Shown: in pieces, positions 1 to 64,000 of the stretch
Position numbering within the stretch: the stretch's first letter is position 1
Layout of the letters: each line of letters begins with the position of its first letter
Assembly (NCBI RefSeq): GCF_026210795.1
Contig: NC_089440.1
Location: 1,054,001 to 1,118,000 of the forward strand
From: Rhizophagus irregularis
Lineage: Eukaryota; Glomeromycota; Glomeromycetes; Glomerales; Glomeraceae
Direction of reading: 5' to 3'
DNA length: 64,000 nucleotides
Translations under genes and position numbers: made by a program
The notes under the pieces: generated by a model
Seen by the model: the letters and a program-made list of their open reading frames with translations, nothing else
Database searches by the model: none
What the model was told of the DNA's origin: nothing

Positions 1-17
1 TCTTTACCAATTGCACT

Positions 18-399
18 GTTAAGGCTGCTCCAATTTAATAGTTTGTTTAACATCCTAACTTTATATAAAAATTGAGGTGAGGGAGGGGGTCAAATTAAGT
101 AAACATTTAAAAATAAACATAGTTTTTTTTTTATTACTCAATGCATTTTTACTAAAAATACAATTTAATTTATTACAGATAATGCAATTAATAAGTTTAC
201 ATATATTACTTTTATTAATTATACCATTTTCTTTGGTAGATTCAAATACACTGGAAAGAAATTCTTTTAAATATTATACAGATCGGTGATGTTATTATAA
301 GTCACGTGATATAACATATGTTTGTTTATTTTTAAAAAATTTTCAAAAATGAGGGGGGTGGGGTACGTTAAACAAACTATTAAATTGGAGTGGTCTAAC
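18..399. repeat. Terminal-inverted-repeat element (MITE-like)
   Basis: The left end (about 18-55) and right end (about 366-399) are inverted copies of each other. The best-matching part reads CTCCAATTTAATAGTTTG, and the outer ends match as GTTA..TAAC with a few mismatches. Nothing inside looks like a transposase, so this is a non-autonomous element or foldback. No clear target duplication is visible. Its right end lies at the 3' side of the hypothetical minus-strand gene next to it, and the last residues of that reading frame come from the element. The interior carries TCACGTGAT (302-310), also found in two other TIR elements of this window. Confidence 0.6.
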
Positions 400-642
400 T
401 TGCTCAACAATTATCGGATCAGTTATATCAGGTTCTTCTGAAAAATCGGGTGTAATAGTAGGAGTTAAGTCAACAAAATTAATTGGTATTAATTGTTCCA
501 TATGTGCATTAATCTCTTGATGAGTTTGAGAAATAGCATACTCCCGAGGTAATTTTGATTCCATAACTGCAAAATAGCGATATGCATCACGTAGAACATT
601 TTCTACATCTTGTATATGAACCACTGATTGCAATTTTTGTTT

Positions 643-1364
643 TTACTTATTAGGGTTTTTTTCTCCAAATGTTGTATAATAATCCTTATTTTGTACAGTA
701 AATTCCAATGTCTTTAAGACAACGTGATCTTTGGGATTGTAGTAATTTTGAATTGAATTTTCAAAGTTTATTTGTGCACATTTTGCAAGACCTTTAGCAT
801 GTCTGATTTGTGTAGTTTTACTTGATTCATCATGTAGTTTTAATGCCCATGGTTTGCTTTTGCGATTTTTATCAATACATTTTAATTGAAGTCCATAGAG
901 ATGAACTCCAGAAACTGCAGTTTTCTTATTTGAAGTTATTATCTGATAAAATAATTACATATTAAATCATTTTCTTTGCGAGCTTATACAAAAAATAAAA
1001 ATATAATTGAATTAAAACTTACATTATGTAATTCAACGGAAACATCAAATGTAGATTGAACTGAAACAACTTGGTGCTGAAAATTATTTCCAAAACAAAT
1101 TAAGTAATGTGGATTACCTTCTATATAATATATGGAACATTGAATAGTTTGACAGTTATTAGACCGGCCCCAGGTAGTTTTAATAATATAATTGTCAGGC
1201 ACAGGAAAATAATTAGGCGCTTCTGTAAACTTCAATTGCACAACTAGTGGGTAGACACCTTCTTGAATAACAGTATAGTTAAATTTCCGGTTATCATAAT
1301 ATATTATTTCAGGTGAAGCAGGATAGTTTTCCTGCTCATAAGGTCTTTGCTTAGAATTTGACAT
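643..1364 (-). CDS. Hypothetical protein, two exons, possible longer form
   Basis: I do not recognise this family. Exon 1 is 1364-1023, starting at Met of MSNSKQRPYEQ; an upstream in-frame Met at 1418 is possible. It ends AAT|GTAAGT. Exon 2 is 942-643, after TTTATCAG. Together they encode about 213 residues, ending NPNK-stop. The protein is rich in aromatic residues, with no signal peptide from the chosen start and no membrane segment. Beyond the TAA (643-645) the same frame stays open to about 400 (SVVHIQDVENVLRDAYRYF...), where it runs into an inverted-repeat element. The TAA may therefore be a nonsense mutation in a longer gene that ended further left. I cannot decide between natural end and nonsense. 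Confidence 0.55.
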
Positions 1365-1431
1365 TGAAATACAGTAAAACGCGTAAAATAAAAAAGTTGA
1401 CGTTAAAAAATTGTGCAACAGATCGCTTCCC

Positions 1432-1860
1432 TATAAAAAGTCTACATCCTTAAACTGTACTAGTTTTATGGTTAAAATATCCTTATATAGTAATAATATT
1501 CTTAAAATATACTGAAATTTGTACGAACAGTATATTTAAAATAGTGTTCTATAATAATAAATAAGTTTAAATTATACGAAAAATATACTTAATTTTTAAA
1601 TGTAATATTGACTGGTATTTTAAAATATTCTGATTAGATATGGAAAATATCCTTAAAAGTAATTTATCAGTAATTTAGGTATGTTAATATAATATTCTTA
1701 AAATATACTGAAATTGTACAAATGGATATTTAAAATAGTGTTTCGAATTGTAATATTTTAAAATATTCCGGGAAGGACTATATACTATTCGTATCGGTTT
1801 CACAAATGACCTGGTATGTGATGATGTGTCCTTAAAATATTCTGATCGAGTACATGAATA
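1432..1860. repeat. AT-rich repeat with CTTAAAATATACTGAA units
   Basis: The block begins with CCCTATAAAAAGT, the same 13-base terminus that bounds the palindrome at 43597-44123. It contains two direct copies of a ~55-bp unit (about 1493 and 1691) that include AATATTCTTAAAATATACTG and a following TATTTAAAATAGTGTT. A matching opposite terminus was not found, so it may be a truncated foldback element. Similar CTTAAAATATAC runs occur at 18420-18720 and 43600-44120. Confidence 0.5.
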
Positions 1861-2040
1861 TTTCGATCGGCAAAAAATTAAATAAAATAACGTAATTAGA
1901 TTATTTAATTTTATAAACTAAATTTCTTTCTTTCTTTAAAAGACACGAATTATTTTTTGAAAAAAGATGTCAAAAACTAAAGACAAATGCAAGAATTGTG
2001 CAGGTAAAAAATGAGAACAAAAAAAAACAAAAAATAAAAT

Positions 2041-3087
2041 GTGTGGCAATATAAATCGAATTTTATATCAATTTTTTTGAATCAATATTTCATAATTATA
2101 GATTTCGATGCCAAGTTAGAGTTCATTATTTTCATTATTTTTATTTTGTTTTTTATTAGTGCATTATTACTAAAAGTTTCAGAAACAATGCCACCGGGAG
2201 AACCAGGAGGACCATCACCACCAGTAATACTAGGAGGAATTATTAGGACAAATGGTTCTGGATTATCTTTAAAAATATCGATCTTTCTAATCTTAATAGC
2301 ACGGTTGGTAAAGTCTTTCTGAAGGTTAGTTTTAAATTACTATGATTTTATATTTAATATATAGGCGAACACAGTATAGCAGTAATATTGAGATTTTGTT
2401 ATGTATAATTATTATAAAGTTATTAATCCAATTTTCATATTTATATTATAAGCATCGTGAGATATCGAAGGAAATTCAAACAAAAAACATGTTAGGGAAA
2501 GTGATGGTAGTTCTTTTTCATCGTTTCTTTTGTTGTTTACAAAAAGTAAAATTCTTCTTTACTTATTTATAGATGATCAAGTAGAAATATTAGAAATATC
2601 GGATACCAATAATACTAACGAAGATTTTTGTACGTTTCAAATTATGTCTTATAATCTTAATAATTAGAACAAACAATAATACTAAATTTATGTTTATTGT
2701 TTCTATATAAGGCTCAACCCTAAAAAATGATAAAAAAAGAGTGAAAATCGGTAAAATTTCGTATTTTTTTTCTACTTTGTTGATTAACAAAAGTAATATT
2801 TACTTTTTGGTATTTTAAATTATATTAGGCAATACTTCGATATGTAAAAAAGTGACTAAACCGGGTATTGTATAATTAACAGAAAGCAAAACTTGTGAAC
2901 TTGAATCTGAAGTAATATATATATATTTTTTTCTTTAGACAAAGAAAGTTTATTGGCTATTAGTAATATTGGAGATCCTATTATAGATTCATTATTCTAT
3001 TCTTTGGGCAAATTGAAAAAAACTGGAGTTAAAAGTGTAGCAATGAATTTGGTTAATAATAGTATCCGATTTATCACATTAGACTGA
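2041..3087 (+). pseudogene. Truncated, rearranged copy of the 6277-8315 gene
   Basis: The exon at 2940-3087 translates to LLAISNIG..IIDSLFYSLGKL and VKSVAMNLVNNSIRF, closely matching exon 4 of the minus-strand gene at 6277-8315, then stops at TGA 3085-3087, leaving most of that exon absent. Introns and flanks also match in inverted orientation, for example 2321-2400 against the complement of 7860-7925. The exon-2-like segment 2101-2320 is instead in direct orientation to the other locus, so it has been flipped within this copy. The copy cannot encode the parent protein. A tiny upstream reading MSKTKDKCKNCAG (1967-2005) followed by GT could be an unrelated first exon; I do not rely on it. Confidence 0.7.
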
Positions 3088-3337
3088 ATTTATAATTTTA
3101 TATTATAAAATGTAAAAAAAAATAAATAAAAAATTATGAATGATTTTTACGTAGAATAATTAATGTAAGTAAATTATTCGTTCAATTAACTTTTCAGCTA
3201 AAATTTAAAGTCATGGGATGTTTATTAAGTTGCCAGCTGGCACAATATATACAAAATATTTTAATTTTACGATAAAATCGCAACTGTACTACGGCACTAT
3301 CTTATTATTATTATAAAACTCATGATTTCATCATCAG

Positions 3338-4611
3338 TCACTCCTCCTTTCCATCATAGTCTCCTTCCTCTTCCTCTACGTCCAACCCCTCCTCCTCCTT
3401 TCCCTCCTTTTCATCATAGTCTCCTTCCTCTTCCTCTACGTCCAGCCCCTCCTCCTCCTTTCCCTCCTTTCCATCATGACCTTTCCCTTTCATGTCATTA
3501 TGAATTTCCTCTACCTCATTATCGTCCAGTTCCTTTTCCTTTCCCTCCTTTTCCTTTCCCTCCTTTTCCTTTCCCTCCTTTTCCTTTCCCTCCTTTTCCT
3601 TTCCCTCCTTTTCTTCTCCCTCATCATCTTCGTTAATTAAATCATCAAATCCATTTATCAAGGTTCCATTTTTTTTAGAGACCAAATTTAGCTTTGACAT
3701 ACATTTTTTTTTAATCGAATAATTCCCATTGATTTCCACCACTTTTAACATTAGACTTTTTTTAATTATACTTGCCAAAGTATAGAACCCATTCTCATCA
3801 ATACTACAATATTGAAACCCCAGATATTCAATATTTTTATTGGTACCCTTTAATAATGCCTCTAAAATATATATAACACCTTTTTTACATATCAAACAAT
3901 CATTAATTATTAGTTGTTTTAAATCCAGCCAGTTAGCCAAAGATCGACTAAGCATTTTCGATGTTTTTTTAGTGAAAAAATTATCTTCGAGATTAATAAT
4001 TTGTAACTTCTTACACAAACTTAAAGACTCTATTATTCGACAAAGATCTGAGTTATAAAAGCTGTTTCGAGACAAAATTACTTTTGTTAGTGTAATTTTA
4101 TGTTTATGTAGAACCATAGAAAGCAGTTTGGAACACTGTTTTCCTAAAACATTTTCTTTTATTGAAAATGTTTCTAAATAAGAAGTTTTCCTTCTCGAAT
4201 TCAATAACGATTCTAATATAACTGTACCTCCTTCGCCTAATCCCGCGTCGTCGATTATCAAGTGCTTTAAATTAACATTATTAGTTAAAAAAACTTTTAA
4301 TGCCTTTGCACCGCTTTTTCCTAGTGCATTTTTACTAATTATCAGTTCTTCCAAATTTGTGCTTTCTTTAATTACTTCGCATATTTTTCTCAAAATTTCA
4401 AAGGTTTCTTGTTTGTTATTTTTAGTGAAGACACTCTCGAGGTTCAATTTCTAATTCAAATAAAAACTTTAGATTTATATTTAAAATATATCTTAATTTG
4501 TATAATAAGGTTAACCTTGAACTTGGTAGTTTTAAGCGTTTCGATTAGTTTGTCAATTGTATTATTCGTAATTCTGTTCTCACTTAAGTCGATTTCTGGC
4601 AAGATATCCAT
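3338..4611 (-). CDS. RanGAP-like leucine-rich repeat protein
   Basis: Two exons: 4611-4516 (start MDILPEIDLSENRITNN, donor AAG|GTTAAC) and 4450-3338, about 402 residues. The body has ribonuclease-inhibitor/RanGAP-type LRRs, with repeated patterns such as NLEELIISKNALGKSGAKAL, NLKHLIIDDAGLGEGG and LQIINLEDNFF. This is followed by an acidic/lysine tail from about residue 305, built of EGKEK repeats and two longer EEEGLDVEEEEGDYD units. Yeast Rna1 and animal RanGAP1 share this layout of LRR plus acidic tail and activate Ran GTPase in nuclear transport. The catalytic arginine finger of RanGAP could not be placed with confidence, so a generic LRR protein is the alternative. The tail is coded by a minisatellite. 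Confidence 0.65.
3340..3620. repeat. Coding minisatellite in the LRR gene tail
   Basis: Two near-identical ~75-bp units (3340-3480, each containing TCTCCTTCCTCTTCCTCTAC) are followed by five or more copies of an 18-bp unit TTCCCTCCTTTTCCTTTC-like (about 3530-3615). All repeat lengths are multiples of three. Copy number change would therefore lengthen or shorten the acidic EGKEK tail without a frameshift. The pyrimidine-rich plus strand also gives a spurious proline-rich reading frame. Confidence 0.8.
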
Positions 4612-5578
4612 GTTTACGATATAAAATTGGATGTTGAAAAAAAAGGAAAAAAGAGAGTTAAAAGCATTTGCAGTTCATTAAGAAATTTCACACGATTCTC
4701 CATATTGCGGTTGAATACATAAAAAAGGAAAAAAAATCCTCGTTAATATGACCTAAAAAGAAATTTTACATGATTTACTATGTCATCAATCTTTTCATCA
4801 TTACACCAGTATTATGCCCATAGTTAAATTTTAATTTATTAATTGTTAAGTTATTTTCGGTTTCTTCTCTTAAGGAGAATCATGCGGCTTAAAACTAAGC
4901 GCATACATAGGATTGGTATCGTCCAAGACTCAGGTTTCTTCTTCTAGAAAATAAAATTTTCTTGAAGAGGATCCTGCGGCTTAAGACTGGGCGCATATCG
5001 ATACTTGTTCTATCTTATTTATACACATTGTTTTTGCTGATTTTTATTTCTGAAGACTCATACTTCACGTATATTAATCAATCTATCACTCTATTTTATG
5101 TCTTCCTTCTATATAGATACTTGAAAGAAAAAACCATTTGGAATGGCCTTTCAGGTAATTAGATGTAAATGTATTTATATTAAAAATATTATAACTAACG
5201 TTTTTTCGTTTTTAGAATCAGAACATCTGGACTTTGGAATGGACTTTAGGTAAATATGAAAGAAAAACATATTTTTGGAATGATGAACTTTCGGTAAGTT
5301 TCATCAATGTTTTTAAAATTTTTGTTTTACTGTTGTCTTACCATTATTTCTCCTATTGTCAGGGACCTCTCGCTACACTAAATTGAGATTGTCAAAGTGA
5401 AAACCTTCCCTTATTTGTTAAAATTGCCCTTATTTAAAATCAGCATAGTCAATTTTTTTACTTTATCTACGAATAATTAAAATTATCATTATACCTCCTA
5501 AAATATTAGCTAATATATCGTACTGTCATTGCTAAAAGTAAAAATTACTTTTACTAATTTACTAATTGTTGTTATAAT
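4612..5578. other. Intergenic, with a short duplicated motif
   Basis: No supported gene. Two imperfect copies of a ~40-bp unit (about 4869-4913 and 4961-5000) share TGCGGCTTAA and GCGCATA. A short plus-strand reading at 4962-5160 is hydrophobic but has no recognisable features, and I do not call it. Confidence 0.4.
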
Positions 5579-5946
5579 ATGACTTTAGTGACAGTAATAA
5601 TCAAAGCTTTGATGTTCCATTTCCTTCAGTGTTAGAAGATACATCTAAAAGGTAATTGATCGATTATTTATAATAAAAAATATAACTTACATTTTCCTAA
5701 TAATTACTTTAGCGATGATCAAATTCTTGATGATTATGATTATGGACCTTTTAAGATCATTGATAATTATGATAATGATAATTCAGAGACAGAAAGTGGT
5801 ACTTCTGAAGAGTATGATGGTTTTGAGGAATTTGAAATAACAGCAGAAAAAGAGAATAAAATATGGGACGGTATGTTTAATATTATAAATTTAAAATTTT
5901 AAACTAGATCATTAATTAACATTTAATTTTTTAGATACATAAAAAC
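5579..5946 (+). pseudogene. Relic of N-terminal exons of a Tnp2-like transposon gene
   Basis: Two exon-like pieces: 5587-5651 (ends ..EDTSKR before GT) and about 5714-5871 (SDDQILDDYDYG.., then acidic SETESGTSEEYDGFEEFE). They match in order, intron position and acidic composition the exon pair ..ILKDIPKR | SEDYDDDDSDEPF.. at 13630-13860 of the transposase gene. No transposase core follows, and the frame closes at about 5942. I read this as a degraded fragment of the same transposon family. Confidence 0.5.
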
Positions 5947-6276
5947 GTATACATAAATAACATATCGGAGTTTTTTTCATGTAAAAATAGGCTAAGCCAC
6001 AAATTGATTTATTTATTTATTTATTTATGATAGTAAACGATAGCAATTATAGCAAGTTTATTTAGCAAATGTTAGAATGCGCAAACAATAAAAGATTGCA
6101 TATTATTTAGCCTTTTATTCATGTAAAATTACTAAATTACTTATAATGCTAATTTATAAATCTGGAGGTTGCAACGCTTTTCAAGTCCATTTTTTATCAT
6201 TATAATATAAATTCATTCTAATTATAATGCAAAACTATTTGACTGCAAAAAAATTTTTTTTTTCTCTGTTTACTAC

Positions 6277-8315
6277 CTACTCATTACCAACCATCTCGTC
6301 AAAATTAACCCCTGAAATATCAAAATATTCCTTAATAATTTCAATTTTAATCCTCTTGTTTTCCCTATTTCTTTCTTGAGTTTTTAATTCTTCGTCATAA
6401 CTAATCAGCTTGCCTGTACGGACCAAATTGATCCATATTTCAAAGTTAATTGCCATCTTTACTCCACTCTTAAAAAAACATGCGCTTAATTCTTCGAAAG
6501 AATCTAAAAGTCGCCAATCAAAATTGGCTACTTCTAGTAACCTGTATATACGTGGTGCTCACTGAAGCATCAATTCCAAATTCGGTAAAGAAATTAAGGG
6601 GTAAAATTGAGCAATTAATATTTTTGCTTGAGATTTTGTCGTCTCTGATTGTTTTCTGTTTAAGTTTATCTCACAAAAAGCCTGTAATTGTATGTATGAC
6701 TTAAAAAACCCGACATGAAACCTTAGTTCCTTGCGTCTGGCCATTTCTTTATTTCCTTGCTCATTTGCTTCTCCCATTACGGATAAAAATATATCCTCCG
6801 ATAAATCTTTTGCAATCTTCTTGAATTCATCAGATAATTCAGTAAGTGATGAAGTCTTTTCTTGCACACGAATTGGTAAAATTTTAAAAGAACTGCAACT
6901 TTTTTGATTGTCATCAGAAATCAAATTAATACGTTGAGTACCACGAAAAGATTGAAAATCTTGTGTTGAATTAATCTTTTCCAAATGACTAATGAGGGCT
7001 TCTCTATACTCTTCTTTTTTACTGAAGATTGACCTATCACGTATAGGTGGATTATTTGGCAATTTACCAATATAACCTAGCAGCTTATGCAAATCTTCCG
7101 CCAATCTTATACTTGCCATATCCAATTCTTTGAATTTCTTTAATTCGATAATATTTGCCTCGAAGCTGAGATCCGAGGCTTGATTATAATCATAATGAGG
7201 AAAACTGGCATTAATTGTTATATCATCGGAGTTAACGTGATTTGGCTTTATCACTAATGTTCCTGTGGAATCCATAAATCGTATATTATTATTAACCAAG
7301 TTCATTGTTACACTTTTAACTCCGGTATTTTTCAATTTGCTCAATGAATATAATAACGAATCTATTGTGGGACCTCCGATCTTATTAATGGCCAATAATA
7401 TTTTTTCGTCTAAAGAAAAATATATATATTATTTCAAATTCAAGTTTCAGAGTTTACTTTCTGTGAATTATACAATACCCGGTTTAGCCCTTTTACGCAT
7501 CGAGGTATCTAATATAATTTAAAATAACAAAAAGTAAGTATCTCTTTTGTTAATCAACAAGGTAAGAAAAAAAATGCGAAAATTTACCAATTTTCGTTCT
7601 TTTTTTATCATTTTTTTGGGTTAAACCTTATACATTACAATAAATAGAAAATAATAAACATAAATTTAAATATTACTGTTTGCTCTAAATTACTAAGATT
7701 ATAAGATATAAATTGAAACTTACAAAAATCTTCGTTAGCATCATCAGTATTGGTATCCAATACTTTTACTTGATCATCTATAAAATATAAATAAGAAAAA
7801 AGGAATTTACTTTTTGTAAATAAAATTGTGTTAATTAATAACTATTTAATAAACTTTAATATTACTGTTATACCGTGTTCGCACATATATTAAATATAAA
7901 ATCATATTAATTTTAAAACTAACCTTGACCATGATCCTGTTCTTCATTCCTATCATCATTGTCAAATTCATTATTTATATTTGGTTTTTTAGTGCCATTA
8001 TTACTAAAAGTTTCAGAAACCCCAACCCCGACACTAGGAGAACCAAAAGAACTATCGTCACTTGTAACACTTGGAGAAATTATTAGGACCAATGGTTCTT
8101 GTTTATCTTTAAATATATCCAATTATGAAATATTGATTCAAAATTGAAGTAGATATTAATTGATTTATTAGAATTAGATACAAAATAAATAATTAACTTT
8201 GCAAACCTGTTGCAGGCTGTTCTGTTTCGGGTTGTTCTCCAGAATCAAAATTATAAGGTAAAATACTTTTTTGCAGCTGGATAATTGGTATTTTTAATGA
8301 TCTTAAAGAGTCCAT
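6277..8315 (-). pseudogene. Unknown four-exon gene with one internal TGA
   Basis: I do not recognise the family. Exons read 8315-8207 (MDSLRSLKIPIIQLQ), 8106-7924, 7777-7724 and 7409-6277, with GT..AG junctions all in phase. The frame is open for 398 codons, meets a single TGA (6559-6561) and then continues open for 93 more codons to TAG (6277-6279). The region after the stop (..YRLLEVANFDWRLLDSF..) looks like ordinary coding sequence. A CGA to TGA transition would explain the stop; a 398-residue product or readthrough are alternatives. The protein has a serine/acid-rich N-terminal third and a predicted alpha-helical C-terminal part with no obvious catalytic motif. A broken copy lies at 2041-3087, so this is a local family. 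Confidence 0.6.
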
Positions 8316-8430
8316 ATTTTAAAATTGCGATAAAGGTGGTAGAAAGAATTCAGTATTTTTTTAAAAAAAGAAGAGAATTAGAGAAAGAAAAACCAAAAAA
8401 TGAATTTTTAATTTTTTTTTTTGATAAATT

Positions 8431-8541
8431 TATTAATCGTAATATGTAATTCTATTTCATGGCTTTTTTGCTGCGACATATTAATCGTAATATGTAATTC
8501 GATTTTTTTTTTGTTTGGACATATTAATCGTAATATGTAAT
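8431..8541. repeat. Triple direct repeat upstream of the 8315 gene
   Basis: TATTAATCGTAATATGTAAT occurs three times (starts 8431, 8479, 8522) at spacings of 48 and 43 bases, about 115-225 bases upstream of the start codon at 8315. Each unit is partly palindromic (ATTA..TAAT). The position would suit repeated binding sites in the promoter, but that is inference. Confidence 0.6.
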
Positions 8542-9329
8542 TCGATATTGAATTACATCTTTACATCTTTTAATGGAAGCGGTGTATTTATACTTTAATG
8601 GCAAAGTGGATTTGATGAACCAAAAATGGAAGTGCACGCGTAAGATTTAATTGTGTTATAATAATGATGTTCCACCACCTTAGCGTGACACATTAAACTC
8701 TGTGCAACATCCACATTTCTCCCATTCGGTATTTTTTTTTCCGCAAATAAAAAATTTTCTCACTAAAAAAAAAATGACAATTTTGATGGTAGCAGAATGT
8801 AACAGTTAGGATTGACAAAAAATTTTTTTTTCTTGTGTGAAAATAATTATTAGATATATAATAAATAAATAAATAAAAATAATAGGTGGGTTATTAAACT
8901 TGCGCAATGTGCAATGCGATCATAAATTGAATCATTACGTTAGACGTTTTCGTCTTACGAACCGGGAGACCTAAAAAAATCTTCAGGTAAAGAAAATTTA
9001 TCATTCTGTTACACGTTGATTTTTTTATTAAGATTTATTTGAAATATATATATATATATTTGCCGATTGACTTTAATATCACAACAGGGTTCGTACAGTA
9101 TAACATATAATGTATAACGTCAGGTTAGGTCTGCATCATTTTCGTTTACATTCATTTATATCTTTCTTTTTTTCATTCTGTCTTTTGGCTCTTTAGTCAT
9201 TTTATTCGCTGTCTTTTGGCTCTTTAGTCATTTTATTCGCAATACCTGTAATTTTATTGCACTTTGTATTGTCACTACTCTTTGCGCTAGATTTTATCCT
9301 TCATTCTTAAAACTAGTTTACCAAGCACG
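8542..9329. other. Intergenic, AT-rich
   Basis: No gene supported. It contains a perfect 29-bp tandem duplication with period 31 (9181-9240, unit beginning TCTTTTGGCTCTTTAGTC) and a short TA run near 9048. Confidence 0.5.
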
Positions 9330-9965
9330 TCAATATTTACAACTTACAACAACGTTTCCCCTTTTCCCTCGTCCCTGTCCCCTTCTTTGTCTTCTTTCTT
9401 GGCCTTCTTCATCCCTTTCCTCCCCTTCTAAACAAGTAATCCTAATAAAATAAAAGTGAAAAATTATATTAATTTAAGGAAACTTATTAGCAAAAAAGTT
9501 GATTACTTACTTCCTCTCTGCCTTCTTTAATTCATTATGTACCCGCAGCAATTCTCTCTGGTCATCTCTGTAAGCCCGATCCATACCATTCACTTGCTCT
9601 TGAAGTTCCTGCACCTTTTTTTCCAATTCCTTTATGTAATCTAATGGGGGAAAAAAAATTGGTTAACTTGATCTATACGCAGCTCGACCAAGCGGGTTTC
9701 TCCATCTTAGGTTGACACCGATACCGCTTAGACGTCCACAGATTCGTTTTAGAACAGACGTCCACAAGTCACCTTTAGAACAATCCAAAGACGTCCACAG
9801 GATCATTTCAGGACAAACGTCCACAAGCCCTCTTTAGAACAATCTAAGCCCCCAGGATATCATAGAGAGGAACCCACCTGCAACTACCTGACGAGCACTT
9901 CCTCTCTTGCTCTTAATGCGAGCAATTCGTTTTTCCTTTGAACGTTGAGAGCGGTGTCTGACCAT
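9330..9965 (-). CDS. Small basic coiled-coil (bZIP-like) protein
   Basis: Three exons, 9965-9878, 9640-9511 and 9441-9330, join in phase (GCAG|GTGGGT; AA|GTAAGT) to give about 109 residues. The N-terminus MVRHRSQRSKEKRIARIK is strongly basic. It is followed by a heptad-like helix (YIKELEKKVQELQEQVNGMD..ELLRVHNELKK) and an Arg/Gly-rich tail. A basic stretch directly before a leucine-zipper-like helix resembles bZIP factors, but the invariant bZIP asparagine is not in its usual place. I therefore call only a nucleic-acid-binding coiled-coil candidate. The gene at 10596-11097 has the same exon plan and a similar start, MVHKRSQ. Confidence 0.5.
9731..9845. repeat. Intronic tandem repeat of GACGTCCACA units
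   Basis: Four imperfect units of ~25-35 bp carry (A/G)ACGTCCACA(A/G), mostly followed by a TTTAGAACA-like or TTCAGGACA-like tail. They lie inside the first intron of the small coiled-coil gene. The GC content is higher than the surroundings. Confidence 0.6.
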
Positions 9966-10595
9966 CGTGAATCTATTATATAAATTAAAAGTTATTCCTA
10001 TCATTAAAACTATCTCGGCAGGCTAAAACCTTCCAAGCAGACCACAGTTTTAGACGTTACGAAAACTTAAAATAATTTTTACGTAATTGGATTGTATATA
10101 TAGGAAAAAATGCGTGAGAAAATACATGTTTCAAAAAGAAGGATTTTAGCAAATACACGAGAACGATAAGATCTGATGAATTTTTTGTGAAATGGGAAAA
10201 ATGGGGACAAAGAAAAGTACAAAATTAATTACAAACAACGTGCTAGAAACTTTAATCGGAATAGTACAGTATGCCGATCTGGTTGTTAACTAAAAGTAAA
10301 ATTTACTTTTTGTCAGTATTCGTATTTTATTTTATAAATTATACAAATATTAAATAAATGAGCTATTAGTAATTACGTAAAAGTAGCAGATCTTGTTTGA
10401 CAAACTCCTTTTCTCGTGAAAAAATGATTTTTTTTCTCACAAAACTTGTTTCGTATGGAAGATATATCATTTTTATTTCATATGGGAACATATCATTTTT
10501 TTCTCCCATCAAAAAAAAAATTTTTCACGTAGTTCTTTGGGGAACAGAATAGTTGGGAGAACTGAATTATAATAACATATAATTTATTAACAAAA
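9966..10595. other. Intergenic between two related small genes
   Basis: No gene supported. AT-rich, with a near-palindromic ATCATTTTTAT/ATATCATTTTTTT stretch near 10465-10510. It holds the promoter of the 9965 gene and the 3' flank of the 10596 gene. Confidence 0.35.
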
Positions 10596-11097
10596 TTATT
10601 CATTTTCTATACATTTGCAATTATTTTCTAATTTATTTTCTATTTCTATTATTTGGTTTAACTTTTGTTGATATAATTCAACGGCAAATGTTTTTTGCCG
10701 TTTTAATTGTGTAATTTCTAAATAAATGTTAGTAATTGATATATATTATTTATACAATAATAATTTATAATTACCTTTATCTTTATTTTCAATTGTTTCG
10801 TTTAAAGAGTTGACCTAAACCAATTTTTTAATTAGAAACCAGATAACAACCGAATACAATTATATACTCCATCTTTTATTAAACCCTCCAAAAAAAAATA
10901 AAAAAATAAAAAAATAAAAAATAGAAGAAAAAAAATAAAAAAAGCTATCTAAAAGATCTGAAAAACTACGGGCGAACCTAGTAACCACTCTAGGCGGTTC
11001 TCAAGTGTTCACTCACCTTATCTCTTTTTCTTTTATTATTCGAAAAGGATTTATTTTTTCGTTCTTGTAATTTATTTTGACTTCTTTTGTGAACCAT
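10596..11097 (-). CDS. Small basic coiled-coil protein, paralogue of 9330-9965
   Basis: Three exons, 11097-11017, 10814-10775 and 10717-10596, join in phase (AAG|GTGAGT; G|GTAATT) to give 80 residues. The start MVHKRSQNKLQERKNKS is basic and resembles MVRHRSQ of the neighbour. It is followed by a helix with heptad character (VNSLNETIENKDKEITQLKR) and an Asn/Glu-rich tail ending CIENE. An upstream in-frame Met lies two codons earlier; I chose the start that matches the paralogue. Function unknown. Confidence 0.5.
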
Positions 11098-11491
11098 CTT
11101 CATTTGTAAGTTATCATAATTGAAGGGAAAGGTATTTATAAGATTTAAGCGATTTTTTAGAACAAAAAAGATTAAATGTGTAAAATTTCTTATCAAAGTA
11201 ATTTATAGTGTGTAGATTATTTATTAATGATTAGAACAATTAAACATTGCGTAATGAGGCGTGGACAAATTACGTGTTACACAATTCAAATTATTTATGC
11301 GGAGGTAATCTAAACGTCTTCAAATTTTTAATTTAATTCGAATGAAATGCCGAATACTGATATAGTGTATGAGAAGATGAATTAACCAATAGTTTATCAT
11401 AACAAGATTTATTGAACTAATTAAGTCAAAACTATGTATGATTCGTTTTATACAAGAACGAAGAAATTGTCATCTCCGAGATCAAGTTTAT

Positions 11492-12439
11492 TTATTTACT
11501 TGATTTTGCTTTTCTTCCTCTTTTTTTGGGGACATTATTTTGATTTTCTTTGTCATTTACACGTTGTTTCCGGACCCTTTTTGGAGGATCACTTTGAACT
11601 TTTTCATTAGTACGTGGTTCTGGAGGCCGGACCTGAACTTGTTCATCAGTACGTGGTTCTGGAGGCCGGATCTGAACTTGTTCATCAGAAGGCTCAACTG
11701 GAGGCCGGATCTGAACTTGTTCATCAGAAGGCTCAACTGGAGAAGGAGGATCTTGTTGTGCTTGAGGAGATGGTGGAGGACGGTCCTGTAATGCTGGAGA
11801 ATTTTGTGGTGGAACTCTTAAATTATTTTCTAATTCATTTTTTTTTTTTCAGATAATAGCCTATTATAAATAAAATGAAATAATTAATTTCTACTATAAA
11901 CCAACTAGGTATAAATAAAGTTATTATTAACTTACGTTTATTTTGTATAGTACTAACAAGCGTCTCCTTTACAGCCCAATCGGCTGCGGTTATAGGGAAG
12001 TCAGGAGCCTTTTTTTTAAACTATAATATAATAATTTTTAGTATACTTCAAAAAAAAAAGAAATGACGAAAATTAAAATTTAATATTTACAGAACGAACT
12101 ATTTGTGCAGTTATTGTATGCTTTTGACTCCTATAATCGGCGGTAAAATCTACATTCTTTTCGTAGAGACATTCTCACATTATCTCCTATTACAAAAATT
12201 TACTATTAAAAAACAATTTTTATCTTTTATTAAAAATTAATAAATAGTTACCAAATAAGCAAGCCAGCGTTGCTTTTCATTTTTTAATCCTAACGCATCT
12301 TGTAAATTATATTTAGACGTAGGCTTATATATGGGCCTGAGCTATAATATAGTAATAAAGTAAGAATTTTTGATTATAGATTATTAAAAATATTTTTATA
12401 TTTTTACTTTTATACCTCAGTTTCGGGTGTTTGTTCCAT
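11492..12439 (-). pseudogene. AT-hook protein gene with one internal TGA
   Basis: Five exons (12439-12416, 12341-12252, 12186-12091, 12020-11936, 11829-11492) join in phase for 210 codons. Exon 3 contains one TGA (12175-12177), which looks like a lost Trp in ..EIM-stop-ECLYEKNVDF. The C-terminal exon has four Pro-rich units of the type RPPVEPSDEQVQI / RPPEPRTDEQVQV, then a basic end with KKRGRKAK. That end resembles an AT-hook, the minor-groove DNA-binding motif with a GRP/GRK core. Without the stop it would be a small, probably nuclear, DNA-binding protein. With it, only a 42-residue N-terminal peptide is made unless exon 3 is skipped; exon 3 is 96 bp, so skipping keeps frame. Confidence 0.55.
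11580..11745. repeat. In-frame 39-42 bp coding repeat
   Basis: Four tandem units of ~39-42 bp share GGAGGCCGG(A/T)CCTGAACTT / TGTTCATCAG-type sequence on the plus strand and encode the Pro/Glu/Gln repeats of the AT-hook gene. Confidence 0.7.
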
Positions 12440-13350
12440 TTTTTTTAAATTTTTTTAAAAAAATGCGTAAAGAAATGAAGAATCACTAAAGATAGCATGT
12501 ATTTATACTTTATACTTAAACGTGACGCGACTGACGCGTTGTTTATTTTTATTTTTTATTGATCGCGAAATACCATTTATAGTTGTTCGACACCATTTTC
12601 TGATTTTCTGTCCTGATGGTCTAACAAAGTGCCTCTCCAAAAACTGATTCATTACCCCTGTGAATAATATATTACGACTCGTTTATGCATCAAAGCCCAG
12701 CTCGAGGACACTAAGGAGACCAGTATCAAACATGTCTAATAACCGATATAACTTTATTTTAGGTTCTGACTGATTGAGAGCCTTGCGAACAATTGGTGAG
12801 AGGGAGTTTATACCTTTAAATATAACTTTTGCATTTCACTGTAGTGTTGGTGTCATAAAGAAAAAAAATATCATGAAAATTATATTATGAAATTATTAAT
12901 GAAAGATTATTACAAGTATTAGGACTACATTCTTGTCAGTATTAACACAGTTAAATTAACTTCATTGATAATAATACATAAAATATAATGATTCAATTTA
13001 TCGGTCATCAGTACGAGCGTTGCTCATAACACAATCTCTTAATACAATTAGTATGGCTTTATATGAACCGTTGCTCATAATAGGCTTTGAACAATTATTA
13101 TGGCTTTTATATGAACCGTTGCTCATAATAGGCTTTGAACAATTAGTATGGCTTTGTGTGAACCATTGCTCATAATACAATCAGTATAATTATTACGAAT
13201 ATTGTCATTATTATATCATCTCTAATAACGATACACAATCTTGTAACACAACCTCTAACTTTAATGCGTAAATTTAATACAATCATGTAATACAAACTAT
13301 GTGATTGTTTATAAAAATAGATCGTTACATAAATTCTATCACGTTTCAAA
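12440..13350. other. Intergenic, with a possible coding relic
   Basis: On the minus strand, about 12820-12690 reads INSLSPIVRKALNQSEPKIK and then LYRLLDMFDTGLLSVLELGF before a stop. This looks like an old coding fragment, but I cannot assign it. 13015-13175 is a tandem repeat listed separately. The last ~150 bases are the likely promoter of the transposase gene. Confidence 0.3.
13015..13175. repeat. ~57-bp tandem repeat, about 3 copies
   Basis: Units share GAACCGTTGCTCATAATAG and TTAGTATGGCTTTATATG. The array lies 180 bp upstream of the transposase start, where CACTA-type elements often carry subterminal repeats. That link is inference because element ends were not found. Confidence 0.65.
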
Positions 13351-16300
13351 ATGCCATTTCTTTGTTCTTGTCGTATTTGTAAAATAAATTCTAAAGATGG
13401 TAACGGAAAGTGGTTGTCTACTAGAAAAACTTTTAAAAAACATCAAAAAAGAGAAAAAGCAAATATTGAAAAAATTAATGAATCTGAAGCAGAAAGCGGA
13501 TCAGAAACAAAAAGCGATAGTGAATCAATTTCAAGTTGTAACGCAGCTGAAAAAAGAAAGTTCGAAGACGATGAATCGGATAAATCAGATACAAGTTCAG
13601 AAAGCAATATTTCAAATAACGATCATGTTCCTGTAATTTTAAAAGACATACCAAAAAGGTAATTAATTAATTGTTTTATAAAAAAAAGTAAATTTTACTT
13701 TTATTAAACATTATTGTTATAATAATACTTTAATAATCATCAAAATCATGTTAATTGCAGATCAGAAGATTATGATGATGACGATAGCGATGAGCCATTT
13801 CTTGACAACGAAGATTATAATAATGGTAATCCAATTCCTAATAACGAAGATTACGATAAGAATAGTGATAGGTAAAGTCTTGATAATAAAGATTGTGATG
13901 AAGAAGATGATAAAGGAGACATAGAAACTGAAAGTGATTGTTCACAAACAAGTGCATATATTTCTGAAGAGAATGATGAATTAACAGATGATGATAAAGA
14001 ATTTGAGGAATCTGAAATGACAAACATAAACGATGGTACAGTTAATACTATGTTTATTGATTTTAATTTTGATAGAATAATAATATTTATTTATTTTAGA
14101 TGAATTGATTCAAGGTTTACGTCTTTTACATACAAAAGTACTCCATTCAATATCTGACATCGCATTCAACAAAATACTTGATAATGTTAATTCTAATTTA
14201 ACAATCTATAAGTTGAAAAAAAAATCAATAGCATAGTTCCTTTTGAACCTCATAGATACGATACTTGCAAAAACAGTTGTATTGCATTTACATCATCATA
14301 TGAAAATTTAGCCAGTTGCCCTATTTGTGGTGAAAACAGATTTGATGATAATGGCAAACCTGTAAATACAACATTTTTTTTTTCGGTAAAAGAACGCCTA
14401 ATAATTCAATACAAGAATAAAGAAAGAGCCGAAGAATTACAATATAGAAGTAATTATTCCCAAAACAAAGGAGAGGAGGAAATATATGCTGATATCTTTG
14501 ATGGATTGTGAGTATAATTTAATTACTAAAGTAAATTTTTTTTTAAAAAAAAGGCCATTAAAATATGTTTCTTTCAATAGGTTATATAAGGATTTATTAC
14601 AAAGGGGTTTTTTTAAAGATGAACGGGATATTGCACTATCTGGGACATGTGATGGATATCAGATCTTTGAACAACGAACCGATGATTGTTGGGTCATCTT
14701 ATTAATAAATAATAATCTTCATCCTTCTATTCGTGTAAAAAAAGAAAATCTACTGGTAACAATGATAATACCAGGTCCCCGTTCGCCAAAGAATTTTAAT
14801 TCTTTTTTATGCCCTCTTATAAAAGAATTACAAGAACTTGAAGGTATAGCTAATTTTAATATCTAATAAAAATGTATTTTTTCTATAATTGAAATTTTAT
14901 TTTGTTAAATATTATAGAAGGAGTTCAATGTATAGATGGACGAACAAATGAACCTTTTATTTTACGCGCACATTTATTAACATGGATGGGGGATGTTCCA
15001 GCGTTAAGCAAAAGCTTAAACCTCTCTGGACACAATTCGTATAAAGGTTGTCGTTTTTGTATGATAAAAGGGACTTGTCACCCATCAAATAAACACATAT
15101 ACTATCCATCATCTGCTTTTTGCAATATAAGAAATCATGATGACACGATCAATATGGGAAAATTAATTGAAGAAGAAACGAATAAAGATCGAAAAGATGA
15201 AATGATCAGAGAAACAGGTATGATTTTCTTGAGAAAAAAAGTAAAAGTATACTTACATCTCTGTATTAATTATTATTACTTTACTATACAGGAATTAAAG
15301 GGTCCAGTGAATTGTTAAAATTACAAACATTATTATTTCCATGGTCTTTCCCAACAGATATAATGCATTTATTCTTCGAGAATGTGGCACCGTCAATGTA
15401 TGCACATTGGAGTGGAAAATTTTTTTATAACAATCTATTATTGTCTAGTGATTATGAGTTATCAAAATCACAGTGGGAAAGTATTGGCATACAAATGGAA
15501 AAAGTAAAAAAAGATATGCCTATTGAAATTGGTCGCCCTCCACGTGACATATTTAAATATCATAATGGTTACAAAGCGGTAGAATGGAGAAATTGGATAA
15601 TTTTATTTTCATTACCATTACTAAAGGTGTATCTGGATAAAAGGTATTTTAATAAAAAGTAAAAAGTTAAATTAATACATTTTTAAATTTTTTTAACTAA
15701 TCAAAAAGTAAATTTTACTTTTCGTTACATAATAGGCATCTTCAAGGATGGGCAAACTTTGTGAAGTCTGTAAAGCTTTGTTTAGAACCTGAAATATCTG
15801 AAGAACAAATTGATGATGTACAAATTTTGCTTAAAAAATTTTCAGATTATTATGAAAGGTAATGATTTCTGTCTTATAATTTATAATTGTATAATAATTA
15901 AAATAATGATTAATTATTTTAGAGAGTATTATCAGAACAATGGCCAACGTTTAGCAGCATGTAAGATAAGTTTCCATTACCTCTTACATGTAGCAAATTC
16001 TATTAAATATTGTGGCCCTAGTTGGACCCATTGGCAGTTTCCTATAGAAAGGGTGTGTGGTATATTACAACCACTCATTAAATCAAAGATCAAGCCATAT
16101 AGCAACCTTGCAAATATGCTTACTTTGTTACAGCAATTTTATATGTTACCATTTTTTTCTATCTCAAAAGCTATTTTCAAAGAAAACCCGCTAAAACAAT
16201 GGAGTAAGGAACGGGTCTTTAGTACTGAAGGGTATGAAGAAGAATTTTATTCCCCTTCTACTCAATATTCTCTGAACACAAACATCTGATTAAATTTTAC

Positions 16301-16948
16301 GAAGGATCAAGCAATATAAATCGTAATGATTTAGAAATGGTAATATAAAGCTTTATTTTATTTAATTTTAAATTCATCATTACAATAACAAAATAATTTC
16401 GTTTTTTAGGAGGTTAATAATTATGGTGTAAGATATGGAAGATTAAGAACTTCAGATGGACAATATATTAGTAGCTGTTGTATAAAAAGAAATAATAAAA
16501 TTGCAAGAAATAATTATTGTGCTCAGGTAAAATTTATAATCTTTGATTACTATCATTGCTATTTTTTTATTTTTTTGATATAATTTTAATATTGATTTTA
16601 TATTTTATTTATAAATATTTTTAGATAAGACGCACAATAGATAAACTTGCCCACAGACCCAATGCGCCTCCTCAACTCGTTATTGTAGATATATATGGAA
16701 TCGTAAATTATTATCTTGTCCATGAATTCAACCATCAGGTTTACATGTTAGCCTATGTACAATTAACATCAAAAATTGTAGAAGATGAATATGGATGTAA
16801 ACATTTTACTCAATTCAGATCAAAAGAATTTATCGATGTAAGATGTTTAGATCATTGTATAGGTTTTGCTAAAATAGATAATAGATATTATATAATTGAT
16901 AAAGAAAATGCATTTGATGACTCTAATTGGGAAAATATTGGGCATTGA
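13351..16948 (+). pseudogene. Tnp2/Plavaka-like (CACTA-type) transposase, decayed
   Basis: The start MPFLCSCRICKIN..WLSTRKTFKKHQ opens a multi-exon gene, first donor 13659, next exon from 13761. An acidic low-complexity part follows (IPKR | SEDYDDDDSD). The core then reads across exons: CPICGENRF (a zinc-binding CxxC), LSGTCDGYQIF, WVILLINNNLHPSIRVKKEN, IIPGPRSPKNFN, LLTWMGDVPALSKSLNLSGH with CRFCMIKG, FPTDIMHLFFENV, and WTHWQFPIERVCGILQPLIKS. This order matches Tnp2-family transposases of fungal CACTA/Plavaka elements, which cut and paste DNA. Frame breaks are seen at an A run near 14218, at TAA after SDR (13873) and after ..YSLNTNI (16287). The C-terminal exon ends IDKENAFDDSNWENIGH. It is probably inactive. 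Element ends and target duplication were not identified. Confidence 0.7.
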
Positions 16949-17478
16949 TTTCTTGCAGCAGTTCGCACTTATAATAAAACTTTTTATGTTCTAGTAAAAA
17001 ACCCGATAATTAAGAATATTTGTTGTATATTGATTAATTTCTAAAAATAGCTAAACACGAATAAGATTATCCCATTAACTTTATTTGTATCTAAAAATAG
17101 TTAAACACGGATAAGCGATGATGAAATAGATGAAATACCTATTATAAGCAAAACATTTCACTGTTTTTTTATTTTACTTTTCTCTTTTCTGATAAAATAT
17201 TGGTAATAAGTCTATGTTATTCTGGTAATAAGTCTATATTATTTATAAACTTACTGACGAAAAATATTTTACCAGGAATAAAGGATACAAGATACAAAAC
17301 CTTGAATTTCTGGAATTAGAAAGTTTTAATTAACCCTACTTAGAAGAGAAGCTGACTATATTACAGGGAGAGACGGTATGAATACATAAATTTTCCACCA
17401 CAATATCAATTATCCAATAGTTAGTTACTGTCGAAATTAATATTAACTGATTCTTTTATTTTTTCTATTTTAATGTAG
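16949..17478. other. 3' flank of the transposase gene
   Basis: No gene supported. Short direct repeats are present (TCTAAAAATAG..AAACACG(A/G)ATAAG twice, about 17040-17115; GGTAATAAGTCTAT twice, about 17203-17240). The other end of the transposon may lie here, but I could not define it. Confidence 0.35.
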
Positions 17479-17970
17479 CCGTGTCAGGTGTTAACTGTAG
17501 AATGTAGACGTGTATAAGTATTTTTTTATGTTTATTAACAGGTATGCATCAAACTTTATTGTATTGGATTTAAAATTAAATAATTAAATTACTAATATAC
17601 CTTTTTCCCCTCTTTAACAAGTACATTAAATTAAATAGGTCCGTGTCGAGGTGTTAATTGTAGACGTGTATAAGTATTTTTTACTTAAAAATTATGTTTA
17701 TTAAACAGGTATGCATCAAACTTTATTGTATTGGATTTAAAATTAAATAACTAAATTACTAATATAACTTTTTCCCCTCTTTAACAAGTACATTAAATTA
17801 AATAGGTCCGTGTCGAGGTGTTAATTGTAGACGTGTATAAGTATTTTTTACTTAAAAATTATGTTTATTAAACAGGTATGCATCAAACTTTATTGTATTG
17901 GATTTAAAATTAAATAACTAAATTACTAATATAACTTTTTCCCCTCTTTAATAAGTACATTAAATTAAAT
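17479..17970. repeat. Three tandem copies of a ~166-bp unit
   Basis: Units start near 17479, 17641 and 17807. Each contains CCGTGTC(G)AGGTGTTAA, ACAGGTATGCATCAAACTTT and CTTTTTCCCCTCTTTAA. The second and third copies are almost identical; the first is more diverged. Confidence 0.85.
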
Positions 17971-19287
17971 GGGTCTCGAGTTATTGTGTAATGGGTATGA
18001 AAAATAAGTTTTCCTAACTGTATCTTCTTTTCTTTATTTATTTTATTCTTTATTTATTTTCGTTTTATATAGTTTCAGAAATATGAAATTAAACATTTTA
18101 CTTTACTATAGAAATTATTTGTATCATTGGTTATTAGCATAGCCTTTAAAATGTACACGAATTATTATTGAAATATAATCAAACCATATCGATATTGTAT
18201 TTATATACTAAAAATATCATTATTATCAAATGTAAAAATGTAATTAAAATAATCTTTAATGCAAGTAAAAATGTATGCTATTTTTAATTAAAAGATACAT
18301 AAAATATTATTTTATTTGAACTAAATTGACCTTTAAAACTACTAAAAATATATGTTATTTCTAATTGAAATATTATTAAAATATATGCAAAATACAATTG
18401 AATCATATTTATAATACACTGAAAATGGGCTTTAAATATACTTAAATATATATAATAACACGAAATAAAATTATCCTGAAATTAAGTAGAAATTAATGAC
18501 ATAAAATTTGCACTTAAAATATACTTAAAGAGGCAAAATTTAAGGGTGTTTTATGAGCTTTTTACATATTAAATACAGTATATTTAAACATAATTTTAGC
18601 ATTATTTATGGATATAAATATCTTACATAAAATATACTAAAATTATATTTAATTTATACTTATAATATACATGATTATATAGTTAAATATTCTTAAAATT
18701 CAGTATATTTTCAGTATATTTTCAGTATGCGATTTTTCTTACTGGGCTTTAGTACTATGAATAACGGAAAATCTGAAAAATACTGCATAGTAACTTTTGG
18801 TGACGCTAAATGTGTCAGATGTTTGACCATCATTATTATTGGCTATAAAAATTTGGGGTTATCTCAAAAATTTAGGGTTACAGTGTAAATTAGCGCATAT
18901 GAATATATTTAATATAATGATTCTAAAATCACAACAAATATGATATCAAATGAAGTGATTTTAAAATCAGTTCTTCCTAATAATAATAATAATAATTAAA
19001 AAAAAAAAATAGAAGATTTGGATCTTTTATTACCACTTATTACTTATAATAAAGATATTGGATTTTATGATAAAATTATTTATATTTGAAATAATAAGAA
19101 AATATTTTTAGTATAAAATAGAAAGAATTAAAATTTATTAAAAAGTTAAAAAAGGAAGTTTCAAAGCAATAGTTTATTTTTGCAAAATAAACGAATTTTG
19201 ATAGTTTTATTAATATAAACTAAATAGTATACTTTGTAATATATTATATAATAGTTTTATTATTAATGTAAACTAAATAGTATTTTT
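17971..19287. other. AT-rich, repeat-derived intergenic region
   Basis: No gene. 18420-18730 has many CTTAAAATATAC and CAGTATATTTT runs like those at 1432-1860. 19199-19287 contains a ~62-bp tandem duplication including TAAACTAAATAGTAT. Confidence 0.5.
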
Positions 19288-19759
19288 CACAGGTCGAAAA
19301 GTAAAAAATCAGGCATCAATCAGTCACCAATCAGGCAGTTTGCTAACTTTTGATCCAATAATCAGAAAAGGATAAAATATATCTCATTGGAATTGTCTCA
19401 ACAAGATGAATCTAATGGTAGTAAAATCGCATTTCTAGAATTAATAGTTAATAAAAAATTAAATAAAATATAAATAAGATATTTTTATTTTTATATTTTA
19501 CTTAATTTTCATCAAGTATTAATCCTAGAAATGCGATTTTACTACCATTAGATTCGTCTTGTTGAGATGATTCCAATAAGCTATATTTAATTCTTTTCTA
19601 ATCATTGGATCAAAAGTTAGCAAACTGCCTGATTGGTAACAGTATTTGGCGAAAATGCCAATCAGTCACCAATCAGTCACCAATCAGTCATCAATCAGCT
19701 ACCTGATTGGTGACTGATTGGTAACTGATTGATGCCTGATTTTCACTTTTCGATCTGTG
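19288..19759. repeat. 472-bp foldback element
   Basis: The ends CACAGGTCGAAAAGT and ACTTTTCGATCTGTG are inverted copies. The inverted homology runs inward through ATCAGGCATCAATCAG, GATCCAATAATCAG and a GATTCGTCTTGTTGAGA-type motif, so most of the element folds on itself. The right arm has extra tandem copies of CAATCAGTCAC. It is flanked by TTTTT on both sides, too simple to prove a target duplication. No ORF. Confidence 0.75.
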
Positions 19760-20044
19760 TTTTTGTAATGTATTATATATTATATAATATAATAAATTGT
19801 AATTAAATAATATAATCTATGTTTAGATTGTATATAAATATTATAACGAATATTCAATTTTATATAATAAATATCCATTATACGATATACTAATAAATAA
19901 TTCGTTATATTATATCAAATAATTTATTATAATATAAATACTAAAATTTTATAATAAAAGTCTATTAAGTCAAACCAGAACCCCGGATATCTAATATAAA
20001 GGTCATAATAGACTTTTGGCCAAAAACACCCCTTTTTGCTAAAA

Positions 20045-20233
20045 CTCAAAAAATCATTTTTTGTAAATATCTCAAGTTTTCAGCATTCAGTAATCCAATT
20101 TTAATGAACTTTTTTTATTTTGTAGCCCTTATTTAGCTCTACAATTTAAAAAAGTTCATCAAAATTGGACTACTGGATGCCAAAATATTTACAAAAAACA
20201 ATTTTTTAAGCCTTTGAAAAATAGGCCAATTTG
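20045..20233. repeat. Imperfect palindrome beside the LINE insertion
   Basis: The left arm (TTTTTTGTAAATAT, then AATCCAATTTTAATGAACTTTT) and right arm (AAAAAGTTCATCAAAATTGGACT, then ATATTTACAAAAAA) are inverted copies around about 20130. The LINE entered directly at its right edge. Confidence 0.65.
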
Positions 20234-20249
20234 CCAAAAGTGTGACTTA
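20234..20249 (+). repeat. LINE target-site duplication, left copy
   Basis: CCAAAAGTGTGACTTA is repeated exactly at 41435-41450. A 16-bp duplication bounding the whole structure is typical of target-primed reverse transcription. Confidence 0.8.
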
Positions 20250-20351
20250 GATCCCGATCTGCTAACTCTTTCTTGTAGATCCTTGGTCAAAAATTTCGCG
20301 GAAAAAATTTTTTATTCTTCGTATTAACACATCTCTTATTTTACTCCTAAA

Positions 20352-22507
20352 ATGCCTCCCAAAGGTAACAAAAAAGCTGGCAATAATCCTAACGGGGGAC
20401 CTGCCAAGCGTCAAGATAAACGAAACAAAAATAAAGACTCTGGCTCTGACGTTTCGAACTCAGATAATGAACAAATAAACAATAAAAACAACTCTTCCAA
20501 ACGTACCCGTACGCTCCCAGAAAATCCTATGGAAGAAGACTTTGTCGCCGACTCAGCGGCTGACGCTGGAGGTAGCAATACTACTCCTCCTCAACAAAAT
20601 AATGCTAACAATTTTTCGTCTCCTCCTCCTAAAGATACTACTGTGCCTTCTGCGCCTGGTTCTGTTGCGTCTGGTACTGACGCGTCCATGCATGCTCCAA
20701 AAGACAAAGAAACTTCCCCCTTAGACGCGTCTCCTAATAATGACATTATGGATACCAATGATACTTCCCCTCTTCCCCTTGACACGCCCACTATTTCCAT
20801 TCTTAGGCGTGATTATCAGGCTGCTGCGGCGCCTAATACTTCCCCTGAATTTGTTAAAAAGTACCCTACTAATCAGGCTATGATTGACACTGTCAATAAT
20901 CTCCTTTTGGAAACTTATCACTCTTACATTGGCCGTGCTCGCATGTCTGGTTCTGGTGACCTCAAAAGATTAATCATTCATTTTAATTCAACTACTGAAC
21001 GTGATGCCTGCCTTTCTCTCCAACATGAAGATTTTACCGATCTCCGATTTTTTCTACATGACCCTCAGCAACTCCGAACTGATGAAGATCTCCGGGCTAT
21101 TCAAATTACTGACATCCCGTTTTTCATCAAAAAAGATGATATTATAGCTCTTTTTAAAAAATACGGTAACATACAATCCTGTCGCCTCTATACACGTGCC
21201 AATGCTAAAGTTTAGCAAGTTCGTATTGTTTATGATGATGCTTCTTCCATCCAACATTTCATGGATAAACAATGGGCGATCTATTGTTATTCCACTTGTT
21301 TACGTATTACACCATGCTCCCTCACCCTTGATCAGAAGAAATCACGACGTGAATTCGTCGCCGTTTTATCTCAACTCCCTCCTAACACAAAAGATGTGCA
21401 TTTAGCGCCCTTAGTACAAGCAATTGGCGCCATGGCCGTTAATATACCACTATCTCTTAATTCCTATAAACCTAAACGATGGGCTTACATCACCTTTAAA
21501 TCACAACAAATGATGGATACCGCAATGGAACAATCAATCGCACTGCAAGGCCACAGACTCCAATGAGAACTCCTGGAGAATACAAACAAGCTTTGCCACA
21601 GATGCGGCAAACTTGGCTGCGCCCCTACCGCATGCCCATTGAACAATTCTCGTGGTCGCTCTCGCACCCGTAATCCTGTTGCACACTTAAAAGAACGTTT
21701 TAATATTGGACGATCGAATAACCATGACTCATCTGTTAATCGAAGTAGACATCGTTCCCGTTCTCAATCCAAAGACTGTTCTAATTCCTGATAACGTATT
21801 CATTCAGCCAACAACACTGGACGGAGCAATAATAATACCAATAATACTTCTTCACCCAATTCTTCTAATTCCAATAAACCTGTCCAATCTGCACAACAAC
21901 CTCGCTCTAATGAGCGTAAAGGCAAAGACCGTTCAGTTTCCTTTTCTACTTCCCAACGTAATAATACCTCTACTTCCAACTCATCTGGTCATAAACCTCC
22001 CTCGGTGGATCCTAATTGTTCCTAAATTCAAGAGATCCTTTCGGTGCTCAAAGCCTTCAAGAAGATATGGCTAGTGTACGAGCTAGAATCCATGCTCTTG
22101 AATTAGCTGATCAGAGGATGTCTCGGCTGGAACTTCGTGTTTTTGGACATATGCATGACAATGTTCTCCCGCCTGATCCCAATGATTCTTCACATATGCT
22201 TGTTGACAACCACCAATGCACCCCCCCTTATCTAACACAATCTAACCCGCCCACTTCGAACAGGCCTAATTCCGGCCCAGTTCTCCCTCCCCCAACGGTT
22301 CCTGTTCCCCGTTCTACCATTTCTTCTTCCCCCATCCCCGAAAATGCTGATGAAGCTGCTATTAATAAAGAACGTGCTGAAATTTATTCATTTCAATGCT
22401 CTTTAGATAACAAATTCGATCACTTATTTGGCTCCATTGAAAGATTTATTAGCTCCATTTCTGGTGGCTCTTCCTCAGACTTAGTCAATAAGACTTCGTC
22501 TGATTAA
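20352..22507 (+). pseudogene. LINE ORF1 (RRM-like plus zinc knuckle), with stops
   Basis: The frame opens MPPKGNKKAGNNPNGG, a lysine/asparagine-rich disordered start. A region about residues 190-285 (LRAIQITDIPFFIKKDDIIA.., LFKKYGNIQSCRLY) resembles an RNA-recognition motif. In-frame stops occur at TAG 21213, TGA after ..GHRLQ (about 21564) and adjacent stops near 21790. Between them the same frame continues with a second RRM-like part (..VIQHF/WAYITFKSQQ) and a zinc knuckle CHRCGKLGC..C. A later frame (22016-22507) gives a helical part MASVRARIHALELADQRMSR and an acidic end. ORF1 proteins bind LINE RNA. This copy is broken. Confidence 0.65.
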
Positions 22508-22554
22508 TTTGTTATCTCTTTCTTTCACCCCGCAGTTTCTATCATAGTGTTATA

Positions 22555-25500
22555 ATGATGAACGATAATATAGATTATGATACCTTTGTGCGAAATCCCC
22601 CCAACTCCGTTGATTTTAGTGATATTTTTAATGATCCTTTATCTGATACTTTATTTTCTTCCTCTTCCTCTACTTCCCCCATCCCCAATTCTTTTAACAT
22701 TCTTCTTTTAATGTTAATGGTCTTAAAACTCCTGGTCAAGGTTCCTTTAAAATGGACCAAATTTCTTCTTTCTTTTTACAAAATCACGTTTCCTTTGGCG
22801 GTATCGTTGATACACACCTATCACCTAAACAAATGAAATTTTTGTCTAAACGAGTTTGTGATTATACTTCTTTTCATTCTGATTTGGACTCCACCAAACA
22901 CGGCCGCTCTTCTGGTGGTGTTTCTTTATTCATACATAACTCTTTAGCCACTCATGTCCAATTTTATCAATCCCATTCCTCCCGTATTCTTTCTGTAGAC
23001 TTGTTTTTTAAAGGCAATGTTAAATTGCGTATATTTGTCGTCTACATTCCCCCTACAAATAATCTTGTTCTTCGTTACGAAGTCATTGATCAATTAATTT
23101 CTTTAATTTCCCAAACTTCTTCACAAAATTTTCACCATGCTATTTGCGGTGATTTTAATATGAATCTGGAGAAATATTACCCTATTTTTTTGCATCAACC
23201 TCAGGTTGCTGCTAAACGAATTCACAAACTATTCCATTATTTGCTTTCCCATAATTATGAGGATTGCACCCCCCTTAACCTATCTGGTACATTGGGTACT
23301 TATCACCATTTGGACACTATTACTCGTATTGACTTTGTTTGGTCTTATCCACTTCTTCGCCAATATATGTTAACAGCTTCTATTTTTGATTCTCATGATT
23401 TACACATTTCTGACCATAACCCTATTATTACCTATTTTGATGCTTCATTATTATCAGATGCTATTAAATCTGCACGAGCTCGTCAACTTGGTCGTAATAC
23501 TCGACGTGTTTTCAAATATGATTCCATTTCTATTGATCAGTGGACTGCTTTTGCTGATAATTTGGATAAATTATGTCCAATTGATCCACTTATTTTTGAC
23601 GCTTGGCCTCTCAATCAGAAGTGTGAATATCTCCATTCTAGGATTATCAAAGCTGCTAATTCCACTTTACCTTCAGTTACTGTGGGCAATACTTATATTC
23701 CAAAGAAGCCTAAAGACTTGGAAAGTTTATGCCAGTCCTATAGATTTTTGTCTAAAGTGGCTAAAACTATCCGTTCTCTTCATAAGACCCCTATCTCATA
23801 CTCTATGCATTATGAGACTAAGTGGTCTTCATATTATATACGTCTTAATAATATTTTATCCTTTTATAAACAAACTTTTGTTACACCTATTACTTTTCCT
23901 CCTTTTCTTCGAGATGCAAGAATTGATGATTTTGCCAATTTACTTCAAACCCTAGAAATAATGACTTTGCTTTTGCGAAGTCTTCTTTTGCTTAAAGAAA
24001 AAGAATTTCAAGCCTCTTCTATTCAGGCTAAAATTGATGCTCGGAATGATAACTTTACCAATGATATTTCCACTTTTATTGAATCTGCTTTGTCACGAAC
24101 CAGACGACGAATTGTTCTTGATCGTGTCTTTATTGATCATCTAACACACCCTACTCTTTTAACTTCTCCAGATGCTATTGATCAAGAAGTTATTGAACAT
24201 TTTCAAAACTTTGTTCCAATTACTTCTACTCCTTCTTCTTTCATACAGGATTTGCCTGAACGATGGTCTAATACTTATGCACCACTTGCTGATGTTTCTT
24301 CAGCTATTTTTGATTCACTAATGGATCCTCCTACCCTTGATGAATGGTCCTCGACAATTTCCTTTATGCCTAACGATAAAGCCCAGGTCCTTCTATGATC
24401 TCGTACGAGATGTTAAAACACCTAGGTCCTTCTGCTTCTGCTCTACTTTTCAGCTTAATTTGCGCCTGTTTATCAGATGCGAATATCCCTGACTTATGGA
24501 GACAAGCTACTGTCTTTCCTATTCCCAAACCGCATGAATGGAAGTGCCAACTCAAAAACACTCATCCTATTACTTTATTGGAGGTGATTCGCAAGGCTTT
24601 GGTTAAGCTCTTTTACAATCGTCTCGCTCCTTTGCTCGCCTCCCACCATGTTCTTCAAGGTGGTAATTTCGCAGGTTTACCTAGAAGTTCCTGTCGTGAT
24701 CCTATTATTACTCTGGAATTCATTATCCATGATTCGGTAGTTGTTAAACAACCCTTATGGATTCTCTCTCAAGACATTTCAAAAGCATTTGACTCTGTAG
24801 ATTTATCTATGTTGCGTTTTGCTCTTCAACGTTTACGGTTGCCTCAACATGCAATTCAATTCTTACTCTCTTTATTTATGTCACGTTCTAACCGTGTCAT
24901 TACTGCACATGGCCCCACTCCACCATATAGAGTTAGAATTGGTATAGACCAAGGTGAAGTTATCTCTCCGCTTTTATGGATTATTTATTTAGACCCTCTA
25001 CTCACAGTTCTCAAAAATGAGAAGAAAGACCCTTATCGTTTAGTTTCTCCAATAGCTTCCTGTACTGTCTCATCAGCTTCTTGTTCTCTTGACGCTTTAG
25101 ACATTAATAATTTGGTGTTTATGGATGATTCTACTTTGATCTCTTCTTCTAAAGAAGGAATGGAACATATGTTGTCTATTACTGAAGAATTTTATTGTTT
25201 AAACAATACCTCAGCCAACCATAACAAATATGTTTTAGCCACTAATGCAGTTGCTGCTTCTCGAGATTTGTCTCCTATAGCCTTTAATTTATTGACTTCG
25301 TCACTCAACTCTACAACCAACATTACTGTTACTCCTATCCCTATGTCCTCATCCTTCCGTTTTCTGGGAGTTTGGTTTAATATTAATGGCTCTAGGAATT
25401 TCATCTGGCAACAACTTAAACGAGAATGTAATTCTTTCTCTGCAATTCTTCGCCTTGCGAAACTGACTGTTCAACAAGTGGTGTATCTTTATAATACTAT

Positions 25501-26020
25501 TTTGATTCCGAAATTGGATTATCGAATGCAAGTCACCCATTTATCTGAGGCTGAATGCTCCACTATTACTTCTTCAGTTCGTGCCTTAGTTAAACACAAG
25601 GCCAAATTATCACGCTCTGTTCCTAATGTGGTGTTATATTTAACACATGCTTTGGGTTTGATCAATTTATTTTCATTTCAACAACAAAGTCATTTTACTA
25701 ATTTATTTTTGTTAGCAAATTCTTCTTCTGTTTTTATGAAATCACTTTTTAATTATAGGTTGCGATTTATTCAATTTTATTGTTTAATTCCTATTTCTCC
25801 TTTGATGGTTTTGGATTGGACTTGTTGGTCTTCTCTTTTAATTTTTAAACAAGATTATATCACTAATACTTTAGCCTCATTACTCTCGACTCCCTTCCGT
25901 TTGTCACGTGCTGATTTATCGTCTGTGCCTGATTTAACCTACCCCAATGGCCATACTCCCATTTATCAATGTCTTTCTTTGGATGTATTTAAAGCCAACT
26001 TAACAAGACTTTGAAAACGT
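22555..26020 (+). pseudogene. LINE ORF2, 5' part: endonuclease and reverse transcriptase
   Basis: The start MMNDNIDYDTFV is in a different frame from the endonuclease; the shift lies near 22698. The APE endonuclease is 22752-23440: GIVDTHL, HGRSSGGVSLFIHNS, HAICGDFNMN and HISDHNPII carry the family's catalytic motifs. A one-base loss in the C run near 24385 shifts frame before ..SMISYEMLKHLGPS. The reverse transcriptase follows: PLWILSQDISKAFDSVD (motif A), IGIDQGEVISPLLW (B), LVFMDDSTLIS (catalytic DD, C) and FRFLGVWFNING (D). TGA at 26012-26014 stops this frame 6 bases before the LTR insertion. The frame resumes at 38737 on the other side. Confidence 0.85.
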
Positions 26021-27400
26021 TGTAGCCATAGATACTGAAGTAATCGCATAATATGGAGGAATAATATGGAATAAAAGATCAAACGATAGAAAGTCACATG
26101 ATTGGATAAAATTAACCGGAAAGGATAAACTTTTAGGAGAAGGAATGATCTACATGATGTAATGTTTATTAAATGATTAACGGAGAACCAATAGATCAAG
26201 TGGGGAGTTGATCGATGTGGCTTGGCAACCAGTTTATCAAGTTCAACAATAGGAACAATTAGGAGGAGTAATCATAAGCCACAAATGATAAATCATATAA
26301 AAAGGAAGGATAGCGAATTAAAGGAACAAAAAAAAATAGGAACATGTAAAATATTGATGAACTGCAGCCGCAGTAGAAGAATAGCTGACGAGACGCAGTA
26401 GAAAAGATAACACAGCCACAAAAGATGGATCTTTATGATATAATATTTGAAAGATTATTTTATTTTAAAGAAGAGATAGCACAGCCACAAAAGATGGATC
26501 TTTACGATATAATATTTGAAAGATTATTTTATTTTAAAGAAAAGATAGCACAGCCACAAAAGATGGATCTTTACGATATAATATTTGAAAGATTATTTTA
26601 TTTTAAAGAAAAGATAGCACAGCCACAAAAGATGGATCTTTACGATATAATATTTGAAAGATTATTTTATTTTAAAGAAAAGATAGCACAGCCACAAAAG
26701 AGGGATTATATCTTTACGACATAATATGCGAAAGATTATTTTAAAGAAAAGATAGCATATTAAAATAGTATAACATATTAGAAAAGATAACATATAAAAT
26801 AGCATATAAGATAGCGCATAAAAGATAACATATAAAATATTAGAAAGAAATAAGAAGTAGGAAAAGAAAGAATAAGAAAGTTGGTTTAAATAGGAGCGGA
26901 ATGGGAAGTGAATTCCACAGTCGTCAGATACGATGTAAAACTTTAAGTAAATTAGTTAATTGTGAATTTTATGAAGAATAAATAAAATACCCTTTGATAT
27001 GAAAATAAATTGTTTCGATTGTTTTTGTTACTATTTTCTTATGATGAAAAAGTAATTTTGTTTAATTAATTGTTAGTAAAGCGTAATGTTATTTTAAAGG
27101 TAATAGGTTCGCCCTAAACTTTACTGTAATGTTCGCTTAATTAATTTTAATTGGACAAATTCATGGTGAATTTAATGTCATAACAAGAATTATGAAATGA
27201 ATAAAATATAAACTTTTGTAAAGAGAACTATCGTATTTTGAAAGAAGATAATGGATGAAATATCGTGGCGAGAGCTATCGCAATTTGAAAGTTAAGTAGT
27301 AATAAAACTAAACCAAGCAAGAATATTAATGTTTCGTGGAGAACGTATATACGTTAAAGCAGGGAAGTTTGTTTACCGCTGGGTGGCAGACGGGGTGACA
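26021..27400 (+). repeat. 5' LTR
   Basis: TG..CA ends. A TATA-like CATATAAAAAGG lies near 26287-26298, and AATAAATAAAATA near 26975-26988 could serve in polyadenylation; both are inference. Four tandem 69-bp units lie inside (listed separately). It is nearly identical to 37352-38732. Confidence 0.92.
26410..26705 (+). repeat. Four 69-bp tandem repeats in the 5' LTR
   Basis: The unit contains CACAGCCACAAAAGATGGAT and ATATTTGAAAGATTATTTTA. Being 23 codons long, the array reads as an open frame of four copies of a peptide starting MDLYDIIFERLFYFKE (26425-26724). An identical array lies in the 3' LTR (37741-38036). I do not call it a gene, since repeats of length divisible by three stay open by default. 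Confidence 0.85.
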
Positions 27401-27470
27401 ATTTGGTGCATGCTCCAAGAAAGGAAATGTCGACTTTGCGTCGACATTTTGACTATCTTCATATAGTCAA
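27401..27470 (+). promoter_or_regulatory. Primer-binding site and two hairpins
   Basis: Three bases after the LTR, TGGTGCATGCTCC starts with TGG, as expected for pairing with a tRNA 3' CCA; the tRNA could not be named. Next come a perfect 10-bp stem (AAATGTCGAC / GTCGACATTT, 27425-27449, 5-base loop) and a 6-bp stem (GACTAT / ATAGTC, 27451-27468). Stem-loops here suit RNA packaging or dimerisation signals; that role is inference. Confidence 0.6.
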
Positions 27471-29132
27471 GTACCTATGCGGTATTAAGAAGGAAACGGT
27501 TAACAACTAAGTGAATTGATCACTCGCGAAGGGAAGGATCGTTCCGATCATGGTACCGACGTGGTATTCCGAAGAATCTGAACTCAGAAAAAGAGGTGTT
27601 AGAATTAAAATATAATATTGGGGAAAAAGGTTGTAAGTACCTGAAAAACTTTAAAATGGGAACGGGCGAAATAGCGATATTGTACACCTACCTTAGGAAT
27701 TATAAAAAGAAGGATGCGGTGATATGATGGAATATAATGAACTCGTTTCAAAATAATAGATTTATTACAGGAAAATCCGGAAAGTATTGTAGTAAGTCAC
27801 AAAAGTTGTTGTCTTTGAAGTTTTCGCGCTAATAATTGTAAAACCGAGAAATTTAGGAAGCCCTCGTAAGATGTGGTATTCTGGGAGGGGCACCATTGTA
27901 TTTTGCAGATGCCAGAAGTTCCTGGGGATACAATGTTGTAATGAAAAGTTGACGAGTAAGCTATAAACTCAAGGGTTACGTGGGAACCTATTACCAAAAC
28001 ACAAGGGTTGCGTGGGAACCTATTTAAAACACAAGGGTTACGTGAGAACCTATTACAAAAACACCGGCTGTGAATATAACTTCTTCAGATGGGAATTGAA
28101 ATAATTGGACTCAGACGTGAGTGGAACATCTCCCTACTGAAAGCATTTTGAAAATGCGTAATTGAATTCACAAGGCAAAAAGAGAAACCATCGTGAGTAT
28201 AACTTCTTCAGATAAAACTGAAAGCATTTAGAGAAATGCGCAATTGAACTCACGAAAAGAAGATGAACGTTATGGAATAATGCGAAATTTAGGAATATTT
28301 GCTGGTCAAATGATAAAATGTGAATAGCAAACCTCGAAACTACTATACTTCATTGTGAAGGTAAAGGCAAGCCGAGTATAGGTTATTAAATTGTAAAAGA
28401 TAATAAATAAGAAGAAACACCGTTAAATAAGTATAAATGCGTGTGTCGCATAAGTGTAAATGCGTGTGTCGCATAAGTGTAAATGCGTGTGTCGCATAAA
28501 GTATAATATGTTGTGTGTCGACATAATGGTGATAATAAGAATTAGTACAAGATTAAACAAAGAAGATATTTTGCATAATATTGAATATATAGATGTAAAG
28601 ATTACATATATAATGAAAAAGAACTAAAAATTCACAAACTTTAGAAGTTATGAGAATTTTGAAGTTCGTGAAATGCGAAAATTACAAATTTTGATGATAA
28701 AAGAAAATTTTGAGGCGCAGTAAAAACTTAGAAAATTTTTGGAATTTTTAGAATGCGCAATAAAAACCTCCGCAGTCTGAGGAGATTGTGGACTTAGAAT
28801 AATTTTTGAATTAATGGCGCAGTAAAATATATACATGAAATTATGAAAGATAAGAATAGCAGAAGAAACTTGTGAAAATCAAAAAAAAGAGGATTTAAAG
28901 ATTGAAAGATTAATATAAGAATATTATGAATAAGTAAAAGATTTAGAAAAAAAAAAAATAAGTTGTGAAATGAATATTCATAATGAAAGAAAGATTATAC
29001 ATTCAATATAGGTAATAGGAAAGGACAATATAGTAAAGGATGGTTAGAAGATCAAAATAGAAGCGATAAAAATGATATATAAGAGAGTGGAATTTCAATT
29101 TGAATTCTGGATGAATATTTATAATAATTTAA
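27471..29132 (+). other. Retrotransposon leader with short repeats
   Basis: The leader runs about 1.7 kb before gag with no long ORF. It contains three copies of ACAAGGGTTACGTGGGAACC-like sequence (27970-28055), a GAAAGCATTT..AATGCG element twice (28140-28245), and three tandem 23-bp units with AAATGCGTGTGTCGCATAAG (28436-28500). The leader is A/G-rich. Confidence 0.6.
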
Positions 29133-32100
29133 TTGGAGTATACGATGGAATGGTACCATCAATGGGAAAGTGAATATAGGACACATAAAGAAGAACATGA
29201 GTTAAGAACGGGAGAATTAGATGAATGTTTAAATTGTGAATTATGTCATCCGATAGGAAATGAACCAATGGTATTCAAGAAATTTTGGGATGCATTATTT
29301 AAATTCGAAGATACAATAATAATATATAATAACGTAACGATCAAGGGAGTAATAGATTTATTAAGTATGGATAATTCAGAAAGAGAAGATACAATACACA
29401 AGGGAAAATGTAGAGACATAATGGATAGAATAACAGAATCAATAAGATATAGGATACAACCAAAAATGAAAGAAAAAGGATTACGGACAATTATACTAGT
29501 AATCGTAAGGGATTATATCGAAAGAAATTTAGAGAATGAAGTATTTGACAGATTAATTGGGAATCCTGAATTAGTAGAACATAAATATATCTTGGAAGGT
29601 TGGGATGTCGAAAGAAGATTTGAGAAATTTTGGCAATGGTATAGAGTCGCATTAGGAGAAATTAGAGCTGTAAAAGCAGAAGTAGGAGCAATAGAGAAGT
29701 TCAAAGAATTATTATATGAAGAAGAAAAAATAGCGGAAAGTGAAGAAAAAGTGAAGGAATTAATGCGAGGAATAATATATGAAAATATAGAAATAGATAA
29801 TGTTCAAGAACATCATAAGAATATGATACAAAAGATAATAAGAATATTTATAGACACTAGGGGCTTTACAAAAGAACCAGAGGATTCAGAGAGTGAAGGT
29901 AGTCCAGCGAGTTACGAATTAGAAAATAGTTCTGAGGAAGAATTAGAGATAATAATAGGAGACAAATCATGGAAATTTAGTGAATTAAAGAGAAGGACAA
30001 GTTCTATAGATGAAGATCAATTGAGATACATTTGGAAGATAGGAATAAAGTTGATGATAGAAATGGATATATTGGTAACGAAAATATTTATAGATAAAGT
30101 CCAAGAGGTAGAGGAAATGGATGAAAGGGAAAAAGAATTGGAGATGAGAGAATGGTTAGAAAAAGAAACAGTAATATGTAAAAGATGTGGTATTAGGAGA
30201 TTCGAAATGGACAGAACAGATAATGAATGTGGGGAATGTATTAAAGAAATGCAGAAAGATGAACAAGATGAGTTAGCAGAATTAAAAGATGATTTAGAAA
30301 AATTGGGATACGAAATAGATGTATCAGAAATTCAAAGGATAAAAAGTTTTGGAGTAAATAATCGAATAATAATAACTAAAGAATTTGTGGAAGAATATAT
30401 GGAAATGATAAATTTGGAAGATAAAGAATTAAGAAAAGAGATTCATAAGTGGTTAAATGAGAGTACAACTTGGTGTGAAAGATGCGAAATAAGATGGATG
30501 AATGATATGTTTAGATTAGGAGGAACTGTATGCAGAGATTGTGAAGAAGAAGATATTAATGAAATTGATGATCGGGTAAAAAGATTACAGAAGATTTTTG
30601 AGGATATTGGAATAATGATAATTGAAGAGGAATTGTTAAGATTAACTAGTATGGGATATACAGATGGAGAAATTTTAGATAAAGAATTCATTGAAATCTT
30701 TCAAGAAAATAAGAATGAGTCGGAAAAAGAATTGAAGAAAAAGTTAGATAAGTTGTTGAAAGAACAAGCAGGAGTAATGGATAGTGAAGAAAGTGGTGAA
30801 AAGAGTGATAATGAAGAATCAGAAGAAGACAATACGGATAATTCAGAAAAGATTGGAGAAATATTAAGTCCGGATGAAATATGGGACGGAAGTGATGAAG
30901 ATTTTGAAGAAGAAGAATCTGAAAATGAAATCGAAAATGTTATAAATACAGGAGGTTTTGGTCTGAATCAAAATTCAGATTCGAATAGTTCATTAAATTT
31001 TAAAAATTCTGACACAGAAAGTGAAATATCTGATTACAATTTACAAGAATTATTTCAAGAGAATATAGTAAATATGGCAAATGAAGCACAAATAAGAAGA
31101 ATAATGGAGAATGCTATGGGATTGGCACCAAATGCATTAGATAATGCGTTAGGAGCAGGACAGACTTTGGCGGATAGGATTCAGACTGCAGGAATGGGGG
31201 GAATAGTAGGTATGCCAACTTTTAGTGGAAAAGAGGATGAAGATATTAATGATTGGATTAGACAATTTGAGATAGCATTTACAGTAAGTGGACGACCAGA
31301 AGGAAATGTTGGAGGAGGTGTATGTAGACAAAATAAGGCAAACATAGCTATAACTTGTTTAAGAGGAATTGCATTACAATGGTATAATGAGGAAAAAGAA
31401 AGGGTAGCAGCTAATTTAGTGAATTGGTGTGACCATAATGAGGACAGGAATTTAAAAAGAAGATTAATCGACAGATTTACTAGGAATGATGTTCAAAGAA
31501 GAAAGATGTTAGAATTAACAAGAATTAGACAGGGAACAAATGAAAGTGTTGAGGAATATACTAGAAGATTTAGGTCAATATTAAGAGTTGCAACTAGAGG
31601 TCATGCGTTAGATGATTTATATCAAGTGAATTATTTTATTCAAGGGTTAGATGCTATGCTAGGTTATCATGTTAGGAGAAGTAATCCGACGAATCTGAAT
31701 GATGCAGTTAACGAAGCAAAAAGAGAAGAGGAAGCGAAGGATGAGTTGTTAATGAAAACAACGGGGTTAGATATGAAACGAGTAGGACAAGAGAAAAACA
31801 TGGAAGAAATTTTGAAAGAAGAGACAAATGAATATAAAGGAATGAATCCAATTGCGAAAGAATTACAAAAAAAAGAAGTTAAAAGTGAGGAATGGGATGA
31901 GTTAATTAATGGAATGAAAAGGTTGGAAGCACATGTAATGCAAAGAAATGAAGCGTATGTAATGCAAAGGAATAGGAATGATAGGAGACCGATCGGAAAT
32001 AATAATGTCCAAAGAAATAATATGAACTGGGATAGAATGACTTGCTATACATGTGGAAGAAAAGGACATACTTCTAGAGTTTGTAGGGAAGGTCAAAGAA

Positions 32101-32696
32101 GATCATATGGAGGAAATAATAAAGGGTCATATAGCCAAAATAATCAAGTTAATTACCTTGATGAAGAATATTATGGTGAAGGATATAATGTGTATAATAT
32201 GGAATATAATGATGAATATGATGGATATAATGAGGGTGGTGGATATGATAACTATAATAATGGATTCGATGGATACGAAGTGAATAACTATGAAGATGAG
32301 GAGAGATATGATATGTTCCCAGTACCACCTAGAAAGAGTGAAAGAAATAAAGACAAGGTTATGAACGATGAAAGAGATAGAAGAAGAAATGCACAATGGC
32401 AAGGACAACAGCAAAAAGCACAGGAGAATAATAAGAGGGGTTTTACAAAAGAACAATTACAGAAAGGATATGAAACTAGAAAGAATAATAATAGGTGTCA
32501 CAATTGTGGACAACAAGGACATTTTGCTAGAGAATGTACAAACGAGAAAGTGAAGTTAAATCGAAATATACCAAATGTTGGAGATTTTGATCCATTTGAA
32601 CAATTTGTAAATTCAAGCGTACCAATTAATTGGGGACAAATGATGAATGAAAGACCAGAAGTAAGGAAGAAATTATTAAATGGTTTGAGATATTGA
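29133..32696 (+). CDS. gag: Gag polyprotein with long N-terminal extension
   Basis: 1187 residues from MEYTMEWYHQWESEY. The capsid-like gag core starts near residue 700 (DWIRQFEIAFTVSG, then LRGIALQWYNEEKE and TNESVEEYTRRFRSILRVA). Two CCHC zinc knuckles that bind genomic RNA follow at about 970 (CYTCGRKGHTSRVC) and 1121 (CHNCGQQGHFAREC). The first ~650 residues are unusual for gag. They are acidic and contain paired CxxC motifs near 32, 349-371 (CKRCG..CGEC) and 448-470 (CERC..CRDC). The last two sit in repeated ~100-residue units, so they are probably zinc-ribbon-like. The N-terminal Met is the first long-frame ATG. The frame ends at TGA 32694-32696, and the same frame reopens as protease. 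Confidence 0.9.
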   Translation: MEYTMEWYHQWESEYRTHKEEHELRTGELDECLNCELCHPIGNEPMVFKKFWDALFKFEDTIIIYNNVTIKGVIDLLSMDNSEREDTIHKGKCRDIMDRITESIRYRIQPKMKEKGLRTIILVIVRDYIERNLENEVFDRLIGNPELVEHKYILEGWDVERRFEKFWQWYRVALGEIRAVKAEVGAIEKFKELLYEEEKIAESEEKVKELMRGIIYENIEIDNVQEHHKNMIQKIIRIFIDTRGFTKEPEDSESEGSPASYELENSSEEELEIIIGDKSWKFSELKRRTSSIDEDQLRYIWKIGIKLMIEMDILVTKIFIDKVQEVEEMDEREKELEMREWLEKETVICKRCGIRRFEMDRTDNECGECIKEMQKDEQDELAELKDDLEKLGYEIDVSEIQRIKSFGVNNRIIITKEFVEEYMEMINLEDKELRKEIHKWLNESTTWCERCEIRWMNDMFRLGGTVCRDCEEEDINEIDDRVKRLQKIFEDIGIMIIEEELLRLTSMGYTDGEILDKEFIEIFQENKNESEKELKKKLDKLLKEQAGVMDSEESGEKSDNEESEEDNTDNSEKIGEILSPDEIWDGSDEDFEEEESENEIENVINTGGFGLNQNSDSNSSLNFKNSDTESEISDYNLQELFQENIVNMANEAQIRRIMENAMGLAPNALDNALGAGQTLADRIQTAGMGGIVGMPTFSGKEDEDINDWIRQFEIAFTVSGRPEGNVGGGVCRQNKANIAITCLRGIALQWYNEEKERVAANLVNWCDHNEDRNLKRRLIDRFTRNDVQRRKMLELTRIRQGTNESVEEYTRRFRSILRVATRGHALDDLYQVNYFIQGLDAMLGYHVRRSNPTNLNDAVNEAKREEEAKDELLMKTTGLDMKRVGQEKNMEEILKEETNEYKGMNPIAKELQKKEVKSEEWDELINGMKRLEAHVMQRNEAYVMQRNRNDRRPIGNNNVQRNNMNWDRMTCYTCGRKGHTSRVCREGQRRSYGGNNKGSYSQNNQVNYLDEEYYGEGYNVYNMEYNDEYDGYNEGGGYDNYNNGFDGYEVNNYEDEERYDMFPVPPRKSERNKDKVMNDERDRRRNAQWQGQQQKAQENNKRGFTKEQLQKGYETRKNNNRCHNCGQQGHFARECTNEKVKLNRNIPNVGDFDPFEQFVNSSVPINWGQMMNERPEVRKKLLNGLRY

Positions 32697-32699
32697 CTA
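32694..32699 (+). promoter_or_regulatory. Candidate stop-codon readthrough site (TGA CTA)
   Basis: Gag ends TAT TGA CTA C. The protease frame continues in the same frame with no other stop, and protease lacks a suitable ATG before its active site. UGA followed by CUA is an established leaky context in some viral and cellular mRNAs, and gammaretroviruses use in-frame readthrough between gag and pol. Confidence 0.6.
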
Positions 32700-33302
32700 C
32701 ACTCGGGGGAATTGAAGAATATTAATCAGAAAGAAGAAAAATCACAAGCAACAAGATGTAATATAATAATTGAAGGAAAAATGATTAGAGCATTAGTTGA
32801 TACAGGAGCAGGACCTTCAGTAATAACGAATGAACTGAGAAAAGAATTAAATATACCAATAACGAAGGAAAGTAATGTCGTATTAACAATAGCAGATGGA
32901 AATAACATAGCTTCATTAGGAAGAGTGGAAATTAGAATAGAAATTGATGAAAATTTAGAAATACCTTTAGAGTTCAAAGTAATTGACTCGGGAAGAAAAG
33001 ATTTGATATTAGGAACTGATTTATTAAGATATGGGATAATAAATATGAAAGAAGGTCTGTTAACAATAGAATGGGATAATGGAATATATGAAATACCAAT
33101 TGATTTTAGAGGAAAGAAAAATGTTGAATTTGAGGAGTCAGGGAATAGGGGTGAATTTAATGGAGATCCAGAGAATATAGATGATATAGATGGCAATTCT
33201 AGTGAAGAGTCAGAGGTTGAAGATGAATATGAGGAGATGGAAAAAGAAGAGTTATTATCGATTGTAAAAACTGATAGAGAAAAGAGGGATGAGGAAAAAT
33301 GA
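32697..33302 (+). CDS. Aspartic protease of the LTR retrotransposon
   Basis: About 200 residues in frame with gag beyond the TGA. The active-site motif ALVDTGAGPSVIT and the downstream hydrophobic flap/ILGTD motif (KDLILGTDLLRYGI) identify a retropepsin-type enzyme, which dimerises to cut the polyproteins. The only early Met, MIRALVDTGAG, would begin too close to the catalytic Asp, so expression by readthrough from gag is likely. The C-terminal third is acidic (SSEESEVEDEYEEMEKEE). Its TGA overlaps the pol start as ATGA. Confidence 0.85.
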   Translation, partial: LHSGELKNINQKEEKSQATRCNIIIEGKMIRALVDTGAGPSVITNELRKELNIPITKESNVVLTIADGNNIASLGRVEIRIEIDENLEIPLEFKVIDSGRKDLILGTDLLRYGIINMKEGLLTIEWDNGIYEIPIDFRGKKNVEFEESGNRGEFNGDPENIDDIDGNSSEESEVEDEYEEMEKEELLSIVKTDREKRDEEK

Positions 33303-35632
33303 ATGGTCTTGGCTTTCTGAATGAAGGAGAGACGGTAAAGATGCTAAATGAGAGCAAAGAAGAAAAATTTGAAAAGAAAACACATCTGGGAGAAATGAGC
33401 GATGAGGAGAGAATAGCATTTAAAAAATTGATAAGGGAATATGAAGATATATTCGAATATGACGAAGAGAAATTGGGAAGGATAAATACAGTTAAACATG
33501 AAATAATAATTGAAGAAAATCAAGGACCAATAGCACAAAAGAGATATAAAGAAACTGATGAAAAAGGAAAGTTTATAAAGAAAGAAATTGAACAATTGTT
33601 AAAGATGGGGAAGATAAGAGAATCATGGAGTAATTGGGCATCTCCAGTAACGTTAGCAGGAAAGAAAACTGGAAATTATAGATTTTGTATAGATTATAGA
33701 AAGCTAAATAATGTGACAAAGTCAGATGAATATCCTTTACCCCGGATAGACGAGTTGTTAGAAAAATTTAGAAAGGGAAGTTGGTTCACAAGTTTGGATT
33801 TAGCAGCAGGATATCATCAAGTAGAAATGGCAGAAGAAGATAAAGAGAAAACAGCATTCATTTGTTCACAAGGATTATATGAATACAATGTTATGCCATT
33901 TGGATTGAAGAATGCACCAGGAACATTTCAGAGATTAATGGATAAAATATTAAAAGAATATATAGGAGAATTTGTTACAGTGTATTTAGATGATATAATG
34001 ATTTATTCAGAAGATTTTGAGGAGCATATAGAACATGTAGATAAAGTATTGAGTAAATTGAGAGAGAATAATATGATTGTGAAATTGAAGAAATGTCAGT
34101 TTGGATTGAGAAATATAAATTTCTTAGGGCATATAGTAGGAAGAGATGGATTGCGACCGGATAAAGAGAAAGTTGAGAAAATAGAAAATATGAGGAGGCC
34201 GAAAACTGTCACAGAAGTAAGATCATTTTTAGGATTATGTTCATATTATAGGAGATTTATAAAAGGTTTTTCGAAGATAGCAAAACCTTTGCTTAACTTA
34301 ACAAGAAAGAATGAAAAGTTTGAATGGAAAGAAGAACAACAAGAAGCATTTGACGTATTAAGGACAAAATTGACAGAAAATCCAATTTTAGTATATCCGG
34401 ATTTCAGCAGAGAATTTATATTGATAACTGATGGATCTAAGATAGGACTAGGAGCAGTGTTAGCTCAAATGAATGAAGAAAATAAAGAGGTTGTAATAGC
34501 TTACGCAAGTAGGAGTACAGTTGGAGCAGAGAAGAATTATCCACCAACAGAATTGGAATGCTTAGCGGTATTTTGGGGAATACAACATTTTCAGAAATAT
34601 TTAGTAGGAAGGAAATTTATAGTGATAACAGATCACGCAGCATTAAAAGGATTAACAGACGGAAAGGAACAAACGGGAAGGAGAGCAAGATGGGTAATGA
34701 AATTACAACAATTTGATTTTAAAATAGTACATAGAAGTGGAAAGAAAATTAAAAATGCAGATGGATTATCAAGACTGAGATTTAAAGAAAAAGAAACAGA
34801 AAGGAACGAGAATCAAGAAATAACAAAAATAGAAAGTAATAAGGGGAAATTGAGATATATCAAATTTAGGAATAAATGGTATAATGCTAAAAGATTTAAA
34901 GGGAGATGGGATGATGAAAAATATTTTACCGATAAAGAAGCAATACTTTTGAATTTGGAGGAAAGGACAGAAAAAGAATTATTAAAGAAATTGGGAAGAG
35001 AAAATAAGCCACAAGTTATTATAATCGATGGAGTGGATGGATTAGGAAAAACAAGTATAGTACAAAATTTGATTAAAGAGTGGGAAAAGCAAGGATTAAA
35101 AGTAAGATTTAATACATTCAAAAGGAGAAGAAAAGACAAAGGTGAATTTCACGAATCAAAATTAGAAACAGAATGGAAATTTAGAAAGGAAGTAGTAGAA
35201 CAAATAAACAGAAGAATATTAGAATATGATGAAGATACGGATATAATAATTCTAGACAAATCGCCATATTGCGAATATTATTATCAGAAGACGAAAAGTT
35301 TCAACAGAGGATTAATTACTCCACATGGGAACCATGAGATGGAAAAAGAAATATTCAGATTAAAAGGAACAATAGATGAATCAATAGTGATATTTTTGGA
35401 AAAAGATGGCGATGTATGTTGGGAAAATTATATTGGAAGAGAAATGAAGAAAATGGAGAAATCGTCATACCCAACATTAAAGAAAAATGAATATTTGGAC
35501 ATGGTTAAAATGTTTAAAGAAAACCAGGATGTATACAAAGATACCAAAAGATACAGTCAAATTGAAGTTAGGAATGACGATAGTAGTTGGAGAAAAGTAT
35601 ATAAGGAGATAGAAAAACACCAAAGAGCTTAA
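33299..35632 (+). CDS. pol: Pol: reverse transcriptase, RNase H and thymidylate-kinase-like domain
   Basis: 777 residues. Reverse transcriptase spans about residues 70-320: NWASPVTLAGKKTGNYRFCI, WFTSLDLAAGYHQVEM (first catalytic Asp), MPFGLKNAPGTFQRLMD and VTVYLDDIMIYSED (YxDD). RNase H spans about 370-490: FILITDGSKIGLGAVLAQ, NYPPTELECLAVFWG, FIVITDHAAL and KNADGLSRLR. After a ~70-residue link, residues 570-777 form a P-loop kinase: Walker A VIIIDGVDGLGKTS, a DRx-like LDKSPYCEYYYQ (Lys in place of the usual Arg), VIFLEKDGDVCWENYIGREM and a C-terminal helix EYLDMVKMF..VYKD. This layout is that of thymidylate/deoxynucleoside monophosphate kinases. The whole ORF is open. The ATG overlaps the protease stop. 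Confidence 0.9.
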   Translation: MNGLGFLNEGETVKMLNESKEEKFEKKTHLGEMSDEERIAFKKLIREYEDIFEYDEEKLGRINTVKHEIIIEENQGPIAQKRYKETDEKGKFIKKEIEQLLKMGKIRESWSNWASPVTLAGKKTGNYRFCIDYRKLNNVTKSDEYPLPRIDELLEKFRKGSWFTSLDLAAGYHQVEMAEEDKEKTAFICSQGLYEYNVMPFGLKNAPGTFQRLMDKILKEYIGEFVTVYLDDIMIYSEDFEEHIEHVDKVLSKLRENNMIVKLKKCQFGLRNINFLGHIVGRDGLRPDKEKVEKIENMRRPKTVTEVRSFLGLCSYYRRFIKGFSKIAKPLLNLTRKNEKFEWKEEQQEAFDVLRTKLTENPILVYPDFSREFILITDGSKIGLGAVLAQMNEENKEVVIAYASRSTVGAEKNYPPTELECLAVFWGIQHFQKYLVGRKFIVITDHAALKGLTDGKEQTGRRARWVMKLQQFDFKIVHRSGKKIKNADGLSRLRFKEKETERNENQEITKIESNKGKLRYIKFRNKWYNAKRFKGRWDDEKYFTDKEAILLNLEERTEKELLKKLGRENKPQVIIIDGVDGLGKTSIVQNLIKEWEKQGLKVRFNTFKRRRKDKGEFHESKLETEWKFRKEVVEQINRRILEYDEDTDIIILDKSPYCEYYYQKTKSFNRGLITPHGNHEMEKEIFRLKGTIDESIVIFLEKDGDVCWENYIGREMKKMEKSSYPTLKKNEYLDMVKMFKENQDVYKDTKRYSQIEVRNDDSSWRKVYKEIEKHQRA

Positions 35633-35647
35633 AATTATATTTCCAAA

Positions 35648-35989
35648 ATGGTATTAGGAGATTGTTATATGAATTGGTTTCTTACCTATCGAGTAAAGGT
35701 CGATAAGATATGGAAAGTGACTATAAAAGAAGAAGAGAACGAAACAATTATCCATTTAAGGATCGAAGAAGAAGAAGACTTCATACTAGTAGATGTACAC
35801 ATTATAATAAGACTAAAAGAGAAAAAGGTGAAATTAATTATGGAAGATGGAAACAATATGATAATAGAAGAAAGACCAATAGAAAAAGGATTAGGATGGG
35901 TACGATCTAAATTGATTATAGGGAACGAAAAATATATAAGAAGGATAGAAATACCAAGGATCAAAAATAAATCAAGAGATAAAAATTAA
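35648..35989 (+). CDS. Small unknown ORF between pol and integrase
   Basis: 113 residues (MVLGDCYMNWFLTYRVKVDK..), 15 bases after the pol stop and in the same frame. It is rich in Glu, Lys and Ile, with beta-strand-like alternation (ETIIHLRIEEEEDFILVDVH) and a basic end KNKSRDKN. I do not recognise it. It could be an accessory protein, or a piece once joined to pol or integrase. Confidence 0.5.
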   Translation: MVLGDCYMNWFLTYRVKVDKIWKVTIKEEENETIIHLRIEEEEDFILVDVHIIIRLKEKKVKLIMEDGNNMIIEERPIEKGLGWVRSKLIIGNEKYIRRIEIPRIKNKSRDKN

Positions 35990-36133
35990 AAATATATGGA
36001 ACAGTTATCACGACGCTTTATTTTTACAACACCTTAATTTTTACAACACCTTAATTTTTTTTTACAACACTTCAACCCTTTATAACATTTCAACCTTTTA
36101 CAACACTTTAGCTTTTAGAATTACAACATAGAC
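35990..36133 (+). repeat. Spacer with TTTACAACAC repeats
   Basis: Five to six imperfect copies of (T)TTTACAACACCTTAA-like sequence lie between the small ORF and the integrase ATG. Unlike the flanking ORFs, the spacer is T/C-rich. A leader or initiation role for integrase translation is possible but unproven. Confidence 0.65.
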
Positions 36134-37321
36134 ATGGAAGAGGAAGAATATAATAGGATAGCGAGGAATATCAACGACGAACGGGAATATGAAATTATAG
36201 GAGGATTAATTTACAAAATAAAAGATGAGAAAAGACTAAGAGTGACAAGAAAATATGAATTTGAAGGGTTAATGTACATAGCTCATGATCATGAATTATC
36301 AGGACACTTTGGAATAGATGCAACGTATAATAGGATCAAGGATGGGTATTATTGGAAAGGGATGAGAAAAGATGTAGAAGCTTATGTCAAATCATGTAAT
36401 AATTGTCAGAGGAGAGGAAAACCAATAGGAAAACATGAACTGAATGTAATCAAAGTTATAGAACCATTTTATCAAATTGGGATTGATGTAGTGGGACCAT
36501 TACCAGTAACAAAGAGAAATAATAGATATATAGTTACAGCGATGGATTATTTTACAAAATGGCCTGAAGCAAAGGCATTGGAAACAGCAGATGCTAAGGA
36601 AATTGCAAGATTTATTTATGAAGATATAATATGTAGGCATGGATGTCCAAAGAAGATATTGAGTGATAGAGGAAGTCATTTCAATAATAAATTAGTGAAA
36701 TCATTAATGGAGGGATTTCAGATAAAACATAACTTTTCGACGCCTTATCATCCAAAAACTAATGGGTTAATTGAAAGATTTAATAAGACATTATGTGAAT
36801 CATTAGCAAAGCTAAGTAATATCGAAGATTGGGATTTGAAAGTACCAGGAGTATTGTTCGCGTATCGAACTAAAAGGAATGATTCAACGAAAATGAAACC
36901 AGGATATTTAATATATGGGAGACAAATGAAGACATTATTAGATTTAGAAGATAAGGAAATTACCATGGCAGAGAGAGTTAATGGGTTGATCGAAGGATTA
37001 CCAAACATTAGGAATCAAGCTAAAGAAAATGTCAGGAAATCTCAGGAAAAACAAAAATCGTACCATGATAAAAAGAATAGAATAAAGCAGAAATTACAAA
37101 TCGGAGATAAAGTACTATATTATGATGCAGCAAAAGAGAAACAATGGTCTGGAAAGTTAGAAGAAAAATGGAAAGGACCTTATTATGTACATGAGATAAT
37201 TTCTAAAGGATCATACAGAATTAAAACTATGGAAGGGAAGATATTGAAAACACCAGTGAATGGTGAATTACTGAAGGAATATATTGATAGGACAAATTTT
37301 GAAGTAATAGTTCGAATTTGA
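36134..37321 (+). CDS. Integrase, separate ORF
   Basis: 395 residues from MEEEEYNRIARNIND. The zinc-binding HHCC domain is at about residues 52-90 (HDHELSGHFG, CNNCQRR). The DDE core has GIDVVGPLPV, SDRGSHFNNK and NGLIERFNK, with exactly 35 residues between the second Asp and the Glu, as in retroviral/Ty3 integrases. The C-terminal GPY/F module is KWKGPYYVHEIISKGSYRI. No chromodomain is visible. The enzyme inserts the cDNA and here would give a 4-bp (possibly 5-bp) duplication. In most Ty3 elements integrase is part of the pol polyprotein. Here it has its own start after a non-coding spacer. Confidence 0.92.
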   Translation: MEEEEYNRIARNINDEREYEIIGGLIYKIKDEKRLRVTRKYEFEGLMYIAHDHELSGHFGIDATYNRIKDGYYWKGMRKDVEAYVKSCNNCQRRGKPIGKHELNVIKVIEPFYQIGIDVVGPLPVTKRNNRYIVTAMDYFTKWPEAKALETADAKEIARFIYEDIICRHGCPKKILSDRGSHFNNKLVKSLMEGFQIKHNFSTPYHPKTNGLIERFNKTLCESLAKLSNIEDWDLKVPGVLFAYRTKRNDSTKMKPGYLIYGRQMKTLLDLEDKEITMAERVNGLIEGLPNIRNQAKENVRKSQEKQKSYHDKKNRIKQKLQIGDKVLYYDAAKEKQWSGKLEEKWKGPYYVHEIISKGSYRIKTMEGKILKTPVNGELLKEYIDRTNFEVIVRI

Positions 37322-37337
37322 TGGGACTCAAATTTTA

Positions 37338-37351
37338 GGTGGGGGGCAAAC
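37338..37351 (+). promoter_or_regulatory. Polypurine tract
   Basis: GGTGGGGGGCAAAC directly precedes the 3' LTR (TGTAGCC), the usual place of the plus-strand primer. Confidence 0.75.
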
Positions 37352-38732
37352 TGTAGCCATAGATACTGAAGTAATCGCATAATATGGAGGAATAATATGG
37401 AATAAAAGATCAAACGATAGAAAGTCACATGATTGGATAAAATTAACCGGAAAGGATAAACTTTTAGGAGAAGGAATGATCTACATGATGTAATGTTTAT
37501 TAAATGATTAACGGAGAACCAATAGATCAAGTGGGGAGTTGATCGATGTGGCTTGGCAACCAGTTTATCAAGTTCAACAATAGGAACAATTAGGAGGAGT
37601 AATCATAAGCCACAAATGATAAATCATATAAAAAGGAAGGATAGCGAATTAAAGGAACAAAAAAAAATAGGAACATGTAAAATATTGATGAACTGCAGCC
37701 GCAGTAGAAGAATAGCTGACGAGACGCAGTAGAAAAGATAACACAGCCACAAAAGATGGATCTTTATGATATAATATTTGAAAGATTATTTTATTTTAAA
37801 GAAGAGATAGCACAGCCACAAAAGATGGATCTTTACGATATAATATTTGAAAGATTATTTTATTTTAAAGAAAAGATAGCACAGCCACAAAAGATGGATC
37901 TTTACGATATAATATTTGAAAGATTATTTTATTTTAAAGAAAAGATAGCACAGCCACAAAAGATGGATCTTTACGATATAATATTTGAAAGATTATTTTA
38001 TTTTAAAGAAAAGATAGCACAGCCACAAAAGAGGGATTATATCTTTACGACATAATATGCGAAAGATTATTTTAAAGAAAAGATAGCATATTAAAATAGT
38101 ATAACATATTAGAAAAGATAACATATAAAATAGCATATAAGATAGCGCATAAAAGATAACATATAAAATATTAGAAAGAAATAAGAAGTAGGAAAAGAAA
38201 GAATAAGAAAGTTGGTTTAAATAGGAGCGGAATGGGAAGTGAATTCCACAGTCGTCAGATACGATGTAAAACTTTAAGTAAATTAGTTAATTGTGAATTT
38301 TATGAAGAATAAATAAAATACCCTTTGATATGAAAATAAATTGTTTCGATTGTTTTTGTTACTATTTTCTTATGATGAAAAAGTAATTTTGTTTAATTAA
38401 TTGTTAGTAAAGCGTAATGTTATTTTAAAGGTAATAGGTTCGCCCTAAACTTTACTGTAATGTTCGCTTAATTAATTTTAATTGGACAAATTCATGGTGA
38501 ATTTAATGTCATAACAAGAATTATGAAATGAATAAAATATAAACTTTTGTAAAGAGAACTATCGTATTTTGAAAGAAGATAATGGATGAAATATCGTGGC
38601 GAGAGCTATCGCAATTTGAAAGTTAAGTAGTAATAAAACTAAACCAAGCAAGAATATTAATGTTTCGTGGAGAACGTATATACGTTAAAGCAGGGAAGTT
38701 TGTTTACCGCCGGGTGGCAGACGGGGGTGACA
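37352..38732 (+). repeat. 3' LTR
   Basis: 1,381 bp, matching the 5' LTR apart from one substitution (GCC versus GCT) and one extra G near the end. It includes the same four 69-bp tandem units (37741-38036) and ends GGGGGTGACA before the ACGT duplication. Confidence 0.92.
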
Positions 38733-38736
38733 ACGT

Positions 38737-41181
38737 GACCTTTTTTACCTTTCGCAACTTTTGACACCTCAAGGAACACATTTGCTCTCCTGGTCTGTCA
38801 TATATGCTAATTCTGTTCAAAAGCGTGGTAATGCCCGTCTTCCCAATTGGTACAAAAATCTCTTTGCTAATGTTACGATTCCAGATAAACCTGGTTTGTT
38901 AAAAGACCGATTTATGACTGAACAACGACCTGTGAGCCAGATTGCAAAAGAACTTGCTCCTTGCACTCCTCCTTCTGGTTATAAGAAGAATTGGATTGTC
39001 ACGATAAATGATAATGGCCTTCCGTTATTCGGTAAACAGATCCAGATCCAACCCAAACGCTTCACTTGTACCATTGTACATTGGACTTCAGACTGCTTAT
39101 CTCGTCCGAGTGATTTGATTACTCTACAACCTTGTCCTGGCTGCAATTTAAATATAAATAAATCTTCCTATTCAAAGAAATCAGTTGCTACTGGTTCTAT
39201 TTCTTGCTCCTATTCGGCCTCTCTTCGTCAGTCATGGATCTTACCTATGAAGAAATCATCCATTTTGAATCACACATCCAGCTTGACTGCTATTAAGGTT
39301 GCTTGCCGAAACCTAGGGGTTTAGGCAAGATGGCGTTTCGCCGAAAAGCGAAATTCTGCCGAAACTATATTAAAGTTATATTTAAAAACTGGCAAAACTT
39401 TGGAGAAAGGCGAAACTGCCGAAACTTATTATAAATGCCGAAACTGCTGAAACTCTGCCGAAACTATAATAAATCTATAGTAAAATTTTGACGAAACTAA
39501 TCGTAGGATTTTGAAGAGGTTTAGACAAGCAACCTTAACTGCTATGGTGTCGTGGGCGGAAATCATGGACTTTGTAACTTCATTTTGTAATCCTTCAGTT
39601 CGCTTGATGCCTGCTGCTGATATTCCCCATACTTCCTTTGATACTGTCGACAAGGCTTCGCCTACTCCACATTTACTTACGGCTGGCGATGTTGCTGCTT
39701 CATCATCGGTCGTGCCTTCTTCAGACTCACAATATATCTTTTACACTGATGGTTCTCTCATTAATTTAGGAACTAGTGATGTTTCTATGGGATAGGGCTG
39801 GGTTCAAATTGTCAAAGATTCTGGCTTTCTTAATTCCATTGCCACTTATAAGCGGGGTTTTATTCACGATTGGCCTTCTTCTTCTCATACTGAAGCTGCT
39901 GCTATTTATGCAGCTTTATCAGCTTCTCCTGCCAACTCCGTAGTTCACATTTATACAGATTCACAGTCTTTCATCGAGGGTTTAAAACATTGTTTTTTAT
40001 CTGATTATTCAAATTCTCGTCTTTATTATAAGACTACCAACTTTGAACTTTGGGCCATCATTCAACAACTGATTGTGGATAAACAACTTTCAGTTTTACC
40101 TCATAAGGTTAAAGTTCACTCTAATTTTTATTGGAATGACTTCGCTGATTCTCTTGCCAATACTGCCCATACATCTGACGATGCTATTCTTATTTCCCGT
40201 CTCGACCTTGCCACGGTTCATGATTATATTACGTCTTACGACGACGTTGTCTGCGAAACCAACCCAAGGCATCTGTTTAAACAATATCATCAGATGTTGT
40301 ATATGAAAGACCTTTTAGCTCTTTCTCGTTTCCGTTTTATTTCTCTTTTAACAGATCCATCCCGATACGTGGTTGATTGGGCTCTTACCTGGCATACGTT
40401 AATATTCCAACCCAAATTTGATAATTCCTTCACTAAGGAAAATGTCTCTAGACATCACACGTTAAAATTTCAACTTTTTCTGGAAGACTTACCTACTTTG
40501 AAATCACTGAAAAGAACACGACCTGATTTATACGTAGAGATTCTGACCTGTCGTTCTTGTGAAGACCACTTAGAAGATTTTATGCATTTATTTTTATGCA
40601 AAAAGCGCCGCGTTAAATTACATCAAATTTTAACGTCATATCTCCACCACCTTACCCAAAAAATTAAAGAAGCGGGTGATAATGCCAATTGTGATTACTC
40701 TTCTTCAATTAATAGAGTTACTTCCCTTCCTTGCTGGATTTTTTCATCTAACAACTGGTCCTCTTATAGTCTCGTCCGTGGTTGTTTGCCTAACGCCTTT
40801 CTGGAAGTTTTTATAAACTTAGGTATTCCTCACCTCACTGCTATGAATGTGGTTGCCGCTATACATAACAATTTTATCAACAAATTCCGTAAACGAATTT
40901 GGAATCCGCGTTCGTATGATAAAGGATTATGGGAACATACGATGAACATTTCTTCAAAACTTAAACAATCTTCAAGGCCTAAAGGTTTGCCTAAATCTTC
41001 TTATTTACCCTACTCGTCTTTACCACCTCTGACCCATGTTGATTCACGTAACTCTGGAACCGATTGGTTAAAAAACTCGATGCAATATGGATTATCTTGG
41101 TTTAATCACATTTCGGGTTTTATGGGTCGTCTAACGGTGCTACTTAATAACCGCTTTTGCAGGATGGAGTGTCGATTTTAA
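38737..41181 (+). pseudogene. LINE ORF2, 3' part: RNase H and C-terminal region
   Basis: After removing the LTR element, this continues in the same frame as 24395-26014. RNase H motifs are IFYTDGSLINL, SSSHTEAAAIYAAL, VVHIYTDSQSFIEG and KVHSNFYWNDFADSLANTA. A long C-terminal region follows with a CxxC..H-type segment (LTCRSCEDHLEDFMHLFLCKK), common in LINEs with RNase H. Breaks are the MITE at 39294-39537 (adds in-frame stops) and a TAG at 39793-39795 inside RNase H. The ORF ends ..NNRFCRMECRF. The 3' region 41182-41434 ends with TAAAGGCTACTATGCC, without a long poly(A). Confidence 0.85.
39294..39537. mobile_element. 244-bp hAT-like MITE inside LINE RNase H region
   Basis: The termini TAAGGTTGCTTG and CAAGCAACCTTA are perfect inverted repeats. 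Both sides carry ACTGCTAT (39286-39293, 39538-39545), an 8-bp duplication typical of hAT transposition. The interior has many copies of GCCGAAACT. Removing the element and one duplication restores a continuous reading through ..LTAMVSW. No ORF. Confidence 0.88.
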
Positions 41182-41434
41182 TAGTAGGCGCGTCATTCGT
41201 TATTTTGTTAGCATAGTTGCTTCTACTTTGGTTGGAATATATCAAGGGGGGAGATCTAGGAAGTGTTAGTATTAGCGAATTTTCTTTTGAACTTTCTTTT
41301 AATTTTAATTTCTTTCAGGAGACTATATAGCTTTGTTTTTTGTTAGTTTTTATTTTATTTTCTTTTTCTTATATGTAATTTTGTAAAGTTTGATAAATAA
41401 TTAATAAAGATAAAGGCTACTATGCCATGTTTGC

Positions 41435-41450
41435 CCAAAAGTGTGACTTA
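41435..41450 (+). repeat. LINE target-site duplication, right copy
   Basis: CCAAAAGTGTGACTTA, identical to 20234-20249. Confidence 0.8.
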
Positions 41451-41567
41451 AGCAATCATTATACTTTGTCTCCCGTTGGGCTCTACCTATTTTTTCCCAA
41501 GAAGACATAGATGAAAAATATAAGGATTTTTTGCCTTGAGTAATAGTATAAGAACTTTTCAACATTA

Positions 41568-42528
41568 CAGTCAACTCTCTTTATAGTCACACATTTGGGA
41601 CAGTCCATATTTGGTGATTATAAAGAGATGTGACTATATAAAAAATTTCTTATATTAGTATATCATAATTCCGGCCAAAAATTAACATAATTTTAGCCAA
41701 AATTATACTCAAAACTTTATTGTATCATAACTCCGCCAATATTAATTGTAGAGAGATAATCTTACCGCCATTCGATTCGTCTTGATGAGACGGTTCTAAT
41801 GGTATAAAATACATCGAAATCTAATCACTAGATTAATTTCCGAAATTAAAAAAATATTAATGGTTTTTGTGTAATAACTCTGCCAATATTGATCCTAGAA
41901 AGACGATCTTACCGCCATTCGATTCGTCTTGATGAGACGGTTCTAATGGTATAAAATACATCGAAATTCAATCACTAGATTAATTTCCGAAATTAAAAAA
42001 TATTAAATGGTTTTTAAGTAGTAACTCCGTCAATAATGATCACAAAGAGATGAGCTTACCACCATTCGATTCGTCTTGATGAGGCGATTCCAACGAGCTA
42101 TTAATCGTCTTTTTACAATCACTAGGTACCGAGAAATTTAGCAAAATGTTAAATGGCGCAGTAAACGTAAATTAAGAAATATAATAATGCCGATGCTTAA
42201 CATTTTGTTGAATAACTCATCAGCCAGTGATCGCAAAAGGATAAAACTACCACCATTCGATTCATCTCAGTGAGACGATTCTAACAAGCTATGATACATC
42301 TTTGTACGATTATTAGATGCCAAGTTATTTAATATATTCTTTATATAACTGTGATTATAAACGGTTTTTTTTAATATAAGATTTTTGAGGATAGGTGTGA
42401 TAGTGACTATAGATAGATTGTGACTATATAGGATAGTTTTTAATAATAAAGTGTTTTGAACATTCAACTGGTGTGATTATATAGTAGAATGTGACTATAA
42501 CGGGAGTGACTATAGAGGGAGTTGACTG
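41568..42528. mobile_element. 961-bp pogo/Tigger-like non-autonomous element
   Basis: The ends CAGTCAACTCTCTTTATAGTCAC and its near-perfect inverted copy are flanked by TA on both sides. This matches the CAGT..ACTG ends and TA duplication of Tc1/mariner-pogo elements. Inside are four diverged ~130-bp tandem units (about 41750-42320), each with a CCATTCGATTCGTCTTGATG core. No transposase ORF. Confidence 0.8.
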
Positions 42529-42530
42529 TA

Positions 42531-43596
42531 TATGAAATTATTACTGAAGTCTTTAGTTTTGTCTGAACTCCTTACGGCTTATATTGAGTTAGGACCGTTA
42601 TCATAAGTCTTGGAATTACCAACAATAACATAAGATGGCAATTCCATATGAACGTTTTCCTGAGCTTTCTGAAAGGTTGAAAAGTAGTGCGTCTTAGTTC
42701 TTACACTTTTAAAGTATAACTGGCTAAGTGGTTCGCAAGCCAGACCATTATTTCTTGAAAGAAGCTCTTGACCAACGTATTTCTTGCTAGTTGAAGTTGT
42801 TAATAGGGGAGTTAGTTTTCTAAAATAAGGTGACAAAGTTGAGGTGTATGTTTGGTATTTTTTACTCAGGTTTTTCTCATTGCACTTCGAGTTTTCCTGA
42901 GGTTTATGTTTTTATTTTTTGCTTTTTGTTTTTCTTGGTCATTTTTTTTGGTATAACCCTATTTTCTTTGGAGATTGGGGATACTGGAAAATTTAATCGT
43001 CATGATGGCTTAGTGTTACTAATTTTCAAAATCAATGATCACTCAGGTGATAAGGGGGGTGACAGGTTGAGTACCACAGTTTTTGTAATATACTAATCAT
43101 GGTGGTCACATGTTGGATTATCATTGGATTGACTTATCTAGGTAAATCTTAGGCTGATAGATCGTTCAAAATGAAGTGGGTATTCCTATTGGGATTGCAC
43201 AACACTAAAAAGTTCCTGAAGGTCTTTTTTAAAGTAGGTTTGTTATCCATAATATGTAGTTAAATAAGAGAAATTGAATTTTGTGTGTTTTTGATAGTGC
43301 TAATGGTAGCTTGGAGGTGCAATAAGTCATTCTTGAAGTGGTTGTGTACTGAATGGATTACGTATAGCATAGTCAACTTTACCTTGTTTGAGATATAACT
43401 TGGGAGAGTAGCCATAGTAATTTATATAGAGAGGGTGTTGGGTTTATAATCTTAGCATTTCTTTTTATGTATTTTGTTTATAAAAGATTATTTGTTCTTG
43501 TATTAGTTAGTTCTGCACTTTATTGTAGTTTTTTTTTGAATACCTGGTATTCTCTAAAGTTACTCATGGTAAAAATTAATAAAATTCAAGTGCAAG
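42531..43596. other. Intergenic, unassigned
   Basis: No gene supported. Two short open readings (42579-42836 minus, 42830-43096 plus) lack recognisable features. 41451-41567 and 42531 onward are the two sides of the site entered by the pogo-like element. Confidence 0.35.
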
Positions 43597-44123
43597 CCCT
43601 ATAAAAAGTATTTATATTTAAAATATAATTAAAAACTTTTTAAAATATATTTAAAATATACTTAAAATATATTTAATTTAAAAATTGCGAAATACTTATA
43701 ATATACTTAAAATGTATTTAAAATTATCTTAAAATATATTTCTAATATATTTAATTTTTGCCCAAATACTTAAAATATACTTAAATTATATTTAAATTAA
43801 AATTTAAATATATTATAGATATATTATTTACATACTTAAAATGTTCTTATAATATATTTCATAATATATTTTAAGTATATTTTAAGTATGTAAAAAATAT
43901 ACTTATAATAATCTTATAATATACTTAAATTTTAATTTAAATATAATTTAAATATATTTTAAGTATATGGGCAAAAATTAAATATATTAGACATATATTT
44001 TAAGATAGTTTTAAGTATATTTTAGATATATTAAAAATATATTATAAGTATTTTGCAATTTTTAAATTAAGTATATTTTAAATATATTTTAAGTATATTT
44101 TAAGTATAATACTTTTTATAGGG
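43597..44123. repeat. 527-bp near-perfect palindrome
   Basis: The ends CCCTATAAAAAGTA and TACTTTTTATAGGG are inverted, and the homology continues to the centre near 43860. Landmarks such as AAAATTGCGAAATACTT / AAGTATTTTGCAATTTT and TTTTTGCCCAAATACTT / AGTATATGGGCAAAAA are symmetric. AAG flanks both ends, a possible 3-bp duplication. No ORF; almost entirely A/T. Confidence 0.8.
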
Positions 44124-44179
44124 AAGTTATGTTTAAACAAAGTGTGACTTCTTTAACTTGTATATTAGTTTATTGAATG

Positions 44180-44220
44180 ATTTTATAAATTTAATAAAAA
44201 TAAAGGCTACTATGCCATAT
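44180..44220 (+). repeat. LINE 3'-tail relic
   Basis: TAAATTTAATAAAAATAAAG and the following GCTACTATGCCAT closely match the 3' end of the LINE (41395-41430). This is probably a strongly 5'-truncated copy. Confidence 0.65.
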
Positions 44221-44722
44221 TTATTACTTCAAAAGTATGATTTATGACCTGTTTTGGAGATATCCGGTGTCCTGTCAAACCACTAACTTCATTATAAAGT
44301 GAGTAGACTATATAATTATTAATATAATATTATATAATAAATACTATGTAATATTTTTATTTTATAAGTCCTATGATTATTTAATGTAAAAAATAGGTTA
44401 AAAATAATAATGGTTTATAATTTAATAATATTAAAATACTAGTATAGATAGTTCTTTATTTTTTGTAATTGTTCTATTTAATAAAATTGCAAAATTAAAA
44501 AAAAAATTTTTACTGCATTTTAATTTTATTATTTTATTTTTTTACTTAAATTAAAATTGTTAAAAAAGTTAAAAGATTTTAACAAGCTGGTATAATACTA
44601 AAAAAAAATAAATTTTGTAAATCTATTAATAAATTTTTATTAGTAAAATTAATTTTTTAATAATAATTTTTTTTTTATAATTTTAATAGCTTTATATTTT
44701 TAATCATTTTATTTTATTATTA

Positions 44723-44928
44723 CAGTTAGACCTCTATAATTGCACTCTCCATAATTGCATCCACTATGTATACCTTCTTTAAATGCATCCTCTGGTTCAA
44801 TTTCAAGCTTATATGATTTCTAATTATTTTACCTCTATAAATACACACCCTCTTTAAATGCACTATTTTGAAAATTATGCTTATGGTCCCAACTCCCAAG
44901 GGGTGTGCAATTAATAGAGGTCTGACTG
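44723..44928. mobile_element. 206-bp pogo/Tigger-like MITE
   Basis: CAGTTAGACCTCTATAATTG and its inverted counterpart (..TTAATAGAGGTCTGACTG) are flanked by TA (44721-44722, 44929-44930). The interior has repeated AATTGCA and AAATGCA words. No ORF. Confidence 0.8.
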
Positions 44929-44930
44929 TA

Positions 44931-45950
44931 CTAATCCAATTAAATTTATTATTTTTATTAGTTTATTTAATAAATTTTTATAATTATTTTTATTAGATTT
45001 ATTTATACTATTAGAAAATTTTTGTATTAAAAAAATTTTTTATTTATTTTTATTTTTAATACTTTTTTTTTTTAATAAATAATTTTGAAAATTGCTAAAA
45101 CTTACCAGCAGTAATAGTTACCATACCAGTATTATAATGTACTTTCAACCAGAATTAAAAATCTAATAAAATACTGGTTTGCATTACATTCTAATTTTAC
45201 TACCAGTAATGTTTAGCAATATTCAATAATTTTTTTCCTATTTTTATTTTTTTTTTAATTATTTCTTTAATTTCTTTTAGATATATAATTTCAATTTATT
45301 TACCAATTCTTTTCCAAAAATAATTTTTTTTTTTTTTTTTAAGTTAAACTCTTTTTATAGTTACTCTATATATCTATTTTTCATAATTATATATAAAATG
45401 TAATTTTTAGTATATTTTAATAATAAATGAAATAAATATATATATAAATAGTTTTTTTAATTTATTATTGCTTTTAATAGAATTTGATAATCACCAATTA
45501 TTTTGAAAGTTAAGAATAATTATAATTTTTGTGTAATACTAAGAAACTTATTATAAAATATTGTTCAGTTATCAGTTATAGGTAGCTCGTAATTTATACT
45601 AGTTATAGTTTATTTGTTATTTTTTGAGAAATGTATAGCGAAAATTAATAATCTACTTTTTAAATGAAATTTAATAATAGCATATTTAATATTTGTAAAT
45701 AGTAAAATATTGATTTTTTTATTTAGAAACAATAGACATGAATCAAAAAAATGCTTGATTTAAATATAATTTCTAAGTCAGTTGCTATTCCTCTATTATG
45801 AATGTGAATAAAATTAGAATTTTTAAATCAATTGATTAATATTATTAATTGTCCCTTAATATCAAAAAAAAAATTGGTTTTTTTTATATTAAAAGGTATA
45901 AATATATTATGTTTTATAAGAATTTTAGGTGAAATAATTAAAGGAATAAT
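44931..45950. other. AT-rich intergenic region
   Basis: Mostly A/T homopolymer-like sequence. A small inverted repeat, CCAGCAGTAATAGTTACCAT versus ATTTTACTACCAGTAATG, lies near 45108-45210. No gene supported. The left end of the Sec61 beta gene follows. Confidence 0.4.
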
Positions 45951-46463
45951 TCATCCGCGTGTGAATTTTCCGTAGATGTGAAGAATGAATACAGATCCAA
46001 TGAAAGCAAGAGCAAGTACGATGACCACAACTGGATCTCTATTAAAAAGTTTCAAAACATTAAAAAAAAAAAATTTGGATAATGTAGAAAAATATAAACC
46101 AAAAAAATTTACACTCTTAAGCCTTGAGCGTCATCGGAATATAACTTCATCATAGTTGATGAACTCCCACCAGCTCGAGATACGGTAGCATTTCCAGTAG
46201 TTCGCTTTCTAAGGTATTTCAATTATCAAATAAATGACTTTCAGTTATTTTTAATATCTGCTTCACTCTTTTGATTTTCTTGTATTAAAATAAAATTTTT
46301 CCCTTTATACAAAATTAGTTTTATTATTCTTACCTTACAACGCTTTTCGGTGATCCAGATGGAGAGACGTCCTGTTTAAAAATAGACCAACATAGAGAAT
46401 TGAGTAAATGTTACTCTTTTAATTAAAGAAAATACTTTATAAAATTTTGTTACATACTGCCAT
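45951..46463 (-). CDS. SBH1: Protein transport protein Sec61 subunit beta
   Basis: Four exons (46463-46458, 46371-46334, 46208-46113, 46038-45951) encode 75 residues. The first exon is only six bases (Met-Ala) before GTATGT. The product is MADVSPSGSPKSVV.., a Gly/Ser-rich cytosolic part GNATVSRAGGSSSTMMKLYS, the family signature SDDAQGLRVDPVVV and a single C-terminal membrane helix (VIVLALAFIGSVFILHIY) ending GKFTRG. This is the usual tail-anchored layout of Sec61 beta/Sbh1 in the ER translocon, and the length fits (yeast about 80). The third donor (GTAAAT) was chosen because it yields the conserved VDPVV. It is divergent from the NRAMP gene, with ~300 bp between starts. Confidence 0.88.
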
Positions 46464-46765
46464 TTTATTAATGTTAATAAAAAATAAGAATAAAAATAAA
46501 AAGTTTAAAAGAGGGAATTACAGAAATTGTTGTTCTTATTTCGTTAATAATAATATTTTTAAATTACGTATACACTTGGCGAACAATTATTGGATAACTC
46601 GGACACTTTCTAACGATTGGCTATATTTTGATGAAATATATTGCCGAAGTCGGCACCGAAAAATAACGTGATATTGGTTTAACACTTCATTCGCGTTAAT
46701 GTGCAAACTATTTTTTATTACTTTTTTAAATTCATCACGAATATCAAGTTTCATAAGAATTCAAT
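46464..46765. promoter_or_regulatory. Shared divergent promoter region
   Basis: About 300 bp separate the start codons of Sec61 beta (-) and the NRAMP transporter (+), so both promoters must lie here. No specific site is claimed. Confidence 0.5.
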
Positions 46766-48667
46766 ATGCCACCACAGGAAGTAACAAGCGATGTAGTTCC
46801 ATTAATTCAAAGATCTAGTTTAGATGAAGTTATAAATGCAGGAGAAGATATTGACGATTCTAATGTTACTCATGGTCTAGTTCATGGTTTTGTAGAATTC
46901 GATGATAAATTAATTGAAGCTGAAGTTGATACTGGCGAGATACAACCAAAATTTTCCTGGAAGAAACTTTGGAAATATACAGGACCTGGTAATTTTTTTT
47001 GAAATTTCTAGATCTTTAGCAATAGTTAATAAAAGGAGTGTTTATTATTATTTTGTAAAGCCGGTTAATTCAATGCCACATTTTTTTTGCGTTAAAGGAT
47101 TCCTAATGTCCATAGCGTACTTGGACCCAGGAAATCTGGAAGCAGATTTGCAAAGTGGAGCAGCAGCTGGTTATTCATTGTTATGGCTTTTATTATACGC
47201 CCATATTGCTGGTTTATTAATCCAGATACTTTCCGCCCGCTGTGGAGTTGTGACTGGAAAACATCTTGCGCAACTTATTAAGATTTATTATTCAAGACCA
47301 GTATCTATAGTACTTTGGTTATTTACAGAGATTGCAATTATAGGTTCAGATATTCAAGAAATTGTTGGTACTGCTATTGCTATTAAAATTCTTTTTGGTT
47401 TACCATTATGGGTTGGGACATTGTTAACTGCTATGGATACTTTTACTTTCATGTTGTTACAAAATTATGGTGTAAGAAAATTAGAGGCATTTTTTATGGC
47501 ATTGATTGCATTAATGGCTGTTTGTTTTTGGATTGAAATGTTTCAAAGTGAACCAAATGTAGGAGGAATAGTTAAAGGAATGTTGATTCCCACCGTTCCA
47601 TCTAGTGCTGTTGTACAAGCTGTAGCGATGATTGGAGCCGGTATAACAATTATTTACTGAATTTAATTGCAAATGATTTTATCCTCTCTAACTTATTTTA
47701 TTTATATTTTAGTTATTATGCCGCATAATTTATATCTCCATTCAGCATTAGTTATGACACGTAAAACAGATCATAGTTCCAAAGCAAAGCTCAAAGAAGC
47801 TAACTTCTACTTTTCTATCGAGAGTACAATGGCATTATTTTGTTCATATCTCATCAATATGGCGATTGTAGTTGTTTTTGCACAAGTGTTTTACATTCCT
47901 AGTAAATCAAAAGCATTAAAAACTTTACCGGGATTGTATGATGCTGCAGATGTTTTAACAAAGACTTTAGGCAGAGGTGCAAGATATCTTTGGGCACTTG
48001 GGCTTTTAAGTGCTGGTCAAAGTAAGTCATAATTTGTGACTAATTATGAGTTAATCAAAATGAGAAGATTATAAATTTAAGTGAATTTCTCTTTGTACCA
48101 GGTTCTACAATGACTGGCACTTTAGCTGGTCAATATGTTATGGAAGGATATTTTGGAAAGATTTTTTCCAAATCATGGCATCGTGTAGCTATCACACGTG
48201 GTGTTGCATTGGTACCTTCTATGTTGGTGGCATTATTTGCAGTAAGTTTATATAATATACTTTTTTTTATATACATAAATATACTTAATTATTTTTGCTA
48301 ATAGGTTGATCATTTTGATACAATGGGAGAACTTTTAAATGTTCTTCAAAGCCTTTGTCTTCCCTGTGCGTTAATTCCAATCCTTAAGCTTACCAGCTCA
48401 AAGGAAGTAATGGGAAATACATTTCGATCATATAATCTTTGGAAATATGTTACATGGAGTTTAGCTTTTACTATTATTTTCTTTAATCTTTTTTTATTTA
48501 TAATATACCTAGAAGAATTACCCAATATATACGTTGGTTATATTTGTGGTATCATTTATTTTGCTTTTGTCTTATATATTGTGATTTTACCACTTGATGG
48601 AAAACAAGAAGTCTTAGATATTGATGAAATGGATGGATATAAAGTAATGACAAATCATTCGGGATAA
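46766..48667 (+). CDS. NRAMP family divalent metal transporter
   Basis: Five exons (46766-46988, 47098-47640, 47713-48021, 48102-48241, 48305-48667) encode 525 residues. The cytosolic N-terminus precedes [23 protein letters not shown], with DPGN in the first membrane helix. The sixth helix carries AVIMPHNLYLHSAL. These two motifs hold the metal-binding Asp, Asn and Met of NRAMP/DMT1/Smf proteins, which co-transport Mn2+, Fe2+ and related ions with protons. GLLSAGQSSTMTGTLAGQYVMEGY is the conserved later loop/helix. About 11-12 hydrophobic helices are present, the normal family size. All junctions are GT..AG and in phase. Substrate preference and membrane (plasma, vacuole or endosome) cannot be read from sequence. 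Confidence 0.95.
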
Positions 48668-49494
48668 AAATTCTTCGATAAATAATAATCTTTCAATCTG
48701 TATTCCTGTACTTTATTTTATTTTTATTTTTATTTTTACTTTTTTACTAACAGGACATTTCAAAAACATCATCATAGATATTTATACCCTACATATAATC
48801 TATTTCTTTATAATTTCCTAAAAAAATTTCACTAATTAGATTAATGTATTTTCCTTAATTTACTATTATTAATCAATAATGTTAATGTAAATAAATAAAA
48901 ACAACATTATGGTTTCTTTTTTTTTTTTGAAAGAAAATGATTTTTCATTCGTTTAAGCAATTGTAATTAATAGCTACAAAGAATTGCTAGAGCTTATCTT
49001 TTCTAGTGGCAATAGTTCTGTATTTCATGTTATCAATACTTTATCTCTCGTTCTAGTAAACTATTTCATAAAAAAAAAAATCAATTATATTGATAAAAAA
49101 TCGAAATGAAATTCTCATATTTCAAGGAACCATGCTTTGGGAAAGAGCATGAAAAAAACTGATGTGGTAGTTTATTCATATATTATATGCATTAAAATGA
49201 TAAGGTGTGCGTAGATGAATATCTTTAAATAAGGAATACCACTTGAAATTAAAGTGGAAAAATTTTTTATTACCACAATTTAAATATCACGTGAATCAAT
49301 ATCACTTTAGATTTATAGATTAACTCGAAAATCTATTAAAAAATAATAATAATAACAAAATAATACATATATAAAAAAATTTGACACAATAATTTGGAAA
49401 GATAACTAATTATAATCATTATTATTGACATTATTAAATACATTTTTTTTTTTTAGAAAATTTTGAATTATTTGTTTTGAATTATATATTTTTT
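48668..49494. other. Intergenic between convergent genes
   Basis: 3' flanks of the NRAMP gene (+) and ATG4 (-). A/T-rich with T runs; no gene or clear repeat seen. Confidence 0.5.
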
Positions 49495-51781
49495 TCACAA
49501 TTCTGCTTCATTTTCAGCTACATCTACTATATCCTCTTCTTCCTTTTCAGAATTACCTAGCTCATCATCTTCTGAAATGAAATCCACGTCACTGTTATAA
49601 ACTGGTTCTTCTTGTTCAATAGTAAAAACAGGCATGTGATCTTTGCTGATCTAGATGAGATTTTGATATAAGTACAGACTAATAAAGAGCTGATTATCGT
49701 AGCAACGCTTTAACTAACCTCTTCAACGAGATTACAAAAATTCTCAAATTCTTCACTATTCTGACAATAAAATCCCAGCAACATGGAAGGATCCAATTGT
49801 GAAATTGGTATTTTACGTAATGTATCACAATGAAAAGTTGCCATTTCCTTTTATGAAAATAAATTAGTGAGATTATATTCCATTAAAAAATATTATTAAT
49901 ACATTTCTTACTTCTTCAGTGAATTCTTGTATGGCTTTCAATTCTAACGCTGGCCTTGAATGATGTGGATCAAGATAAAATAAGTCATCTCCTAAATTTT
50001 TAATAATAATATCGATTTTAGTTATTAGCTTCTTCAAATAACACAATTATTTATTTCACCGTCAAACCTTGTGTTCCAATAAAGTAATACGAAGAAGACG
50101 GCTTTCCTCTGTTAGAATTAATATACATATAATTTTAAAATTTAACAAATAAGCATGAGTAATTACAGAATTTTCAGTATTATACTTACCCGGCTATTCC
50201 TACACTATGTGGAAATCTAAAATAAGCCTAAAATTCAACAGATATCAAAAATTTTGATAAGAGAAGTTACACTCAATAATATTAATAGCTAAAATAATAG
50301 TATTTTTAACCTTTAAAGCATCATAATATTTTGGATTGAGGTTATCGGTTCCCAACCGTGTGGAGACGAGAATCAAAACGGACTGAAAAAAATCCCTTCC
50401 AGATCGATTATTTTTTGCTACCTTGTATACTTCATTTTTATATACTACTCCATCTGTTACAACGTGTACACTTAATTGTGCGGCTGAATAATCTTCTACC
50501 AAAGCTCTAAAGATTTTTAATTTAATCATTATTACTAAAAGTAAAAATCCTTTTTTTAGGGAAAAAGAATTGCCCAATAATGTTTACATACTTTATAACT
50601 TGGGAGGCGGTTAGAGGACCAAACCATTCACCAATATTCTTTCCAAGTTGTTTACCTAATAGAGCGACACGATGAACGGAAAAGGGGCATCGTGATGACA
50701 TGTCATCTATAAACCATGCAAGAATCTACTATCATAACACAAATAAATACTTTGTCTTAGAAAATTAAAATAAATAAAAATAAATAAACAATATCGTACC
50801 TCTACATATCTATCCCATGAATCTTCACCTCTATTTATTCTTCGCCATTCTAAATAAATCAGAAAAAGAAAGGTCAACAAAAGTTGTACCTAGAATAATC
50901 GAATGAAAATTTTGTCATATCTCATGACAACAATATATAAAAATTAAGAAGATACAGCAGCAAAATTATCGGGATTCATAAGTTCATTATTTATATTGCA
51001 ATAATAAAAGGAAAATCCACTAACCTCTGCCCAAAAACTGAATTATTAAAGCATTTGCAAGCAATGATTGACTTGACCTTAACATACAACCCCATCCTCC
51101 ATCATTTGTAAAGTGTGTTGGTTTTATAGGTGCATAATTGTGTCTATATGTACACCATATCCGTGAAGTAAAATCTTGATAAAATTCAGCTGGGAAATTA
51201 GTTGGCGATAATGTCTGTTGTTGCATTGAAAGATGCGGAAAAGATCCGGGTGTAGTGTAATAATAATGTGATCCTTCATAGAAAGAACCGTTAGATTCAC
51301 TTGAATTACGATCACCACTGACTTCATAACAAACACCCATCAACCAAATTGAATTATCTTTTGATATTTGACTAATAGGTTCTGGTGTTGATCCGTTATT
51401 TAAACTATCAAGTAATCCTTGCTTGAAACGAGCAAACTCGGGATCGTCCTTATCAGACACTTCCCCGTTCGTATCATGAGAAGAGACCCAAAAAGAACTA
51501 AACCAGCTCGATATCCTTTTGGTAACTTCACCTGTCCCCGTGTTTTCTTTATCATTATTTACATTACAAGCATTGTTACGCCCGGGTTTTGGTCTTGGTT
51601 GTGGTCTGGGTGAACCGGACAAATTCTCCTCTTCACCAAGACTATCTAATATCTCAGCTTCAGTCGCCTCACGGATCCCGCCGTCAGACAGAGAGATGGA
51701 TTCTTCAGAAGTACCTTCAAGAGGTTTTGTAAACTCGTCAACTTTAATGGGTTCAGAAGTCAAAACCCCATCGTTCTCCAT
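49495..51781 (-). CDS. ATG4: Autophagy cysteine protease ATG4
   Basis: Nine exons join in phase: 51781-51025, 50849-50800, 50725-50592, 50506-50311, 50227-50190, 50108-50068, 49991-49912, 49847-49719, 49650-49495; 526 residues. The disordered N-terminus (to about 130) is Ser/Pro/acidic. The C54 peptidase core has [11 protein letters not shown], then [12 protein letters not shown], the catalytic Cys in [47 protein letters not shown] and the Asp/His pair in [18 protein letters not shown]4 trims the ATG8 C-terminus and later frees ATG8 from phosphatidylethanolamine, in the cytosol during autophagosome formation. The acidic tail ([17 protein letters not shown]) resembles fungal/animal tails with LIR-like motifs. 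All active-site residues are present. Confidence 0.95.
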
Positions 51782-52397
51782 GTTTTTAGAAAAAGCAAGG
51801 TAAATGTTTATAAAATATATTTTAAGGAATGTGCTGCTAATTTAACTAAATATTATATCATAAATTTTAAAATAGAGAATCGGTAAAAATCCATTGATGA
51901 CGTCTATATTTATAAAATTCGAATATGTCACAATTTTACGTAACTACATCGAATTTTCACATTATTATTAACTATTTATATTATTGAAATTATTTTTAAT
52001 ATAAATTACAAAATGTTAATATTTGAATCCTTTTATTCCTGAAAAAGTGAGCCATTTTAGTTCAAATATGGCATCTTAAACAAAATAATTATGGCTGTAT
52101 ATACTTTAAAGGATAGTTTAGTTGGATTATTTCAGATTTATTAATATGAGGTAGATATTAACTTTATATTGAAAATTTGACAAAATAGGAATGTGGGTAA
52201 ATAAACAAGAGAGAAAAGGTAAATGGAATTATAATGATAGATGAACTGTATTCGCCAACGGATTCATTATAAATAATTAAATTTTATACAAAGTATTAAA
52301 TATACGCCATCTAAAATCTGCGCTAATCATGTGGCACAGCATGATTTTTTACACTGTGTATATAATAAACAAAAATGATTTGGATAAATTGGATAAA
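51782..52397. other. Promoter of ATG4 and 3' flank of the next gene
   Basis: 616 bp between two genes transcribed in the same direction (minus). No ORF and no repeat. Confidence 0.5.
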
Positions 52398-54091
52398 TTA
52401 TGATTGTTGTTTTTTTCTTGCATACGTTATAAGGTCCCTAATAAAAAACATTGATTTTTAATAAAAGAAAAAAAAATGCATAAATTTTAGCTATTAAATT
52501 CTTACGTGATAATACTTGTCCAAGGAACATTAACAAATGTCATACAGCATTTCAAACTTTCAGGGTCAGATGATGACTTATCTGTTATAGATTGTGATAG
52601 TCTTTTCAAAGATTGAAAAAACGAATTAGATGAAGTTGACCTTTGAGGATTACGAATAGTAGTTTTTCCATTATTAATAGTAAGTGTATTACTACTATTT
52701 CCGCTATTAAAATTCCATGGTTCTATGTCTGAGTTCGCATTAATCGAAGAAACAAAGTTTGATTCACTTGTTGTTATATCTAAGAAATTGTCCTCATTTG
52801 CTTCATCTAAAGAAGATGCAGTGATCGCAACCTTATAGACGTTTATTATTTTAGTTTAAATAGGACAAAAAAAAATAATCAAAAATTCATAAAATAATTT
52901 ATAACGAACCTGTGCATGTCCTTTTCCGCCTGGTCCTCGCATCATAATATATTCAGTTGGCGGCGTTACGGGTCCCATCTTAAATCTCTTGTTCAATTTA
53001 TTAGCGGCTTTTTGCTTATAAATTTCTAATAAATTAGAATAAGAAGCAGCACCTTGAAATAAAGTAATTTTTGAATCGTTTGATGGCTGTGGAAAAGGCC
53101 CATTCGTCATTGACCTTCGGAATCTGTTACTACTTCTGCTAATGTTAGTGGAAGTACCATAATAATCATCATCGCTATCATTGTCTCTATCGCTAAGGTC
53201 ATCATCATCATCTGATTTATTTGGTATCGTCACTGCTAATTCTACACATAAATATTCTCCATCTGTAACAATTAAATGTTCAAACATATCCTCATAATCA
53301 TCAATTACATAATAAATAAGGGGATAAGAGCACTCCATTGATGTTTCTTTAACATCCATTCTAGATTTAGTCGGAAGAGCATAAACACGTTTTGAAACAT
53401 GCTTCTTTGAGCATGTCATACTTGTCTTCTGGTTTGGTCCATTTGAATTATCATTTGGTGTTCTCGTACAAACCGCAACTGTTAATTTACAAGGTAACTA
53501 ATATAAGTACGGATTAATCCAGCGAATCCGTTTAATTAGGGAAATTTACAAATAATTCAAAATATATAATTAAAGTATGAATAAATAATTAAATATAAGA
53601 AATAATAATTTCAGATTATATCCAGGTACCTGAACGATTAAATTCAGAAAAAATGTTTCTTTCCATAACACTGCATCATCTAAAGGTGGCAAGCTATTTG
53701 GAGTAGTTTTTCTTTTAACAAATACAGGATCAAGATTTTCATTTTCTGAATGTGTTTGTCTTACAAAAAATAACAAATCATCGTTTTTAGTATCACTATT
53801 CACGAGAAAAAATTCTTCAAAAAGGTTTGGCCATCTAAATCACGGAGCCAAAGATTCCTTATAAGCGTAAGTAATAAAAAATTTATTCTAAAGTAAACAA
53901 AACATAATTTTTTGTTATATAAACCTTGGATCTCCTGCATCCAGGTCCTGGTCGCTAAACAATTCAGGTTGTGATCCAGGACTTCGAAACATTCGCTGAT
54001 GAGAAGTAACTGCACTATTAGGAGTGGCGGATATAGGACCGTGAAGATTTTCAGAAATAAGTCGATCAAGAATGAGTTGAAGGTGCGCCAT
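52398..54091 (-). CDS. KIAA0930-like DUF2045 protein
   Basis: Five exons (54091-53925, 53834-53630, 53497-52910, 52831-52506, 52437-52398) encode 441 residues. The family, known from human KIAA0930, has no established function. Recognisable segments in order: WPNLFEEFF..DDLLFFVRQ, VLWKETFFLNLIVQLPCKLT followed by VAVCTR, CSYPLIYYVIDDYEDMFEHL and EYLCVELAV, ITLFQGAASYSNLLEIYKQK, EYIMMRGPGGKGHAQVAI, and the end FVNVPWTSIITDLITYARKK. Exon 2 was started at TTTAG|ATGG because the earlier AG gives a stop and lacks the conserved WxxxFxxxF. A Ser/Asp-rich insert (DDDDDLSDRDNDSDDDYYG) lies in the middle. A short last exon is needed for the family C-terminus. Confidence 0.85.
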
Positions 54092-55784
54092 GTTTACTTT
54101 TCCTTTTTCTTTGTCTTTGAAAAGAACTTTGTCACATTAATTTAAACTTCAGTAAACCGTTTTCTTTTTGAACGAACACATGAAATTTACACCGTTATTT
54201 CCATATAAGGGGTCTGAATCCGTGTTCGATCACGTGATTAATCGACCTTCCAGTTTTGTTTTAACTTTGTAGTAATTAAAAGCTAAAACGGAATCCTGTT
54301 TGTGATGGAATTTTTAGAAATAGATTTCCATATACCGTTGGTATAATAATCAATAGAACCATTTCAATGCAACGTATAAAGAACCTTCGCAGATATTAAA
54401 ACGATTAGGTAACTGCAAAGGGAAAGATTATCTTGTAGCATTTCTAGATAAAATGCTTCCTTTCACTTACTCGAGCTAGTATTCCTTTTCTGGTATTTTT
54501 TGCAAATAAAACGAATTTAATCAAAAGGTATTCGTGTATTCAAAGCTTAGTAATACTTTAGGAGATAAATATCGTCATTCGAGTGAATTTCACCATTCTC
54601 AAAAATGTTTTTTTTGCAAACACCGAGATGATGGTTTTAGTATTACTTCGGCCATCTCAATTGAAATTTCTTTCAGCATGTAGATACAAACCATATACTT
54701 GATTTTCGTGAATCTTCAAAATCCCGTAGTTATTCTATAGTTTCATTATAAGTTAACAATTTTACATATTAAACAATAATTATATAAAAAATAAATGAAA
54801 TTTAAAAAGTTGTGTAAATAGTACATGTATACAATATGTCAGAAAACTTTTGTATTGTTTCACTACTGGAATTTACACTCCATACTCGCTTACGGAAAAT
54901 TATGAACGAAAACCTGATGCTGTAGCTGAAGTATACTTTTACAATCGCATTTTACATGTGGACGATCAAAGATTTTGAAGGAAACTCGCCATCTAATGAA
55001 TAAATCAACTTTGGTTATCTATACATCTCAAAAATGTCAGCGATAAATTGGAATAAATTAATGATCCTTTCAGTAAGCGTAGAAGGACTTTAAAAAATTA
55101 CTAGAACCACACTTCAATACTGAATGAGCAAATTGATGATGCAATGGAAAACTAACTCATTTGATTCACCTTGTTTCAAAAAATTTCAAAACTTAAATCA
55201 AAATTATTCATCCGTCATTATTTCTTTAATTATCGGATGAAAGTACTTTAAGAGTTTAAGTGAAACTGAAAAGTTTTCATTCACTTCTAGAATGAAGTCA
55301 CCCGATTTTAATAACGGAACATAAGTTTGAACATTAAATGACAAGAAATCCCACAACAGAATCACAAGAATTCAAATTCATGTCTGAAAAATTTTAGAAT
55401 ACAACATCGAAAAGAATAACCAGAAATTAATAAAGAAACATTATTAATTTTTAAGATTGATGAAAATAATATAAAATACCTGTCAAATTGAAAGTATTTA
55501 CGTGAATTACAAAATTCAAATAAAGATATCCCTATGAAAACACAATTTCCATAAAATGTATTTAAAAAAATGTTTGACCATATATTATTCGAAAATCATT
55601 ATTTGTTTATAATTTTATTTGATATTAAATATTCGTAAGTCATATTGTAAACATAAACAAGCACTAACTTAACGTACAAATGATGTTCAAATAACATGTT
55701 TAACATAATGCGAAATGCAATCATTACATAATAAAATCAATTTACATATAATTGTAAAATTTATGACTTTTATTTCCTTTTACA
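54092..55784. other. Intergenic, 1.7 kb
   Basis: Begins with the likely promoter of the DUF2045 gene. I see no supported gene, TIR element or long tandem repeat. Confidence 0.45.
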
Positions 55785-56390
55785 TTATCGTTTTTTGACA
55801 GGTTTGCTTGAATTATTAGACATTCCAACATTTGTCTTTTTACGAGATGATCTACGAAGTGTTGGCTGTATAGGTGCTGTCGGAATTCCCTAATTACGAC
55901 ATTTCGGCATTACGACATATGTCGTAAATAATGCCGTAACCGTAATGTGGCGCCGTAATTAATCATGATCACGTGACTTTTACAAATGCTAAACGATCGA
56001 CAGGACTATCTCCTTTTTTGGAAATCTGTGTAACGTCACGTGATAAAACGCGAAAAAAAAAATTGACCCAGCATTACGAACTTGACTGAAATTAAGTTTA
56101 GTCTTATTCATTTACGGCATATATATTTATGACATTACGGCATTAAATTCAATTACAGCATTACGACGTCATGGTATTTACGATTTATGGCATTTAATTA
56201 CAGCATTACAGCACGTGCCGTAACCGTAAAAATAATTCTGATAGCATCTATAGTTGGCTGCGGTGTTGATTTTCTAATGTTAACAATGTCAACAGAATAA
56301 ATATTAATAAAATCAATTTTTTATTACATATTTAAAAGATACATACAAATTTGAAGATTTATTTGGATTCTTTATAATTGCACTAGTCGA
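55785..56390 (-). pseudogene. C-terminal gene fragment split by a MITE
   Basis: Two exon pieces, about 56390-56347 (SAIIKNPNKSSN, donor TT|GTATGT) and 56273-55785, after ACATTAG, read KSTPQPTLRRSSRKKTNVG and end SSKPVKKR-stop once the 384-bp MITE (55869-56252) and one 8-bp duplication are removed. The basic SRKKT end suggests a nuclear or nucleic-acid-binding tail, but the protein cannot be named. No upstream coding region is visible to the right, so this is either a relic or the last exons of a gene with a distant body. Confidence 0.35.
55869..56252. mobile_element. 384-bp hAT-like MITE
   Basis: The ends TATAGGTGCTGTCGGAATT and an imperfect inverted counterpart (AATTCTGATAGCATCTATA) are flanked by GTTGGCTG on both sides (55861-55868, 56253-56260), an 8-bp duplication. 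The interior is rich in ATTACGGC/GCCGTAAT words and contains TGTAACGTCACGTGAT. No ORF. Confidence 0.88.
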
Positions 56391-56470
56391 AATCAAAAAT
56401 TTCGGTCATGTGACTTTTGGCTAAATTTCAGCCAAACTGTGACCAAAGTTTCGACACATGACTTTTCTAA
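56378..56470. repeat. Short inverted-repeat element
   Basis: GTCGAAA..GGTCATGTGACTTTTGGCT and its imperfect inverse (AGCCAAACTGTGACC..TTTCGAC) form a ~90-bp hairpin next to the MITE at 55869-56252. Limits are approximate. Confidence 0.5.
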
Positions 56471-57436
56471 TATCACTAATTTCTGATTTATTTTATTTTA
56501 TTTTATTTCTGAGAGAGGAGTAACCAATAACAAACATAATAGAAGTTAACAACTACAAGTAGTGAAAAACTATACTATTAGGGTACTGTGATTATTAATC
56601 TCGTATAATAGGACCTCACCTTTTGAACTACACTACTCTAACAGTAAAACTACACTACTGATAAAGGACTGAACATAAAAAACAATTAAAACTAAAAAAG
56701 AAGAGATCTGTATTATTCTTTTGACCAATAAAGGCCGCCACCTGTAAATACTGACATAGGTGGAGTGGTTCACACTATTCTAATTGTTGTACGATGGTAA
56801 TTTAAGTTTGTACAAGGGGTGTCCAAAAATTAAAATGTATTAAAATACTAGTCTAAGGGTAAAATGTAACTTGGAGTATTATAAAAACAAGACTATCAGT
56901 TAGCCACCAGTATTTAATTAAAATCAACTGATAGTGTATAGATGTGAGTACTTAGTACGAGGTAAAAGGTCTACAACCTTCTTCAGTGGACTCAGGTAAT
57001 TTTAATTTTTTGATAGAATCCAATCATTTATTATAGGCTAAATGGAAATCTGCGTAAGATTGACGTTTGTTTGGTTAGCGTTCGAGTTTTTTAGTGTTAT
57101 CTGACGTTTCACCTTTGTAACGATGATAATGAGCATGAGAATTAATCACTGAAAAGTAATCGATTTTAAATTGAGCTAATTCCTACTTTAATGTTTTTAT
57201 TTGTTTGCTTGTTTTGAATTTATTTTTCATCTGCTGAGTTTATCTTGCAGTTGTGTTCGTCAGGTTGTTAAATTATTGATCGTTTTATGATAAAGGTTTT
57301 GAAAATCTATCAGATCTTTTGTCATACCTTCCAGGTATTCTATCCTTTTCTCGGATGTGTTCTAGAGCTTCACTCTTTTCATTAAGTTATTTTGATATTC
57401 TCATATGACTTTGTTTTGATCATGAAGTTCTTTACG
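56471..57436. other. Intergenic, unassigned
   Basis: No gene supported. Local features are a TTTTATTTTA run near 56485 and moderately less AT-rich sequence at 56740-57000. Confidence 0.35.
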
Positions 57437-57805
57437 TTATTTAATAACATTAACCCATTTTTTGCTTTCAGGTGCATAAAATTTTCCTTTAAGTTTTTCT
57501 TGTCTTTTAGAGACGTAAATTGGTTTATCAGTGACGTATAAAAAGAGATCATTAGGGATCAAAATACTCAGCATAAGGTGCCAAGTTTTTCCTTCTTCAG
57601 AAGGGATTGGAATTTGATTAGTATTTGAGAATTGAGCATCCAGTACTTGAACTGACAAGATCTTTTTATTTACCAGTGAGACCTTAATTGAGTCAAAGGG
57701 GATGGGGAATTTATAATCCTTTTTAATGTAAAGTGATGATTTTCTAGGTGTTGTATGGGTTTGTTGATATATTGTGAAAGTAAAAAAAGAAAATGATATT
57801 GTCAA
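57437..57805 (-). CDS. Hypothetical single-exon ORF
   Basis: 122 residues (MTISFSFFTFTIYQQTHTTP..). The first ~15 residues are hydrophobic. The rest alternates polar and hydrophobic residues, with no motif I recognise (..IKVSLVNKKILSVQVLDAQF, KPIYVSKRQEKLKGKFYAPE). The composition looks coding, but there are no neighbours or paralogues in the window to support it. It could be part of a degraded transposon. Confidence 0.35.
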   Translation of the reverse strand: MTISFSFFTFTIYQQTHTTPRKSSLYIKKDYKFPIPFDSIKVSLVNKKILSVQVLDAQFSNTNQIPIPSEEGKTWHLMLSILIPNDLFLYVTDKPIYVSKRQEKLKGKFYAPESKKWVNVIK

Positions 57806-57986
57806 ACACGATGTAATTGATCTATAATATTGTTAGCAGGTCGCTGAGTCTTAGGATATTGACTACGATTGTTAAAAATGGATTTGCAAGTGCGTTCAAA
57901 TCAAAGTTTTTGTTTGTTATTACAGTTATTTTTTGAACTTTGGTGATGTGTGCAAAAATTATCTAATCGTTTGTGATACATGCAGT

Positions 57987-58439
57987 TAGAGATGGGCATG
58001 TTATATAACAATATAAAATAGCACAATGTTATATAACATATATAACATATATAACAGTTATATAACATAAATAACAATGTGTAACAAATATAATACTGGC
58101 CAAAAAAATTGTATAGTGACTATAATTCTAGCCAAAATTATATTAAAAAATTTCTGATGTGATCAACGAAATAATTTCCTTTTTTGATTCTTGTGTAACA
58201 ACTGGCAAAGATTTTCTCAATTTTTATTGGGAGACAAAATTTCCTTTTTTGGATTTTGTGTAACGTCACGTGATATGTACCGAAATTAGAACTTAATTCC
58301 GGCTAACTTAAATTAATTTTGGCCAATTTTGTTATATAATGTTATATATGTTATATATGTTATATAACTAATATTAAAAAATGTTATATATGTTATATAT
58401 GTTATAAATGTTATATAACGTGTTATATGCCCATCTCTA
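57987..58439. mobile_element. 453-bp hAT-like MITE
   Basis: The ends TAGAGATGGGCATGTTATAT and ATATGCCCATCTCTA are inverted (the right end has a small insertion). CATGCAGT flanks both sides (57979-57986, 58440-58447). The interior has ATATGTTATATA arrays at both ends and a central CTTTTTTGGATTTTGTG..CGTCACGTGAT core. No ORF. Confidence 0.9.
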
Positions 58440-58447
58440 CATGCAGT

Positions 58448-59601
58448 AATTGTTGTAAATATAATAATATTCGTGTCTATTAGCTAAATATGAAATATTA
58501 TAAAAAATTCTAAGGCAATTTGAGTAAACATGTTTTTTGTATTTATTAACCTATTGGTTGAATAAATGGGTCACGTGAAAATGTTTGTTATTGATATTGT
58601 TTGTGTGAGTTTGAGTAGAGTTTTTAATTTTGTAAAATAATTCTATAAATTTTTGATATGTACAGTATAATACAACCTCGTCTATTTAAAGATATTATAT
58701 ATGGAACGGAAATAGTATATGTACTATAATTGTACTCAGAATTAAATTTATGTATAATATTATGTTGGCAAGGAACAAAAATGCCAAAATGAAAACGATA
58801 TAGAAGTTAAAGAAAGTTTTTGTGCGTGTATTTTTGTATAGAATTTAGTCAGCATGTGATTTAATAAGAAAATATCTATCTAATAATTTAGAATGGATAA
58901 GATTAAAATATTTTTTTGAATTGGGCGTGGAATATGATAAAAAAGTGTTGTAACATTTTACTAATCTGATATTTCAGATTAGAAATACTACATGTGGAAT
59001 TGTAGCTAATAGAGGTCTTTTTCATATGGTAATTATTTGTGTGTATTTTAAGATGAATACCATTAGTGTTTATAAAGTGATCAGCTAACTCAAAAAAAAA
59101 ACTTTTGATCTTCTGATTTCATAAATCTTATTACATCCAGCCCGATTAGGTCAAGTCACATGAAATTTGTGAAAGGAGATATTGAAGGAAAATTTTTCCA
59201 CTGAAGTAGAATTTTGAGTTGTAAAAACCATACTATTCAGTAGACTATGTAAATATATAATAATAGCAAAAAACTACTTTTAAAAGACAGTTGTTATGAA
59301 AGAAGAATCTTTTCATAAGAAACCACCAAGTAGTTCTCTATCTTCTCAGTTGCTAAAAAGCGATAAAAGAGTAATTTTTTAAAAAAATTTTTTTTTACGG
59401 AATTCTATTAAAAAAAATGGAAAGGGGAAAGAGTTTTTTTTTTCACTAATTTTTGAAGTCAGTTGAACATATTCTATAAGCCGGCAAAGATTATCATGTA
59501 TATATATAATAATCTTTTTTATATATAACTTTGAAACTTTAAAAAAATGTTTTTTAAAGCTTTCGTTTTGAAACTTTTTTATTAAAAAAAAATTATTTTT
59601 A

Positions 59602-59632
<31 letters not shown>

Positions 59633-59809
59633 AGGTTTTGACTTCAGCTTTTGGCATTGAATAGGTGATTTTCATTTCGAATAACACTTCAAAACTTTAT
59701 TTTTTTTTAATTTATTAAATTTTTTTTTCTATTTTGTAAGTTTCGGCTTTGGTTGGCGTTGGATAGTTAAACTTTATTTTTTTTAAAAAAAAAATAATTT
59801 ATTTTTATA
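58448..59809. other. AT-rich intergenic region
   Basis: No gene supported. Homopolymer A and T tracts are frequent, and two related segments containing TTTTGTA(G/A)GTTT(T/C)G(A/G)CTT lie near 59630 and 59733. Confidence 0.4.
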
Positions 59810-60060
59810 GACAGGTTAAATATTATATTAATTATGAATTTGACAAAGTAACTTATATGTTAGCGTATATTTATTGGACTGCAAATGTTAGAAAAGATAA
59901 TGCAAGTCTTATCTCATTTCAAAAATTTGGAGTGCATGAATTCATTGATGCATTTGCTATAGACCATTGTGTAGGGTTTTTCAGATTAAAACTACTTATT
60001 ACGTGATAGATAAGGATATAGATTATACAGATGATGAGTTGTATACATACTATTAGTAAG
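59810..60060 (+). pseudogene. C-terminal relic of a Tnp2-like transposon gene
   Basis: The translation YYINYEFDKVTYMLAYIYWT..ISFQKFGVHEFIDAFAIDHC-VGFF parallels YYLVHEFNHQVYMLAYVQLT..FTQFRSKEFIDVRCLDHCIGFAKI at 16705-16890. A frameshift after VGFF leads to a stop, and the following bases still resemble the end YVIDKDIDYTDDE in another frame. Only this last exon remains. Confidence 0.65.
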
Positions 60061-60116
60061 AATAGTATATTTAATAAACAAATAATTTACATTTAGATTT
60101 CAAACATAAAATGGAT

Positions 60117-60292
60117 CAGCGCACAAAAAGTTTTTAGAAAAATTCTGGAAATCTTTTGAAAAATACTGAAATCTGCAGTAAAATGTCCAAAATTATTTAA
60201 GATTTAAAAGATTTTACCAGATTTTTCAAAAATCTTTCAGAAAATCTGGCAAAATTTAAATAGATTTTGTGCACTGAAACGGATGGGCTCAT
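60117..60292. repeat. ~175-bp inverted-repeat element
   Basis: The ends CAGCGCACAAAAA and TTTTGTGCACTG are inverted. The interior is also self-complementary in part (GATTTT/AAAATC words). No clear target duplication. Confidence 0.5.
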
Positions 60293-63200
60293 TTATCTGT
60301 ATATTTAACATTTGAAATACATATATAAAATGATTAAATTACTAGACAGTAGACATCTATATAACCATTATTTATCAATTATTTACTATTACATTTTACA
60401 GATAATTATCAAATAAAGAATGATATTTCTATGAATTTATATATAATACTATATAAGGAATTATATATAACATATTTTACCTAAGGGAGGGATAAGCTTT
60501 TATATTAAAGTGATATTAGATAATATCTGATAGTGTTTTTATACATTACGTGTATTAAAAGTTTAAAAAAAAATCATTTTATGCATTTTTTTTAAAACTT
60601 TTTTTAATTTTCTTCCTTCTCCTTCCCTTTCCTTTTATTCTTATTTTCCTTCTTCTCCTTTCTCTTTTTTTGTTCTCCTTTCCCTTTCCTCTTTCATTTC
60701 CTTTTTTCTCTTACACACGTCAAATGATCAAAAATAGGCAAAAAAAATGGTGCAAATCGCATAAACTATTCGCAAATTTGTATAAACTATTTACAAATAG
60801 TATAGGTTAATTCGTAAATAGCCGAAAACAGCCAAGAATAGCCAAGAATAGCCAAGAATAGCCACTGCTTTTCACGCCATTTTTTTTGCCGATTTTTAGC
60901 ATTTCGACCTGTGTTATCTCCTATAGATTTGAATTTTTTTGGTTATATGTAGAGTTTATGATATTTTAAAAGTATATATCTTCAAATTTTTACTTTTTTT
61001 AATGAAATATATTTCATTAACATTTTCATTGTTTTCTTTTGTAGGTTCAAGATGCCCATTTAAAAGGCTTGGATAAGTTTTTAAAGAACAAAAAACTAAA
61101 GATTTGTAAATACAAATTTTGGTTTTTTTTTCTTTTTTTTAATATTATGAATAGTTACTAATAACTTTTTTTTTTAAATTCAGGTAGGCTTTTAAGTTCT
61201 GAAAAATGGAAAATCAAAATTTATAAGTAACTATGAATCTTGATTTTTTTTATTTTTTTTTTTAATATTATCCCTTAAATGGTGAGACACTGCAGACAAA
61301 TTTGCCTGCAATTTTACTGAAAATTCAATTCTTATTTAATTTTATGAAAAATAAAGTTATTTTAATAAAATTTTTTTTTTGCAAAGAGTTTAAATTATAA
61401 TTTATGTGACAATAATTATTATTTATTAATTTCATATTAAAAGATTGAAGATTAACTATTGGTCAAAAGTTGTATTTTTTAGAATAACAAAAAATTTGAA
61501 AAATTTTGCATTTAACTTTAATAATCTCATTGGAATTTGATTATGACTATATTAAAGTTTAATAGAATATGTAGATTTTGCTATGTGGAACAACTTTTAT
61601 TATTATGATTTTTAATGTTTAGAACTGGCAATTTGACTTTACATAGAATTCTAAAAAAAGAATTATTTTTATAAATTTGTAAAAAAATGCATAAAGTTAA
61701 ATTTTATCATCTTTATTTTGTTTATTAGTTCAATTATTATTACATTGATAAATAGAGTTTAATTGATATAACTGCCAGTTTGATTTTATTTATTTATCAA
61801 TAATAATAAGTAAATTTCTAATTATAGTTAAAAGTTGATTACTTCTTATTTTTACATGTTGAAGATCTAGATTAACAAATATTTTTCAACCAGTATAATT
61901 GCTGATTGAATGGTATTTTACCTGTATTATATTGCATTATACGGATTTTTTTAATAAATATAAATATCTGAATATTTTTTATTTTGAAAATTAATAAAAT
62001 TGTGGTTTATAAACCTTGATATTTAAGTTTAATAGGTAATTATATTTATCAATCATTACTTCAGTAATTCTTATAATGTTAATTGATTTTGAATAAATTA
62101 CTATATTTAAGTATCATTTTGATATTTTCAGAATTTTTATCTTTTTTTGGTTAATATTGAAATGTTTTGATATACTTATAAATGCGTTTTTAGATAATAA
62201 TAATATTATTATATTTAACACTTTTTTTTTGATATTCAAATCCATTCTGTCCAGTATTCACAATATTAAGTTAAAAAATCTTTTACTTTTTTAAAGTTTC
62301 AAAAGTTTGTCTTTTTTGAGTAATAAGTTACCATTTTTTATTTTTTTGTAATATCAACAACATATTTAAGTTTAAATATATTAGGTTTATATAATTCATC
62401 AAGTTTATTATATTCAAAAAATACAGTAAAATTTGGAAAAAATATTATAATGAATATATTAATGAATATATTAGTGCAAGAGAAAAGAGAAAAATTTTAA
62501 TATAAAAGTGGTAAGAAGAAGAAAATGTATTATATTGATTGAAGCTTATAAAATAATTTATTGTATTAGATAATCTTAAATTTATATCTGATAATTATAT
62601 ACTATGTATGATAACTGGAAGATTAAAAATTTACTTATTTTAAAAGTAGATTATATAACTTATATTTAGTTTTTATCAAAATTTAATTAGATTAAAGATT
62701 AATTTGCTTAGTAATTTTAAGATTAAAATAATAATGCTTAGCAATTATAATAAAATCTTTACTTAAAACTATAAGAATTTTTTTAGAAATTTTATAAATT
62801 GTATAGTTATATACTTATATTTTAAAAAACTAGGCATTTATTTTTATTAATTATAAAAATTAAGAATTTTTTAAAGAAAAAATTTAATAAATAATACTTT
62901 TTATAATTAAACAGAATTATTTTAAAAATATAAATTAAATTAAAAATATTAAATTAATTAAAATAAATAATATTATATTTATTTTAAATATATTATTACC
63001 AGCTATAATTTTAATCTGAAATTACTTTAAAAATATAAATTATTATTTTAATATTTAATAGTTATTATTAATAATATTTATACTAAAAAACAGTTTATAT
63101 AAATATTTAATTAAAAACAATTTCTGGTTAAATAGAATTATAATATTATTTAAATTAAATAACTACTAGTAGTAAATAATTTTAATAAACCTTATAGTAA

Positions 63201-63410
63201 AAAAAAAAAATACCGTATATATATATATATAATTAAAACAAATATACATATATAAATATAATTTTATTATAATTATTTTCATTTACAATTTTATTTACTA
63301 ATTCAAATAACAAATTAACTCAAGATAGGCAAAAACTATATAAAAATACAAAAAAAAGACAGTTAATAAAATATTCTTCTATTAATTTCAAAAGACCTTT
63401 TTTTACTTAC
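60293..63410. other. Very AT-rich intergenic region
   Basis: No gene supported over 3.1 kb. Present are a pyrimidine tract (60600-60715, TTCCTTCTCC-like), three tandem AAGAATAGCC units (60832-60865) and a TA run near 63212. The 3' end of the Ert1-like gene (last coding bases and terminator) must lie in the right part, but I could not place it. Confidence 0.4.
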
Positions 63411-64000
63411 ATTTCCAACTATTGCTAAAGGAATATCAAAAATATCTCTTTTGATAGTGAAACAAAAGGTACATGGCACTGGCATATCTGTGGCACTTTT
63501 TAAAATGCAAGTTGTCATAACTGATTGTCTAGAATTATCAAATGCATGAGCTGCAAACTTTTCCCAATATTCTACTGCTGATTGCTTATCCATAACCTTT
63601 AACCAATAATATAAAATTTATTTATTATTAATAATATAATAATTAAAAAGTAAATTCTTACAATACAATGATCAAAAATTATTAATAAAGCTATACCTCA
63701 TATATATAAGTTGTTTTTCCAAGTAACTGGTCTTTTGACCATTGAGTCAACAAAGAAAATTCTTTTCCTACTAAAGCAATTTCTCCAGTTCTACGCCAAA
63801 CCACCGTTGGTGTACCAGAAAAGCTTATTAATTTCTCAAATTCCTAATATAATGTATTATAATGAGAACAGATTATAGAAAGCAAAACTTTCAGTCTAAT
63901 TAAGATAAAAATTACACACTAATATTGTTCTTTGAAAACATTTTTCCACTAAAATTAAATCTTCTTCGGTAAGATTCATTATAAGTGCAATAAATGATGG
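63411..64000 (-). CDS. Ert1/AcuK-like transcription regulator, partial (PAS region)
   Basis: Three exons run in from the window edge: 64000-63920, 63843-63697 and 63596-63411, with in-phase GT..AG junctions. They read [38 protein letters not shown] then [20 protein letters not shown], and [20 protein letters not shown].., [20 protein letters not shown]. This is the C-terminal PAS-containing region of the fungal Ert1/AcuK/Rds2 family, zinc-cluster regulators of gluconeogenesis. The Zn2Cys6 domain would lie upstream, outside the window. A donor (AAT|GTAAGT) at the end implies at least one more short exon to the left, which I could not identify. Confidence 0.78.

What the first reader, a model, noticed from the sequence alone, without database searches (positions are those of the whole stretch)
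35009..35632. A nucleotide (thymidylate-like) kinase fused to retrotransposon pol
Residues ~570-777 of the pol ORF, right after RNase H, show a Walker A (DGVDGLGKTS), a DRx-like LDKSPYCEYYYQ and a VIFLEKDGD strand plus ENYIGREM, in the order found in thymidylate/deoxynucleoside kinases. The ORF is intact and the element young, so the domain is probably kept by selection. dUTPases are known in some retroelements; I cannot recall or verify a kinase in this place. A kinase packaged with reverse transcriptase could raise dTDP/dTTP supply where cDNA is made, in quiescent fungal nuclei or hyphae. The Arg-to-Lys change in DRx may alter activity.
Basis: partly seen in the sequence, partly recalled or inferred. 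Interest (0 to 1): 0.92.

Follow-up and report, generated by a model that had tools for sequence, protein, structure and literature searches.

The report
Retrotransposon family carrying a nucleotide kinase
A family of jumping genes in mycorrhizal fungi carries, beside its DNA-copying enzyme, an intact and selectively preserved domain that looks like the kinases that make DNA building blocks, suggesting that the element helps to feed its own copying machine.

The parts
26021..27400 (+). 5' LTR (TG...CA), with a 69-bp tandem repeat array inside
   Evidence: end placed by the TG..CA rule and the 4-bp target-site duplication
37352..38732 (+). 3' LTR; one substitution and one 1-bp indel against the 5' LTR
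26017..26020 (.). target-site duplication ACGT, left copy (AACGT, 5 bp, also fits if the LTR is taken one base shorter)
38733..38736 (.). target-site duplication ACGT, right copy
29133..32696 (+). gag ORF (from the first TTG of the frame, 1187 aa; Retrotrans_gag at 738-840 and CCHC knuckles near its end)
32712..33302 (+). aspartic protease ORF, same frame as gag after a stop
33299..35632 (+). pol ORF: RT - RNase H - module - kinase, 777 aa
33662..34138 (+). reverse transcriptase (RVT_1, residues 122-280)
34400..34714 (+). RNase H (RT_RNaseH, residues 368-472)
34850..35008 (+). conserved ~53-aa module before the kinase (strands and helices in the model); present in the A and C copies read, absent from the B copy read; aligns with the stretch after the Nudix box of P0126
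35009..35629 (+). thymidylate/deoxynucleoside-kinase-like domain, 207 aa
35030..35056 (+). Walker A, GVDGLGKTS
   Evidence: the Lys is identical in 36 of 36 DNA copies
35111..35131 (+). NTFKRRR, basic stretch after strand 2
35255..35287 (+). DKSPYCEYYYQ, in the place of the DR(x) / ERS motif
35438..35452 (+). REMKK, LID-like basic stretch
35648..35986 (+). small ORF between kinase and integrase; 25 matches in the genome, 21 of them full length at 86-100%; role unknown
36134..37321 (+). integrase ORF (Integrase_H2C2, rve)

Best explanation
A Ty3/gypsy lineage of Glomeraceae fungi captured a nucleotide-kinase domain between RNase H and integrase and has kept it. Shown: the domain lies in open frames of pol or of the integrase ORF, it folds (by prediction) as a thymidylate/deoxynucleoside kinase, its catalytic-type residues are almost invariant, purifying selection acts on it, and it has been exchanged as a cassette between element subfamilies. 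Inferred: it is made with Pol (or with the integrase product), is packaged, and phosphorylates a deoxynucleoside monophosphate (dTMP most likely, since basic residues follow strand 2 where deoxynucleoside kinases have a catalytic Glu) so that dNTPs do not limit reverse transcription in hyphae or nuclei that are not replicating. That is the logic of the dUTPase of non-primate lentiviruses, which is coded in the same place.
Against: The window domain scores below Pfam's cut-off (24.7 against 27), and many P-loop families match the Walker A part. A PDB sequence-profile search ranks FtsY first through the P-loop and puts thymidylate kinase only at E 0.09. The DR Arg is Lys throughout A1. dCK/dGK fit as well as TMK within the tie range. 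One D-type pair gives a kinase dN/dS of 0.66 (L074-L078, a copy with a stop), and within A the kinase ratio (0.22) is twice that of RT (0.10). Some predicted proteins have other neighbours: P0030, P0033 and P0138 show gag-like or coiled-coil sequence, not RNase H, before the kinase. No expression, packaging or activity data.
Confidence: 0.55

Rival explanations
1. The domain is a deoxynucleoside (salvage) kinase, like dCK/dGK, acting on deoxynucleosides rather than monophosphates.
Against: Thymidylate_kin matches 33 of 39 members, best 7.4e-8 against 1.6e-4 for dNK; after strand 2 the family has NTFKRRR, basic, where dNKs have a catalytic Glu (recalled).
Confidence: 0.2
2. The domain binds or hydrolyses ATP but serves another end: a 5'-end polynucleotide kinase, an assembly ATPase, or a host-factor binding module of Pol.
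For: Broad P-loop similarity (AAA, NB-ARC, KTI12, Zeta toxin); the invariant Lys for Arg departs from both known motifs.
Against: The similarity to Thymidylate_kin runs past the P-loop to the LID region, and the 50 structural rows shown are TMKs, dCK/dGK and the nucleoside kinase AbmG.
Confidence: 0.2
3. A passenger: a captured host gene fragment that copies carry without use.
For: LTR elements can carry captured host genes (PMC3726574, title and start of abstract in a listing); no kinase match in 30 loci of other gypsy copies here.
Against: dN/dS about 0.05-0.2 in most comparisons, catalytic-type residues invariant, subfamilies with the domain in different frames, cassette exchange.
Confidence: 0.04

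Closest known systems
dUTPase of non-primate lentiviruses (FIV, EIAV, CAEV, visna)
   Same: A nucleotide-metabolism enzyme coded in pol between RNase H and integrase; by most studies critical only in non-dividing cells (PMC4531489, passages)
   Different: Another enzyme class and fold; here the element is a fungal Ty3/gypsy retrotransposon; no phenotype is known
Thymidylate kinase family (Pfam PF02223)
   Different: 12-16% identity to the TMKs listed; DK in place of DR; fused to RT-RNase H or to integrase; one TMPK-like gene of the fungus (C13) gave no phmmer match to 140 family proteins
Deoxynucleoside kinases (dCK, dGK; PF01712)
   Same: Fold, tied in Z
   Different: Basic stretch after strand 2 instead of the catalytic Glu (recalled); weaker profile match
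Orchid Ty3/gypsy elements with an m6A demethylase (2-ODD) domain (PMC9289625) and bdelloid rotifer LTR elements with dUTPase and captured ORF3 enzymes (PMC5408684)
   Same: LTR retrotransposons that captured and kept an enzyme (abstracts and passages)
   Different: Other enzymes and places; the bdelloid dUTPase lies between PR and RT; neither text holds the word kinase

Membership tests
Ty3/gypsy LTR retrotransposon | Two near-identical LTRs (TG..CA) with target-site duplication | tested here: met
Ty3/gypsy LTR retrotransposon | Order gag-PR-RT-RH-IN | tested here: met
   with the kinase between RH and IN
Thymidylate kinase (PF02223) | Profile score above the curated cut-off | tested here: not met
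   24.7 bits against 27 for the window domain; relatives P0027, P0047 and P0056 carry the precomputed PF02223 label, and P0125 scores 27.4
Thymidylate kinase (PF02223) | TMK fold | tested here: met
Thymidylate kinase (PF02223) | Walker A P-loop | tested here: met
   GVDGLGKTS; Lys in 36 of 36 copies
Thymidylate kinase (PF02223) | DR(Y/F/H) motif (recalled) | tested here: not met
   DK invariant in the 39 rows of A1; followed by Ser in all but P0053
Thymidylate kinase (PF02223) | Phosphorylates dTMP | not testable with these tools
   needs an assay
Deoxynucleoside kinase (PF01712) | Fold | tested here: met
Deoxynucleoside kinase (PF01712) | Catalytic Glu after strand 2 (recalled) | tested here: inconclusive
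   NTFKRRR there by sequence reading; no residue-level structural alignment was available

The most novel reading that the evidence does not exclude
These fungal Ty3/gypsy elements carry their own nucleotide-supply enzymes: a kinase that makes dNDPs (dTDP first) beside reverse transcriptase, traded between element subfamilies as a cassette, and, in a second gypsy lineage of the same genome, a Nudix hydrolase before the protease. Capture of nucleotide-pool enzymes would then be a repeated strategy of retroelements that live in long-lived coenocytic hyphae.
Probability: 0.45. Interest if true: 0.88.

Novelty: new variant of a known kind. Interest (0 to 1): 0.77.

Why it matters
LTR retroelements were known to carry dUTPase, which cleans the dNTP pool; the listings of my paper searches showed none with a nucleotide kinase, which would enlarge the pool. 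If the domain works, dNTP supply is likely to limit retrotransposition in arbuscular mycorrhizal fungi, and a purified domain makes that question directly testable. It also shows an accessory enzyme moving as a cassette between element lineages.

Tried and rejected
Recent capture from the host's own TMPK: not supported as far as tested; exon pieces of one TMPK-like gene (C13) gave no phmmer hit among 140 family proteins at E<=10; the second TMPK-like place (C24) was not compared. Relatives in viral contigs, in GTDB genomes and in the phage collection (P0126 only): none found; these scans need close relatives. Origin from a Nudix-kinase gene: P0126 (a metagenome protein) joins a Nudix domain to the kinase and its linker aligns with the module; in the genome its 105 matches start at residue 157 or later, one at 114, so they do not reach the Nudix box, and residues 1-195 gave only one chance-level hit (E 4.2) in the loci held then. 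It stays a lead. The Nudix lineage found later is a different RT clade. PDB sequence profile: FtsY first, through the P-loop; not taken as homology beyond the P-loop. dTTP demand: 35 kinase-bearing loci average 44-46% A and 9-11% C on the sense strand (43% and 9% in the window element), against 31-40% A and 15-21% C in 17 kinase-less loci, so first-strand cDNA is T-rich; but A+T of the element (69%) is no higher than that of the rest of the window (71%), and the kinase elements are one clade, so this counts as one observation.

Full report
WHAT IS THERE. The window lies in a 146.7-Mb genome of 32 contigs; near-identical proteins are named Rhizophagus irregularis, so the host is that fungus or a near relative (inference). 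A Ty3/gypsy element runs from 26021 to 38732: LTRs of 1380 and 1381 bp differ by one substitution and one 1-bp indel, with TG..CA ends and a 4-bp duplication ACGT. Gag, protease, RT-RNase H and integrase are in the usual order. The 777-aa pol ORF goes on after RNase H through a ~53-aa module into a 207-aa P-loop domain and stops at 35632; after a gap of about 500 bp with a small ORF the integrase ORF follows.

HOW WIDE. The genome gives 151 matches to the domain (150 of 171 candidates scored; list cut): 21 near-full-length rows at 95-100%, by my count about 58 at 83-88%, the rest lower or fragments; by my count 15 listed rows hold stops. In 5.8 billion proteins three searches gave 38, 77 and 112 hits, 140 distinct proteins; every hit with an organism name is Rhizophagus (irregularis, clarus, diaphanus) or Glomus cerebriforme, the others come from sources that name none. 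JGI labels some of these 'thymidylate kinase' or 'dTMP kinase'. IMG/VR, GTDB genomes and phages gave none.

ARCHITECTURES. A (window): RT-RH-module-kinase, gap, IN. B (L075): RT-RH-kinase without the module, IN ORF 60 nt on. C (L073): like A, with a gap of ~140 nt. D (L074): RT-RH ends, and the kinase opens the integrase ORF. Predicted protein P0028 joins RH, kinase and IN. Not all fit: P0033 and P0138 show coiled-coil or gag-like sequence before the kinase, P0030 a gag and a protease start, and relic L003 a coiled-coil-like stretch; I did not settle whether these are deletions, gene-model errors or another arrangement. P0126, among the most distant, is a Nudix-kinase protein (NUDIX 2.4e-5).

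SELECTION. Pairwise NG86 on 36 loci: the 30 best hits to the window (L005-L034) and six picked places (L073-L078), so biased to intact copies. Kinase A x B, 210 pairs: median dS 0.60, dN 0.061, ratio 0.10 (0.08-0.15). Within B 0.053 (45 pairs; RT 0.051 over 15 pairs, IN 0.22 over 45). Within A 0.22 (210 pairs; RT 0.10, IN 0.16). A-C and A-D kinase ratios are 0.20 and 0.27 with dS over 1.2, near saturation. A decayed D copy (L078) gives 0.66 against L074. Pairs are not independent. Walker A Gly and Lys, Asn of NTF, DKS, Tyr, Gln and LID Arg-Glu are identical in 36 of 36 copies; five other marked residues in 35 of 36; the Phe of FKRRR is Tyr in 9.

CASSETTE EXCHANGE. Identities: RT-RH A-B 68%, A-C 78%; IN A-B 59%, A-C 82%; kinase A-B 87%, A-C 61%. 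A-B dS is 0.58-0.61 in the kinase but 0.98-1.09 in RT and 1.3-1.5 in IN, so constraint alone does not explain it (two pairs). Trees of 15 rows (of 36 loci; A 5, B 5, C 1, D 3, E 1): RT and IN reject A+B as a clade (p 4e-5, 0.001), kinase rejects A+C (p 0.009). The groups were named after the identities were seen; C and E are single copies, and in the IN tree three rows are under half filled. Along DNA, A-C identity falls and A-B rises to about 0.9 between 34969 and 35029, at the start of the kinase core (B has no module, so A-B cannot be read just before), and A-B falls again near 35590-35630. Template switching between co-packaged RNAs is the likely route (inference). The donor was probably the B lineage, since its RT sister E (L076) has a kinase 73% identical to A's; the kinase tree leaves the order of C and E open.

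KINASE-LESS RELATIVES. Of 30 loci with the best RNase H scores none has a kinase match within the 1.5-kb flanks; 25 of the 30 gave a long enough RT row for the tree, where 15 kinase-bearing rows (of 36 loci) and 25 kinase-less rows part at a 100/100 branch. These 30 are top-scoring, not random.

MECHANISM. Shown: presence, fold by prediction, selection, exchange. Inferred: translation with Pol, packaging, (d)NMP kinase activity, aid to cDNA synthesis where dNTPs are low. The lentiviral dUTPase is the model: coded between RNase H and IN and, by most studies, critical only in non-dividing cells (PMC4531489, passages). The Arg-to-Lys change is invariant in A1, so it is a property of the family and not decay.

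LITERATURE. Searches: thymidylate kinase + LTR retrotransposon, 0 papers; + gypsy, 3 papers, all on baculoviruses by title and abstract start; other term sets listed 8-20 papers each out of more, and no listed title or abstract start describes such a domain. Two papers on R. irregularis transposons were searched for passages only; those shown do not mention it (PMC11075540, PMC8647823). The library lacks most subscription papers and preprints, so absence here is not proof.

SCORE. A real, selected accessory domain in a retrotransposon family that my searches found unreported, with a clear precedent in principle (dUTPase): new variant of a known kind, interest 0.77.

Noticed in passing
L080 (G000:C1:3032500-3036400), ORF 3-2777 minus; by coordinates also near L056, L060, L072 and at C8:2203088 and C19:2338464: A second, kinase-less gypsy lineage carries a NUDIX domain (37.8 bits, cut-off 21.1) before protease-RT-RNase H in one 925-aa frame (only this copy was read). 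6 of the genome's 18 NUDIX matches lie within 2.4 kb of a listed RNase H.
   Followed up: partly
P0126, JGI metagenome contig of 6198 bp: Nudix domain fused to the same kinase (38-47% identity to the other A2 rows); a possible link between the two captures.
   Followed up: partly
window 35648-35986: Small ORF between kinase and integrase: 25 matches in the genome, 21 full length at 86-100%, four of the 25 with an internal stop or two among the listed rows' marks aside from open ones; dN/dS 0.43-0.56 in four comparisons; NCBIfam gave only one weak hit (E 0.04).
   Followed up: partly
window 27401-37351: Sense strand with 43% A and 9% C, a strong bias (lentivirus-like, recalled) shared by the 35 kinase-bearing loci measured and not by 17 kinase-less gypsy loci.
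   Followed up: partly
L044 (G000:C23:946397): A kinase-less gypsy lineage has ~300 aa of unknown Cys/His-containing protein between RNase H and integrase.
   Followed up: no
window 29133-32696: Very long gag ORF (1187 aa) with the gag domain only at 738-840 and ~700 aa without a good Pfam match before it; gag and protease are in one frame with a stop between.
   Followed up: no
window 26331-26844 and 37662-38175: 69-bp tandem repeats inside both LTRs.
   Followed up: no
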